This document shows positions 1 to 64,000 of a DNA stretch of 64,000 nucleotides, in pieces. The translations under genes and the position numbers were made by a program. Below the pieces are notes generated by a model. The model did not search any database. It was not told where the DNA came from and saw only the letters and a program-made list of their open reading frames with translations. The stretch is from NCBI GenBank assembly GCA_020975725.1, contig QXJR01000005.1, positions 868,001-932,000 on the forward strand. The letters are read 5' to 3'. This stretch comes from Picocystis sp. L7 (Eukaryota > Chlorophyta > Picocystophyceae > Picocystales > Picocystaceae). The number at the start of each line of letters is the position of its first letter. Position 1 is the first letter of the stretch.

Positions 1-959
1 CGCTGAAGCTCCCGATTGCGACCGATTGTGGACTGTGGTTTCCAGGTGCTTGGTGACTGCCTCGTGTCCTTTCTGAATCGATCGTTCTCCTCCCTTTCCA
101 ACTTGAAGATGATGGCAGCAAGGTTCCCAGGCTCCATGTCAGGAGCCTTGTCCACTTCAACCAGGTGGTCCAGGTGCTTGTAAAGTGCACCTTGCAAGTA
201 ACTTGGGAGGCCATGCTGAAGACGGGCAGATATGTCATGCTCTGTGAGTGTGCGGCACACAGGTGAGGTGCTCGCATTCACCACAAAGCTCGGTTGTACC
301 AGCCTGTTGAGATACTGGAGAACATTTTCTGTCCCCTTCATACGGGCAGTATGAAACTCGCGCCACGCCTCGGGACCAGGGTTTTGGCTTTGGAAAGTCT
401 TGCGGAGGTACCGGTACAGGTCCTCTACGGACGCGAGGGAGGCTGGGTCCCGCATGATCAGATTTTGGACCATGGCTTTTGCGGTGCCAGCGAGGGCTTG
501 ATTGATGGCCAGGACAAGTTGTTCCATTGGCCTATTGAAGGCATAAGCTTGACACCAGCAAAGAACATCCCTATACCAGTAGGTGAGGGCATAGGGGTTG
601 TCCTCGAGCTCGAGACCGGTGAACTTCTCCGGTTTTTCGAGCGACACCTTCGATATGTTCTTCGAATCTTGAAGGGCTATACCATATAGACTTATCAAGT
701 GCGGAAAACCTTCACGCTCTGATGGAACCATGTCCATCAAAGCTTTCGCATCCGCTTCCGCTTGGTGAACCCCTTCGGTAGGGTGCGTTCCTTCTTCGCC
801 ATCAGTTTCTACAACTTCCATGGCTTCCGATGCTTGAAGTTCTTCAACAAGTTGCTGAAGCTCTGCAACTTTAGCTTCTAGAGACCTCTTTTGGTCTCTT
901 TCTTGCTCAAGCTCCCTTCGTAGGGTGCCCATGCGGGTGGCATGGTCCCCTCCCTCCAT
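1..959 (-). CDS. gag (partial) of the left-edge gypsy element
   Basis: Starts at an ATG on the minus strand (bases 959-957) and stays open for about 319 codons to the window edge. The N-terminus is a coiled-coil-like stretch rich in Glu, Gln and Leu (residues about 10-50). A retrotransposon-gag domain follows, with NPYALTYWYRDVLCW near residue 135, then AGTAKAMVQNLIMRD and WREFHTARMKGTENVLQYLN. The G2 gag has the matching segments DPYALTHWYREVACW and WKEFQRARLRQNRENVITYLN in the same order, which is direct support for homology. The product would be the structural protein of the element's particle. It is absent from simple ATG-to-stop searches because the stop is off the window. Confidence 0.82.
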   Translation of the reverse strand, partial: MEGGDHATRMGTLRRELEQERDQKRSLEAKVAELQQLVEELQASEAMEVVETDGEEGTHPTEGVHQAEADAKALMDMVPSEREGFPHLISLYGIALQDSKNISKVSLEKPEKFTGLELEDNPYALTYWYRDVLCWCQAYAFNRPMEQLVLAINQALAGTAKAMVQNLIMRDPASLASVEDLYRYLRKTFQSQNPGPEAWREFHTARMKGTENVLQYLNRLVQPSFVVNASTSPVCRTLTEHDISARLQHGLPSYLQGALYKHLDHLVEVDKAPDMEPGNLAAIIFKLEREENDRFRKDTRQSPSTWKPQSTIGRNRELQ

Positions 960-1005
960 TCCGTGGTAAGCAAGCGAAGTACAAACAAAGCAAAGCCTTC
1001 GACAG

Positions 1006-1561
1006 TGTTACAAAGCGTCCGTGAGGAGCACTTTTACACACGTTTCGCTCTGATGAGCTTCGAGCTTCCACGGGCGAAGGTGGGAGAGGCCGGTTGGGCC
1101 TTGAAGCGATTCCTTTCTTGTTCTCGCGAAGGGGGGGTTCTTCGGCTCCCTAGCAAGAGGGACACCGCGAGAAAGCTTCCGGTGGTCTTCAAGATCAGTT
1201 GGCGTGTGAAGATGGCACGCCAAGCTCGTGGGAGAGGCGACGTGGCTCTCGATGGTCAAGCAAGTTCTCTCTCTGTATTTCAAGGCAAGGGTGGCTCCCC
1301 TAAGGGCCACCATAGGAGGGAGCGCTGCAAGCGGAGCTCCCTCTCAAACCAACGGTTGCTGGTGGTCACGTGGACCCCACGTCCCGATCGGACGGTCCAG
1401 CACTCAGCTTGTGATTCACCGACTCTATCCGGACAACATCCTCACCCTTCGTTGTCCTTTTAAAGATTCCGAAAGATTCGCCCGTTGCTAGGTCCCTTTC
1501 AGTCCCGGTATTCCCGGATAATTTGTCGATTAATCGAGAGATTAGTCCGGGGGGATGTCCA
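1006..1561 (-). repeat. LTR (probable) of the left-edge gypsy element
   Basis: The inner end is well supported. On the minus strand the block ends in ...TTGTAACA and is followed at once by CTGTCGAAGGCTT. The G2 LTR likewise ends in ...GCTACA followed by TTGTCGAAGCCTCGC. The outer end at about 1561 (TGGACATCC on the minus strand) is inferred from a TG start and a length (556 bp) close to the 560-bp G2 LTR. The second LTR is outside the window, so the boundary cannot be confirmed. Confidence 0.55.
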
Positions 1562-1845
1562 ATGAACTGATCAGCAGCTGGGGTCTTGTGTCTAACTGCT
1601 AGTGGTACAAAGAAGAGCATGGCTTCAAAGGAGTCAGGCTTACCCGGCGTAACACTACTTTGCAATACCAAATACCTAATGCACCCAATCGCAATCGCAG
1701 AAAGGTTCGTCCTTAGCCCCCCAAGCGCGATGGCGATGGACAGGCCCCCCCGATGCCCCCACCCCGCTCCCCGACCGAAAGGATGCCCACGAACGAGGTC
1801 CCCGGGCGATGGCGAGTTCCACGCCCCCCAACCCGAATCCCCGAC
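1562..1845. other. spacer between two gypsy elements
   Basis: A C-rich stretch of 284 bp between the left-edge element and G1. Short ORFs are open here on both strands, but their composition is low complexity and they match nothing else in the window. I see no supported gene. Confidence 0.4.
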
Positions 1846-2069
1846 CGTTAGGAACGTGGGCATCCCCCCTTGATTCCTCACCCATTGACCCCCTTCAATG
1901 GATAGTTACTCCTCTACGGAGAGGAGTACTTAACCTCTCTCTCTCACACCTTGTAATTAAGTTGATTTTGACCTCGAAGGTAGAGCCACCTCCCAAGCGC
2001 CTCCTCAACCTCCGAGGCAACTTCCTCCGTGCCGACGGAGTTCAAGAGCAAGGAGCTTCCCTCCTAACA
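1846..2069 (+). repeat. G1 5' LTR
   Basis: 224 bp, aligning end to end with 9007-9230. It ends ...CTCCTAACA. A tRNA-Met-type primer site is not visible immediately downstream, so the primer tRNA is unknown. Confidence 0.9.
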
Positions 2070-2314
2070 GTAAAAAGGACTACCACGCACGGAGAGAGAA
2101 CGTACGCGTGCGTTTTAAGCTCTGCGGACGCGTCCGTGGTTGTTGCGTCACGTCCGGACACCTAGGGTTTCGTGGACATTTCATTGGGGCATAACTTTGC
2201 CGTTACTAGCTTAAATGGAACGTTTGAGGTGTCGTTGGAAAGTGCGTCAAAAGACGCGTCGAATGCCAGAAAGACCGTGTTCTGCAACGGTCTGTGTCAA
2301 AATATAGAATTTGA

Positions 2315-3223
2315 ATGGTAGAAAAAAAAGAGAGAATGACAAGGATGGAAGAATTGAAAGAAGAGTTGGAGGCATTGAAAGTGCAACTCATCCAACAAGG
2401 TGAAGAGTTGGAGAAGTTAAGAAGTAATCCATCTTCTTCCGTTCAAGATGGAACTTCCACTCAAGCCATTACGATGCCGTCCATCCCTTGCGGGCCCATG
2501 GAGACGATTGCGAGACACAAGACCTTTTCCTTCCATAACGTGGGGGAAGACGCGTTGTCCGAGGCTTTTGAGGCTTGGTGGGGTAGTGTTAGAAGGTGGT
2601 TTGGAAGGCGCAAGGCCCGCCAACCGGATTTGGAGGAATCGGAGTGCGTGGTGGACCTCCTTGACATGATCCAAGGACCCAAGTGCGCCGTCCTCGATTC
2701 TCTTTATGAGAAGGGGACACTTCCCCAAGATTTGGGAGCATTCAAAACATTGTTGATTGAGCTTCACCGTATCTGTCCTTCATCCGAGGCCGCATACAAA
2801 GAATTCGAGAGGGCTTACCAAAAGCGGGACATGACGGTCCGCCACTTCCTACTCCACCTTGAGGAGTTACAAAGGAAGGTGAATTTGGGAGATGGTAAAC
2901 TCATTCCCCATGTGAGTGAGGAGATGGTGTTATTGAAGTTGCGCGGTAGCGTATGGATTGGAATCCGTGACCAACTTCGTGTGAAGTTGGAGGTGGACAA
3001 GCTCGATGGAAATGAGCGGCCGTTGGAAACTACGGAGGAGTGGTTGGAGCTTTTGGAGTATCGTGAGGAGCGCTACGCGCGCCAAAAGGAAGCGCGGGAA
3101 CGCGACGATCAGCGTCAACTGCGTAAGGTGAAAGCCGTCCCCCAAAAAATGGAGCGACCGTCGATGGTAGCGGCTGTGCCGGCGTTGTCGCACCGTCTCA
3201 CGAACGAACAAGAAAAGTTCTAG
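2315..3223 (+). CDS. G1 gag
   Basis: Starts at ATG 2315, 302 residues. Residues about 1-40 form a Glu/Lys/Leu-rich coiled-coil stretch. Residues about 70-230 resemble a retrotransposon gag domain: EAFEAWWGSVRRWFGRR, then FKTLLIELHRICPSSEAAYKEFERAYQKRDMTV and a helix-rich C-terminus. A Cys/His cluster (C-x4-H-x4-C) like a zinc knuckle is encoded just downstream near 3280-3335, as expected at the gag-pol border. The role is the particle core and RNA packaging. It is diverged from the G2 gag. Confidence 0.75.
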   Translation: MVEKKERMTRMEELKEELEALKVQLIQQGEELEKLRSNPSSSVQDGTSTQAITMPSIPCGPMETIARHKTFSFHNVGEDALSEAFEAWWGSVRRWFGRRKARQPDLEESECVVDLLDMIQGPKCAVLDSLYEKGTLPQDLGAFKTLLIELHRICPSSEAAYKEFERAYQKRDMTVRHFLLHLEELQRKVNLGDGKLIPHVSEEMVLLKLRGSVWIGIRDQLRVKLEVDKLDGNERPLETTEEWLELLEYREERYARQKEARERDDQRQLRKVKAVPQKMERPSMVAAVPALSHRLTNEQEKF

Positions 3224-3649
3224 GCTGAATGGATAGGAAAAAAACCAACGCCAAAGGCGATCGAGCGGTGTAAGCAGTTGGGATTGTGCCTTATCTTCCG
3301 TTGCTTAAGCCCCGATCATGTTGCGAACAACTGTCTCAACAAGGGAAGGAGTTCAGAAACGGGAAACGGCCAGGCCCCCGGCAACGGGATACCCCGGCGG
3401 GCATAGAAACAGATTCCCCTTTGAGCAAGTGTGAGGGCAAGGATCCAGTTCATGCCTCCACCATCCAGGTAAGTCCTGCTGGGTCTCACCTCATTGAGGA
3501 AACTGGAAATTGGGCTGAAGATATACCCCTTAATGCAGCCGTGTATGGCGCACGTTCCGATGAAAAAGTTTCAGATATCAGTAATTACCACGTGGACTAT
3601 GCGAGGGAGCGGTCCGCGTTTGAGTTGAGTGATTTGACAATTGGGGCTG

Positions 3650-6090
3650 GGGAGAACCCCCCAGCATCCCTCTGTCCACGGATTGTGGTGAATTTGGCAC
3701 AATCTGGAGGGTTGGCCTTTATCAGGCCTTCCTATGTTGAAGGTACAGAGTTGAGAACATTGTGGAACACCGGTGCAGGGTGTTCCTATATTCACAGAGA
3801 ATTCAGTGTTTTAGGTACCATTGCCAGCAAAGCGCACTTTGTGCGAAGCGTGTTCGCCAACGGCCAGGCACACACGTCCAACGAACTTTTGCAGATTTCA
3901 GTTTCTCTTGGTCCGTTTGATCTGCCCTTGGAAAAACAGATTCAGATAACTATAAAAGTAATACCTATGGATCTACCAAAGAACTTTGATATGACCCTGG
4001 GTTGTGATGTTATGAAACAACTTCAGGCTTCGTTGGACATCGAGCGAAACACCATTCAGTTGAGACATCGCGGACGGATCGTAACCCTGGTCATGGACAA
4101 ACACAAGACAGTAGAGACAACCTCCGTCAACGGTCTGTCATCAGTAAACGTAACGACTGCAGAGCTGACTGCTCAGCACCCAACTTCTTTCAGCACTTTG
4201 GAGGAGGAGTTTGGGCCATTCAGTACCACCCTGTTTGTCTCGGCAACAGCGGGACTGGCAACACTCAATTATGAGGAGCCTGTTGAGGCTTTGGAACGAA
4301 ACTGGACAGAGCTGCCTGGACCGATACTCTGCGTTCCGCCGTTAAGACTACTCCCACAGGTTACGCAGAAATTACGAGCTTCGACACCTATGGACCTGGT
4401 CCTGTTGACACCGTATCTACCCCGCAGTCCATGGTTCAGGGAACTACAGCCCCTAGTGCAAAAGGGTAGGGTGGTTCCATCAGCAGACAGGGCTTATATG
4501 CAACAGATCGAAACTAATGGACACAGTACCCCTGCCTGTGAAATGGTAGCTTTGCAGATCAATCACTATAGCACCGCAGAGGTAACGACGCTAGGAGCGA
4601 TCCAGGTGAACCGTCCAACAGTCACTCGGGAGGCCGTCGAGGGACTACAACTGCCGGAGTCGCTGGACGCAATACAGCAGCAGCAATTAAGACACCTGCT
4701 GCTCAAATATCTGCACCTCATGCAACCACCAGGTGACGACGAACCACCGCCACCGCCATCGGAATTCGACCATCGTATCGTCCTCACGGAGGGAGGGTCA
4801 CAGCGAGTACAAACCCGACCGATACGCTTGGCCGCTGATCAAACTATTGAGTTACAGAAGCGATTTGAACATCGATGCAAGCGTGGAATTATGCAACGGG
4901 CAGCCAGCGACAGCGAGACCCGCAGATCTACAGTTTTCATGGTTAAGCGTAAGGATGGACCTGATCGTGACGTCGTGGACTTTCGAGCGTTAAACGATGT
5001 TACAGTCAAGGATCATTTCCCTCTGCCTCTCATTGAGGAACTGCTGGATCGATTAAGTCAGGCTCGCTTCTTCATAAGCCTAGACCTGAAAGAAGCTTAT
5101 TACAACATTCGCATGCATCCGGACAGTGTAAGGTACACTGGCACCATCACTCACTTTGGTCTATTTGAATGGTTGGTGTTGGTTATGGGAATGTGCAACG
5201 CTGTTGCTACATTCCAGCGTATGATGGATGCCAGATTCCATCACCTCATATATGACAAGCGCACAGTCGCTTGCTACCTCGACGACCTGCTGATCTACGC
5301 GGACAGTTTCCAGATCATGTTCGACACACTTGAGGAGGTGCTTCAGATTTGCGATCGGTACCGGTTCCGACTGAATATGCAAAAAAGCACCTGGTTTCAG
5401 ACTCACCTCACATACCTGGGGCATGTAATTGGGGAGGGACAGTTACGCCCGGACCCCAGACTGATAGGGGCGGTGAGAGAATTTCCCCAACCCAGGATGC
5501 CAACGCAATTGCGATCTTTCTTGGGGCTGGCAGGGTATTACAGAAAATTCATTTCTCGCTTCCAGGAAAAGGCGGCTCCACTTTACGAACTAACTAGGAC
5601 GACAGAACCTTTGGCTGCTCGTTGGGATGAGCGAGCAGAATCGTCGTTTGTTGAGTTGAAGTTAGCGTTAACTTCAGAACCTGTTCTTAGGCTCTGGACT
5701 CCAGGGTACCCAACTGAGCTTCACACCGATGCGTCTAATGTTGGCCTGGGAGCTGTGTTGCTCCAACAACACAGCAGTGGTTGGCACCCCGTGGCTTATT
5801 GGAGTAAATCGCTTCAGGGTGCGCAGAAAAACTATACTACCACTGAACTGGAAATGCTAGCTATTGTCCTAGCATTGCAGACATGGCGGCATTACTTGCT
5901 GGGAATCCCCTTCGTTGTTCGCACGGACCATCAGGCACTGGTGCATTATTTGAACAAGCAACCAGCAAAGCTTCAGCAGCGCGAGTTATCGTGGTTACCC
6001 CGGCTCGCCGATTTCCAGCTTACCATAGTGTACAAGCCTGGAAAGTTTAAGTTGCCGCCCGATGTGCTGAGCCGCGAACGTTCTGCGCTT
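3650..6090 (+). other. G1 pol: protease, reverse transcriptase and RNase H region
   Basis: The protease-like fold is at about 3740-4060 (LRTLWNTGAGCSY ... GCDVMKQL). The reverse transcriptase spans about 4790-5560, with VDFRALNDVTVKDHFPLP, the FISLDLKEAYYNIRMH block and the YLDDLLIYA catalytic motif near 5272. LGLAGYYRKFISRF marks the connection. RNase H spans about 5690-6080 (HTDASNVGLGAVLLQ, TTTELEMLAIVLAL, RTDHQALVHYL) and ends at PPDVLSR, the usual gypsy RNase H boundary. The block lies between gag and the DNMT and is open throughout. Confidence 0.9.
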
Positions 6091-6096
6091 CACCTC

Positions 6097-6950
6097 ACTG
6101 TGCTCGATTTATGTGCAGGGACAGGAACTGTAATCCGCAGCCTGGTCCATGCAGTACCAAACCATGTTCGCATCAATTATATTGCAGTTGAAAACAATGC
6201 CGATTGTCGCACTGCTATTCAGAGAATCTTCACTTTAGTTCAGCGCGACCGTCCAGGTCTCTTCCTGCGCAAGGACATATTCCGTCAGGGTCATGACGTT
6301 AAGGACCTGGCAAACAGGAAACTGCCTGCAGTGGACCTCATCATAGCAGGGGTGCCATGCCAACCTTTCAGTAGAGCGAATCCTGCTGGAAAGGGATTGC
6401 AGGATGACCGCTCGCTATTTCAAGTTGTGCATAAACTACTTATGCACAGCCGAGCTACCTTTTATGCAGTTGAGTGCACTCCGTTTGCCCAGCACTTGCA
6501 AAAAGATCTGGAAGTGGTGCAGCAATGGTTGGGGCAACCTATCCAGCATGACTTAAGTCAGTGGTCAGCGCAACAGCGCACGAGGCTGCTTTGGAGTAAT
6601 CTCGACACTGAAAATATGAAGCCGCTGTCGAAGGAAATTGTCCAGTTGCTTACTTGGCAGGCCTGTCTTCAATCAGGTTGGACAGCGCCGTCCGAAAAAG
6701 CGCCCACGCTGATGGCCAGCTGGGACAACACCCATAATGTCAGAAATGGCCAGTCATTGGTTCAGCAAGAAGGTGGCACTACCACCAGGCAAATGGCTCC
6801 CGAAGAACGAGAATTATTAGTTGGGCTCCAGCCAGGAGACACAGCAGCACCTGGGTTGGATAAATCCACCAGGAACCGTATGCTCGGGAACGCGTTCCCT
6901 GTCTCCTGGATAAACTCCATCATTCGTATCTGGATCAACACCGTCGACAA
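6097..6950 (+). other. G1 cytosine-5 DNA methyltransferase domain inside Pol
   Basis: A domain of about 285 residues inserted between RNase H and integrase with all the main C5-methyltransferase motifs in order. Motif I is VLDLCAGTGTVIRSL (SAM binding). A motif II-like acidic residue sits in YIAVEN. Motif IV is AGVPCQPFSRAN, with the catalytic Cys. Motif VI is AVECTPFAQ, with the catalytic Glu. Motif VIII is QQRTRLLWSNL, and motif X is LGNAFPVSWI. The target-recognition stretch between VIII and X is short, and its pattern (WQACLQSG ... PTLMASWDN) resembles DNMT3-type enzymes rather than DNMT1 or chromomethylases. The domain stays open and looks whole. The expected role is methylation of cytosines in DNA, perhaps the element's own copies. 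Activity is inferred. Confidence 0.92.
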
Positions 6951-7079
6951 CGATGATGTACAAGCAACAGCATGCTATCCTCTTCCCTCACCCGGGGCAC
7001 AGGATAGTCCTTTTTACCAAGCTGAGAATACTACTTTGCAACCTCTGCAATCAGTACTCACAGCGGTCGACATTGGTAA

Positions 7080-8905
7080 GATTAGCCAATTGGATGCGCT
7101 ACTTGCGAAAGCGGCATCGATGGACGCAAGTTATCAGAAACTTCAGGAGACCGATACTCTGCAGAAGGAGGATGGAATCATGTATAAGGTCAGCAAGGGG
7201 CCGAAAGGTTGTATGATCCTAACAACCGCACAGTTAAGAACCTCATCCTGATGACCACGCATGATTTGCCGTACGCTGGTCACCCGGGGGTTCGTAAAAC
7301 CACCGAACTGCTGACGCGCCAATATTACTGGCCTGGAATGCACGAGGACGTCAAATCCTATTGCAAACAATGTTATGCTTGCCAACTGGGCAAAATCAGC
7401 CGGCAGCGCAGCAAGACCATTCTCCATCCTACAGACCATGGGTCGTACCGAAACCGCTGGGTAACACTCGACATAGCAATGGGATTGCCGCCCAGTCACA
7501 GTTACAATGCAGTTCTGGTTGTCGTAGATCGGTTTACCAAATACACCGTCTACATTCCTATCACCACCAGCATCACCGCACCTGAATTAGCCTTTCAGTT
7601 TGAGCGTCACTGGGTCGCTAAACGCGGATGTCTCAGCAACTTGATCATGGACCGAGATACCAAATTCACCAGCGCGTACTGGCACGATTTCATGGAGACC
7701 TTGGGTGTTACAGCCATGCTCACAACTGCTTACCATCAGCAGTCCGATGGACAGACAGAACGTCAAATTGCGACACTAGCGGACCAACTGCGGGTCGCAC
7801 TTATAGATACTTTCAGTTCTGATGACGATTGGTATCAATGCCTGCACATCGCAGAATTTGCGACCAACAACACTGTGCGAGCAACAACAGGGGTCACCCC
7901 CTTTCAGGCAGAGTTGGGTCGCCATCCAACCATGCCCTTGTATTTGCTGCCCGGACCCAGCAACCGTACAATCGACAAGCATGTAGCTGAATTGTGCAAA
8001 TACAGCAGGACGATATATCGTCTCATGGCGATCAATCTCGCCAAGGCTGAGGAACGCATGCAGTATTTCGGTAACCGTACGCGAACCAGTAAAACAATTG
8101 CAAAGGGAGAAATTGCTAAGCTGCAGGGAGGACGTGCGACACGCAGTGATCAGCATAAATTACAGCCACGCTTCCGGGTTACCGAAATTGTCCGCTCTCT
8201 GGGCAAGAATAATTATGAGATCCGCTTGCCGGAGGGCAGCAGCATACACCCCGTCGTGCATGCTGACAAACTGGAAAAGTTTTGGACAGTTGACCCTACA
8301 AAGATTCCGTTGGCTCAGCAACCTGGACCGGCAGTGCTACCGCCAGATACGTCACCGCAACCAGCCGACCAAACGCAGAAATACCCTGTCAGAAAGTACC
8401 TCCTGCGCAACTGGAACTCAGTGCCACCCAGATACTATGTTCAATGGGATACCCTGCCAAAGAATTGGGGTGGGCATATGAAGACGATGCGCTGATCAGC
8501 GACGTCGCTGTCTATGAAAAAGTGAATGGAATCCTGCCAGAAATTGGTATCACTGCTGCCAACAAGGCTGCAGTTCTCAGGCACAAACGCGTCAAATTTC
8601 AGCAAAAATCACCCATCGTTCAGAACACGTGGACTGGCAAAGCTCCATGGGCAGCAGCTATTGGACGGGCGTCCACCGTTAAACTTCCAGGTTTGCAAAC
8701 ATTGCCTACAGCTAATCTGCACAGAATAGTGCAGAAACGCTTTGAGGAACAGGGACTACTAATGTATTACGCTGGACAGGTCGTCACCACCCCCAAAACG
8801 GGTACTGGACGATACACCATCCGTTACACCGACGGATACGAAGAAGCTGTCACACATCAAGAATTGGACAGGCTCCTTTATCGAGCCTCCGCTAGGATAG
8901 ATTAA
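7080..8905 (+). other. G1 integrase and chromatin-reader-like C-terminal tail
   Basis: After a linker (VDIGKISQLDALLAKAA) comes the HHCC zinc-binding head (HPGVRKTTELLTRQYYWPG ... CKQCYACQLGK, about 7260-7400). The DDE core follows: D in VTLDIAMGLP, D in IMDRDTKFTS, E in HQQSDGQTERQ (about 7460-7770). An SH3-like integrase end lies near 8150-8290. A chromodomain-like segment follows (YPVRKYLLRNW ... RYYVQWDT, about 8370-8460), as in chromoviruses. The last 45 residues (YYAGQVVTTP ... YTIRYTDGYEEAVTHQEL, about 8755-8880) have the beta-strand pattern of a Tudor-like fold. G2 keeps both tail segments. The region is broken. Confidence 0.85.
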
Positions 8906-9006
8906 ATTTTCAGAAGGAGTTTTTGACCTGAGGGCAGGTTTTCTCCTACCACCTATTTGTTTAGTGTACAAGAACCGTCGAGGACGCCGGTGTTGGGGCT
9001 GGGGAG

Positions 9007-9230
9007 TGTTAGGAACCTGGGCATTCCCCCTTGATTCCTCACCCATTGAACCCCTTCAATGGATAGTTACTCCCCTATGGAGAGGAGTACTTAACCTCTC
9101 TCTCTCACACCTTGTAATTAAGTTGATCTTGACCTCGAAGGTAGAGCCGCCTCCCAAGCGCCTCCTCAACCTCCGAGGCAACATCCTCCGCACCGGCGGA
9201 GTTCAAGAGAAAGGAGCTTCGCTCCTAACA
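9007..9230 (+). repeat. G1 3' LTR
   Basis: 224 bp, starting TGTTAGGAACCTGG and ending GCTCCTAACA. It is preceded by the polypurine tract and pairs with 1846-2069. A decayed LTR of the same family lies at 26,462-26,677 on the minus strand. Confidence 0.93.
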
Positions 9231-10946
9231 CCCACGGAGGAAACCGTCGTGGTCGATCAGCACGTCCCCTTTCAACTCCTCGGGATAGAAGGGGCGAACG
9301 TCCGACATCACGTCCTTGACCGACGCGGGGCTCATGTAAAGTCCCGGTTCCCTTTCCCTGCGTCTCCAAATGCTTTTGACCCGCATCATGTTGGGTCTCA
9401 CCCGGGTTTCGTTCGGTCTTTTGGCCCGGACCCAAAGCTCGAGTTCGGGACCTTTTCCGCAAATCTTGCCGCGAAAGTCGGCCAGGACGTTCGCCTGCGT
9501 CCGATCGCGCGTGGTTCGAAACCGCTCTCGAACCAAACCAGAACACAAAACCGTGGGCCCTTCCTCCTTGTTCTTTCCGCGATCCTTCCGCTTGCGCTTC
9601 TGCCTCCGCGCCGCCGCCGTCACCATCCTCGCCGAGGCCTGGACTCCACCGTCACATCCGTTTCCACCGAGGCGTCTGATATCGTTCACAACGGTCCGAA
9701 GACCAGATGTGGACCGGGCCTCCCCTCTCGACCAACCCCCGACTACCCTGGTTTACCCCCTTCTCCCCAAAGCGGTCGAGCTGGCGTTTCTCGAAGGACT
9801 GCCCCTCCCTCCTTCCTTTACGCTTCGACAATCGAGATCGTACAGAAATATCGATCGTTCTTTGGCGACAGATTTCGTATTCTGACCCCGAGGTTTCGAT
9901 CGTCCGAAACCCCGAAATGGTACATCAGAATGAGGGATCCTCGAACCCTCAAACCCCATCGTCTGAATCTCGACCTTCGAAGTCCTTCCTTCTGAAAACA
10001 CCCTACCTGGTCCCTTGACGCAGAAGACTACCACTGTATCCGTTCATCCCAAGACCTGGATCACATATATAGGTATCCGATGGATCCCAATCTTCTTCGC
10101 ACGCCTATTACATGAGTTACCGTGTGCATGGACATATACAACACAAACCATCCCCGCAAAAGTTGTATTTTCTCTCTAAAGCCAAAGAGACCGTCAAGGG
10201 CCCGTGCTGTGGTGAAGAATGCTTTGCATGTTTCACCCCAGAAACCCTCCCTCCCACCTCCGGGTCCAACACAACGGTTCTAAACCCAATTTCCCGCTTG
10301 TGAATGGTGGCTTACTTTCCTTTCCGTCCTACTGGAACCCAATCGATTCAACGAACCCCTGACCATTACATTTGAGTCCCCGCACACCTTCGATCAAGTA
10401 CTTCCTATTCTTCCAAAGGAAAGCAGAGACAAGATGCACGAGACAGTACTTCCAGTGCATTATCCTTCAACCGTGCAACTGCTATGCCCCTCGAGAAAAT
10501 CGATTGTGGAATATGCTGTGAACTGAAACCTCTTCGAGTTTTCAAACAGCACTAGGTGACCGATCAGATCGCAAATTGCTTGCATTGCCTTGGGCTCATC
10601 GGCTGCCGAAGGATTGGAAGTCCGGTTTCGACTTCCTAATTAGACCTCGAAGTTAGCTGTGAGCACCCCACTACCCCTTTTGTTGGCACCCCTGACATTG
10701 GTCGGATAGATCCCTTAACCTTCGACCCCACGCCCCTCCTTAAGACCCTAGCCCTTAGGGGATCCAAAAAGAACCCTAGCAGGCTCGAGGCCGACAAAAC
10801 ACGGTAGAGACACCACCACGATTTCTCCTTCCTCTGCGACACGTGCAGATTACCGAGCGCATGCGTGTTGCTACATCGTTTGAGAGAGCCTCCGAAGGAG
10901 TGGTGGAGGAAGTAGGTTCCAGACCTCGTGCGTGAAGAAGCAAAAA
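9231..10946. other. intergenic DNA without a recognised gene
   Basis: Short ORFs overlap on both strands in 9231-10,020, but they are Arg/Pro/Ser-rich and match no family I know. A TATATA element occurs near 10,066. From 10,300 the sequence is a plausible upstream region for the ORF at 10,947. No LTR, terminal repeat or RNA gene is visible. Confidence 0.4.
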
Positions 10947-12344
10947 ATGCAAGGTGGAGGCGCCGAACAGCCTGCCTCGGATTGTTTGGCTTCCCATGAG
11001 GAGCAGAAGCACTCTGAAATGGACGTTGTTGCCGCGCACAATCTTCTTGCATATGAAGTGGTGGAACACCAACTGGTGTGCAGGATTGGAAGCATGACCC
11101 CAACAGAGCTTGCGAATGGTTTTTTAAAGGCAGCACTAACGCGCACGACCGACGACTACCAGAGGCTGAAGAAAACCCTGCGTTCCACCCCCCCTCCCCA
11201 GCCTAAGCAACTCCTGAATACCACGTTGTGCCAAGCCTGTTTGGACCAGCTTCCTTCAGAGTGGGATGGGACGAAGTTGTACTGTAGGAAGGGGAAGTGG
11301 AAGGGAAAGTGGATGCTCACCCGAAGCAGGCCCACGAAAATGGGATCCTACCAGTGGTTCTTGTATGATGGTCATACTGCTGCCAAGCGGTACATCCCTT
11401 CATTGGAACAAGTCTTTTGTATGCTGAACTTTCCCCATCCAAAGACAAAGACACCTTTGCATAGGAGTTCGCAAAAGGAAGTGTATTCTTTCCTAAAGGC
11501 AGACACCCATTGGTTGACCCCGAGCAAGAGAGTGGTCATGCTAACCTTGCGCCATCTTCGGAATGCACAGAAGGTCGTAGGAGAAGACGGAGAGCTTCAG
11601 AACGCCACTTTGAAGGCGACAGGAATACCTGCAATGCTTCCGCCCACAACCGGGATTGCCCAGGACCCTGTTTCTCACCGTTGGGAGTGTCCTAGAGAAC
11701 CCCCACGCAATAGGCAATATTGGCAGCCGATGCTGAGGAGGAAGTGGACACAATCCCGTCCAACGGAATCCTATGCCCCTCTTTCGAAGAGACTCAAAAT
11801 GCTAGCAAAATTGATCATCGAGTCGAAGCAAGGTTTGAACACTCCGCCGGTGGATACCTCGCTGTACGGGATCCACAATGCGCTGGTCAAAAACTATGGG
11901 CTTACATTCGTAAATGTTACCAAACCACTGCCCGTAGAGGACTGTACTCAAGCTTCTGCCACCCGTCAAGTTTGGTTGGCATTAATGTTGGTAGAGGACC
12001 CGTGCCTTCTACCCCCTCCATTGGATGTAGTCGCCGAAAGCAGGCATGAACTATTGGGTGCAGTACAGAATGAAGAGGTACTTAGGAACGTGCTCTTGAG
12101 GAACAGTTTGATGAACGTACAATGCATGGACTTTGAATCCATTTGGGAATTGTGCGCTAGCACCGCTAGAGCAATGGATGAAACCAACGATTCTTTGCAA
12201 AAACCAGCGAACCGTTTTCCTGAGGAGGGAGAAGAGGCGGTCAAGGTAAAGTGGGTAACTATGCACGAGGAAGCCAGAGCCTATTTTGAAACTCTGAATA
12301 GGAGGAAGGGGAACAATGCTGCCTACGAAGATTCTGCCACGTAG
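10947..12344 (+). CDS. unidentified 465-residue protein
   Basis: Starts at the first in-frame ATG (10,947) and runs 465 residues without interruption. I do not recognise the family. Visible features are a Cys pair followed by a basic Trp/Lys/Gly patch (LCQACLDQLPSEWDGTKLYC, then KGKWKGKW, residues about 90-125), a basic central part rich in Arg and Trp (QYWQPMLRRKWTQSRP), and a C-terminal third that looks helical and acidic. There is no signal peptide or membrane segment. A second ORF on the same strand starts 30 bases after the stop, and a third ORF converges from the other strand. Even composition and length argue for real coding. It could be a host gene or part of an undescribed mobile element. 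Confidence 0.55.
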   Translation: MQGGGAEQPASDCLASHEEQKHSEMDVVAAHNLLAYEVVEHQLVCRIGSMTPTELANGFLKAALTRTTDDYQRLKKTLRSTPPPQPKQLLNTTLCQACLDQLPSEWDGTKLYCRKGKWKGKWMLTRSRPTKMGSYQWFLYDGHTAAKRYIPSLEQVFCMLNFPHPKTKTPLHRSSQKEVYSFLKADTHWLTPSKRVVMLTLRHLRNAQKVVGEDGELQNATLKATGIPAMLPPTTGIAQDPVSHRWECPREPPRNRQYWQPMLRRKWTQSRPTESYAPLSKRLKMLAKLIIESKQGLNTPPVDTSLYGIHNALVKNYGLTFVNVTKPLPVEDCTQASATRQVWLALMLVEDPCLLPPPLDVVAESRHELLGAVQNEEVLRNVLLRNSLMNVQCMDFESIWELCASTARAMDETNDSLQKPANRFPEEGEEAVKVKWVTMHEEARAYFETLNRRKGNNAAYEDSAT

Positions 12345-12374
12345 AGCACTCACCCTGCAAATCCTCTCGCACTC

Positions 12375-12707
12375 ATGTTCCTTCCAATTTTGCTAGAAGA
12401 GCCTCTGGTGGTGCTGTGGCCCTTAGCCATTCAAGTGGGCGCAGATGGTCAGGATACATGGAAATTGGCCAGTAAACTCAGCCCCGAAGAGTCAGGCCGG
12501 CACCTCTTTCTGTGGCAAGTGTTTTTCGCGAGGGATGGGTCGGTAGGCAATGCCTGGTGCGATGGGCGAGACGAGGTCCTCCAGTTGTGTGTGTCCCTGC
12601 CACGATTGATCTTGCTATGGGATGGTGCCGGAAGATTTTATCCAGTTGTTAAGGAGACCGTGTACAAGGAGCTCGAGTCTTCTTGCAAGGACAGAGAGGG
12701 ATTGTAG
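12375..12707 (+). CDS. unidentified 110-residue ORF downstream of the 465-residue ORF
   Basis: Starts at ATG 12,375, 30 bases after the stop of the previous ORF. The product begins with a hydrophobic run (MFLPILLEEPLVVLWPLAI) and continues with well-mixed residues (TWKLASKLSPEESGRHLFLWQVFFARDG broken by normal spacing), ending KDREGL. It reads like coding sequence and may be a further exon of the upstream gene rather than a separate gene. No family is recognised. Confidence 0.4.
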   Translation: MFLPILLEEPLVVLWPLAIQVGADGQDTWKLASKLSPEESGRHLFLWQVFFARDGSVGNAWCDGRDEVLQLCVSLPRLILLWDGAGRFYPVVKETVYKELESSCKDREGL

Positions 12708-12894
12708 AAACTATTCAAGTGGTCCTTACCTATAGAAAGTTGCCTTGAGTTGTGGATTCCTAGAATGGTATCCAACTGGAGAAATAGCGTCTCCAAACTC
12801 GTCCACTGCTCGTGGATTCCACCTGTGGAGCCGATGTTGCCCTCTCTTGCGACTCTTCCTGTCCTTCGTCCTCCCCAGCCTGTCCTTCCTGTTG

Positions 12895-13662
12895 TCATGC
12901 ATCTTGTGAGACTGGATTCGAGGGCATGCAACTCTGCTCGTCATCACGTTGACCGTCACTTCTTCCAACTCCAGGAACAATGACAGAACTGGGACTTGAG
13001 TCATGGCGGAATGGCCCATCACCCACTCCGTCAAGTGTGACATCCAGGCTCGTCGATGGGGGGGGCTGGTGGAGCGGAGTAGGATCCACCCCCCCAAACG
13101 GAGAAAGAAGCGCAGCGCATGGATGCGCAGCACTTGAGTCACAGCTTCTGAAATGCTCCCATAGGAGTCGGTTTCGCTCGTCCAATTGAGGACCATGTTC
13201 CCCGTGGAATGCCTTGCGGAAATGTTCCAAGGTGAGGGCTTGGTTGCGGCGCAGCCATGTCAATGCCATTTCTGGAGTAGGTGTACTTCCCAGGGTTGTA
13301 TAGAGGATGGTACGCATCCGTGCCAAGGTAAATCCTCCCGTTGTGGGGCCCCTTTTTTGACGCTTCTTGGCAGAATTTATCTTGTCATACATCTGTCGGA
13401 TGGTCCGGCGCACACGATAGCAATAGAGAAGCTGCTTTTCCTCAGTCTTGTACGCACTTTGCACATCCAAGCGAGAAGAAAAGTCATTGTGTAAGATCAA
13501 GTCCTCCCCACCCTCCAGAAAAACGAATAGTACGAAGACGGTGGTCTCGTGATCCGTGAAACGGTGGACTTTTGCTTGATGCTGCACGGATCGAACTTCC
13601 TTCTCAATCCTTTCTTCTCGTAGAGCAGTAGTAGATGGGGAATTCGGTGATGCTGTGTGCGG
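12895..13662 (-). CDS. unidentified ORF converging on the 10.9-12.7 kb pair
   Basis: Open for 256 codons on the minus strand without an ATG near its start, so it is probably an internal or last exon. A pyrimidine-poor CACACAG near 13,650 could be an acceptor site. The first 150 residues look like a folded protein: TVFVLFVFLEGGEDLILHND, then a basic stretch YDKINSAKKRQKRGPTTGG, then PEMALTWLRRNQALTLEHFRKAF. The last third is Ser/Pro-rich and looks disordered. No family is recognised. Its convergent arrangement with the two plus-strand ORFs, with a gap of under 200 bases, suggests a compact unit. Confidence 0.45.
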   Translation of the reverse strand, partial: PHTASPNSPSTTALREERIEKEVRSVQHQAKVHRFTDHETTVFVLFVFLEGGEDLILHNDFSSRLDVQSAYKTEEKQLLYCYRVRRTIRQMYDKINSAKKRQKRGPTTGGFTLARMRTILYTTLGSTPTPEMALTWLRRNQALTLEHFRKAFHGEHGPQLDERNRLLWEHFRSCDSSAAHPCAALLSPFGGVDPTPLHQPPPSTSLDVTLDGVGDGPFRHDSSPSSVIVPGVGRSDGQRDDEQSCMPSNPVSQDA

Positions 13663-14779
13663 TTAATCCCTGTGTAGCCTGGGGGTGAGAACTGGCATGT
13701 ACGAGCCGGTACCCACCACCACCCTCCAATGATTCAGTTGATGGAAGACCTGCTGTCCTGTGAGGGCGTCCGGTACTAGAAGTGGCAGGGCAGACCGCAA
13801 CTCTACTTCCACTCCCCTGTAGGCCCTAGAGGCCCTACCCATGAGAGGGCCCCTTCGAACCCCACTCCAAGTTGGGTCGAGACCTGGTCCGGTCAGAACC
13901 CTTGTAGTAAGGGGACTCGCCCCTTACTAAGGGACCTCCAGTAGTCCGCCACTTCTTTCAGGGTTCCTGCCCGAACCCCTGACTTCTCCTCCCCGTTTGA
14001 CCCTCATTCCGACCGTTTCAGGACTTGCATTGCACACCAACGGATTCCTTGTAAAATTCTCTTTCTGTTCATGGGATTCACTGGGGCTGTATCGGCCTCA
14101 GTGGCACACAACGAGGGGGAACTGGTCCCTACCATTGGTTGGCCCCAATGGGGACCCTTTTGCACAGCCACGGCTGGGCGGACGCCTTCGTTCGCCATTG
14201 CCCAGCGGGGGATGGGATGGATTCGAAACTCCGGGTGCAGATGGACCGCTATGTGTTCTACACTGTCATCGATTTTCGTAGGTCGAAGTTGGGTGGGTGT
14301 CCTGTGGCACCCATTCCCATCCGGCTGTTGGTGACCCCTCGAAACAGGCCATCTTCGCCGCTTGGGATCCAAGGCTCCGTCTCCAGGCCGAAGAGAAAGG
14401 GAAGGATAGGGACGTGAAAGGAGAGGGCAAGGAGTTGTCTTGCGCCTCCTGGATCGCCGACGGAAGGTGGCCTCTTGAGACCCTTCATGGGGACCGGGAG
14501 TGACTTGTAAAAAAAAATCGTGTTTTCAGACCATCCCTTCCAATGGACCTGTTTTCAAAGGGGGTCTACGGGCAGTATCGAGGCACGGAGCTCCAATCGG
14601 GCAACGCAGGGCCCTTCTCCGGAGTTTCAGCTTCCATTCCCATGCCCACACGTCCGCGAGAATCTTCCGCCCCACGAGCAGACCACGGAGAAACACCTCC
14701 AGGGGGGGTGTGGCGGAGTACTGCTCCCCATCGAGGACTCGAACGGAACAGACCGGGATTGAAGGGTTGTGGTGTTTGG
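13663..14779. other. intergenic DNA, possibly the outer part of a decayed LTR
   Basis: No supported gene. A hairpin AGTAAGGGG-ACTCG-CCCCTTACT lies near 13,908-13,932. A comparable GGGCAGT/ACTGCCC inverted motif sits near the start of the G2 LTR, so this stretch may belong to the LTR remnant that follows. Confidence 0.35.
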
Positions 14780-15060
14780 AATCCCTTCCCTCAATCCCTT
14801 CTAGAAGGTAGGGCTGGGGCAACTCAACGGTGGCGATGCGACGGACAGGCCAGGGTCGCTTGGAAACGACCCTTCGGGACCATCCAATGCATCGCCCGCC
14901 CCCCACGTGGGCAGTTGGGGAGCCCCGCCAGGCTGTCTTCAACCGCTCAAGGGCGGTTGAGAGAGAGGTAGACCCCTAGGTCCCTCCCCTTGTCTTTTTT
15001 AGTTCACTTGCTTTCTTTCGGAAGAGCTACCGCCTTCCCAACGCCTCCTCCACTTCGCCA
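14780..15060 (+). repeat. remnant of a gypsy LTR related to the G2 LTR
   Basis: CTTCTAGAAGGTAGGGCTGG at about 14,799 is shared exactly with the G2 LTR (near 33,151 and 40,057). Further blocks follow in the same order and spacing: ACGGTGGCGATG, CAACCGCTCAAGGGCGGTTG, and a run ending GTTCACTTGC, matching GCAATTCACTTTTC in G2. It is too diverged to set ends. No internal gypsy sequence adjoins, so it looks like a solo or truncated LTR. Confidence 0.5.
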
Positions 15061-15253
15061 CCTTAAAACGACGCTCTTTTCGGTAATGGTGAGACCCTGA
15101 GCACGTGCCACATCAGTCGGACGCTACAGCCGTTTCCATTCGTCGTGGGTGCCCCTTGGCACCAGCAGTCCACTCCATTCGTCCAGCAGCGTCCTTCCTT
15201 CCTCGCCTCTGCCCTCCTCTTTTCGCACGCGCGCTCCACCCCCCCCTCCCGCT

Positions 15254-15277
15254 CTTCTTCTTCTTCTTCTTCTTCTT
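15254..15277 (+). repeat. (CTT)8 microsatellite
   Basis: Eight perfect CTT units followed by an imperfect pyrimidine tract up to about 15,298. Confidence 0.95.
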
Positions 15278-15519
15278 TTCCTTCGTCTTCTTCCTTCGAC
15301 GACGGCGCCTGCGTGCTCCTTGTGGCCAGCGATGGAGCCCGCAAGCGTCGTCGTCGTCGTCTTGTCTTCGTCGATCTGGTGTGGATTTTCGCCACCAGTG
15401 GGATTTTGCCACCCCTCTGCTTGGTTCACCGGAGGCGGTCTTTTCCCGGAGTCGGCTCTTCCGAGGATCCACCTCGTCTGGGACGGATCGAGGCTCATCG
15501 ATACCTCGCTTCTATTGAG

Positions 15520-15561
15520 ATCAAAATATCACCCAAGGAAGTCCCTGGATGATATTTTGAT
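15520..15561. repeat. 12-bp perfect hairpin
   Basis: ATCAAAATATCA at 15,520-15,531 and its exact complement TGATATTTTGAT at 15,550-15,561, with an 18-base loop. AT-rich arms in a GC-rich context. Function unknown. Confidence 0.85.
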
Positions 15562-16233
15562 GACGATCGGTGTTCTTCGGTCGAATCTGTGACGCCCCGT
15601 GCCTCGTCACAATATTAACTTTGGTATAAACACGCTGTGTCTCGGTGAAGACCCTACAGACCGGACAGAATCGCAGGGTCTCTACCAGGTCCCTTATGGA
15701 CAGGGTCCCCCCGTAGTCAATCGGTCAACGATTCGACTTCCGACAGCCCCTATATATGGCACACGCTGTGTTGTAATAGATCAGATCCCTTTTGACTTGA
15801 CTAGCCGTGCACCTCTTGACACCTTCGCTAGCCACAAGTCCGGATCATCAACAACGCGTTCCAACTCTCGCTCTTGGAAGAAGACATCTACCTCCAGCAA
15901 CCCCGCAAGTCACCGTTGCTCTTCGAAGCCAAAGTTCAAGCAGATTCCAAGAAGGCCCTTCAAGAACCCCTTTGTGGACCCACTTAAGTGTTATTCTGTG
16001 TTAACATAGTGGGCAGCACCACAGAATCCCTCGAGATGTCGATCCCCGCCATCGAAATCCCCCTTTGGAAGATATTCGTGTTTTGGACGAAAGTTAACCG
16101 CGATCGATCTCCGGGGCGATCTCCCGGAGACTTTTCGGACGAGGCATCGATATCTCTTCGACCGAGATATTCCCTCTCCCCGCCTCACAAAACCCAAGGA
16201 GAGGGACCCGGGACCGGACCCCCCCGATCGGTT

Positions 16234-16822
16234 GTGGCTGAATGTTGCCCCCCCCTCGGCTGAATGTCGACCCCCCCCCTTTGGATAAACTTCTCTCATG
16301 TTTACAGCAGGGACGGGTTCGACCGACTGGAAATTGGACCCCCCTCCTGGCCCGCGGGTCCGAGGAAGGGAGGGAAAGGATCGACACTCCGACGGGGACA
16401 CAGGGGCTGGGCAGGGATCCAGGAAACTTCGGCCGACATCCGACGCCAGAAAGATGCAAGATCGGACGAACGCGTGCGGTGTGTCGTGCGCCATGGACGG
16501 ACGTCCACGAGGGATTATCTGGGTTGAAACGACGTCCTCCATGGTGGCTGGGTTCGACCCTGTCTCGTGCCCTGGCACGATCCGTCTTCCCGCCTTGCCA
16601 GGTTTCTCGCTCCTTTCCTTTCGCCTTCATCCTTCGTTCCTTTTGGCTATTCTTGGTGTGTCGCACGATGTGTCGATCCTTTCCCTCCCTTCCTCGGACC
16701 CGCGGGCCAGGAGGGGGGTCCAATTTCCAGTCGGTCGAACCCGTCCCTGCTGTAAACATGAGAGAAGTTTATCCAAAGGGGGGGGTCGACATTCAGCCGA
16801 GGGGGGGGCAACATTCAGCCAC
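16234..16822. repeat. foldback element with about 154-bp inverted arms
   Basis: The left arm 16,234-16,387 and right arm 16,670-16,822 are nearly perfect reverse complements (GTGGCTGAATGTTG... against ...CAACATTCAGCCAC). They enclose a 282-base centre. Both arms include long C or G runs, and these runs account for most mismatches. The centre encodes nothing I recognise. The form fits a foldback/MITE-type non-autonomous DNA element or an inverted duplication that would transcribe into a long hairpin. No convincing target duplication is visible, because GATCTCC-rich sequence lies on both sides. Confidence 0.88.
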
Positions 16823-17062
16823 ACCCCCCCCGATCTCCGGGAGATCGACCCCTCCTTGAGATACCGTACCCTATGAATATGACTTACACATAGTTAAAAG
16901 ATCCTCTCTGGCTACAAATCGATACACCGCGAGAAAAGGTTGCCATTGCGGGGCCACTCCGTTTGCAAATATTGTCACGCGTGAAACCTAATTGAGATCA
17001 GCAGGGCTCTCGCAAGTCGTGGATCAACAAGCAGGTGAGACAGTATTATTTTATTCGCGTAG

Positions 17063-18223
17063 ATGAACCTTGACAATAAAATCTTGTTGCTTGTACTAGC
17101 TTTGGCTGAAAGCTTGCAGACTGGCACAATTCGAAGCATGGAAGAAAGTAGACAAGAGGCACAAGAAGAAAAGATTGGTATTTTCACTGCAGACACCACC
17201 ACTTTGGGAAGCGAATGCACTTTATCATGGTTTGAGCAGCGGTTTGTGAATATTAAGAAGAGCCACGGTTCTGGATGGAATTGCTTTGTTCGCCAGGATC
17301 AAAGTAACCACTCACGCTTGGAATACATGATCAAAAGCCACAAGGTTGTCCAATGGGATGTGTTAGCATCGAGCATAGGAACGGTCTTAAACTTGGGAGT
17401 TTCTCCTGCCATGGAGGGTTTCATTAGTCCTTTAAACCGGCAAACGGCGTACTCGTCCCTCAAAAACGGTTCCGGTGTTGCAGTATTATCTGACTCAAGC
17501 ACAAAATGTGCATGTAATGGACCCAAACACCAATTCCTGGCCATGAGGCACATTCCAAACCTGGGCAATCCCAAAAACAAGACTTATGATGGCATGAAAG
17601 TGATGTCTTTTCATGCTGTGGGGCGTAACATCTCGTTGTTCTTTTATTCTGCAGCAGCAGTTATGGTGCTGGACGGATTGATGCAAACTGGAGATCATCG
17701 CGGCGGATCGAAAGGAAAAGCACAAAAGAATTGCTTCATGGACAAGAGAGGTAAGTTCTGGGCACTTGATTATGATATAAGCCATCCTATAAGCCTGAAC
17801 ATCTTGAACTTTCCAAGAAAGCCTCCCTTGGAAAAGTGTCTAGTAGAAGTATGGGGCATGAATTTGGCAGATGTGCACTGCACCATTGTCGTTGCAGCAT
17901 GGCATAAACTGTCTTCGGTGAATCCGTTGAGTCTCGAACAAGGTTTGGTAAAGGTCATGAAGCAGAGTTGGTACTGGGAACTCCTCCAGACTTGCCCAAT
18001 CAAGGCCAGAAGTAAGGAAGAAGCATTGTGCTCTGCGCTCGGGAAGTGTGTGCCTGAGTTGCAGTTACACAGGGGATTTCCATGGCATGCAATACGCAGC
18101 GTTGGAGGAAGAGATGGTGATACTTTTTTCTATGTGAATCGCTGCCAGATTTTGTCCTTTCTCATGAGGCTTCGCTTTCAAATGATGCTGGAAGAGCTGG
18201 GGAAGGAGGTCAAACTCTGCTGA
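17063..18223 (+). CDS. unidentified putative secreted or luminal protein, 386 residues
   Basis: Starts at ATG 17,063 and runs uninterrupted to TGA. The N-terminus (MNLDNKILLLVLALAESLQ) has a short charged head and a hydrophobic core, as in a signal peptide or signal anchor. The body has more than ten Cys, including a KCACNG cluster, and several N-x-S/T sites (NHS, NGS, NIS), which fits passage through the ER. Hydrophobic FFYSAAAVMVLDGL at about residues 193-206 is too short and mixed for a clear membrane span. No family is recognised. Codon use and composition resemble the exostosin-like gene at 23.8 kb, suggesting two neighbouring host genes separated later by copia A. A single exon of this length in a plant-like genome is acceptable. 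It could also be a captured or degenerate gene. Confidence 0.6.
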   Translation: MNLDNKILLLVLALAESLQTGTIRSMEESRQEAQEEKIGIFTADTTTLGSECTLSWFEQRFVNIKKSHGSGWNCFVRQDQSNHSRLEYMIKSHKVVQWDVLASSIGTVLNLGVSPAMEGFISPLNRQTAYSSLKNGSGVAVLSDSSTKCACNGPKHQFLAMRHIPNLGNPKNKTYDGMKVMSFHAVGRNISLFFYSAAAVMVLDGLMQTGDHRGGSKGKAQKNCFMDKRGKFWALDYDISHPISLNILNFPRKPPLEKCLVEVWGMNLADVHCTIVVAAWHKLSSVNPLSLEQGLVKVMKQSWYWELLQTCPIKARSKEEALCSALGKCVPELQLHRGFPWHAIRSVGGRDGDTFFYVNRCQILSFLMRLRFQMMLEELGKEVKLC

Positions 18224-18246
18224 TGTTTTCGATGTTTCTGACAGAG

Positions 18247-18257
18247 CATATAAGTAG
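18247..18257 (+). promoter_or_regulatory. possible TATA box (CATATAAGTAG)
   Basis: TATAAG lies 24 bases past the stop of the previous gene and about 100 bases before copia A. It is well placed for a start site near 18,280. Without copia A it would lie about 540 bases ahead of the exostosin-like start codon. Its role is inferred from motif and position only. Confidence 0.3.
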
Positions 18258-18353
18258 AGGAAAGTAGACTTGTGCTTTGCTTCCTCTTCTTTGCTCTCTC
18301 GACTAGTGCCCTTAGTTGAATTTGCTGCCGTCAGCCCGTTCATAGGAGACTAT

Positions 18354-18676
18354 TGAGAGACCTAGGTCCAGGGGTCCAGGGATCCCTCTGTGGGAGTTTC
18401 TTCTCTATTGGGAGAAGAAACTCTATCGTGCAGGCAGGCAGGGACGACGGTCCCGAACGGACCGGCTGGTGCCGGGCTCTCGATAGGTCGCACGAATGCG
18501 ACCTCGGATACTTAACATGCATGAGTTAATAGATCGATTACACGCTCAAAAGCCGCCGCCAAGCACCCCCGCCTTCAAGACGCTCGTCCATTGGATCCAT
18601 CGGCCGAACTCTGTCGGTTCAGACCGACCCACCAGCCCAAGGGAATCCTCACTCCATTGAGGATCATCTGTTTTTA
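18354..18676 (+). repeat. copia A 5' LTR
   Basis: 323 bp, starting TGAGAGACC. It is 8 bp longer than its partner because of a tandem duplication of the GGTCCAGG motif near its start. Confidence 0.88.
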
Positions 18677-18729
18677 GGTTAAGAGCCTTGTAAGCTTCCC
18701 TTCCAAGAAAAGACGAAGAATCAAAGGTA

Positions 18730-21700
18730 ATGGCTGCCAAATCCGCCATTGAAAACCTAGATAGGGACGGGGTACCGGAACTCAACCCCACAAATTGGCC
18801 ATCATGGTCATTCAAGATGATGAATTGCCTTGAGATCTTGGATCTCTGGGAATATGTGGAGGAGGAACCACACATGCTGGTGGATGAAGGTGGGAATCTC
18901 ACCACCGAGAGCCAAGAATTGGCAAAAATGGTCCGAAAAGCCCGGTCCCGGATCCTCATGAGTGTGTCAAGCCGGTACCGAGGTGTCCTCAAGCATTGCA
19001 CAACAGCAAAGCAAGTGTGGGACAAGTTGGAGAGCTTCTACAAGGATCGGTCACAATCCCGATTGACCCACCTTAAGAGAGCCTTCAACAATGTCATGAT
19101 GGAGCAAGGAGAGGATGTAGACAACTACATCAACCGTGTCGCCAATCTCGTTGACGAGCTCAACGAGAACGGTGCGGAGATCAGCGAGGCCGCAACGTGC
19201 ACCGCCATCGTTGCGGGTCTCCCACCCTCCTACAAACACCTCATGCATATATTGGACAATCAAACGTGTACGTTTACGATCGAGTCCGTTCGAAACTCAA
19301 TTCTCAGGTTCGATGCAACGGAAAGCCTTGGCAAGGGTCTCTCAGCAGTGACTTTGAGTAACCAAAGGCCAAAGTCCAAGAAATTCTGCAGTTTTTGCAA
19401 AAAATATGGACATGTTGTCAAAAATTGTTGGACAGCAAGGTCCATCAAGAAAAGGGAGCTACAAGAGGCCACCGCTGATCAGCAGACCACCTGCAACGGT
19501 GACGGGGCGGTTGACGACACCGACGGAGAACATGCCCTCTCCTTCATGGCCATCGCAGTGCGCACTCCGACCATGCAATCCAGGTTCCCTCATGTGCTGG
19601 GCAAACCATTGATCAAGCAGTCATCTCGCGCTTTTAAAGCCTCCACAGCCCAATTGGACACGTGGATCATCGATTCAGGAGCCTCCTTTCATATGACAGG
19701 TGACCCTGATATCTTGGAGCCAAGCTCCATTGTACACAAGTGCATCCCCGTTACTTGTGCGGAAGGCAGTGAATTGACAAGTCAATTGAGAGGAAATGCT
19801 CTGATTCATGCATCAGATGGCACTCAAGTGCGCCTCACGAATGTCTATTACATTCCTGGATTCAAGCACAATTTGTTTTCAGTGAATGCAGCAACTTCGA
19901 ATGGGGCCCAGGTCGTTTTCACCCAGGGCGCCTGCAGGATCGTGAGTGCTTCAGGGACGATCGAGGCCCCCCTGACCCGCGACCGAGTGTACGCCCTGGT
20001 GGTCACTGCCCGAAGGTGGCACGAACGCCTTGGACACCCCAGCGAACCTCGAATGAAGCTCCTTGGACTGCCCCACAAGTTGGACGGGGCATGCGAAGCT
20101 TGTATCCAGGCCAAACAGACTGCTCGCCCCTACCACCCCAGTGAATACAACCTTGAACCATTGGACCTGGTGTACATGGATCTGGTGGGGCCCATGCCGG
20201 AGACCATGGCTGGACAACAATATTATTTGTCCATGTATGACCAGTCGACAAAAACTAGCCAAGTGTTCCTGCTGCCCAACAAAAATCACACTGCAAGAGC
20301 AGTGATGGAGGGCATCACCACGTTCGAGACGATCGCAAAGGCAGGGTGCAAAGTGAAAGCGATTCGAACAGACTTGGGTACAGAATTTATTACAAAAGAA
20401 CTGCAAACTTACTTGCAGGATAGAGGAATAGTCCATGAGACCACTGCTGGGTACACACCGCAGCAAAATGCAGCCGAGCGACTGCACCGCACGTTGAACG
20501 ACAGCGCCAGGGCCATGCTCATTCATGCCAAACTCCCTGAAAAATTCTGGGGTGAAGCGGTGCGCTGTGCCAACTACCTGCGAAACAGAACGACGGTCTC
20601 TTTGTCAGCCAACGGGAAGACTCCCTTGGAACTACTTACCGGTGCACCTACTCCCACCAGCCACCTACGAGTATTTGGGTGCGAGGCATGGGTGCTCATC
20701 CCCGAGGCAAAACGATCGAGCAAATTTGGGGCCAGGTCAGTACCAGGCATATTCATCGGTTATCAAAACAATTCAACTTACCGTGTCCTGGTGGATGACA
20801 AAGTTGTCACCAGCAGGAATGTTTCCTTCGTTGAAAACAAACTTCCGGTCAGTAAGCAAACATCAGATTCGCAACCCGAAGTTGTTGCAGATTTGCTAGC
20901 CGAAGCACCGCAATTCTCCATGGAATCTGAAGGGTCTCACCATGAAAGTGAAGACCACCATCTGATCTCAAGGAGGGCAGTTCAGCCAAGCTCTGCAGGC
21001 GTGCCGCTGTCACAACGAAAATCTGACTGGCCTGCCATCGAGAATTCTGCAGCTACCACACCTGCAGCCCACCGAAAACCAGCATCACCTGACAGCAGAC
21101 AACAGTCCATGATGTCAAGAGATGAGGGAGCAACTCATGCTGCTCAAGTGACTCCCTCACCTCTTCCGGACACGGTGTATTTCCCTGTGGCTCCAACAAA
21201 TTCAGCAGTTCCAGGAGCAAGTCCAGCAAGTCCAACAGCAAGTCCAGCTCCAGCAAATCCAGCAAGTTCAGCAGCAAATCCAGCTCCAGCAAATCCAGCC
21301 ATGGTAGAGGGAGAGGCACCAACAGCCATCTCCCATCCATACAACCTGCGTTCACGCGGAAATAAAGCCTTGGAAGCGGCAGCAACGCGTCAATGGGAGA
21401 TCAGCAACGATTTCTCAGGCTACGCTCGCGCCATGGCTCGCCCAGACGCCGACCTATGGCGGGAGGCCATCACCGACGAACTCACCTCGTTGGCCAAGAA
21501 CGGCACTTGGCGTCTCGTTCCACTTCCTCCTGGTCGCATCCCCTTGACCACCACGTGGGTGTTCAAGGTGAAGACCGACGGCGACGGTAAGGTGGAGCGC
21601 TACAAAGCCCGCCTGTGCGTGCGTGGCTTTGAGCAGCGTGCAGGAGTGGATTTCCACGAGGTGTTTGCCCCTACCTCGGGCAAAGTGGCTCAAAGGGCCT

Positions 21701-23040
21701 TTCTGACCTATGCAGCCCTGGTTAACTACGAGGTTCAGCAAGTCGATATTAAGACTGCTTTCCTCAACGCAGAACTGAATGAAGACATCTATTTGCAGAT
21801 TCCAGAAGGATTGAAGGGGAGCATGAAGACAACAGGTGAAGAGGAACACGTATTGAAGCTGGAGAAATCCCTTTATGGGCTGAAGCAAGCTCCCAGAATG
21901 TGGCACCAGCACTTAACTCAGACACTTAAGTCTGAACTTGGGTTTGTGTGCAATCCTGTGGATGAAACCATCCTGAAATGCACACATCAAGACACTGGAA
22001 AAGAATGCCTCATTCTGATCTATGTGGATGACCTGCTGATTGCAGCAGAAGATCTCAATACAACACAGATGGTGATTGAGTCCATTTGCAGAAAATACGA
22101 TGCCCGGGACCTCGGACCGGCATCGTTCTTTTGTGGAATGGTCATCCAGAGAAACAGAGAAAAGAGGTTAATATACCTCTCTGAACAAGGAAAGGTAAAA
22201 AATTTGATCCATCAGTTTAATATGGACAGCTCCAGGACAAGGAAGACTCCCCTAGACTTTACCTTGACCAAAGGGGAAGAGGAGGAATCATGCCAGACTA
22301 AACCCTACCAGGTTTTAGTGGGCACTCTGCTGTATCTGTCCACTACTACACGCCCAGACCTGTGCCAAGCAGCCTCACAACTCTCCAGGTTCATGACTGA
22401 CCCCAAAAACAGCCATTGGGAAGCAGCCAAGAATGTACTGAAGTACCTAAAGGAGACAGTTAATTATGGACTGTGCCTGGGGAACAGGATCGATGTCTTG
22501 CAGAAAGAACTCGATCAAGATATCGATATGTTTACACTTACTGGCTACTGTGATGCAGATTATGCCACAGACAAAGTGACCAGGAAATCGAGAACAGGAT
22601 ATGTATTCCTGCTCAGTGGGAGCCTTATTTCATGGCAAAGCAAACTCCAAGCAACTGTGTCAACCTCCACTGCAGAGGCTGAATATCAAGCGGCATCGAG
22701 TGCCGTCAAGGAGGGACTTTTGCTCAAGAACCTGCTGACTGACTTAACTTCTGGTGCAGTTAAGCAACAGATCAAAATGTTTTGTGACAACCAAGCCTGT
22801 ATCAAGATTGCACAGAGCTCAGGGTCCATGGTCAGGACCAAGCACATTGATGTGGCACACCACTTTGTCCGGGAGCGAGTGCTCTTTGGGGAAGTGAACT
22901 TCCATTATTGTGACACATCCAAAATGCTTGCTGATTTTCTGACGAAACCCAGTAAAGTCCAGCCTTTCTGGAAATGCATCACAGGAATTGGAGTCATGAG
23001 CTCTCCAGGTTGGTGCACCTCTGTGCAGCCCACAGAATGA
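18730..23040 (+). CDS. copia A gag-pol polyprotein
   Basis: An ATG at 18,730 opens 1436 residues in one frame. Gag (residues about 1-230) has WPSWSFKMMNCLEILDLWEY and the zinc knuckle CSFCKKYGHVVKNC at about 222. Protease is WIIDSGASFHM at about 315. The pre-integrase zinc domain is WHERLGHPSEPR ... CEACIQAKQ. The integrase DDE core comes before reverse transcriptase, as in copia: YMDLVGPM, RTDLGTEF, TPQQNAAERLHR. A Ser/Pro/Ala-rich linker with short imperfect repeats lies at about 815-860 (21,190-21,300). Reverse transcriptase has TTWVFKVKTDGDGKVERYKARL and LIYVDDLLIAA. RNase H has YCDADYATDKVTRKSRTGY and STAEAEYQAASS. All expected domains are present and open. Confidence 0.95.
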   Translation: MAAKSAIENLDRDGVPELNPTNWPSWSFKMMNCLEILDLWEYVEEEPHMLVDEGGNLTTESQELAKMVRKARSRILMSVSSRYRGVLKHCTTAKQVWDKLESFYKDRSQSRLTHLKRAFNNVMMEQGEDVDNYINRVANLVDELNENGAEISEAATCTAIVAGLPPSYKHLMHILDNQTCTFTIESVRNSILRFDATESLGKGLSAVTLSNQRPKSKKFCSFCKKYGHVVKNCWTARSIKKRELQEATADQQTTCNGDGAVDDTDGEHALSFMAIAVRTPTMQSRFPHVLGKPLIKQSSRAFKASTAQLDTWIIDSGASFHMTGDPDILEPSSIVHKCIPVTCAEGSELTSQLRGNALIHASDGTQVRLTNVYYIPGFKHNLFSVNAATSNGAQVVFTQGACRIVSASGTIEAPLTRDRVYALVVTARRWHERLGHPSEPRMKLLGLPHKLDGACEACIQAKQTARPYHPSEYNLEPLDLVYMDLVGPMPETMAGQQYYLSMYDQSTKTSQVFLLPNKNHTARAVMEGITTFETIAKAGCKVKAIRTDLGTEFITKELQTYLQDRGIVHETTAGYTPQQNAAERLHRTLNDSARAMLIHAKLPEKFWGEAVRCANYLRNRTTVSLSANGKTPLELLTGAPTPTSHLRVFGCEAWVLIPEAKRSSKFGARSVPGIFIGYQNNSTYRVLVDDKVVTSRNVSFVENKLPVSKQTSDSQPEVVADLLAEAPQFSMESEGSHHESEDHHLISRRAVQPSSAGVPLSQRKSDWPAIENSAATTPAAHRKPASPDSRQQSMMSRDEGATHAAQVTPSPLPDTVYFPVAPTNSAVPGASPASPTASPAPANPASSAANPAPANPAMVEGEAPTAISHPYNLRSRGNKALEAAATRQWEISNDFSGYARAMARPDADLWREAITDELTSLAKNGTWRLVPLPPGRIPLTTTWVFKVKTDGDGKVERYKARLCVRGFEQRAGVDFHEVFAPTSGKVAQRAFLTYAALVNYEVQQVDIKTAFLNAELNEDIYLQIPEGLKGSMKTTGEEEHVLKLEKSLYGLKQAPRMWHQHLTQTLKSELGFVCNPVDETILKCTHQDTGKECLILIYVDDLLIAAEDLNTTQMVIESICRKYDARDLGPASFFCGMVIQRNREKRLIYLSEQGKVKNLIHQFNMDSSRTRKTPLDFTLTKGEEEESCQTKPYQVLVGTLLYLSTTTRPDLCQAASQLSRFMTDPKNSHWEAAKNVLKYLKETVNYGLCLGNRIDVLQKELDQDIDMFTLTGYCDADYATDKVTRKSRTGYVFLLSGSLISWQSKLQATVSTSTAEAEYQAASSAVKEGLLLKNLLTDLTSGAVKQQIKMFCDNQACIKIAQSSGSMVRTKHIDVAHHFVRERVLFGEVNFHYCDTSKMLADFLTKPSKVQPFWKCITGIGVMSSPGWCTSVQPTE

Positions 23041-23056
23041 CCCTGAGTGGGAGTAT

Positions 23057-23371
23057 TGAGAGACCTGGGTCCAGGGATCCCTCTGTGGGAGTTTCTTCTC
23101 TATTGGGAGAAGAAACTCTATCGTGCAGGCAGGCAGGGACGACGGTCCCGAACGGACCGGCTGGTGCCGGGCTCTCGATAGGTCGCACGAATGCGACCTC
23201 GGATACTTAACATGCATGAGTTAATAGATCGATTACACGCTCAAAAGCCGCCGCCAAGCACCCCCGCCTTCAAGACGCTCGTCCATTGGATCCATCGGCC
23301 GAACTCTGTCGGTTCAGACCGACCCACCAGCCCAAGGGAATCCTCACTCCATTGAGGATCATCTGTTTTTA
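23057..23371 (+). repeat. copia A 3' LTR
   Basis: 315 bp, from TGAGAGACCTGGG to CATCTGTTTTTA. It aligns along its whole length with 18,354-18,676. Confidence 0.9.
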
Positions 23372-23805
23372 AGCTCGTCGCCCTCCATTGGATCATCGTC
23401 CAGGTTAGAAACCAACAAGGTTCCCTTTCGCGCCAAATCGCAGGATCCTTGTTTTCGGTACGAACAGATCGATATATTACAATCCCCGCGGAGGACGAGA
23501 CCCCCATCTTTCGGGACGATTTTGGGGAAGAAAAGCCGAATCTCGATTGCGACCCGAAAAAATACGACCGCTACGACCGGGGCGAAACGGATCGGAAGTT
23601 TTTTTGGGGGGGCTTGCCGAACGCCTCTATTCAAAATAAAATTAACTACTTCCAGTGAAGGATGCAGTCTTCTGTCAACGATCCAAGAACATACGATCGA
23701 ATGAAAAAGCCACCTTCAGTTATCGACAAGGAGTCTGGAGAGCGCACGGCATCCTAACAGCCTTCACACTTTGCGGGCAAAACAATTGGTGTGGAGAAAC
23801 TAACA
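23372..23805. other. upstream region of the exostosin-like gene
   Basis: 434 bases between copia A and the next start codon. An AT-rich GATATATTA near 23,469 could be a core promoter element. Two G runs occur near 23,600. No ORF of note. Confidence 0.4.
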
Positions 23806-25017
23806 ATGATGGTGGCTTTCGTGGATGTGGGAATTGAGTCGGTGGCGATAGTTTCATCAACGGTCTTTTTCTTTCTGACGGTATCCACAAGCTGTAAAAG
23901 GTCTGAGAAGGTCACTAGCTGGATGCAACACCAACATTTCTCTATGAGACATGCCGAAGCATTGCCCACCAGACATATATTTGGTGTGCCCTGCCCTGAG
24001 ATTGTCTGTTGGAAGAACAAAATGCTAGGTAGCATCATCAAAATGTTCTCAGAAACAGAAGTACACCCAATACACACGGGCATGTTCCACAAATGTCTAA
24101 GGGAAGGGTGCGCATCAAATTTAGTATTATTCGATTGCTTTCGCAACCTGAATTCTTCTTGGCCAAAGAATGGTGAAATAGTAGTGATTAAACAAGCTGA
24201 TATTTGCTGTGCAAAGGAAAGGCTCTTACAAGCCAGACATACTCTGAGGAAGCTAGTCCTGATTACAGTAGGTCATGATAATCTAGGCTCCCCTGCTACA
24301 CAACGTTCATTGCGCACAGGAGATCAGTTTTCCTGCTTGAAAGAACTACTGAGGACCGCTTTTGTTGAAAAATACTTTGTGTCTCAACATAAGTCTTCGT
24401 ACCAGCATCCCAAGCTGGAGTATATACCACTTGGACTTGGTAGTGCAAGTTCAATGCTCAAGGCCCACATCAATTCCAACACCTTGATGTCAACACTGGA
24501 AGAAGTTAGAACTGTTCTGAATGCAGCATGTCGAGACAAGAAATGCATCATGACACCAATTGCTGTGAACACTAACCTTGACGGAAAAGTCAGTGGAAAG
24601 CATAGACAGATGGCATACGCAGAACTCTGTAAGAGAGTTGTGGATGTCCCCAATTACTATGGAAAGCTGAAAGGAAAGCATATTTTTCAACATTATGGCA
24701 TGCATGTCCTTGGCTTCTCCCCAAAAGGTACACACTATGATTGCTGGCGTCATTATGAAGTCTTGATAAGTGGGAGTATCCCCATTGTTGACCAACATCA
24801 CAGTATTTACGCAATTCTAAGTGACTTGCCCACTCTCGTCTTAAATGATTGGTCAACTCTAACAAATAGTAGTATTCACGAGCATTTAAAGAACATGCTA
24901 TTAAGTGATGGATTTAATCTACAGAAGCTCGGTGATTGCTACTGGCTCAGGAGAGTTGGCGTCAAATTCTTAGGAACTAAATGTGAGCGAAGACAGCTAC
25001 CACAAGTCCTGCGGTGA
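23806..25017 (+). CDS. exostosin/RXYLT1-like glycosyltransferase, type II membrane protein
   Basis: The first ATG in the open frame is at 23,806 (403 residues), and a second follows at once. A signal anchor is visible at residues about 8-32 (VGIESVAIVSSTVFFFLTVSTSC), followed by basic KRSEK, so the catalytic part would face the Golgi lumen. The C-terminal half carries the family signature: EYIPLGLG at about 205, then FSPKGTHYDCWRHYEVLISGSIPIV at about 302-326 (given here as two blocks: FSPKGTHYDCWRHYEV and LISGSIPIV), then LSDLPTLVLNDWSTLT at about 335-350. In exostosin-type enzymes this block binds the nucleotide sugar. N-glycosylation sites are present (LNSS, TNSS). The sugar and acceptor cannot be read from sequence. 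In green-lineage cells such enzymes usually build cell-wall polysaccharides or glycoproteins. It looks intact and single-exon. Confidence 0.8.
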   Translation: MMVAFVDVGIESVAIVSSTVFFFLTVSTSCKRSEKVTSWMQHQHFSMRHAEALPTRHIFGVPCPEIVCWKNKMLGSIIKMFSETEVHPIHTGMFHKCLREGCASNLVLFDCFRNLNSSWPKNGEIVVIKQADICCAKERLLQARHTLRKLVLITVGHDNLGSPATQRSLRTGDQFSCLKELLRTAFVEKYFVSQHKSSYQHPKLEYIPLGLGSASSMLKAHINSNTLMSTLEEVRTVLNAACRDKKCIMTPIAVNTNLDGKVSGKHRQMAYAELCKRVVDVPNYYGKLKGKHIFQHYGMHVLGFSPKGTHYDCWRHYEVLISGSIPIVDQHHSIYAILSDLPTLVLNDWSTLTNSSIHEHLKNMLLSDGFNLQKLGDCYWLRRVGVKFLGTKCERRQLPQVLR

Positions 25018-26049
25018 GCATACATAGCTCAAGTACTTAATCATGCAATAGAGTCCAAGACTCTCTATTTGCCTTTTGTCGAAAAATATATACAATGATA
25101 GATGGGTCAGATTCGCAAAATATGAATGGAACCTTGGGCAAACCGGTCGAGCCATGGTTGATCAGGGCGACTTTGTACAAATGCACATGACTACTCTCCT
25201 TTCTCTATTCGCACTTCTCATCTCCAGGAAGAGGCCTTCTCAAGAAGCTGAATCACAGGGCTCTTGGCAACCCATTTGATGCAGCAGCTGCGAGTAGAGT
25301 GTGCAGCGGTGAAAAAGGATCGCTGGATTCCAATCTGTAGATCTGGCTATCCTTTCTCCAAACTCTCCAGTTGTGTAGAAACTTGCAGCTGTGAAAGAGT
25401 ATGCAGTGTACCATTTGCAAAGGTGTCCCTTCTCATGGCCTGATGTTTACTAGAAGTATGCAAGTGGGTATGAACTTATGACTTGGAAATATGTTTCGGC
25501 TCTTCAATGCTAAAGATGCAGGGATCATTTGACCTGTCCATATTGCTCAAGCCCGGTTCAAGATTTTGGCACAATTTTTGGCGAATGTGATGAAGAGCTT
25601 CTCACTCGCTGGGCACCAGCATTCTGCTTACGAGTGGATTTATCATGAAATTTCCTAGAACTAAAACAAGAGCATTGAATGCCCCTGTGGTCCGTCTAAA
25701 AAAATTGTCACCTGGTTCCTCCTGTGTCGAACTTGCCCCATTGTTGAGAAGAGGGATGCAAAAGGCATTTGTGGGAATGTATTCTCTCTTGAAGACAACA
25801 AGTTCATGCTTGAGACCCAAGCCGCGTATACGCGCTCCGCTTCATGTCTGCTTGGTAGGTTTAATGCACAATCATCCTCTCTCTGTGCGAAGTGGGTTGA
25901 TGCGCGTATGGCACTGTTTGCTATCCACGCCACGACGCGCTTCGAGCTGCCATGCCATTCTCCATTCCATCGACCGTCACCGACCAGTCGACCGGGTGTA
26001 GGATATCCAGATCCCTTCAGAAGGAGAAGATTCCCAAAAGATTGCGAAC
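25018..26049. other. intergenic DNA after the glycosyltransferase gene
   Basis: Likely holds the 3' untranslated region of the glycosyltransferase. ORFs of 90-118 codons at 25,645-26,001 are open on both strands and match nothing. No repeat or RNA gene is seen. Confidence 0.4.
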
Positions 26050-26461
26050 CTCCAAAGCTTGCGATCCTAATAGCTACCCATTAATGATGTCTATTCACGC
26101 CCTCGAAATGGTGGATACGGACGAAATCTGTGAGCTAGTTGACATGACTTGGCCCGAATGGTCATACAATACGGAGGAAATCTTCATCTTGTGTGACTTT
26201 GGGGCAACGTGAATGTGGAAGTGCCACCATGAACCACAAATGCCAACGAATACACACTTGAAGATCAAGGGACGCTGAAGATGGTGGCAAAGGCAGAAGC
26301 TCGCATCCTCGTGCAAGCCTAGCACAACTACGTAGGTGTCATCAATGGTTACCAAACGGCAAAACAAATTCGGGACAAACTTGAATCCCTCCACAAACAA
26401 GAGCCACTCTCCCTTATTCAAGGCATACCACAATATCTGTATGGATGATAAGAAAGTCACG
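26050..26461 (+). mobile_element. decayed gag of an A-family copia element
   Basis: Fragments such as PLMMSIHALEM, AEARILVQA and TAKQIRDKLESLHK follow the same order as FKMMNCLEILD, KARSRILMSVSS and TAKQVWDKLESFYK in copia A gag. Heavily broken and clearly old. It is cut off at 26,461/26,462 by a gypsy LTR, and the 3' end of the same family reappears at 29,085. Confidence 0.7.
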
Positions 26462-26677
26462 GGTTCGTAGAAGGTCTCTCGTTGCTCTGAAACTCCACCA
26501 ATGTGGAGGAAGTTGTCCTTTAGGATGGGAGGCGCTCGAAAAGGCAGCTCGTCATGCAAGGTCAAGATCAACTTGCCTAGTAGATCAATAGGGGACGAGG
26601 TAACTTCCCTCAGCCAATGAGGGTGTTGACGCCCTCAATGGGTTAGGAGCCCTTGTCAACGCTTGTGGCTCCTAACA
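26462..26677 (-). repeat. LTR of the decayed gypsy element
   Basis: On the minus strand it begins TGTTAGGAGCC and contains AAGTTGATCTTGACCT and GGTGGAGTTTCAGAGC, aligning in order with the 224-bp G1 LTR. Substantially diverged. Confidence 0.7.
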
Positions 26678-29030
26678 CTCTTCAACCCTAACTTCAGCGT
26701 CCTTGACGGCAAGCTATTTTGATTGCAAAGTCTAAAATCGAAAGTGTAGAAAACCTGCCCTTAGGACCAAAACTGCTATCTCTGTATACTAAATTCCGAA
26801 TGTCGATGGGTAGATGAGCGTCCACAAGTTTGTATGGGTCACCAACTCTTCATAAGCATCTGCGTAACCAACAATGTATCTGCCAAAAGCGTGTTTGGGT
26901 TTTGATACACCTCACCTGCAAAGTACATTACTACACCGTCTTCTTCAAACTGTTGTCGGACCACGCGATGAAAATCTTGTTGCGGTTTTGAATGTAAGGT
27001 TGGAAACGTAGCATTTGGCTTACTACTATTGCGGCTATCAAGGTGCCTTGCGAGACCAAGTGTTTTGCAGATTAGGTGTTATTAGCTGATATTGTTCCTT
27101 TGTGTGTTTCTTGATGGCCTTCTTGTCGGAGTGGCCAATAGCGGTGTTTGGTATAATTCCATTGACCTTCTCGAAGAAGCTGACGTCACCCACGAGTGCA
27201 ACGCCTTCATTGGCCCAACCCAGTTGTTTGGAATCCGTGTCCCACCGCACGTTAAATTGGGCTGGAACGGAGGTCCAATCCCTAGGTAGAAACTTCCTTA
27301 GAGGAAACCTCGAGGTTGCTTCATCGGGGCGGCTTTGGTAGGTGGACATGGATGGTGGAGGTCCTTGTGCGAATGGGAACTTGGTAAGATCACCGGTCTT
27401 GAATTTTCCCATTTTTTTTGCATTCACTACTAAATGCATATTGTTGCCTTTGGGCACACGTGCCTCGTAATAGTCCTGCCCGAGCGCCCAAACACTCATG
27501 GTCACGCGAAAGCGTTGCTGCAGTTCGCAGTGGTTGCTACGACTTGCACAACCTGTCTACAACTTCACCACATCACCTATTTCAAAGTATTTGGAAACAC
27601 GTGTTCCACTCTCAACCTTTGGAGGACGAGGAAAGCGGTCGTGTACACTTGGACCCACGAAGGAAAGGTAGGACAAACTCGGATGCTTTGCGAAGAAACG
27701 GCTCCTTTAGTACTCCAACCGTGCCCGGATGCGGGCGGCGTGAGGACGGCGCGTGGGCCGGAGGCCTTGAGTAGGACTTGTTTATTAAAACGACCGGCAA
27801 CTCCTCTCTATGGGTCATTGAGGTTATCCTCTTCCGTAACTGTCCAAAATGGTACAATTAGTACACTATCTTAACTGATAAATGTCTGCACTTGTACATG
27901 TACTGTCAACGAAGAAGAAACCCCTCCTCCATCGGGAGGGTGACCTAGGAAAGTGTAACACACGATGACGGTTGTTGAAATCCTTCATACTGTCCTTAGC
28001 TTTTACCAGATAGATAGCCATGCTTTGATAAAGGTTGCGTTGACTCGGACATGGCTTAGTAATATGTTTGTCGATTGCACGGTCTGTTAGTACCGGAGAT
28101 AGGTAGAAAGGCATGGTTCGATGACGCCCCAACTCGGCTTGGAACGGTCTTACCCTAGTTGCTACGTTAAGGGTGTTTTTCGTTGCATACTCGGCAACAT
28201 GTAAGCATCGGATGTGATCGGTCTCGTCAGCTAGTGTATTGATAAGGGCAACTTGTGACGGCTCACTAAGAGTGGCCACTTGCCCTTCTGGCCGACCATC
28301 TAACTGCTAGTGGCATGCTATGGTAAGCACCCTTGTAATACCTAACGACTCCATAAAATCTCTCTGGTATCTGCTAATGAGTTTCATATCGCGGTCCATG
28401 ACCATATTGTGAGGACAACCACACTTAGCTACCAATCACGCTCAAGCTAGAAGGCTTGCTCATTAGCATTGATTGTAGAACATGTAGGAATGTATATCGC
28501 ACGTTTGGTGAATCAATCCACAACGTTAAGCACCGCCTTGTGCCTTTGGTTCATGAGCAAGCCCATTTCAATGTCTAAAGTAACCCAACCGTTAGGGTAG
28601 GATCTATGAATCGTGACGAATGTGTGTCTTTGAGCGAAGTTGGCTGTATTTGGCCTAATTGACGGGTATAGCATTGTTTACCATAATTTTTCATATCGCT
28701 ATGCAGACCGGGTTAGTAAAACTAACGAAAAAATATTTCCGTTGTTGTGTAAGTGCCCGGATGTCCCCCGTCTAGCATATCATGAGCAATCATGGATATA
28801 ATGTGTTTGATCATTCGATCCCTTAGCACATACAATCTTATGTGCCCTTGGGCAATGTGATACACCATGTCACCCTGTCGCTTAAGGGTGATTGTGTCCA
28901 ACAGGTTCTTGAAGCGTTGATCGGTCGTGGCTGCGTTTGCAACTAGTTTCTCTAGGTGGCTTATTTTACCCACGTCGACCACCGCAATGGACATCAAGTG
29001 TGTGAGAATCATCAATCTTTGCTTGGTAAA
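26462..29030 (-). mobile_element. decayed gypsy element of the G1 type
   Basis: On the minus strand, integrase and tail segments parallel G1 closely. VVDVGKISHLEKLVANAA (near 28,970) matches the G1 linker. VAEYATKNTLNVATRVRPFQAELGRH (near 28,170, shown in part) matches the integrase end. FPLRKFLPRDW and FFEKVNGIIPNTAIGH (27.1-27.3 kb) match the chromodomain-like tail. An LTR of the G1 family (26,462-26,677) closes the 3' end. No DNMT, reverse transcriptase or gag is visible, so most of the 5' half is gone. Broken many times, and much older than G1 or G2. Confidence 0.85.
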
Positions 29031-29084
29031 AGGGACTACTATCTACCAGTGGTAGAAGACGTGGATAGTACGTTGTTGCTAACG

Positions 29085-29636
29085 GGCGCGAGTCCTCCTC
29101 CATTGTTTAGAGCCACACTCGAGGAATTGAATTCACTTGAGACCAAAAACGCATTGCCTAACATTCGGTTGTGTGTGCACCTCTCAAGTTTGTTACGCAA
29201 GGTCATCCTACCCCTAGCGAGGGTAGGTCTCCTCTAGAAATGCAATCCGTAGGGCGAACACAGTCCGGACAACCCAGGGAATGCCCTCGACTAAGTGGAG
29301 GTGAATCGGAACCAGTTTATTGAGAGACTTGGGTCCAAGGATCCCTCTGCGGGAGTTTCTTCTCTATTGAGAGAGGAGACTCTACCGTGCAGGCAGACAG
29401 GGACGATGGTCTCTTACGGACCAATTGCTACCGCGCTCTCGATGGGTCGCACGAATCCGAACTCGGATACTTCACGTATTTGAGCGAATAGATGGATGGC
29501 ACTCGCAAAAGCCGTCACCAAGCACTCACGCCATCAACACGCTCGTCCATTGGATCCATCGGTGGAAAACTGTCGGTTTAGGCCGACCCACCAACCCAAG
29601 GGAATCCTCACTGAATTGAGGATCAAGTGCCTTTAT
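29085..29636 (+). mobile_element. 3' end and LTR of an old A-family copia element
   Basis: 29,321-29,636 aligns with the copia A LTR from TGAGAGACTTGGGTCC through CCATTGGATCCATCGG to the GAGGATCA end, with scattered differences. The 200 bases before it show faint similarity to the copia A RNase H end (GAGACCAAAAACGCATTG against GGACCAAGCACATTG). With the gag remnant at 26.05 kb this is probably one old copia, broken many times and interrupted by the decayed gypsy. If the 5' link is wrong, the LTR is a solo LTR. Confidence 0.7.
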
Positions 29637-31009
29637 TGAAAAAATGCCTTGAGCCCCGGTCCTCCAACGGACGTCCTTAAATCGACGAGAATAGGGGGGC
29701 CTTCCATCACGGTCCTTGTCGATGGGTCGGTCGACTAAAACAAGTCCCACGGACGATTTCCTGCCCAGGAAACGGGGATCCGTCGAGGATTCATCGATAT
29801 CTTCGGTCGAAATACCGACACGTTTCCCGTCATCTTTGCCCCCCTCCGACGATCGAACCCACCGAACGAGCATTTGCCCAAGTCCGGACGACCTGAGGAA
29901 AATCGGATGTAGGAAAAGCGAACACGGTAGGAATCACCACCACCCCTCCCATCCCACAGCCTAGGGACTCGGGCAAAAGGGACCGAACGTGTCGACCTGC
30001 GCATGTGCGACCGTCTCGAGTGCTTCGATCCGACGCCACGAACGAAGCCAATCGAGACGGTCGCACACGTGCACGCGAAGATCGAGAGGAGCTTGTCGGG
30101 ATCGGAAACGAACAAATCGGTTGGGATTCGTGGCGATGCTGCACGCGACGAAACAGCGAACGAAGCTTCGACATAATCGCAAACCGTCCACCGAACGGGA
30201 TGGTGCGTCGAACAGTCGATCCCTCCAAACAACGCTAGAAGCCTCGCTGCTTGGAAGAACTGCATCTACAACCGGCAAGGTGCGAATCCGAGCAAATTCG
30301 TTCGCTTCAAGTTGGGCACGGTGGCACGCCATCGCCAACTCGCCGACCCGCACGGTGGACGCTCCGCCTGTCGAATGCAGCGGCGGTGCGTGCGACCAAC
30401 CACGCATCCGGTCGATCCGATCTTTCTCGTGGATGTGATCAACGCACGCAATTTTCGATCGAACGGTGGTTCGCGGGTGCGTGCTGCTCGTCTGAGCCGA
30501 CCTCAACAAAAGGTGGGGGAGAAGGATGCGGTTCGGAACCAACGACGTCAATGGCGACAGCACCCTTGCCTTCGTGGCAACCGAGTCGGGTTTGCCACAA
30601 CCGAATGGCGCGCGACTGAAGGTATGGTTTGCCATCGATTCGACACGTTTCGCAAGGTTGCAGACGCTCAAGCCTGCGCCACTGTTCGACGCTGTTTTGT
30701 GCACGTTGTACTAGGCCTTCGATTCGCACTCACTAGCCCCTCGGGGGACGGGGGCTATGAGGGAATACCAGGGTATATCCCACCCTCGACGACACAGAAC
30801 CGACTGGACGGTCTCAATGCACGAGGGTTTCGTGCACGGCGACTGCTCTGCGGAAGACAACGCGACGGGCGACATCCTTGTCGAGAACGATGGACGGTGC
30901 TACGAGGTAAGGGACGGCTGCGAGTGTACGAACAGAACGAGAGGTGCCTCGATCGATCACAAAGGAAATCAACGAGGCCATGGCTGGAGGAGGGGGAAAA
31001 AATGAGAAG
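29637..31009. other. CpG-rich intergenic DNA, no recognised gene
   Basis: Rich in TCGA, CGAT and CGNACG words, with ORFs open on both strands at once (for example 29,961-30,704 minus). Their Arg/Ser-rich composition argues against real proteins. Contains a strong hairpin at 30,005-30,066. Confidence 0.4.
30005..30066. repeat. 15-bp perfect inverted repeat with inner stem
   Basis: GTGCGACCGTCTCGA at 30,005-30,019 pairs with TCGAGACGGTCGCAC at 30,052-30,066. CTTCG (from 30,023) and CGAAG (30,043-30,047) add an inner stem. No flanking gene explains it. Confidence 0.85.
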
Positions 31010-31480
31010 GGGGATCAACCCAGACCAATGCAACACATCAGCAGAAAGCAAGGGAGGAGCAATATCCATGAGGTTGCTCATGAACAGGATCCAGGTTTTG
31101 AAGTACCATTTCGGCATCATAATGGTTGCGTATGCACCATTGATATCCTTGTGGAACTGTTTTCTACGAAGTCGAGAAGAGAGGCTAGAGTAATGTTGAC
31201 GAAATATTGAGGTGGGAAGGAACACAAAACTTTCACTACGTTTCGAAGGGTTGAATTTCCCGTAAGGGGCAAACTTGGTACTCAATTGTTGTGCATCAGC
31301 TCATGGCAACACTTTCACCATCTCACCGTCAAGTACAAAGATAAATCAAAGATTGAGAGCTTTTTGGGGAAATACCGGGCGTTTCTTGACACATGCTTCA
31401 GCAAGGCTGCTAGTAATTGTTTGGATGAGCCCAACCTTTGTAAGCCAATAGAAAAATTTGGTGGTGTGGCGCTTGGGCGC
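31010..31480 (+). pseudogene. coding-like segment, weakly like a KilA-N/BRO-type domain
   Basis: One frame reads like protein over about 150 residues, with about one interruption. Segments include GFEVPFRHHNGCVCTIDILV, KSRREARVMLTKY, FRRVEFPVRGKLGTQLLCIS and KIESFLGKYRAFLD. The order (a short NG hairpin with a 'cTIDil' helix, a run of basic residues, 'PvRGK', then a helix ending in F-x-x-K-YRaFLD) recalls KilA-N/BRO-like DNA-binding domains of large DNA viruses and some eukaryotic mobile elements. This is a pattern impression, not a firm match. It could equally be an exon of a host gene. Confidence 0.35.
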
Positions 31481-31743
31481 CCACCTCCTTTTCCCGTGGC
31501 AAGCCCGCGTCGCTGGTGGTGGCGTCGGCGTGCGTTCGCGCTCGTTCGCTTGTGCGTTCGTGTCGCCGCGGTGCTCGAGACCGTTGGGCAGAACATTGTT
31601 GTGTTCTCGTCCCCCTCCGCCGCTTTTAAAATTGCATCTTAACTCCATTGGGGAATCCGCCCGTGGCTAAGCCACGTATTTATCCGGTTCATCGGCCACA
31701 GAGCCCTTATTAGAAAGGGGGACAAACCGGTCCCTAATCGGGG

Positions 31744-32110
31744 TTAGTCCTGGCCCTGCATCCGCCTAGGGACATGGCTAAGGAGGACGTCCCAATGAGG
31801 GGAAGGCAAGGGCCTTCCTTGGGCATCCGAGAATATTCCCTCATGCCTCCCTAGTACCTCCTGGTAGGTAGCGAGATGCTGCAAGCGAGGGAACCAGGGA
31901 GCCTTTGGCCAATGCGGAGTGATCATGGTCACAAGGGCTCTAGGTTCGGCCTCGAGCTTGCCTATCACGGAGTCAATGAGGCAACAGGGTGGGTGTGCCC
32001 ATAGGTTGCCAAGACTAGTCCATTCTTGGGCGAGAGCATTGGTCTCCCGTGTATGGGACTCGTCGTCCCAGGCCCCCCATCGAGGAGCCTCTTTCTCCCC
32101 TTACTGTCCT
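31744..32110 (-). mobile_element. fragment of DIRS-like retrotransposon pol (RNase H end)
   Basis: One open stretch on the minus strand reads TNALAQEWTSLGNLWAHPPC, CLIDSVIGKLEAEPRALVTM and ITPHWPKAPWFPRLQHLA in continuous order. The pattern 'nALaqeW ... lwahPP.cLId.Vi.Kle.e ... l.tP.WP.aPWfp.L' is typical of the region after RNase H in DIRS/Ngaro-type tyrosine-recombinase retrotransposons. Only this piece is recognisable. No recombinase or terminal repeats are visible, so it is an old fragment. Confidence 0.55.
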
Positions 32111-32913
32111 CAGCCGCCCAGACAAGGTACCCACCCCACCGCCACTTTGGGGAAGCGTGAGTCCTCGGGCTTTTTCTTCACATCAGGCCTGTTCCCCGTT
32201 CCTTTTCGTCGCTTACCTGGGTGATTCGACGAGCAGATTTCGAATCTGAGCTTGGTTGGTCCTGGATCGTTTGTCTTCTGGGTGAACTCGGCGCGGCTGG
32301 CTCGGGGAGTTCACCAAATTCACCCTTTTTTGGGCGTTTTGGCCAGGCGGTTGAACATGCGCTTCATGGCACCAGGAGCGTCGACTCTCGATGTGTTTTT
32401 TCTCATGAAGGTGTTCTATCTCTCCGTCTTTCCTTTCCCCGGGTTTGGCGCTCCGGTTCTTTGTGGATACCTGGCTGCCGTTGGGAAGGTGCGAAGAAGC
32501 GGTGGCGTTTGGGCTTCCCACCACCTGCCGGTGGATTTTCGCCTCTAGAAATTGCTCCAGGCAGACTTTGGGCATGTTGAGAGCATCTTCGAAAGAACAC
32601 ACCGAGACCTATCCAACGAGCTATCGTTCGCTCGATTTGAACCCATATTCGAAGAGATACGCGCGTCGAAAGGAAGGAGCACCCGCCAGGGGAAACGAGG
32701 CGGGATCCAGCCCCGAAAGACCTTGGGACGTGCACGGGCCTCCCTGCTCTTGCACGGGCCGATCAGGTCGGGGTCCATCGATCCAAACCCCTCAAAACGG
32801 AGTGCTCTACAACTTCGATTGGAAGAGAAACGTCTGGAGAGGTCCTCCGGAGGCTCCACGGATCCCACAGCGACACCCCCTCTCTCCCTATGAAGAAAAA
32901 GTGGCGGTGGGGT
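32111..32913. other. unassigned DNA before G2
   Basis: Several ORFs of 100-130 codons are open on both strands. The minus-strand frames (32,213-32,868) might be further decayed sequence of the DIRS-like fragment, but no motif confirms it. This left flank of G2 does not contain copia B sequence, unlike the right flank. Confidence 0.35.
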
Positions 32914-33482
32914 GGACCCTATGAGACCCTGCGTGAAGACCCCGAGACTTTGGGGAGTAAAAGGGCAGTCATTGCGTTACTGCCCCCTACTACCGTTATA
33001 CCATAGATCCGGGTCTGGATTGAATGTGGGTCAACAGAGCCCGGGAATAGATGCAGAACGCCCCGGGTCAATGGACATGTTTCAGTAAGGGATGAAGGGA
33101 ACCCTTGACCGGTAGAGTTGCGTCGAAAGGATTCCCTTTCCCCGTGTACTTCTAGAAGGTAGGGCTGGGGAGGCTGGACGGTGTCGATGACTCGGATAGC
33201 TGGCGGACGCCCCACGGCTGGCTGCACGGACGGTCAGATTTGACCGTCAGCAGCACGTGGACCCTCCTTGTGCCCCACTTGCCCTCATCTCAACCGCCAT
33301 TGAGTGGTTTTGAGAGACGGACCTCCAGTCCCTCTCTTTGCCTTGCAATTCACTTTTCTACTTGTCCTCCAAGACGACCTCCTCGCCTCATCAGCCTCTT
33401 CCAGGACCTCAACGACTGCTGAGAGCCGCAACTCGCTCGTTGCCCAAGTGTCCCCTGTCCGCGACCCTACTTGGACGCTACA
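32914..33482 (+). repeat. G2 5' LTR
   Basis: 569 bp (560 if the start is taken at TGAGACCC, 32,922), ending GGACGCTACA. TTGTCGAAGCCTCGC follows and is shared with the left-edge element, so it is the probable primer site. Confidence 0.9.
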
Positions 33483-33503
33483 TTGTCGAAGCCTCGCTTG
33501 GCG

Positions 33504-34760
33504 ATGAGCGACTCGGAGGAAGAATTCCTCTCCGGAACCGCCACACGAATGCAACGGTTGAGAGGTGAGTTGGAACGTGAGCAACAAGCTCGATCTGCCC
33601 TTGCTCAGCAAGTGGAGGAGTTGGAAAGTCAACTACGTCGTTTGCGTAACGACACCCCCGCTCAAGACCCGCAAGTGCAAGAAGAAGAACCGCTTGGGGA
33701 GGAGGATTTCCCTCGCGAGGACAATGGACCTACTCCACCATCAGTTGAACCCAATGAGAAGGCAGCTGGGAATGCTTCCCACTTGGCTATGCAACCATTG
33801 AGCCAACAAGGACTTCATTCACTCACCAAGATGTACCAATCTATGGAAGGCTCCCACCGGTTGCAAGGAGTGGCATTGTCCAAGCCAAAAAGCTTCTCTG
33901 GAACGGAAGTGATAGATGACCCATATGCACTCACCCACTGGTATAGGGAGGTTGCTTGTTGGGTTGAAGGTTACGCAAGCGATCCAACTCAGCAGGTAGT
34001 ACTAGCTCTCTAGACCTTGACAGGCACAGCCCGCATCATGGTCGATAATATTATCATGGCTGATCGGGAGCGCGTTCCAAACTTACCGTCTCTCTTCAGT
34101 CTACTCAAGGAGACCTTTCAAAGAAGAGACCCAAGGCCTAATGCTTGGAAAGAGTTTCAGCGAGCTCGGTTACGTCAAAACAGGGAGAATGTGATCACTT
34201 ACTTGAACCGCCTCCTTCTTGTAAGTTTTCTGATAAATATGAGTAATGACCCCACCTGTCCAAGGGTTGGTAAGGATGACATCGCCACCAAGTTACGCAT
34301 CAGCCTGCCATATGACATTAGCAATAAGGTGGAGCAACACATGCAACTGATGGTTGATTTGGAACGCAAGCCAGATGTGTCCCCATGGGGCATAGCAGCC
34401 ATCGCATTGAAAGTGGAAGCCCAAGATAGAGAGAAAGCTCGGCGCGTTTGACGCACGGTCAGGCCGCTCAATCAAAATGGTCATGAAGCCAAATCTGTGG
34501 CCATTGTCCATGCCTTACCTCAGAAGGAAGGGAGCTACCGCCCCAACGTACGATTGATCGAAGGACGGGCCGCCAAGCGATTCAGAGATTTATCGGAGGA
34601 ACTTCAAAAAAGGATAGTGGCTGCGTAGACACAGATGAAAAGTCTGCTTTTGGGAGCCAGTCTTTCTCAAGACCAACTTCAACTCTGTCAGAGTAATTCC
34701 TTGTGCATCAAGTGTAGACGCTACGGGCATGACGCAAAACATTGCCGTCACACCCAGCCA
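33504..34760 (+). other. G2 gag region
   Basis: Begins at ATG 33,504 (MSDSEEEFLSG). A Glu/Gln/Arg coiled coil lies at about 33,540-33,660. The gag core (DPYALTHWYREVACW, then WKEFQRARLRQNRENVITYL) matches the left-edge gag. A canonical zinc knuckle CIKCRRYGHDAKHC lies at about 34,708-34,750. The region is broken. Confidence 0.82.
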
Positions 34761-34949
34761 ATGATGCCAAAAAACTGAACAGGCTCCTCCCGACGGAAGA
34801 GACCGTCGGGATGGAGCCAGGAGAGGTGCCACCCGCAAGCGCGAGGTCTGATCCGTTGACTCTCAACAACTTATACCCAGATCAGGTGGTAGCCTTACGA
34901 GCGTCGCCAAACCCTCGCCCCCGTTGTGAGTTCCCCACAGCCAGCAGTA

Positions 34950-36920
34950 CTATTGGACCTACAGGTCCTACTGACCTGTCCACACAGGCGTACGTGGACA
35001 CGCTTGCCAGCAACTCCTTCTTAAGCATTCACTACTTTGAAAAACTGAAGAAGCATGACCCAACACAGCAGAATTGGAGGCCTACTGGCCAATACATTGA
35101 TTTCAGCCTAGCAGTAGGGACAGAAGTGCACCAGGCCCAAGTTATTCAAGCACAGATTACAATCGATACCTTTCGGGTGAGTCATTATTTTGGTGTGGCC
35201 CCCATTGAGACCTTTGAATGCATACTAGGTGTCGACTTCTGCCACCTCTTCTTGCTGCACATAAACTGGCAGCATCAGTACATGGAGCTTAAACATCCTA
35301 ATGGGACAGTTCATAAAGTACAAGGCGACACAGCATTTATAAAAGCCCGTAAACTTGACCTTATAGTGCCCCCCTCTGAAATCAAAGAGGCCATGCAAAC
35401 AGAAGAATGTTTATTACTAATGGTGCAACCTCTTGATGTCACCTGTGAGCTAACATCTGAAAAACTAGAAACTTCGACCTTCCCCAGTAAGCTCAGTGAT
35501 GCCTGCGCGCTGTCACCCAACGAACAAGAGAGACTGCAGAAGCTGCTCAGCAAGTACGCGCTCTGCTTTGAAAAGCGTACCACCTTACCTTGCGAACGCG
35601 TACCCGGTGAGTCATTCAAGATTCAGCTGGAACCTGGTACTCAGCCGGTGCATCGCAACTATTATCGGTTGTCCCCACAACAGCAGGATGCTCTACGCGA
35701 ACTGCTGACCGAATACGTGGACGCTGGGAAAATGGATGTCTGTGCGGGATCGAGTTGGGGGGCACCTGTCCTCCTCATCCCAAAGAAGGATGGGGGGTGG
35801 AGGGTAGTGTTCGACTATCGAATGCTAAATGCAGCCACAATTAAGGACCGCTACCCGTTGCCGCGAATAGATGACCACCTGCAGAACTTGAGAGGGTCAA
35901 GTATCTTCTCATCAGTAGACGCCCTAGACGGCTTTCACCAGCTTCCCATGAATGGAGAAGATGTTGACAAGACAGCAGTTGTTACTCCTTTCGGCAGCTA
36001 TGTATGGAGGGTTATGCCAATGGGTCTGGCCAATGCCCCTGCAATGTTCCAGAGAATGATGAATCGAATTTTTAGGTATTGCCCTTTTTAAAGGTCTATA
36101 TGGATGACATATTGATACACTCTGTAGATCAAGAGAAACACTTTGAACATTTGGAAGACTTCCTCGAGGTATGCCAGCGTAACGACATACGACTGAAAGA
36201 GTCAAAATGTCACTTCTTCCAACGAACGCTAGAATGGGTTGGTTTTCGCATACATACTGGCCAGCTCAGTTGTGCAGACCATTTGGTGGAGCGCATACAA
36301 AAGTTCCCTAAACCTGTCACACACAAACAAAACTTAGCATTCCTGGGACTTTGTCAATTCTACATGCGCTTTGTACGCAATTATGCAGAGATTGCTTCAC
36401 CTCTTACAGAGCTCACTCGCAAAAAGTACCGCCACGACTTCTGTCGTTTCTGGAAGGCTCAACATTACCAGGCCTTTGAAAACCTTGTGCGTATGCTCAC
36501 TACTGGACCTATTTTACAGTTATTTGATGAAGACCGGCCTATACGCGTTGAGACTGACGCTTCGGATTTGGGTATGGGGGCTGTACTACTACAAGAAACC
36601 TCCCCGAACACCTAGGAACCAGTTGAGTATTACTCTAAAAAGTTCAATTCAGCACAAAGGAACTATCATCCAGCAGAGAAGGAGACTTGTGCTATCGTCT
36701 ACGCTCTGCAGCATTGGCGGCACCTTCTCTTTGGACAGAGATTCACTGTCCTTACAGACAACAAAGCCAGCATGTACTTGCAAAGCAAGTCCGCAGAACA
36801 ACTCAGTCCCCGGGGATCAGCGCTGGACGGCGAAGTTGGCATACTTTGCACCTTTCGCTGTCGAGTACCGCCCAGGATCTCAAAATATCACTGCAGATTA
36901 CTTATCGCTCAACCCCCCTA
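34950..36920 (+). other. G2 protease, reverse transcriptase and RNase H region
   Basis: Protease-like segment near 34,990-35,250 (AYVDTLASNSFLS ... ILGVDFCHLF). Reverse transcriptase at about 35,600-36,350, with LIPKKDGGWRVVFDYRMLN, SSVDALDGFHQLPM and YMDDILIHS near 36,100. RNase H at about 36,540-36,900 (RVETDASDLGMGAVLLQE ... ITADYLSLNP). Broken in places. Confidence 0.85.
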
Positions 36921-36939
36921 GCACACGTCCTCCCATCAT

Positions 36940-37830
36940 CCGGATTTTAGACTTATGTGCAGGTATGGGCACAGTCCTTCGAGCTCTGTGGCATCTCATA
37001 CCAACTGGCTATCCAACACAAGTTGATTACATAGCAGTCGAAATAGAAGAGCATGCCCGAAAGGTAATACAGAGGGTGTTTGCTGAGGTGAACCTAGATC
37101 GACCTGGACTCTTTCACCGCACAGATATTTTCCGTTATGGCAATGATGTACGAGTATTGGCGCATCGAAGAAAGGTACCACCTGTCCACCTGCTTATCGC
37201 GGGGGTACCATGCCAGCCGTTCTCTAAAGCCAATACCTCGCCAGACTACCCCAGTTATGGGCTGCGGGATGAAAGAGAACTTTTTACAACGGTACATACC
37301 CTTTACAACCGACTTGGTCAACCAGATTATATTATCGAATGTACTCCTTTTGCAGGCCACCTTTACAAAGATTTTCAGCAGGTTGCGGAAATGTTTGGAG
37401 AGCCCGCCTTACACGACATGTCCCAGTACTGCCCCCAGAAAAGGAGCAGGTACTGCTGGACTTCGCTTCCGTCCAATTCACGTATATGGCATGTACCCGG
37501 TCTGCCCCTTACCTGGCAAGATTGTTTGACCGATGGAGCTACGGTTCCTACTGGGGCAATGAACCAGCCCGTTCTTAAATGCCCCACTTTGATGGCAACG
37601 AGTAACTCGCATAGTGACCGCAATCGGACAACATGGGTACGTAACTCAGATGGAACTGAAAGAGCGCTGACAGTTACAGAAAAAGAGCGCTTGGTTGGGA
37701 TGGAAATTGGAGACATAGCTGCCGAGAATGTCTCAACAAGCATGCGACATCGGTTGTGCGGCAATGCATTCCCCGTAGCGTGGATAACCAACCTTCTGGA
37801 CCTTTACTTTAAAACACCCACAGGGACGCT
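36940..37830 (+). other. G2 cytosine-5 DNA methyltransferase domain inside Pol
   Basis: Same position as in G1, between RNase H and integrase. Motif I is ILDLCAGMGTVLRAL. AVEIEEHARK gives the motif II acidic residue. Motif IV is AGVPCQPFSKAN, with the catalytic Cys. Motif VI is IIECTPFAG, motif VIII is QKRSRYCWTSL, and motif X is LCGNAFPVAWI. A short recognition stretch (TWQDCLTDGATVPTG ... CPTLMATSN) corresponds to WQACLQSG ... PTLMASW in G1 and has DNMT3-like spacing. The domain is open from end to end. Many substitutions relative to G1, with every catalytic motif kept, suggest it was under selection in the lineage. Confidence 0.92.
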
Positions 37831-38119
37831 TCGACCGCTAGCTAGCCGCAGTCTTACCGAGGCTGTGTGTATTCAAGGCAAACAGTCCACAATCCTGTCC
37901 GCGTTAGCCGATCCGGGCCGTCCATCTTTTGTGCAGCGCCTACGGTCCGCCGCTCTATCTGACCCTCAGTATGAGGCATGGCTGCAATCGCCGCCCCCAC
38001 ATTTGCGTGCCACCAATGGACTGCTTTTTGAAGTCAGCCCTCCAAATCAGATCGATGTCTTCGACGGCCCTGCTGTGGTACTGGTTCCCGCAGATGACGC
38101 CTTACGTCAGGACTTATTA

Positions 38120-39775
38120 CACCTAGTACATAACCAGGCGCACTTTGGTGCAGAGCGTACCTTCGCAAACGCCAAGCGCCACTTCACTTGGAAAGGAATG
38201 AAACAGCATATAAATCACTTTGTCGCGCGCTGTCGAACTTGTCAGATGCAAAAACCAGGAACAACATCTAGGCACCAGCCCCTCTTTGCCGAGACTAAGT
38301 TTTATCCCTATCCATTTCACACAGTGGTAATGGATGTGGTCGAAGGATTGCCCCTTACAGCCAAGGGGCATAATGGGATGCTTACTGTTGTCGATCGTTT
38401 CACGAAGTATGCGATCTACATTGCTATACACACTTCCTGGAGTTCTTTCCGACAAGCGCAATGCTTGCTAGATGCGCTCGTGTACCGCTTCCATACGCCG
38501 TAGCGCATTCACACTGACAATGGGCTAGCGTATCGCGACCTTTTCCAGGCATTCTGCGCTGCAATGGGAGTTCAGCATTCCACTGGAACACCGTATCATT
38601 CACAATCCCAAGGAGGTGCAGAGCGATAGCACCGCACTCTTTTACAGCAGCTGCGCTTAACGTGCGATGACCGTTTAAACTGGGATGACTATTTACAGGC
38701 AGCTGCCCATGCTTATAATGACAGCGTACATGCTGTTACAAAAGTTGCGCCGTTTGTCGCTTTGTTCGGATGCCCTTCAAGGTTGCCCTGGCACTTGCAG
38801 TTCCTAACCTTACACGACAATACAGAGAGTCTCACAGATATGATATCCACAGTAGACCAACGGGTTACTGTCCTACTAGACAAACAGCGGCAGCTATACA
38901 AAACCGTGCTAGAGCATTTGCATACACAAGCTGAGAAATTTCAGGCTCTGCGTTCACAACTACCGACTCGCTCTTTCAAGGTTGGTGATCAAGTGAAAGT
39001 CCAGTATGGCCTGAAGGGGCCAACTGATAAACACAAACTGGACCCATACTACGTCGGTCCATTCACCGTTACTGAAGACTTGAGAAAAGGGGCTTACAGG
39101 CTACAACTGCCCCCTGATTCGCCCTATTCTGACCGCTTCAATGCTGACCGTTTGGCACCGTGGTTTGATTCAGATTTAACGCTCTTCCCTTCACAAGAAC
39201 CTACTGGTGCATCCACCTCCCTTCCCGTGGATGCCAACGTGGAACCCGCCGTAATCATACAGCGCTATCTATTGAGAGACTATCAACTCTTCCCCCAACA
39301 GCCTGTTCGTTATTGGGTCAAGACAACTTCAACTACAGAACCCTACATGTGGGTCAATGAAACTAGTGAACTACTAGATGAGTTTTTGGTGCTGGAGGAA
39401 AACAATGGCTGCATTCCCGAACAGGGCATTACTGCCTCTAACCTTGAGAAAGTGGAACAGCATAAACACCAAGTATATTTACAGTATCCAGCACCTATAT
39501 TAGTGAACACCTGGACTTCTTCAAAGCTACCATTCCAGACCCGACGAAGACCGACTTACAAGTCACCCCATAACCTGCAACAGGCAGTGGTGCAACAGTT
39601 GTTTCATGCCTCCGATGGCACACAAGCATACTTTCAAGGCATGGTGATTGGCACATCGGGTGAAAACTATTGCGTGCGCTGGACTGATGGGATCGAGCAA
39701 AGTTATACAGCTACTGAGATACGTGCGATGCTATATGACCCCATCAGTTATGTGTATGACTTTCTTCACGTCTGA
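38120..39775 (+). other. G2 integrase and chromatin-reader-like tail
   Basis: Zinc head HNQAHFGAERTFANAKRHFTW ... CRTCQMQK (about 38,130-38,250, first block cut to 20). DDE core: VVMDVVEGLP, HTDNGLAYRDLF, YHSQSQGGAE (about 38,330-38,625). The SH3-like end is VGDQVKVQYGLKGPTDKHKL. The chromodomain-like segment is IIQRYLLRDYQLFPQQPVRY followed by WVKTTSTTEPYMWVNETSEL (about 39,250-39,390). The Tudor-like end is AYFQGMVIGTSGENYCVRWT followed by DGIEQSYTATEIRAML (about 39,625-39,735). Broken in places. Confidence 0.85.
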
Positions 39776-39819
39776 TGTGTCAGTGACCTGACAGGAGCCA
39801 GGAGAATGTAGCCTAGCAG

Positions 39820-40387
39820 GGACCCTACGAGACCCTGCGTGAAGACCCCGAGACTTTGGGGAGTAAAAGGGCAGTCATTGCCTTACTGCTCCCTACTACC
39901 GTTATACCATAGATCCGGGTCTGGATTGAATGTGGGTCAACAGAGCCCGGGAATAGATGCAGAACGCCCCGGGTCAATGGACATGTTTCAGTAAGGAATG
40001 AAGGGAACCCTTGACCGGTAGAGTTGCGTCGAAAGGATTCCCTTTCCAGTGTACTTCTAGAAGGTAGGGCTGGGGAGGCTGGACGGTGTCGATGACTCGG
40101 ATAGCTGGCGGACGCCCCACGGCTGGCTGCACGGACGGTCAGATTTGACCGTCAGCAGCACGTGGACCCTCCTTGTGCCCCACTTGCCCTCATCTCAACC
40201 GCCATTGAGTGGTTTTGAGAGACGGACCTCCAGTCCCTCTCTTTGCCTTGCAATTCACTTTTCTACTTGTCCTCCAAGACGACCTCCTCGCCTCATCAGC
40301 CTCTTCCAGGACCTCAACGACTGATGAGAGCCGCAACTCGCTCGTTGCCCAAGTGTCCCCTGTCCGCGACCCTACTTGGACGCTACA
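39820..40387 (+). repeat. G2 3' LTR
   Basis: 568 bp, pairing with 32,914-33,482 with only a handful of differences. Its last base abuts copia B1 sequence directly. Confidence 0.92.
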
Positions 40388-42516
40388 GGCCATGAGGTTT
40401 GCAAGGCACACGGTTTCTGACAAGAGCACAATATTCCATGGCAAAGTTCCAAAAACGTTTGTCCAGACCACCATCCAAGAGCACTGCGCGCACTTTTTCC
40501 AGAATTGTCCTGTTATATCGTTCTGCGTTTCCATTTTGCTGTGGAGTGTATGGTGCACTCGTCTGTTGCTGGATGCCGTTTTCTTGCAAGAAGTTTTGTA
40601 ACTCTGCATTGAGAAATTCGGTTCCACGATCCGAACGCACAAACTTCACAGCATTTCCGGTTTGCTTTTCCAATAGCCGAATCACCGTTTTGATGACAGC
40701 TGCTGCTTGTGATTTGTTGCAAATAGGTTTTGCAACCCCCAGTTTGCTCTTCTCGTCCAGAATGCTGACAATGTATTTTTCTCCGTTCTTTCCAGCAGGC
40801 GTGATGGGTCCCATCAAATCCATATGCAACAATTCTCCAACATTTGCTTGATTTTCTTCATTTCCTTTGGGAATAGCAGATCTGGCTTGTTTGGCTTGGA
40901 TGCACGTTTCACAACTGATTTTGTTCCACTTTAGATTGTCTGGTACACCTACCACGGTGTCGTGCAACTTTTCCATCTGGCCAAAATGAGCCAATTTTCT
41001 GTGCCACTCCATGGCTGAGAAAACGTTTTCCATTTTTCCACAGATCACGTAAAGACCATTTTTCTGCACCGCACTGAGGACTTTCTGCTTTCCTTTCCAA
41101 ATCGCACATTCCCCATTTTCAAAGTACACGTTGCATCCACGTTCCATCAGTTTTGGAACCAAGATAAAGTTCACCCGTAGTTCCGGGCAAAACAGCACCT
41201 TCTCCAATTCCACGTTTTCAGCAAGAGCAACGGTGCCAGATTGCTTGGCGTGCACTACTTCTCCATTTCCAACCAAGATGGACTGCGGCGATGCTTCTTG
41301 TGTCAGGGATGTAAACATCTCTTGTTGAGCGCAAACATGAGCGATGGCGCCGCTGTCCACGATCCAGATGTTTTCCAAACAGTTTGCATTTCCACATTCC
41401 AAATCGTAAGAGACCAGTGCAACCTTTTCATCCGTCTCCCTATCGTTTCTTGGCTGTTTCTGCAGATGTGGAGGCAATCCGTTCAGGTACCAGCATTTTT
41501 CGCGGCCATGTCCACTTCTGCCACAATAGCTGCAGGTAAACTTCGGTCGTCGGTTCTGCGTAGCGAAAGCAACCTGGCCTCTAGATGTCTCTCGCACGGT
41601 GATGGCACTTTCTGCCTGGAGAAGCTGATTCTGAATGTTGAGCATGTCTGTCTCTCCCAAGGTAGTCAGCATCTCTACCTTGTTGGCATATTCCTCCGGC
41701 AGGCCAGATAGGATCGCATCGATCAGATGGACGTCAGTCACCGACCCATCGATCGCGCGCAGGTTGGTGCAGATCTGCTTTCCACGCATGATGAAGTTCA
41801 TCATGCTTTCCTCCGGTTTCTTGGTAAGTCCTGTTAACTCCTTGCGTAGGGTGAGACGGCGTGCGGCAGTTTGACCCGCGTGCATGTCCTCGAGCATTGT
41901 CCACGCATGCTGCGCAGATTCAGAGTTCGCCACCAAGTCCACATACTCATTGCTCACACACAAGCACATGAGTGCCAATGCCTTTTCAGAGTGTTCACTG
42001 TCTTTGTTTGTGATAGCATCACCAACTCCTTTGGTGACCAGCAAAGCTTTCATCCGATGTTTCCATATCGGGAAGTTTTCGGAGTTCAGTTTCTCGAAGT
42101 TCACTCCTTCCATTTTATTTTTGTTTTTCTCTGTTCTCTTTTTTGTTTTTTTTTGCGTTTTGTTTCTGTTTTGGTTTCAGTTGTTTTCTGTTTTCTTCTG
42201 CTTCAAACGGGCTCCGATACCAGGTAAGAAGCAGGGCGTTGACGTTGGATACGTTCGTGGGTTGCCACCTTCGTAGTTGTGTATTACATGCAAGAATGAG
42301 TGGTGAGTATCCCCACTCAATGGCGGCTTCATCGACCGCAGAGGACCTCTGAGTAAACCGGGATCCCTCCTCGTCGGTATCGAACACTGCAGGAATGGGC
42401 ATCGCCCTTCGAGGACCCACAGGGGCCCCATACTCCTCGAAGGTACTCGACCGAAACTCGGTCGTGGTCCCTAAGGGATTCGACCTCCCAGGGACCAGGG
42501 CTTGAGCAGCCTCAAC
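40388..42516 (-). mobile_element. copia B1, 5' part (LTR, gag, protease, integrase)
   Basis: On the minus strand: 5' LTR (42,516-42,223), an A-rich leader, then gag from MEGVNFEKL (42,113) through the zinc knuckle CSYCGRSGHGREKC, protease WIVDSGAIAHV and integrase up to RNRVPCKPHG. The element is truncated at 40,388, where the G2 LTR begins. At 42,516/42,517 the LTR lies against copia C. The visible part is open and very similar to B2. Confidence 0.92.
42223..42516 (-). repeat. copia B1 5' LTR
   Basis: 294 bp. On the minus strand it runs from TGTTGAGGCTGC to the primer site at 42,211-42,222. Near-identical to the other B LTRs. Confidence 0.92.
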
Positions 42517-43865
42517 ATTCTCAAAATAGGTAGTGCAACCACTTTCAATCAACTTTGGCACACTGATCAAGTTCACATGAAGATCAGGGCAGAAAAGGAC
42601 ATTCTGTAAAATAACTTTTGCAGAAAGTTGTACCTTTCTTTTTCTTTTTGCCAAAACTCTCTCTCCATTTCCGACCATAATAGCTTGAGAATTTTCGAGA
42701 TCTTCGAAGGATAAAAACAAAGAGCGATCAGAACAAACGTGTGTGGTAGCCCCGCTGTCCACAATCCAGCTTTTCCGCAAATCCTCAGAACTGCCACAAT
42801 TCAGTCCGTAGGATACAACGACTACATGTTCTTCGTTTTCATCCTTTTTCTTGATATACTTCAACATGGACGGAGAAAGTCCATGTATTTTCCAGCAGGT
42901 TTCCTTTGTGTGACCAGGTTTTTGGCAGAGGTCACAGAATTTGCGTGCTCGTTGATTCTTGGTCAACAACGCAACTTGTTCGGAATTTTCTTCCTTTTCT
43001 GAAATATTATTTTCAGCTTGAAGAAGATGATTTTGAATCTTCAGCATACTTGTTTCTCCAAGAGTAGCAAGAACATTTACTGTAGTTGCATACTCTTCTG
43101 GCAATCCATCAAGCACAGCATCGATCAACTGTGTTTCCGTGACGGACCCATCAATAGCTTTCAAGTCAGAGCAAATTTCTTTTGCTCTCATAATATACTC
43201 CAAAATATTTTCGTCTTTCTTTTTCGTAAGTTTGGAGAGTTGCTTGCGTAAAGAAAGTCTGCGTGCCATGGTTTGACCCTCATGCATTTCATTTAGGGTT
43301 TTCCATGCTTCATGAGCCGAAGAACAGGATGCCACCACCGTAACATATTCCTTGCTTACGCAAAGACTCATAATTGCTTGTGCCTTTTCAGAATCTTTAT
43401 GATCTTTTTCATCCAAGGCTTTTCCAATTCCCTTAGTGATAAGTAAGGCTTTCATCTGGTATTGCCAAATGTGGAAGTTTTCAGATGTCAACTTCTCAAA
43501 AGAAAATCCGCTCTCCATTTTTTCTGCGTTGTTTTTTTGTTCGTTTTTTTTTTTTGAAGTCCGTTTTGGTTTGTTTCTTGGCGTTCTGTCGCCAAAGCTC
43601 GTTTCACTGTTTTCGTGCTTCAAACAAGCTCCGATACCATGTAAGAAGCACAGCGCTTGCTTGAGAGATGCGTTCGTTCCGGCGGCTGGTTCACTCTGAA
43701 TTACATAGGTTAGTTGAGTCTAGGTAGTCTGTGCAGTAGACCAAGCACCGCAGAGGATGGGTACCCCGATATGGTCCTTGACGGTCTATGGTGACCGGGG
43801 TTCACAGAGAAACCACGAACTTGGGTCCCCATTCAATAGGATGAAGCAAAGGAGTAACTTCAACA
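42517..43865 (-). mobile_element. copia C, 5' part
   Basis: On the minus strand: a 226-bp LTR (43,865-43,640, starting TGTTGAAGTTACTCC), a tRNA-Met-type primer site (43,639-43,628), then gag from MESGFSFEKL (43,518), the zinc knuckle CDLCQKPGHTKETC and protease WIVDSGATTHV. Cut off at 42,517 in the pre-integrase region by the B1 LTR. On the right its LTR lies in B3 pol. The visible part is open. A second C copy is at 60,930. Confidence 0.9.
43640..43865 (-). repeat. copia C 5' LTR
   Basis: 226 bp in TG...CA form with the primer site TGGTATCGGAGC adjoining. No second copy lies in the window, so its outer end is set by the sharp return to B3 pol at 43,866. Confidence 0.82.
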
Positions 43866-44109
43866 GAATCCAAGCTTTTCCAAAACATCCGTGAGTTTGA
43901 TGTGCCAGGCACGTGGGGCTTGTTTAAGACCATACAGGGTCTTTTTCAATTTCCAAACTTTGCCATCCACCTGAAAACCAGGGGGCATATCCATGTAGAT
44001 TTCTTCGTCGAGATCACCGTTGAGAAAGGCTGTTTTGATGTCAATGTTTTCGACTTCCCAGTCTCGTTTAGCAGCCAAGGTCCAAAGTAAACGTAAAGTG
44101 CTCTGTTTT

Positions 44110-44404
44110 TGTAAGAAGCAGGGCGTTGACGTTGGATACGTTCGTGGGTTGCCACCTTCGTAGTTGTGTATTACATGCAAGAATGAGTGGTGAGTATCCC
44201 CACTCAATGGCGGCTTCATCGACCGCAGAGGACCTCTGAGTAAACCGAGATCCCTCCTCGTCGGTATCGAACACTGCAGGAATGGGCATCGCCCTTCGAG
44301 GACCCACAGGGGCCCCATACTCCTCGAAGGTACTCGACCGAAACTCGGTCGTGGTCCCTAAGGGATTCGACCTCCCAGGGACCAGGGCTTGAGCAGCCTC
44401 AACA
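44110..44404 (-). repeat. copia B2 3' LTR
   Basis: 295 bp. On the minus strand it begins TGTTGAGG directly after GGGGAGAG. The TGA of TGTTGA is the gag-pol stop codon. Confidence 0.95.
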
Positions 44405-47400
44405 CTCTCCCCTGCTCATGGCCTGGTATTCCAACAAGCCCAATGTCTTCAATGCAGCTTGCAACTTGGTGGGCCCCAGGGCCTTGGTCAGGAAATCTGC
44501 CAGCTGTTCATTTGTGCTGATGTACTGGAATTTCAGCTCTCCCCGACTCACGCGGTTCCGCACAAAATGGTGTGCGATGTCGACGTGTTTCGTACGGGAC
44601 ACGGTCAGAGCGTTCTTCGTCAAGTTCACAGCACCTTGATTGTCACAATGAATGGTGATGCATTGGGCCCCAAATCCAATGTCATTCAACACCTTTCTCA
44701 GGTACAACGCTTCTTTTGCTGCTGAAGCAGCAGCCATATACTCGGCCTCCGTCGTGGACAGGGCAACTGTTTTCTGCAATTTTGTCTGCCAGGAAACCAA
44801 ACTGCCATGCAAAGTGAACACGTAGCCAGTTGTACTACGTCTGGTTTCTTCACAGCCTCCGTAATTGGCATCACAATAGCCTTCCAGCAAACTTGGGGAG
44901 CTGTCACCCAGCAAGATACCAACTGCCTTTGTGCCGTGCAGATATTTCAGGACCCTCTTGGCCACGGCCACGTGATTGCTGGTTGGTGCAGAGACATAGC
45001 GGGCCAGACGATTGGTCACATAAGCTATGTCAGGTCTTGTGGACACTGCCAAGTACATCAGGCACCCAACCAATTCCTGGTATGGAAAGTTGGATTCTGT
45101 CGCAGATGCATTTGAGGTCCATTTTGTTCCAGGTTCCAATGGCGTAGAGACACTGTAGCAATCTGCCATTCTGAACCTTTCCAGCACGTTGTTCACGTAG
45201 GTCTCTTGACTGAGAAAGACCGTTTTTCCAGTTCGGTCACGTTCCATCTTGATTCCCAGAAAGTGATCCGTGGGCCCAAGGTCTCTGCCTTCAAAGGTGG
45301 TCAGCAAGGATTGCTTGACATTTTCCACTTTTGATCTGCCATTTCCACAAAGCAACAGGTCATCCACGTAGACCATCAGCAACATGTCTTCACCCACGTA
45401 TAAGCCCGGATCTGCAGTGGAGCATCTGAATCCAAGCTTTTCCAAAACATCCGTGAGTTTGATGTGCCAGGCACGTGGGGCTTGTTTAAGACCATACAGG
45501 GTCTTTTTCAATTTCCAAACTTTGCCATCCACCTGAAAACCAGGGGGCATATCCATGTAGATTTCTTCGTCGAGATCACCGTTGAGAAAGGCTGTTTTGA
45601 TGTCAATGTTTTCGACTTCCCAGTCTCGTTTAGCAGCCAAGGTCCAAAGTAAACGTAAAGTGCTCTGTTTTGCCACCGGTGCAAACGTTTCACCAAAATC
45701 AATGCCTGCAACCTGTTTGAATCCTTTGGCAACCAGACGAGCCTTGAAGCGTTGGATGTTCCCATCTTGGTCGTATTTCACCTTGAAGACCCACTTGCAA
45801 GGCAGAGTCTTCATCTGAGGCGTTCGGTCCACCACATCAAAAACATCCTGCTCGCTCAAACTGGATACTTCTTCCTGCAAGGCCAGTTTCCAATCATCGT
45901 GCTGGGGGCTACCTAAAGCCTCATCCAAAGTCAAAGGATCGGTCAAGCAAACATTTGCAGTCCAATATGGCGGTGGTGGACGACGTTCACGAAGTGGGTA
46001 GCGCCTTTCTTCAGCAGCCGTATTGCTGATGTTTTCTGCATCTTCCGTTCCCTCGGTTGTTTCGTGCTCTGGTAATTCCACATTTTCAATTGTACTGTTC
46101 TGCCTCTCCCCCAACGAAACAGGTTCCAATGTTTCTGACGCGGTAGGCATTGCCGTTATGTCTTCCTGAGTGTCATCTGGCGATGCTGTAGGTTTCTCTG
46201 CCACACCAAGAAAAGTGACGTTTCTGGACAGTACCAATTTTTCACCACACCAAATACGGTACGTGTCTTTTGTTCCAGGCTCGAATCCAACGAAATGACC
46301 TGGCTTACTTTTTGCATCCATTTTTCCAGTGGTCTCAGTTGGATTCTTCAGCACATAACACGTTTCACCAAATATGTGCATATTGGAAACATCCGGTTTC
46401 TGACCAAAAACTGCTTCGTAGGGTGTACGGCCATGAGGTTTGCAAGGCACACGGTTTCTGACAAGAGCACAATATTCCACGGCAAAGTTCCACAAACGTT
46501 TGTCCAGACCACCATCCAAGAGCACTGCGCGCACTTTTTCCAGAATTGTCCTGTTATATCGTTCTGCGTTTCCATTTTGTTGTGAAGTGTATGGTGCACT
46601 CGTCTGTTGCTGGATGCCGTTTTGTTGCAGAAAGTTTTGTAACTCTGCATTGAGAAATTCGGTTCCACGATCCGAACGCACAAACTTCACAGCATTTCCA
46701 GTTTGCTTCTCCAATAGCCGAATCACCGTTTTAATGATAGTTGCTGCTTGTGATTTGTTGCAAATAGGTTTTGCAACCCCCAGTTTGCTTTTCTCGTCCA
46801 GAATGCTGACAATGTATTTTTCTCCGTTCTTCCCAGCAGGCGTGATGGGTCCCATCAAATCCATATGCAACAACTCTCCAACATTTGCTTGATTTTCTTC
46901 ATTTCCTTTGGGGATGGCAGACCTGGCTTGTTTGGCTTGGATGCACGTTTCACAACTGATTTTGTTCCACTTTAGATTGTCTGGTACACCTACCACGGTG
47001 TCGTGCAGCTTTTCCATCTGGCCAAAATGAGCCAATTTTCTGTGCCACTCCATGGCTGAGAAAACGTTTTCCATTTTTCCACAGATCACGTAAAGACCAT
47101 TTTTCTGCACCGCACTGAGGACTTTCTGCTTTCCTTTCCAAATCGCACATTCCCCATTTTCAAAGTACACGTTGCATCCACGTTCCATCAGTTTTGGAAC
47201 CGAGATTAAGTTCACCCGTAACTCCGGACAAAACAGCACCTTCTGCAATTCCACGTTTTCAGCAAGGGCAACGGTCCCAGATTGCTTGGCGTGCACTACC
47301 TCTCCATTTCCAACCAAGATGGACTGCGGCGATGCTTCTTGTGTCAGGGATGTAAACATCTCTTGTTGAGCGCAAACATGAGCGGTGGCGCCGCTGTCCA

Positions 47401-48154
47401 CGATCCAGATGTTTTCCAAACAGTTTGCATTTCCACATTCCAAAGCGTAAGAGACCAGTGCAACCTTTTCATCCGTCTCCCTATCGTTTCTGGGCTGTTT
47501 CTGCAGATGTGGAGGCAATCCGTTCAGGTACCAGCATTTTTCGCGGCCATGTCCACTTCTGCCACAATAGCTGCAGGTAAACTTCGGGCGTCGGTTCTGC
47601 GTAGCAAAAGCAACCTGGCCTCTAGATGTCTCTCGCACGGTGATGGCACTTTCTGCCTGGAGAAGCTGATTCTGAATTTTGAGCATGTCTGTCTCTCCCA
47701 AGGTAGTCAGCATCTCTACCTTGTTGGCATATTCCTCCGGCAGGCCAGATAGGATCGCATCGATCAGATGGATGTCGGTCACCGACCCATCGATCGCGCG
47801 CAGGTTGGTGCAGATCTGCTTTCCACGCATGATGAAGCTCATCATGCTTTCCTCCGGTTTCTTGGTAAGTCCTGTTAACTCCTTGCGTAGGGTGAGACGG
47901 CGTGCGGCAGTTTGACCCGCGTGCATGTCCTCGAGCATCGTCCACGCATGCTGCGCAGATTCAGAGTTCGCCACCAAATCCACATACTCATTGCTCACAC
48001 ACAAGCACATGAGTGCCAATGCCTTTTCGGAGTGTTCACTGTCTTTGTTTGTGATAGCATCACCAACTCCTTTGGTGATCAGCAAAGCTTTCATCCGATG
48101 TTTCCATATCGGGAAGTTTTCGGAGTTCAGTTTCTCGAAGTTCACTCCTTCCAT
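44399..48154 (-). CDS. copia B2 gag-pol polyprotein
   Basis: 1251 residues from ATG 48,154. Gag (about 1-230) has NFPIWKHRMKALL and the zinc knuckle CSYCGRSGHGREKC. Protease is WIVDSGATAHV at about 250. Integrase has EWHRKLAHFGQ ... CETCIQAKQ, then HMDLMGPI, RSDRGTEF and QQNGNAERYNR. A charged linker ends ERRYPLRERRPPPPYW. Reverse transcriptase has KWVFKVKYDQDGNIQRFKAR and MVYVDDLLLCG. RNase H has YCDANYGGCEETRRSTTGY and STTEAEYMAAAS. The C-terminus SRGEC is encoded by the polypurine tract, and the last Cys and the stop come from the first six bases of the LTR. Confidence 0.95.
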   Translation of the reverse strand: MEGVNFEKLNSENFPIWKHRMKALLITKGVGDAITNKDSEHSEKALALMCLCVSNEYVDLVANSESAQHAWTMLEDMHAGQTAARRLTLRKELTGLTKKPEESMMSFIMRGKQICTNLRAIDGSVTDIHLIDAILSGLPEEYANKVEMLTTLGETDMLKIQNQLLQAESAITVRETSRGQVAFATQNRRPKFTCSYCGRSGHGREKCWYLNGLPPHLQKQPRNDRETDEKVALVSYALECGNANCLENIWIVDSGATAHVCAQQEMFTSLTQEASPQSILVGNGEVVHAKQSGTVALAENVELQKVLFCPELRVNLISVPKLMERGCNVYFENGECAIWKGKQKVLSAVQKNGLYVICGKMENVFSAMEWHRKLAHFGQMEKLHDTVVGVPDNLKWNKISCETCIQAKQARSAIPKGNEENQANVGELLHMDLMGPITPAGKNGEKYIVSILDEKSKLGVAKPICNKSQAATIIKTVIRLLEKQTGNAVKFVRSDRGTEFLNAELQNFLQQNGIQQQTSAPYTSQQNGNAERYNRTILEKVRAVLLDGGLDKRLWNFAVEYCALVRNRVPCKPHGRTPYEAVFGQKPDVSNMHIFGETCYVLKNPTETTGKMDAKSKPGHFVGFEPGTKDTYRIWCGEKLVLSRNVTFLGVAEKPTASPDDTQEDITAMPTASETLEPVSLGERQNSTIENVELPEHETTEGTEDAENISNTAAEERRYPLRERRPPPPYWTANVCLTDPLTLDEALGSPQHDDWKLALQEEVSSLSEQDVFDVVDRTPQMKTLPCKWVFKVKYDQDGNIQRFKARLVAKGFKQVAGIDFGETFAPVAKQSTLRLLWTLAAKRDWEVENIDIKTAFLNGDLDEEIYMDMPPGFQVDGKVWKLKKTLYGLKQAPRAWHIKLTDVLEKLGFRCSTADPGLYVGEDMLLMVYVDDLLLCGNGRSKVENVKQSLLTTFEGRDLGPTDHFLGIKMERDRTGKTVFLSQETYVNNVLERFRMADCYSVSTPLEPGTKWTSNASATESNFPYQELVGCLMYLAVSTRPDIAYVTNRLARYVSAPTSNHVAVAKRVLKYLHGTKAVGILLGDSSPSLLEGYCDANYGGCEETRRSTTGYVFTLHGSLVSWQTKLQKTVALSTTEAEYMAAASAAKEALYLRKVLNDIGFGAQCITIHCDNQGAVNLTKNALTVSRTKHVDIAHHFVRNRVSRGELKFQYISTNEQLADFLTKALGPTKLQAALKTLGLLEYQAMSRGEC

Positions 48155-48266
48155 TTTGTTTTTGTTTTTCTCTGTTTTCTTTTTTGTTTTTTTTTTTGCG
48201 TTTTGTTTCTGTTTAGATTTTCAGTTGTTTTCTGCTTTCTTCTGCTTCAAACGGGCTCCGATACCA

Positions 48267-48561
48267 TGTAAGAAGCAGGGCGTTGACGTTGGATACGTTC
48301 GTGGGTTGCCACCTTCGTAGTTGTGTATTACATGCAAGAATGAGTGGTGAGTATCCCCACTCAATGGCGGCTTCATCGACCGCAGAGGACCTCTGAGTAA
48401 ACCGAGATCCCTCCTCGTCGGTATCGAACACTGCAGGACTGGGCATCGCCCTTCGAGGACCCACAGGGGCCCCATACTCCTCGAAGGTACTCGACCGAAA
48501 CTCGGTCGTGGTCCCTAAGGGATTCGACCTCCCAGGGACCAGGGCTTGAGCAGCCTCAACA
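48267..48561 (-). repeat. copia B2 5' LTR
   Basis: 295 bp in TG...CA form, differing from the 3' copy at about one site. The A-rich leader between this LTR and gag appears as a T-rich tract on the plus strand (48,155-48,235). Confidence 0.95.
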
Positions 48562-50190
48562 GTTTTGCCACCGGTGCAAACGTTTCACCAAAATCAATTC
48601 CAGCCACCTGTTTGAATCCTTTAGCAACCAGACGAGCCTTGAAACGTTGGATGTTCCCATCTTGGTCGTATTTCACCTTGAAGACCCACTTGCAAGGCAG
48701 AGTCTTCATCTCAGGCGTTCGGTCCACCACATCAAAAACATCCTGCTCGCTCAAACTGGATACTTCTTCCTGCAAGGCCAGTTTCCAATCATCGTGCTGG
48801 GGGCTACCTAAAGCCTCATCCAAAGTCAAAGGATCGGTCAAGCAAACATTTGCAGTCCAATATGGCGGTGGTGGACGACGTTCACGAAGTGGGTAGCGCC
48901 TTTCTTCAGCAGCCGTATTGCTGATATTTTCTGCATCTTCCATTCCCTCGGTTGTTTCGTGCTCCGGTAATTCCACATTTTCAAGCGTACTGTTCTGCCT
49001 CTCCCCCAACGAAACAGGTTCCAATGTTTCTGACGCGGTAGGCATAGGCGTTATGTCTTCCTGAGTGTCATCTGGCGATGCTGTAGGTTTCTCTTCCACA
49101 CCAAGAAAAGTGACGTTTCTGGACAGTACCAATTTTTCACCACACCAAATACGGTACGTGTCTTTTGTTCCAGGCTCGAATCCAACGAAATGACCTGGCT
49201 TACTTTTTGCATCCATTTTTCCAGTGGTCTCAGTTGGATTCTTCAGCACATAACACGTTTCACCAAATATGTGCATATTGGAAACATCCGGTTTCTGACC
49301 AAAAACTGCTTCGTAGGGTGTACGGCCATGAGGTTTGCAAGGCACACGGTTTCTGACAAGAGCACAGTATTCCATGGCAAAGTTCCAAAAACGTTTGTCC
49401 AGACCACCATCCAAGAGCACTGCGCGCACTTTTTCCAGAATTGTCCTGTTATATCGTTCTGCGTTTCCATTTTGCTGTGGAGTGTATGGTGCACTCGTCT
49501 GTTGCTGGATGCCGTTTTCTTGCAAGAAGTTTTGTAACTCTGCATTGAGAAATTCGGTTCCACGATCCGAACGCACAAACTTCACAGCATTTCCGGTTTG
49601 CTTTTCCAATAGCCGAATCACCGTTTTGATGACAGCTGCTGCTTGTGATTTGTTGCAAATAGGTTTTGCAACCCCCAGTTTGCTCTTCTCGTCCAGAATG
49701 CTGACAATGTATTTTTCTCCGTTCTTTCCAGCAGGCGTGATGGGTCCCATCAAATCCATATGCAACAATTCTCCAACATTTGCTTGATTTTCTTCATTTC
49801 CTTTGGGAATAGCAGATCTGGCTTGTTTGGCTTGGATGCACGTTTCACAACTGATTTTGTTCCACTTTAGATTGTCTGGTACACCTACCACGGTGTCGTG
49901 CAACTTTTCCATCTGGCCAAAATGAGCCAATTTTCTGTGCCACTCCATGGCTGAGAAAACGTTTTCCATTTTTCCACAGATCACGTAAAGACCATTTTTC
50001 TGCACCGCACTGAGGACTTTCTGCTTTCCTTTCCAAATCGCACATTCCCCATTTTCAAAGTACACGTTGCATCCACGTTCCATCAGTTTTGGAACCGAGA
50101 TTAAGTTCACCCGTAACTCCGGACAAAACAGCACCTTCTGCAATTCCACGTTTTCAGCAAGGGCAACGGTCCCAGATTGCTTGGCGTGCA

Positions 50191-50565
50191 TGTTGAAACA
50201 GCATTTCCTTCACTTCCATAGTTGCCTAGGAAAATGGCACAAAATGGTAGCACATATAGAATATTTAGAGCTGTTCAAGTATATTAACAACTCATATCAT
50301 AAGCAGAAAATAGTATATTAAAATCAGAATATGCAGATTAAATATTTAGGGTTTATTCTCTGTTGTGGATGTACGAACCATTACGTAATGGTATCTCAGC
50401 GAATCTTTGAGATTCGCATATATACACATCCAATGGCTGTAATAGATAGAAACAACGACTGATTTCGACGAAAGGCTTGTTCGACCACGATACTCAAGAA
50501 GTGTGCACTTCCTCTCGAAAGGGTTAGACGAGGTCTCTTAACGTAAAAGTCTACAACCTTCAACA
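50191..50565 (+). repeat. copia E 5' LTR with TATA box
   Basis: 375 bp, AT-richer than the other LTRs here. TATATA at 50,419-50,424 lies about 145 bases from its end and is the likely core promoter. The only copy in the window. Confidence 0.85.
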
Positions 50566-52050
50566 TGGTATCGGAGCGTGACAGCACGAAGGAAATGAGC
50601 GCTCGTGAAGAAAAGACGGTCTTGGTAGAGCCGTTGACAGTTGAAAACTATGAAGAATGGAAGTACAAGATCAAAGCTTTGTTTGTAACAAAAGGACTTT
50701 GGAAAGCAGTAGCACCGAAAGAGAATGAAAGAGTCAGCCAAGATTTGAATGAAAGAGCAATAGCCTTTTTGACATTGTATGTTTCTCAAACCTTTTTGCC
50801 AATGGTAGTTGAGGTAGAAACTGCTGAGGAAGCATGGAACAATTTGGCTCAACACTTTTTGGGGAAGAGGACTGCAAAAAGACTGCACCTCAGAAAAGAA
50901 TGTGTAAGCCTCAGCAAAGAAGAAAAGGAAGATGTATCAAGCTATATCCTGAGAGCAAGAAGACTCCAAACCAACATCAATGCAATTGAAGAAAACACCA
51001 TTACTGACTCAAACTTGATTGACACCATTCTATCTGGCTTACCAAGAGATTTTGATTTGACAGTGAACATATTGGCAACAACTCAAAATCTGGATGTTGA
51101 TACCATGGCAACACATGTGATGCATGCAGAAGCCCTATTGCAAAAGGAAACTGAAAACAAACCAAGAGTCCTAGCCTTTACTGCAAGGAAGCATAAGTAC
51201 TCAAATGTGCAGAAGTTGCGCCCAAAATGTTATCACTGTGGCAAGTTGGGACACTTGAAGAAGAACTGTTGGCTTCTGAGAAGCACAACAAGAAATGACA
51301 GTAACACAGTTGCTCTCAGTGCAGTAGAAGACAAGCAAAATGGTTGCCTTGCAGAACTGCCAACAAACAGCTGGATTATCGATAGCGGTGCGACAGCACA
51401 CATGACACCCTATCAAGACAAGTTCGGGAACATTGAGAAACTCAATGCGCCAATCAGTGTGACCCTTGGTAATGGTCAAGAACTTATCGCAGAAATGGCT
51501 GGATCCATTCAACTTACAAAGGATGTCAAATTGGAAAACGTTCTATATTGTCCAGAACTGGACGCAAATTTACTCTCAGTCAAGGCAGCAACAGAGAATG
51601 GTTGCTGCGGTTATTTTGAAAAGGCTGGTTTTTGCCTTTGGAAAGGAAAACAGAAGGTTCTTTACGGAAAGAGAATGAATGGTTTGTACATATTCTACCC
51701 TACTCAAGAATATGGCCTCATCTCATCTACTCCAATGGATACACATAGAAAGTTTGCCCATGCTGGTAAAGCGCAAATGCAAAATTTAAAACGACATGTC
51801 AATGGGCTTGGAAAGGTAAGCAAGTTCGATGAAGAGTGTGATGTTTGTATCCAGGCAAAACAAGGCAGAAAAATGCAACCAAAAACATCTTCGACTCAAG
51901 CAAGCACCAAAGCGTTGCAACTACTACATATGGATGTTATGGGTCCAATCACCCCTACAGGTCTGGATGAAGAAAAATACATCATAACAGTTCTGGATGA
52001 TTACAGCAAACTAGCTTTGGCTACTTCAACTTGTTCAAAAGGAGCAGTTA
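50191..52050 (+). mobile_element. copia E, 5' part
   Basis: The 5' LTR at 50,191-50,565 (375 bp, TGTTGAAAC...CAACA) is followed directly by the primer site TGGTATCGGAGC (50,566). Gag from ATG 50,595 (MSAREEKTVLVEPL) carries the zinc knuckle CYHCGKLGHLKKNC. Protease is WIIDSGATAHM and integrase begins CDVCIQAKQ ... HMDVMGPI. It is cut at 52,050/52,051 by the B5 LTR. Gag differs more from B, C and D than they do from each other. On the left it lies within B3. The visible part is open. Confidence 0.9.
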
Positions 52051-52345
52051 TGTTGAGGCTGCTCCAGCCCTGGTCCCTGGGAGGTCGAATCCCTTAAGGA
52101 CCACGACCGAGTTTCGGTCGAGTACCTTCGAGGAGTATGGGGCCCCTGTGGGTCCTCGAAGGGCGATGCCCATTCCTGCAGTGTTCGATACCGACGAGGA
52201 GGGATCCCGGTTTACTGAGCGGTCCTCTGCGGTCGATGAAGCCGCCATTGAGTGGGGATACTCACCACTCATTCTTGCATGTAATACACAACTACGAAGG
52301 TGGCAACCCACGAACGTATCCAACGTCAACGCCCTGCTTCCTACA
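52051..52345 (+). repeat. copia B5 5' LTR
   Basis: 295 bp, from TGTTGAGGCTGCTCC to CTTCCTACA. Near-identical to the other B LTRs. Confidence 0.95.
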
Positions 52346-53186
52346 TGGTATCGGAGCCCGTTTGAAGCAGAAGAAAGCAGAAAACAACTGAAACCAAAAC
52401 AGAAACAAAACGCAAAAAAAAACAAAAAAGAGAACAGAGAAAAACAAAAACAAAATGGAAGGAGTGAACTTCGAGAAACTGAACTCCGAAAACTTCCCGA
52501 TATGGAAACATCGGATGAAAGCTTTGCTGATCACCAAAGGAGTTGGTGATGCTATCACAAACAAAGACAGTGAACACTCTGAAAAGGCATTGGCACTCAT
52601 GTGCTTGTGTGTGAGCAATGAGTATGTGGACTTGGTGGCGAACTCTGAATCTGCGCAGCATGCGTGGACAATGCTCGAGGACATGCACGCGGGTCAAACT
52701 GCCGCACGCCGTCTCACCCTACGCAAGGAGTTAACAGGACTTACCAAGAAACCGGAGGAAAGCATGATGAACTTCATCATGCGTGGAAAGCAGATCTGCA
52801 CCAACCTGCGCGCGATCGATGGGTCGGTGACTGACGTCCATCTGATCGATGCGATCCTATCTGGCCTGCCGGAGGAATATGCCAACAAGGTAGAGATGCT
52901 GACTACCTTGGGAGAGACAGACATGCTCAAAATTCAGAATCAGCTTCTCCAGGCAGAAAGTGCCATCACCGTGCGAGAGACATCTAGAGGCCAGGTTGCT
53001 TTCGCTACGCAGAACCGACGACCGAAGTTTACCTGCAGCTATTGTGGCAGAAGTGGACATGGCCGCGAAAAATGCTGGTACCTGAACGGATTGCCTCCAC
53101 ATCTGCAGAAACAGCCAAGAAACGATAGGGAGACGGATGAAAAGGTTGCACTGGTCTCTTACGCTTTGGAATGTGGAAATGCAAAT

Positions 53187-53471
53187 TGTAAGAAGCTGCG
53201 ACTTGTACGTTCGTGGGTCTCCACCTTCGTACTTAGTCTGTATTACACACGAAATGGATGGTCGGAAATACCCTGGATTAGGGTTTCCATCCACCGCAGA
53301 GGATTGTGGGTGAATTCCCCGCTATCCTCGACGGTAACTACACTGCACTTATGAGGGCATGTACCTTCGAGGAGCTATGAAGCTCCCTCATTCCTCGAAG
53401 GGTACCGTATACATTCTAGTCTTCCAACCGGGGACGCGTCTTGTCAAAACCAGGGACGAGCATGCTCAACA
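53187..53471 (-). repeat. copia D 3' LTR
   Basis: 285 bp, identical to 57,327-57,611. It begins TGTTGAGCATGC on the minus strand and supplies the stop codon of gag-pol. Confidence 0.95.
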
Positions 53472-56400
53472 CTCTCCCCTGCTTGTGGCCTGGTACTGTT
53501 GCACTGCAAGGTTTTGAAGTACGTTCTGCAACTTGGTCGGTCCCAATGCCTTTGTAAGGAAATCGGCTAGTTGATCTGAAGTGTGGATATACTTCAGCTG
53601 TAATTCTCCCCTACTCACTCTATTCCGCACAAAGTGGTGCGCAATGTCCACGTGTTTCGTTCTTGACACTGTTAGTGCATTCTTGGTAAGATTGACGGCA
53701 CCTTGGTTGTCACAATGTATGGTGATGCAGTTTGGACCCATGCCAATGTCTTCTAAGATCTTTCTGAGGTACAACGCTTCTTTTGCGGCTGCGGCTGCAG
53801 CCATGTACTCGGCTTCAGTAGTGGATGTTGCGACGGTCTTCTGAAGTTTCGTCTGCCACGAAATCAGACTGCCAGCAAAAGTAAATAGATAGCCAGTTGT
53901 ACTTCGCCTTGTCACTTCACAAGTTCCGTAGTTTGCATCACAGTATCCTTCGAGTAGATTCTGATTGTGTGATCCCAGAAGTAGTCCATGAGATTTTGAG
54001 CCACTCAAATACTTCAACACTCGCTTTGCAATCGTGACATGTGTGTTCGTCGGCGCAACCACAAATCGAGCCAAGCAGTTCGTAACAAAGGCAATATCTG
54101 GTCGAGTACAAACTGCCAAGTACATCAAACATCCAACAAGTTCTTGATATGGAAAGTCAATCGTTGTGTTTTGGTTCGCTGTAGTGAATTTGACTCCTGG
54201 CTCCAAAGGAGTTGAGACTGCTTGACACTTGTCCATATGAAACCTTTGCAAGATGTTTTCAATATAGCTCTCTTGGGATATAAACACCATACCTTTCGGA
54301 CGGTCCCGCTGTATTTTGATGCCTAGAAAATGATCTGTAGCACCAAGGTCTCGTCCTTCAAATTCTTCGAGTAACATGTTCTTAAGCATTGCCAAGTTTT
54401 GGACACCATCACCACAAAGCAATAAGTCATCAACGTACAGCATCAAGAGGGTATTTTCTGCACAGTATAAACCAGGGTCTGCATTTGAACACACGAACCC
54501 CATTCTCTCCAGCTTTTCAGTAAGTTTCAAATGCCATGCTCGAGGTGCCTGTTTTAGTCCATAAAGTGTTTTCTTCAACTTCCAAACTTTTCCAGGCTGC
54601 TCAAATCCAGGTGGTATGTCCATAAAGATTTCTTCATCAAGATCTCCGTTTAGAAATGCTGTCTTAATATCTATGTTTTGAATTTCCCAATCTCTTGTTG
54701 CTGCAATTGTGAGGAGCAGCCTCAGTGTGCTATGCCGTGCTACCGGTGCAAAAGTCTCGTCATAATCTACACCATTCACTTGTTTGAATCCCTTTGCAAC
54801 CAAGCGAGCTTTGAACCGTTGAATGTTTCCATGTTGATCATATTTGATTTTAAAGACCCATTTGCAGGGTAGTGACTTGACTGCATGGACTTTTTCAACC
54901 ACATCGAAAACATCGTTTTGCTGCAGACTTGTTATTTCCTCCTGCAAGGCAAGCAACCAGTCTTCCTTCTGCGGAGATGTTAGTGCATCTTGGATACTTT
55001 GTGGCTCTTGAATACAGAGATTGGCAACCCAAAAATCCTGAGGTTTTCGTCGTTCACGAGTAGGGTATCTTCTTTCGTTGCGTGCAGCAGGTTGATTTTC
55101 TTCGGTGTCCACTGGGTCTTCGGTAGAACTTGTGTTCTGGTCTACTGTTTCTAAATCTTGAGAAGGTTCGTTGCAGTCTATCTGCATGCCATCACTTTCC
55201 ACTAGGAGGTCCATTGGTGGTGTATCCTGCTGCATTTCCTTCAAATTGTCCTTTGTGGTTGTTTTGTCAATACTAGTAAATTTGACATTCCTAGATATGA
55301 TAATTTTGTTATCACACATTATTTTGAATGTGTCCTTTGTTCCAGGTTCATAACCAAGAAATATCCCACGTTTACTCTTTGCTTCGAGTTTTCCTGGATT
55401 TTCAGTTGGAGTTTTCAACACAAAACATTCTTCTCCAAAAACATGCATGCAAGACAAATCAGGTTTTATACCAAAAGCTACTTCTATGGGTGTTTTGTCA
55501 TGCGGCTTGCATGGCAAACGATTTCGTACGTAGGAACAGAATTCTACTGCATACGGCCAGTAAGATTTGTCAAGTCCACTGTCAAGTAAAACGGCTCGTA
55601 CTTTTTCGATCAATGTCCGATTGAACCGTTCAGCGTTGCCGTTTTGCTGCGGTGTATATGGAGCACTGGTTTGTTGTGCGATCCCGTTTTCGTTCAGAAA
55701 GTTTTTCAATCCATGATTAAGAAATTCTGTTCCACGGTCGGAGCGAATGACTTTTACTGGGTGTCCTGTTTGTCGCTCGATTACCTTGACAGCAACTTTG
55801 ATCACATCTCCGGCATCAGATTTAGATAGAAGTGCTTTGGAATAACCTAGCTTGCTGTTTTCGTCCAGAATAGTTATGATAAAACGTTCTCCATTTTTTC
55901 CACATGGCGTGATTGGGCCCATTAAATCGAGATGCAGTAATTCACCGGATTTCGCTGTATTTTCTGTCTTGTCTTTTTCAATTGTTTTTCGAGTCTGTTT
56001 TGCTTGGATGCAGATCTCACAGTTTTTCACATCCTCCAAATCACTCTCATTCAGCCCGGTGACAGCACCTTTGAGTTTAGGCATCTGGCCAAAATGTGCC
56101 ATTTTTCTATGTAGCTCGAATGCAGAGCAAACTTTCTCTCCCGCTTGCTGCAGCATGAAAAGCTGATGGACTTTTGGAGCAGTGATAATTTTTGTTTTCC
56201 CTTTCCAGATGCTGCACTCATTGTTGGCAAAGTAAATATCAAAACCATCTTCAATGAGTTTAGTGACGGATATGAGGTTGGTCCTTAGTTCTGGACAAAA
56301 CAATACATCATGTAACTCGAGTTCCGGTTGTACTGCAACATGACCAAGTTCTTCAGCAGTTACAATTTGTCCGTTTCCAACTAAGATATGTTCTTTCCCA

Positions 56401-57221
56401 ACTTGTTTTACGTTGTTTTTGAACAAGTGTCGGTTGGAGCAAACATGCGTTGTTGCCCCACTGTCAATTATCCAAACATTCTCAAGAGGCGCTAATGTTC
56501 CACAACTGTAGGTACTAGTCACAAATGCAAATTTCCCATTTTCTGTTTCATTGTTAGGTTGCTTTTGTAGATGTTTTGGGAGTCCATTTAAGTACCAACA
56601 TTTTTCGCGTGAGTGACCTGTGCGTCCACAGTAGGAGCAGTTCACCTTTGGTTTGCGTAATTGCGTAACAAAGGCTACTTGTCCTTTGTTTGTTTCTCTT
56701 GTTGAGAGTGCACTTTCGGCTTGAAGTAGTTGATTTTGTATCTTCAGCATGTCTGTTTCTCCCATGGTCGCCAGCATTTCAACCTTGTTATCATACTCAC
56801 CTGGCAATCCAGCTAAGATAGAATCAATAAGCTGTGTGTCTGTCACAGAGCCATCGATGGCCCGTAGACTCGTACAAATATGTTTAGCCCTCATTATGTA
56901 GCTTATCATATTTTCAGTTGGATTTTTACTCAAACCACTCAAGTCCTTCCTTAGACTTAGACGGCGAGCAGTTGTTTGACCAGCGTGAATCTCTTCAAGT
57001 GCTGACCACGCATCAAAAGCACTTGCGCTCTGTGCGATCATATCCACATACTCGTTTGTCACACACAAGCACATCAATGCAAGCGCTTGTTCAGAGTTTT
57101 CATATTCCTTTTCTACCAATGCGCTTTCAATACCTTTCGTCACAAGGAGAGCTCGCATGCGGTGTCGCCAAATAGGGTAGTTGTCAGATGTGAGTTTTTC
57201 GAAATGAAGTCCACTTTCCAT
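53466..57221 (-). CDS. copia D gag-pol polyprotein
   Basis: 1251 residues from ATG 57,221 (MESGLHFEKLTSDNYPIW). I prefer this start to the longer upstream frame, because that frame would run through the LTR and primer site. Zinc knuckle CSYCGRTGHSREKC, protease WIIDSGATTHV, integrase HLDLMGPI, RSDRGTEF and QQNGNAERFNR, reverse transcriptase KWVFKIKYDQHGNIQRFKAR and MLYVDDLLLCG (LYVDDLL), RNase H YCDANYGTCEVTRRSTTGY. The C-terminus is SRGEC, as in B. Its length equals that of B2, and the two are clearly sister subfamilies. Confidence 0.95.
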   Translation of the reverse strand: MESGLHFEKLTSDNYPIWRHRMRALLVTKGIESALVEKEYENSEQALALMCLCVTNEYVDMIAQSASAFDAWSALEEIHAGQTTARRLSLRKDLSGLSKNPTENMISYIMRAKHICTSLRAIDGSVTDTQLIDSILAGLPGEYDNKVEMLATMGETDMLKIQNQLLQAESALSTRETNKGQVAFVTQLRKPKVNCSYCGRTGHSREKCWYLNGLPKHLQKQPNNETENGKFAFVTSTYSCGTLAPLENVWIIDSGATTHVCSNRHLFKNNVKQVGKEHILVGNGQIVTAEELGHVAVQPELELHDVLFCPELRTNLISVTKLIEDGFDIYFANNECSIWKGKTKIITAPKVHQLFMLQQAGEKVCSAFELHRKMAHFGQMPKLKGAVTGLNESDLEDVKNCEICIQAKQTRKTIEKDKTENTAKSGELLHLDLMGPITPCGKNGERFIITILDENSKLGYSKALLSKSDAGDVIKVAVKVIERQTGHPVKVIRSDRGTEFLNHGLKNFLNENGIAQQTSAPYTPQQNGNAERFNRTLIEKVRAVLLDSGLDKSYWPYAVEFCSYVRNRLPCKPHDKTPIEVAFGIKPDLSCMHVFGEECFVLKTPTENPGKLEAKSKRGIFLGYEPGTKDTFKIMCDNKIIISRNVKFTSIDKTTTKDNLKEMQQDTPPMDLLVESDGMQIDCNEPSQDLETVDQNTSSTEDPVDTEENQPAARNERRYPTRERRKPQDFWVANLCIQEPQSIQDALTSPQKEDWLLALQEEITSLQQNDVFDVVEKVHAVKSLPCKWVFKIKYDQHGNIQRFKARLVAKGFKQVNGVDYDETFAPVARHSTLRLLLTIAATRDWEIQNIDIKTAFLNGDLDEEIFMDIPPGFEQPGKVWKLKKTLYGLKQAPRAWHLKLTEKLERMGFVCSNADPGLYCAENTLLMLYVDDLLLCGDGVQNLAMLKNMLLEEFEGRDLGATDHFLGIKIQRDRPKGMVFISQESYIENILQRFHMDKCQAVSTPLEPGVKFTTANQNTTIDFPYQELVGCLMYLAVCTRPDIAFVTNCLARFVVAPTNTHVTIAKRVLKYLSGSKSHGLLLGSHNQNLLEGYCDANYGTCEVTRRSTTGYLFTFAGSLISWQTKLQKTVATSTTEAEYMAAAAAAKEALYLRKILEDIGMGPNCITIHCDNQGAVNLTKNALTVSRTKHVDIAHHFVRNRVSRGELQLKYIHTSDQLADFLTKALGPTKLQNVLQNLAVQQYQATSRGEC

Positions 57222-57326
57222 CTTTTCTATTGTAACGTTTTTTTTTTTTTTTTTTTGTCGTTGTATTTTTGTTCTTTCGTCAGGTGTTTTCTGTGGTCGT
57301 CTGCTTCTAACGTAGCTCCGATACCA

Positions 57327-57611
57327 TGTAAGAAGCTGCGACTTGTACGTTCGTGGGTCTCCACCTTCGTACTTAGTCTGTATTACACACGAAATGGATG
57401 GTCGGAAATACCCTGGATTAGGGTTTCCATCCACCGCAGAGGATTGTGGGTGAATTCCCCGCTATCCTCGACGGTAACTACACTGCACTTATGAGGGCAT
57501 GTACCTTCGAGGAGCTATGAAGCTCCCTCATTCCTCGAAGGGTACCGTATACATTCTAGTCTTCCAACCGGGGACGCGTCTTGTCAAAACCAGGGACGAG
57601 CATGCTCAACA
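57327..57611 (-). repeat. copia D 5' LTR
   Basis: 285 bp. The primer site adjoins at 57,326. Includes the hairpin CTTCGAGGAGCTATGAAGCT (from about 57,504) followed by its complement-like CCCTCATTCCTCGAAG. Confidence 0.95.
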
Positions 57612-60600
57612 CAAACTGTTTGGAAAACATCTGGATCGTGGACAGCGGCGCCACCGCTCATGTTTGCGCTCAACAAGCGATGTTTACATCGCTGACACAA
57701 GAAGCATCGCCGCAGTCCATCTTGGTTGGAAATGGAGAAGTAGTGCACGCCAAGCAATCTGGGACCGTTGCCCTTGCTGAAAACGTGGAATTGCAGAAGG
57801 TGCTGTTTTGTCCGGAGTTACGGGTGAACTTAATCTCGGTTCCAAAACTGATGGAACGTGGATGCAACGTGTACTTTGAAAATGGGGAATGTGCGATTTG
57901 GAAAGGAAAGCAGAAAGTCCTCAGTGCGGTGCAGAAAAATGGTCTTTACGTGATCTGTGGAAAAATGGAAAACGTTTTCTCAGCCATGGAGTGGCACAGA
58001 AAATTGGCTCATTTTGGCCAGATGGAAAAGCTGCACGACACCGTGGTAGGTGTACCAGACAATCTAAAGTGGAACAAAATCAGTTGTGAAACGTGCATCC
58101 AAGCCAAACAAGCCAGATCTGCTATTCCCAAAGGAAATGAAGAAAATCAAGCAAATGTTGGAGAATTGTTGCATATGGATTTGATGGGACCCATCACGCC
58201 TGCTGGAAAGAACGGAGAAAAATACATTGTCAGCATTCTGGACGAGAAGAGCAAACTGGGGGTTGCAAAACCTATTTGCAACAAATCACAAGCAGCAGCT
58301 GTCATCAAAACGGTGATTCGGCTATTGGAAAAGCAAACCGGAAATGCTGTGAAGTTTGTGCGTTCGGATCGTGGAACCGAATTTCTCAATGCAGAGTTAC
58401 AAAACTTCTTGCAAGAAAACGGCATCCAGCAACAGACGAGTGCACCATACACTCCACAACAAAATGGAAACGCGGAACGATATAACAGGACAATTCTGGA
58501 AAAAGTGCGCGCAGTGCTCTTGGATGGTGGTCTGGACAAACGTTTTTGGAACTTTGCCGTGGAATATTGTGCTCTTGTCAGAAACCGTGTGCCTTGCAAA
58601 CCTCATGGCCGTACACCCTACGAAGCAGTTTTTGGTCAGAAACCGGATGTTTCCAATATGCACATATTTGGTGAAACGTGTTATGTGCTGAAGAATCCAA
58701 CTGAGACCACTGGAAAAATGGATGCAAAAAGTAAGCCAGGTCATTTCGTTGGATTCGAGCCTGGAACAAAAGACACGTACCGTATTTGGTGTGGTGAAAA
58801 ATTGGTACTGTCCAGAAACGTCACTTTTCTTGGTGTGGAAGAGAAACCTACAGCATCGCCAGATGACACTCAGGAAGACATAACGCCTATGCCTACCGCG
58901 TCAGAAACATTGGAACCTGTTTCGTTGGGGAAAAGGCAGAACAGTACAATTGAAAATGTGGAATTACCAGAGCACGAAACAACCGAGGGAATGGAAGATG
59001 CAGAAAACATCAGCAATACGGCTGCTGAAGAAAGGCGCTACCCACTTCGTGAACGTCGTCCACCACCGCCATATTGGACTGCAAATGTTTGCTTGACCGA
59101 TCCTTTGACTTTGGATGAGGCTTTAGGTAGCCCCCAGCACGATGATTGGAAACTGGCCTTGCAGGAAGAAGTATCCAGTTTGAGCGAGCAGGATGTTTTT
59201 GATGTGGTGGACCGAACGCCTCAGATGAAGACTCTGCCTTGCAAGTGGGTCTTCAAGGTGAAATACGACCAAGATGGGAACATCCAACGTTTCAAGGCTC
59301 GCCTGGTTGCCAAAGGATTCAAACAGGTGGCTGGAATTGATTTTGGTGAAACGTTTGCACCGGTGGCAGAACAGAGCACTTTACGTTTACTTTGGACCTT
59401 GGCTGCTAAACGAGACTGGGAAGTCGAAAACATTGACATCAAAACAGGCTTTCTCAACGGTGATCTCGACGAAGAAATCTACATGGATATGCCCCCTGGT
59501 TTTCAGGTGGATGGCAAAGTTTGGAAATTGAAAAAGACCCTGTATGGTCTTAAACAAGCCCCACGTGCCTGGCACATCAAACTCACGGATGTTTTGGAAA
59601 AGCTTGGATTCAGATGCTCCACGGCAGATCCGGGCTTATACGTGGGTGAAGACATGTTGCTGATGGTCTACGTGGATGACCTGTTGCTTTGTGGAAATGG
59701 CAGATCAAAAGTGGAAAATGTCAAGCAATCCTTGCTGACCACCTTTGAAGGCAGAGACCTTGGGCCCACGGATCACTTTCTGGGAATCAAGATGGAACGT
59801 GACCGAACTGGAAAAACGGTCTTTCTCAGTCAAGAGACCTACGTGAACAACGTGCTGGAAAGGTTCAGAATGGCAGATTGTTACAGTGTTTCTACGCCAT
59901 TGGAACCTGGAACAAAATGGACCTCAGATGCATCTGCGACAGAATCCAACTTTCCATACCAGGAATTGGTTGGGTGCCTGATGTACTTGGCAGTGTCCAC
60001 AAGACCAGACATAGCTTATGTGACCAATCGTCTGGCCCGCTATGTCTCTGCACCAACCGGCAATCACGTGGCCGTGGCCAAGAGGGTCCTGAAATATGTG
60101 CATGGCACAAAGGCAGTTGGTATCTTGCTGGGTGACAGCTCCCCAAGTTTGCTGGAGGGCTATTGTGATGCCAATTACGGAGGCTGTGAAGAAACCAGAC
60201 GTAGCACAACTGGCTACGTGTTCACTTTGCACGGCAGTTTGGTTTCCGAGCAGACGAAATTGCAGAAAACAGTTGCCGTGTCCACGACGGAGGCCGAGTA
60301 TATGGCTGCTGCTTCTGCAACAAAAGAGGCTTTGTACCTGAGAAAGGTGTTGAATGATATTGGATTTGGGGCCCAATGCATCACCATTCATTGTGACAAT
60401 CAAGGTGCTGTGAACTTGACGAAGAACGCGCTGACGGTGTCCCGTACGAAACACGTCGACATCGCCCATCATTTTGTGCGGAAGCGCGTGAGTCGGGGAG
60501 AGCTGAAATTCCAGTACATCAGCACAAATGAACAGCTGGCAGATTTCCTGACCAAGGCCCTGGGGCCCACCAAGTTGCAAGCTGCATTGAAGACATTGGG

Positions 60601-60634
60601 CTTGTTGGAATACCAGGCCATGAGCAGGGGAGAG

Positions 60635-60929
60635 TGTTGAGGCTGCTCAAGCCCTGGTCCCTAGGAGGTCGAATCCCTTAGGGACCACGACCGAGTTTCG
60701 GTCGAGTACCTTCGAGGAGTATGGGGCCCCTGTGGGTCCTCGAAGGGCGATGCCCAGTCCTGCAGTGTTCGACACCGACGAGGAGGGATCCCGGTTTACT
60801 GAGAGGTCCTCTGCGGTCGATGAAGCCGCCATTGAGTGGGGATACTCACCACTCATTCTTGCATGTAATACACAACTACGAAGGTGGCAACCCACGAACG
60901 TATCCAAAGTCAACACCTTGCTTCTTACA
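60635..60929 (+). repeat. copia B5 3' LTR
   Basis: 295 bp, from TGTTGAGGCTGCTCAAG to GCTTCTTACA. A few differences from its 5' partner (for example near the inner end), more than between the two B2 LTRs. Confidence 0.94.
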
Positions 60930-63900
60930 ATAAGGGAATTGGAAAAGCTTTGGATGAAAAAGATCATAAAGATTCTGAAAAGGCACAAGCAATTATGAGT
61001 CTTTGCGTAAGCAAGGAATATGTTACGGTGGTGGCATCCTGTTGTTCGGCTCATGAAGCATGGAAAACCCTAAATGAAATGCATGAGGGTCAAACCATGG
61101 CACGCAGACTTTCTTTACGCAAGCAACTCTCCAAACTTACGAAAAAGAAAGACGAAAATATTTTGGAGTATATTATGAGAGCAAAAGAAATTTGCTCTGA
61201 CTTGAAAGCTATTGATGGGTCCGTCACGGAAACACAGTTGATCGATGCTGTGCTTGATGGACTGCCAGAAGAGTATGCAACTACAGTAAATGTTCTTGCT
61301 ACTCTTGGAGAAACAAGTATGCTGAAGATTCAAAATCATCTTCTTCAAGCTGAAAATAATATTTCAGAAAAGGAAGAAAATTCCGAACAAGTTGCGTTGT
61401 TGACCAAGAATCAACGAGCACGCAAATTCTGTGACCTCTGCCAAAAACCTGGTCACACAAAGGAAACCTGCTGGAAAATACATGGACTTTCTCCGTCCAT
61501 GTTGAAGTATATCAAGAAAAAGGATGAAAACGAAGAACATGTAGTCGTTGTATCCTACGGACTGAATTGTGGCAGTTCTGAGGATTTGCGGAAAAGCTGG
61601 ATTGTGGACAGCGGGGCTACCACACACGTTTGTTCTGATCGCTCTTTGTTTTTATCATTCGAAGATCTCGAAAATTCTCAAGCTATTATGGTCGGAAATG
61701 GAGAGAAAGTTTTGGCAAAAAGAAAAGGAAAGGTACAACTTTCTGGAAAAGTTATTTTACAGAATGTCCTTTTCTGCCCTGATCTTCATGTGAACTTGAT
61801 CAGTGTGCCAAAGTTGATTGAAAGTGGTTGCACTACCTATTTTGAGAATGATGGCTGTGCAATATGGAAAGGCAAGCAAAAGTTGATTCATGCGCAGCAA
61901 ACAAATGGACTTTATGTCTTTCCAAGCGTGTTACACATCAGTTGTTCTGCTTTGGAATGGCATCGATGCTTAGGTCATTTTGGCCAAATGGAAAAGTTGT
62001 ACAATCAAGTAACTGGCATACCTCAATGTGATTGTGTCAATGTAAAAGAATGCATAACATGTATTCAAGCCAAACAGGGAAGAAAACCAATTCCAAAGGG
62101 AAACCCTGAAAACAACGCAGATGTGGGCGAACTTCTACATTTGGATCTCATTGGACCAGTTACACCAGCTGGAAAGTCAGGAGAAAAGTATATTCTGACA
62201 CTTTTGGATGAGAAAAGCAAGATTGGCTTTGCGAAGCCACTTCGAGAAAAATCACAAGCTTCAAAGGTGATTGAATCCGTTATAAAACTCATGGAAACTT
62301 CATCGAAATCCAGAGTAAAGCGGATACGAAGAGATCGAGGAACAGAGTTTGTGAATCAGGAACTTCGTACATTCCTGAAAGAAAAAGGTATTGTGCATGA
62401 AACGAGTGCACCATACATCCCGCAACAAAATGGAAATGCAGAACGTTTTAACAGAACGTTGATGGAAAAGGTTCGAGCTATGTTTTTGGATAGTGGTCTA
62501 GAAAAGAGATTTTGGCCGTTTGCAGTGGAATATGCAGCTTACGTTCGCAATCGAATACCTTGCAAACCACATGGACATACACCGTTTGAAATGTTATTTG
62601 GATCTAAACCTGATCTGAAAAACGTAAGGATTTTTGGACAGAAATGCTTTGTTTTGAAAAACCCTTACGAAACTACGGATAAATTAGATTCCAAAAGCAA
62701 ACCTGGTATTTTCTTAGAGATCGAACCTGGGTCCAAAGACACTTGCAAGATTTGGTGCGACGGCAAAGTAGTTTTGTCAAGAAATGTTCATTTTTTGACG
62801 CATCAATCTGATGTGGTTGAAGAGCCATCTGTCGAATAGTCAAACAATCAATTAGATGTACTGGCAGATGTTGAAGAGGAGGAGCAATCAGTGGTGGACG
62901 CTAATGATGAGGATGAGAATCATACACCATTAACACCAGGTGGAACTGATCGATATCCGAGACGCGAAAGAAGACCGCCTCAAGAATTTTGGCAGGTTCA
63001 TGCATGCATTACAGAACCACTTGATGTGGAGGAGGCGTTAAGTAGTCCTCAGAAAACGGACTGGAAAATTGCCTTGGAAGAAGAAATTGCCAGCCTTTAT
63101 CAACAGGATGTGTTTGAAATAGTGGACAAACACCCGAACTGTAAAGTTCTCCCTAGCAAATGGGTGTTCAAAATTAAGTATGATCAGCAAGGTAACATAC
63201 AACGCTTTAAAGCGAGATTGGTTGCCAAAGGTTTCAAACAGAATGCTGGTATAGATTTCAACGAGACATTTGCTCCTGTTGCTCGACAAAGCACATTACG
63301 AATGCTTCTTACATTGGCAGCAGTGAAAGACTGGGAGGTCGAAAATATTGACATAAAAACAGCATTTCTAAATGGGATATTAGAGGAGGATATTTTCATG
63401 GAAATGCCACCTGGCTTTTGAGTGGAAGGAAAAGTTTGGAAATTGAAAAAGACCTTGTATGGTCTGAAACAAGCACCAAGAGCTTGGCAAACAAAACTGA
63501 CAGAAGTTTTGACTGAACTGCAATTTCATTGCTCCGCCGCAGATCCAAGACTTTATGTGGCAAAAGATATATTTCTTATGGTATATGTGGATGATTTACT
63601 ACTTTGTGGTAAATCTCAAGAGATTGTCCAGAAACTAAAAACATCTTTACTGAACACGTTTGAAGGACGAGATTTAGGGGCAACAGATACTTTTCTTGGT
63701 ATCAAAATCATTCGTGATCGTTTGAAGAAAGAAATTTTTCTTTCACAAGAACAATGTGTTCGAAATATATTGGAACGATTCCGAATGCAAGACTGTCACA
63801 CCGTGACAACTCCAATGGAACCAGGAAGCAAGCTTACAGAAGAAATGGGCTCAGCGGATATTATTTTTTCGTTTCAAGAACTCGTCGGATGCTTAATGTA

Positions 63901-64000
63901 CTTGTCTGTGTCGACTCGACTAGACATTGCATTTGCTACTACTACATTAGCAAGGTACATGAAGAATCCGTCTGAAGTACATGTGAATGCTGCTAAACGC
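60930..64000 (+). mobile_element. copia C, second copy, lacking its 5' end and running off the right edge
   Basis: Starts inside gag (GIGKALDEKDHKDSEKAQ) directly after the B5 LTR. Zinc knuckle CDLCQKPGHTKETC, protease WIVDSGATTHV, integrase HLDLIGPV ... QQNGNAERFNR, reverse transcriptase KWVFKIKYDQQGNIQRFKAR (about 63,160) and VYVDDLLLCG (about 63,585). It continues towards RNase H at the window edge. The frame is broken, about three times or more. Very close to the minus-strand C copy at 42,517-43,865 where they overlap. Confidence 0.9.

Follow-up and report, generated by a model that had tools for sequence, protein, structure and literature searches.

A DNMT3-like cytosine methyltransferase in the Pol of Ty3/gypsy retrotransposons from a green alga

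The 64,000-nt stretch of algal DNA analysed here (the window) contains an LTR retrotransposon of the Ty3/gypsy type in which a DNMT3-like C5-cytosine methyltransferase (MTase) is built into Pol, with RNase H on one side and integrase on the other. The host is a chlorophyte-like green alga, and we consider it likely (probability of about 0.7) that the MTase methylates the element's own DNA. One MTase, forming a single clade, is common to several very diverged gypsy families of this genome and is selectively conserved, and a methyltransferase-type domain is present in nearly all of the gypsy-type copies examined. Transposons are normally silenced by de novo methyltransferases; one that has held on to an MTase of its own through a long radiation lets one ask what such an element gains by methylating DNA. 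In this chlorophyte-like genome, DNMT3-like enzymes are plentiful in retrotransposons, the genome has a DRM-like gene of its own, and families with a C5 MTase can be compared with one that carries a Dam-like domain.

The element (Table 1) has the Ty3/gypsy arrangement, with reverse transcriptase (RT) and RNase H ahead of an rve/H2C2-type integrase, and LTRs of the TG...CA form. Its two LTRs differ at 14 of 224 positions, the first base being C in the 5' copy versus T in the 3' copy; the flanking candidate target duplication matches at four of five bases, and a purine-rich stretch lies just ahead of the 3' LTR. At least 40 genomic matches to the 224-bp LTR were found, several of them paired ~7.16 kb apart in direct orientation. 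No Pfam match was obtained for the gag-like ORF. In the C-terminal tail, the Tudor-like domain matched PF18359 (E = 1.9e-5) and PF21743 (E = 2.3e-5), both below the cut-off, and a chromodomain-like stretch ahead of it was recognised by visual inspection and secondary-structure prediction, in copy L043 only. An initial annotation of the sequence had placed RNase H, MTase and integrase in one open stretch: this holds for RNase H and MTase, which share the Pol ORF, but the integrase is encoded in another frame. In a related protein, P0001 (1813 aa, 71% across the MTase region), the frame runs unbroken through the integrase and the protease motif is DTG, versus NTG in the window copy; near copies in the genome lie in frames that stay open for as many as 1877 codons. 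The window copy is therefore probably broken, either decayed or mis-sequenced, but its MTase is complete.

Table 1. Coordinates of the retroelement features (window positions unless a contig is given).
Feature	Position	Strand	Remarks
5' LTR	1846..2069	+	224 bp; repeat comparison gives 223 bp, 94%; flank CCGAC
gag-like ORF	2315..3223	+	called by position
Pol ORF	3274..7251	+	1325 aa, stop-to-stop open; protease-like part, Dam-like segment, RT, RNase H, MTase
Protease motif NTG	3766-3786	+	within Pol ORF
Dam-like segment	4195..4650	+	protease/RT interval; homologous to PF05869 domain of L055 family
Reverse transcriptase core	4975..5430	+	RVT_1 match; YLDD at 5275-5286
RNase H	5623..6015	+	PF17919, PF17917 (hmmscan)
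DNMT3-like C5-cytosine MTase domain	6094..6963	+	Pfam, conserved motifs, structure matches
Motif I	6106-6129	+	DLCAGTGT
Motif IV	6349-6372	+	GVPCQPFS
Motif VI	within 6466-6486	+	VECTPF
Motif VIII	6565-6594	+	SAQQRTRLLW
Motif X	6877-6903	+	RMLGNAFPV
Integrase	7188..8495	+	frame other than that of Pol ORF; H2C2 zinc finger; rve and SH3-like matches just below cut-off
C-terminal tail	8294..8905	+	third frame; Tudor-like domain ~8723-8878
3' LTR	9007..9230	+	224 bp, TG...CA; flank CCCAC
Second MTase domain in window	36944..37816	+	ORF 36338-38500, second gypsy element; 45% identical to first
L055	C25:796000-800500		gypsy family with Dam-like C-terminus

The MTase stretch alone matched PF00145 (DNA_methylase) in hmmscan with E = 5.1e-12, so that the profile search against C5-methyltransferases suggested by the initial annotation proved significant, at 46.3 bits for a cut-off of 22. 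The conserved segments, which we take to be motifs I, IV, VI, VIII and X, follow one another in the standard order, with Pro-Cys (IV), Glu (VI) and QxRxR (VIII) correctly ordered inside the MTase fold. In DRM enzymes the motif order is circularly permuted, and the rearranged type is excluded by the standard order found here. The annotation had credited all five motifs with their catalytic residues; all five are present, including the Glu of motif VI, but this motif carries Cys in place of Asn. It reads E-C-T in the window and E-C in all 12 rows of alignment A1, with the catalytic Glu kept; the canonical form is E-N-V, usual and perhaps dispensable. Across the same 12 rows, which differ from the window MTase by up to 66%, the Pro-Cys of motif IV, the Glu of motif VI and the Q-R-R of motif VIII are invariant. 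A chance match is spoken against by the E-values, the fold and the conserved copies. The motifs, the Pfam match, a profile search of the PDB and the predicted fold together bear out the earlier claim of a complete-looking DNMT3-like MTase within a gypsy Pol.

In the PDB profile search, DNMT3 ranked first and DNMT2 chains second, and the predicted fold had DNMT3 as its best match among solved structures (21–23% identity on structural alignment). The catalytic domain of animal DNMT3A/DNMT3B, the best match in both sequence and fold, has the same motif order, and motifs IV and X, with the short recognition stretch proposed earlier between them, span 193 residues versus 197 in DNMT3A. Unlike the animal enzymes, which read E-N in motif VI, the window MTase reads E-C, is fused within Pol and has neither PWWP nor ADD by Pfam. 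On these structural comparisons, the retroelement MTase is DNMT3-like in fold and probably in action. In a tree of 26 rows, 16 retroelement MTases formed a single clade (support 100/99), whereas DNMT3A/B joined four phage MTases (98/94), and did so again (99/97) once P0026 and the host DNMT2, both on long branches, had been left out. Host DNMT1 (L001) and host CMT (L031) fell apart from the retroelement MTases, which speaks against a DNMT1/CMT type. As DNMT3A/B group with phage enzymes, and as an AU test rejected neither a clade of retroelement MTases with DNMT3 (p = 0.133) nor one with phage (p = 0.129), we describe the enzyme as DNMT3-like rather than as a member of the DNMT3 family.

The same tree bears on where the domain came from. 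That its source was a DNMT3-like enzyme of phages or bacteria, and not a eukaryotic DNMT3, strikes us as somewhat unlikely, with evidence pointing both ways. Phage C5 MTases (FPSV-S27, Epa40, MaeS and BU2-2) are of similar length and match the retroelement MTase at a tblastn E of 8e-11, and the two of these four that were checked against the PDB are themselves DNMT3-like, with DNMT3B as best match (E = 1e-25 and 9e-31). They differ in being stand-alone proteins of 268–304 aa that cluster with DNMT3A/B, whereas the window MTase sits within Pol and in the retroelement clade. A 127-residue part of a DRM-like host gene (L066) is barely similar to the window MTase (23.5 bits) and scores higher against a phage MTase (48.9 bits), but this comparison spans the N-terminal motifs only. 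Against a phage origin, a clade with phage fared no better than one with DNMT3 in the AU test, and the tree sampled DNMT3 with just two rows, of which one is incomplete, and phage with four. Plasmid records gave four weak matches (best E = 4e-4), and one scan of viral contigs for relatives of A1 gave 17 pattern matches, none of them confirmed, which speaks against a viral carrier.

The window MTase had at least 137 matches in 20.5 Mb of the genome, and a further MTase family (L033, L036, L037 and others) stood at 34–37% identity. The order RT–RNase H–MTase–integrase, followed by tails, was found in all eight frames examined, each part matched over >90% of the query length; these frames represent seven elements (L005 and L033 being one) and are divided among G1, the family of the window element described above (one), a second family (four) and a third family (three). 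The MTase and RT trees contain the same groups, an agreement judged by eye on differing row sets. Among ten G1 copies, MTase dN/dS between the window and the six relatives with measurable dS was 0.13–0.28, and RT–RNase H gave 0.04–0.16 for the same six pairs; over the 24 of 45 G1 pairs that were measurable, 19 had MTase values of 0.10–0.29 and the others 0.33–0.51. Between subfamilies of the third family the ratio was 0.07–0.08 at a dS of 1.4–1.8. Close pairs in the second and third families had MTase ratios of 0.23–0.67, with one pair at 1.44 on 10 differences; for very close pairs such values are as expected of decaying copies and are no proof of constraint. In an LTR test of 15 loci, six of the second family had LTR pairs 98.6, 99.2, 99.8, 99.8, 100 and 100% identical, one (L041) was an overlap of a tandem array, and eight had no pair within the stretch examined. 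A census of RNase H copies (204 candidates, 150 scored) placed a C5 MTase 200–1400 bases downstream in 115; the remaining 35 first seemed MTase-free, 28 of these belonging to the L055 family. Five of the seven copies outside L055 were inspected: four (L056, L057, L058 and L059) carry C5 MTase sequence after all, and in the fifth (L060) the stretch was too short to show an MTase or not.

The L055 family has a Dam match at its C-terminus (E = 1.4e-11; 5.7e-13 for the fragment alone; PHROG 111, DNA methyltransferase, E = 9e-16). A Dam-like match lay 1.5–4.5 kb downstream of RNase H in 26 of its 28 copies, and 23 of the 28 had another upstream, at terminal-repeat spacing. The genome held 101 Dam matches, often paired ~8.1 kb apart, which indicates that the Dam-like part probably reaches into the LTRs. 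Searched by itself against Pfam and PHROGs, the Dam-like segment of the window element gave no match, but in a single comparison it matched the L055 PF05869 domain (33% over 89 aa, E = 2e-12); lying in the same Pol as the C5 MTase, it would give one polyprotein two MTase-derived domains. Adenine MTases have a (D/N/S)PP(Y/F/W) motif, from which both HPPC (L055) and VPPL (window) depart, and Dam-like activity is therefore doubtful. At the place of the C5 MTase, L055 has 265 residues over which the alignment carries on, without motifs I and IV. Several comparisons are suggestive of homology, with this stretch as a putative degenerate MTase: the BLAST alignment is co-linear from RNase H into the first ~90 MTase residues of P0010, P0017, P0016 and P0019; local alignment with P0017 gave z = 4.2, the best of 41 MTase sequences, versus 1.7 and 2.6 for two control stretches of L055; and a weak BLAST match to the MTase fragment of L058 was found in a six-locus set (22%, E = 0.004). 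Against homology, the mean z over the 41 MTases was 0.6 (−0.6 with the window MTase), hhalign against A1 gave a probability of 2.5 (E = 0.018), a profile test was not significant (the real score was reached by 44 of 1078 scored shuffles, 2000 having been made), and the PDB held no convincing match (best E = 0.13). Between two copies, dN/dS over the stretch was 0.20 (dS 0.325), a ratio that places it under constraint. That an MTase is obligatory in this algal gypsy lineage, most families using the C5 enzyme and the family with the degenerate domain a Dam-like C-terminus instead, is a speculative and distinctly unlikely reading; if it were true, marking of the element's own DNA would be selected for, whichever the base.

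In the self-methylation that we consider likely, the MTase, as part of Pol, would ride in the virus-like particle or the pre-integration complex and act on freshly made double-stranded cDNA or on the new insert, adding 5mC. The marked insert would then resemble methylated host DNA, host DNMT1 and CMT could maintain the mark, and the integrase tail, Tudor-like and perhaps chromodomain-like, might steer the element to marked chromatin. The MTase could be selected for because it disguises the element within a methylated genome, shields the cDNA or governs expression where the element inserts, benefits that the available text of de Mendoza et al. (PMC5890265) discusses for other elements. CpG observed/expected was 0.82 for the element, 0.78 for the window and 0.82 and 0.97 for two host loci; depletion is mild and not element-specific, and neither supports nor excludes self-methylation. 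CpG transitions exceeded other C/G transitions 1.3–1.7 fold in five groups of copies, a comparison made with no control family.

Two other roles would leave the domain in place. It might chiefly serve Pol as structure or in binding nucleic acid (a spacer, or for SAM or DNA binding) and be catalytically weak or dead, as the replacement of Asn by Cys in motif VI of all 12 rows could suggest; the L055 stretch, too, keeps its dN/dS of 0.20 without motifs I and IV, so a stretch at the MTase place can persist without catalytic motifs. The catalytic residues kept in every row of A1 despite such divergence argue against this role, which we regard as unlikely. Very improbable in our judgement is an RNA target, of the element or the host, in the manner of DNMT2: DNMT2 chains came second in the profile search, and RNA was considered for LINE-type enzymes in the available part of de Mendoza et al. 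(PMC5890265), but DNMT3 comes first by sequence and fold, and host DNMT2 groups apart from the retroelement MTase, though on a long branch.

As the initial annotation had held, the class is known: the accessible text of de Mendoza et al. 2018 (PMC5890265) describes KnitGypsy-Dnmt3 of Klebsormidium nitens, with a Dnmt3-type MTase in a gypsy Pol. Like the window element, it is by this description an LTR Gypsy element that occurs in multiple copies and whose Pol ORF includes a Dnmt3-type MTase free of introns and under purifying selection (Ka/Ks < 0.2 reported for KnitGypsy-Dnmt3); it produced no methylation in yeast, a result its authors call inconclusive. KnitGypsy-Dnmt3 has a DIRS-like repeat arrangement, whereas the window element has plain direct 224-bp LTRs, an E-C motif VI, a Dam-like segment and a Tudor-like tail, and the genome of its chlorophyte-like host has at least 137 matches and several diverged families. 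No identifiable Klebsormidium sequence was present among our 26 homologues or as the single homologue of a further search. SymbioDIRS-Dnmt3 of Symbiodinium, for which the same text reports demonstrated CG methylation in yeast (PMC5890265), also has a Dnmt3-type MTase inside a retroelement Pol, but is a DIRS element with a tyrosine recombinase, whereas ours is Ty3/gypsy with an rve-type integrase. Ty3/Gypsy and DIRS elements encoding DAM or DCM are stated to exist in green algae (PMC6338049) and may be of the same lineage. In the available portions of two surveys, DNMT3 could not be identified in MMETSP green algae (PMC9998398) and, as a part of retrotransposons, is mentioned for no groups but streptophytes and dinoflagellates (PMC12344493). 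A gypsy Pol with an MTase of DNMT3 type is thus known; a literature search, most subscription journals lying outside it, returned no published match for this lineage, for a near-universal MTase or for a Dam-like alternative.

The host's own cytosine MTases were drawn from the part looked at of at least 121 PF00145 matches, in a search that ignores introns. Over the searched region, host DNMT1 shared ~70% identity with its counterparts in Picochlorum, Coccomyxa and other chlorophytes, and it matched a EukProt entry labelled Pavlova lutheri at 100% identity. Pavlova being a haptophyte and this DNMT1 otherwise chlorophyte-like, the label is probably wrong or reflects contamination. In the same comparison a Camellia fascicularis record (P0029) outranks named green algae and looks like contamination. 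Host CMT has BAH and chromodomain, its best PDB matches being 7ubu and 4fsx, which we take to be CMT3/ZMET2, and the genome also encodes DNMT2. A further host ORF with MTase motifs (L032, 3938-7012, + strand, C1), in which PWWP-like and PHD-like stretches were seen by eye, possibly represents the 'ChloroDNMT' class outlined in the available text of PMC12344493. The DRM-like L066 (C20:156478-156858; 127 residues read of a 402-aa frame) matched 4onj (E = 1.7e-19), DRM2 (8e-15) and DNMT3A (7e-8); it lies in a chlorophyte-like genome, whereas the accessible text of PMC12344493 finds DRM in streptophytes only.

At C4:1048000-1067700, three copies of the element stand in tandem, their MTases exactly 7149 bp apart with LTRs between, as expected from recombination between LTRs. 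In the window itself, positions 40388-63612 form a dense nest of direct and inverted repeats, the inverted arms measuring 0.2–3.3 kb and being 71–99% complementary.
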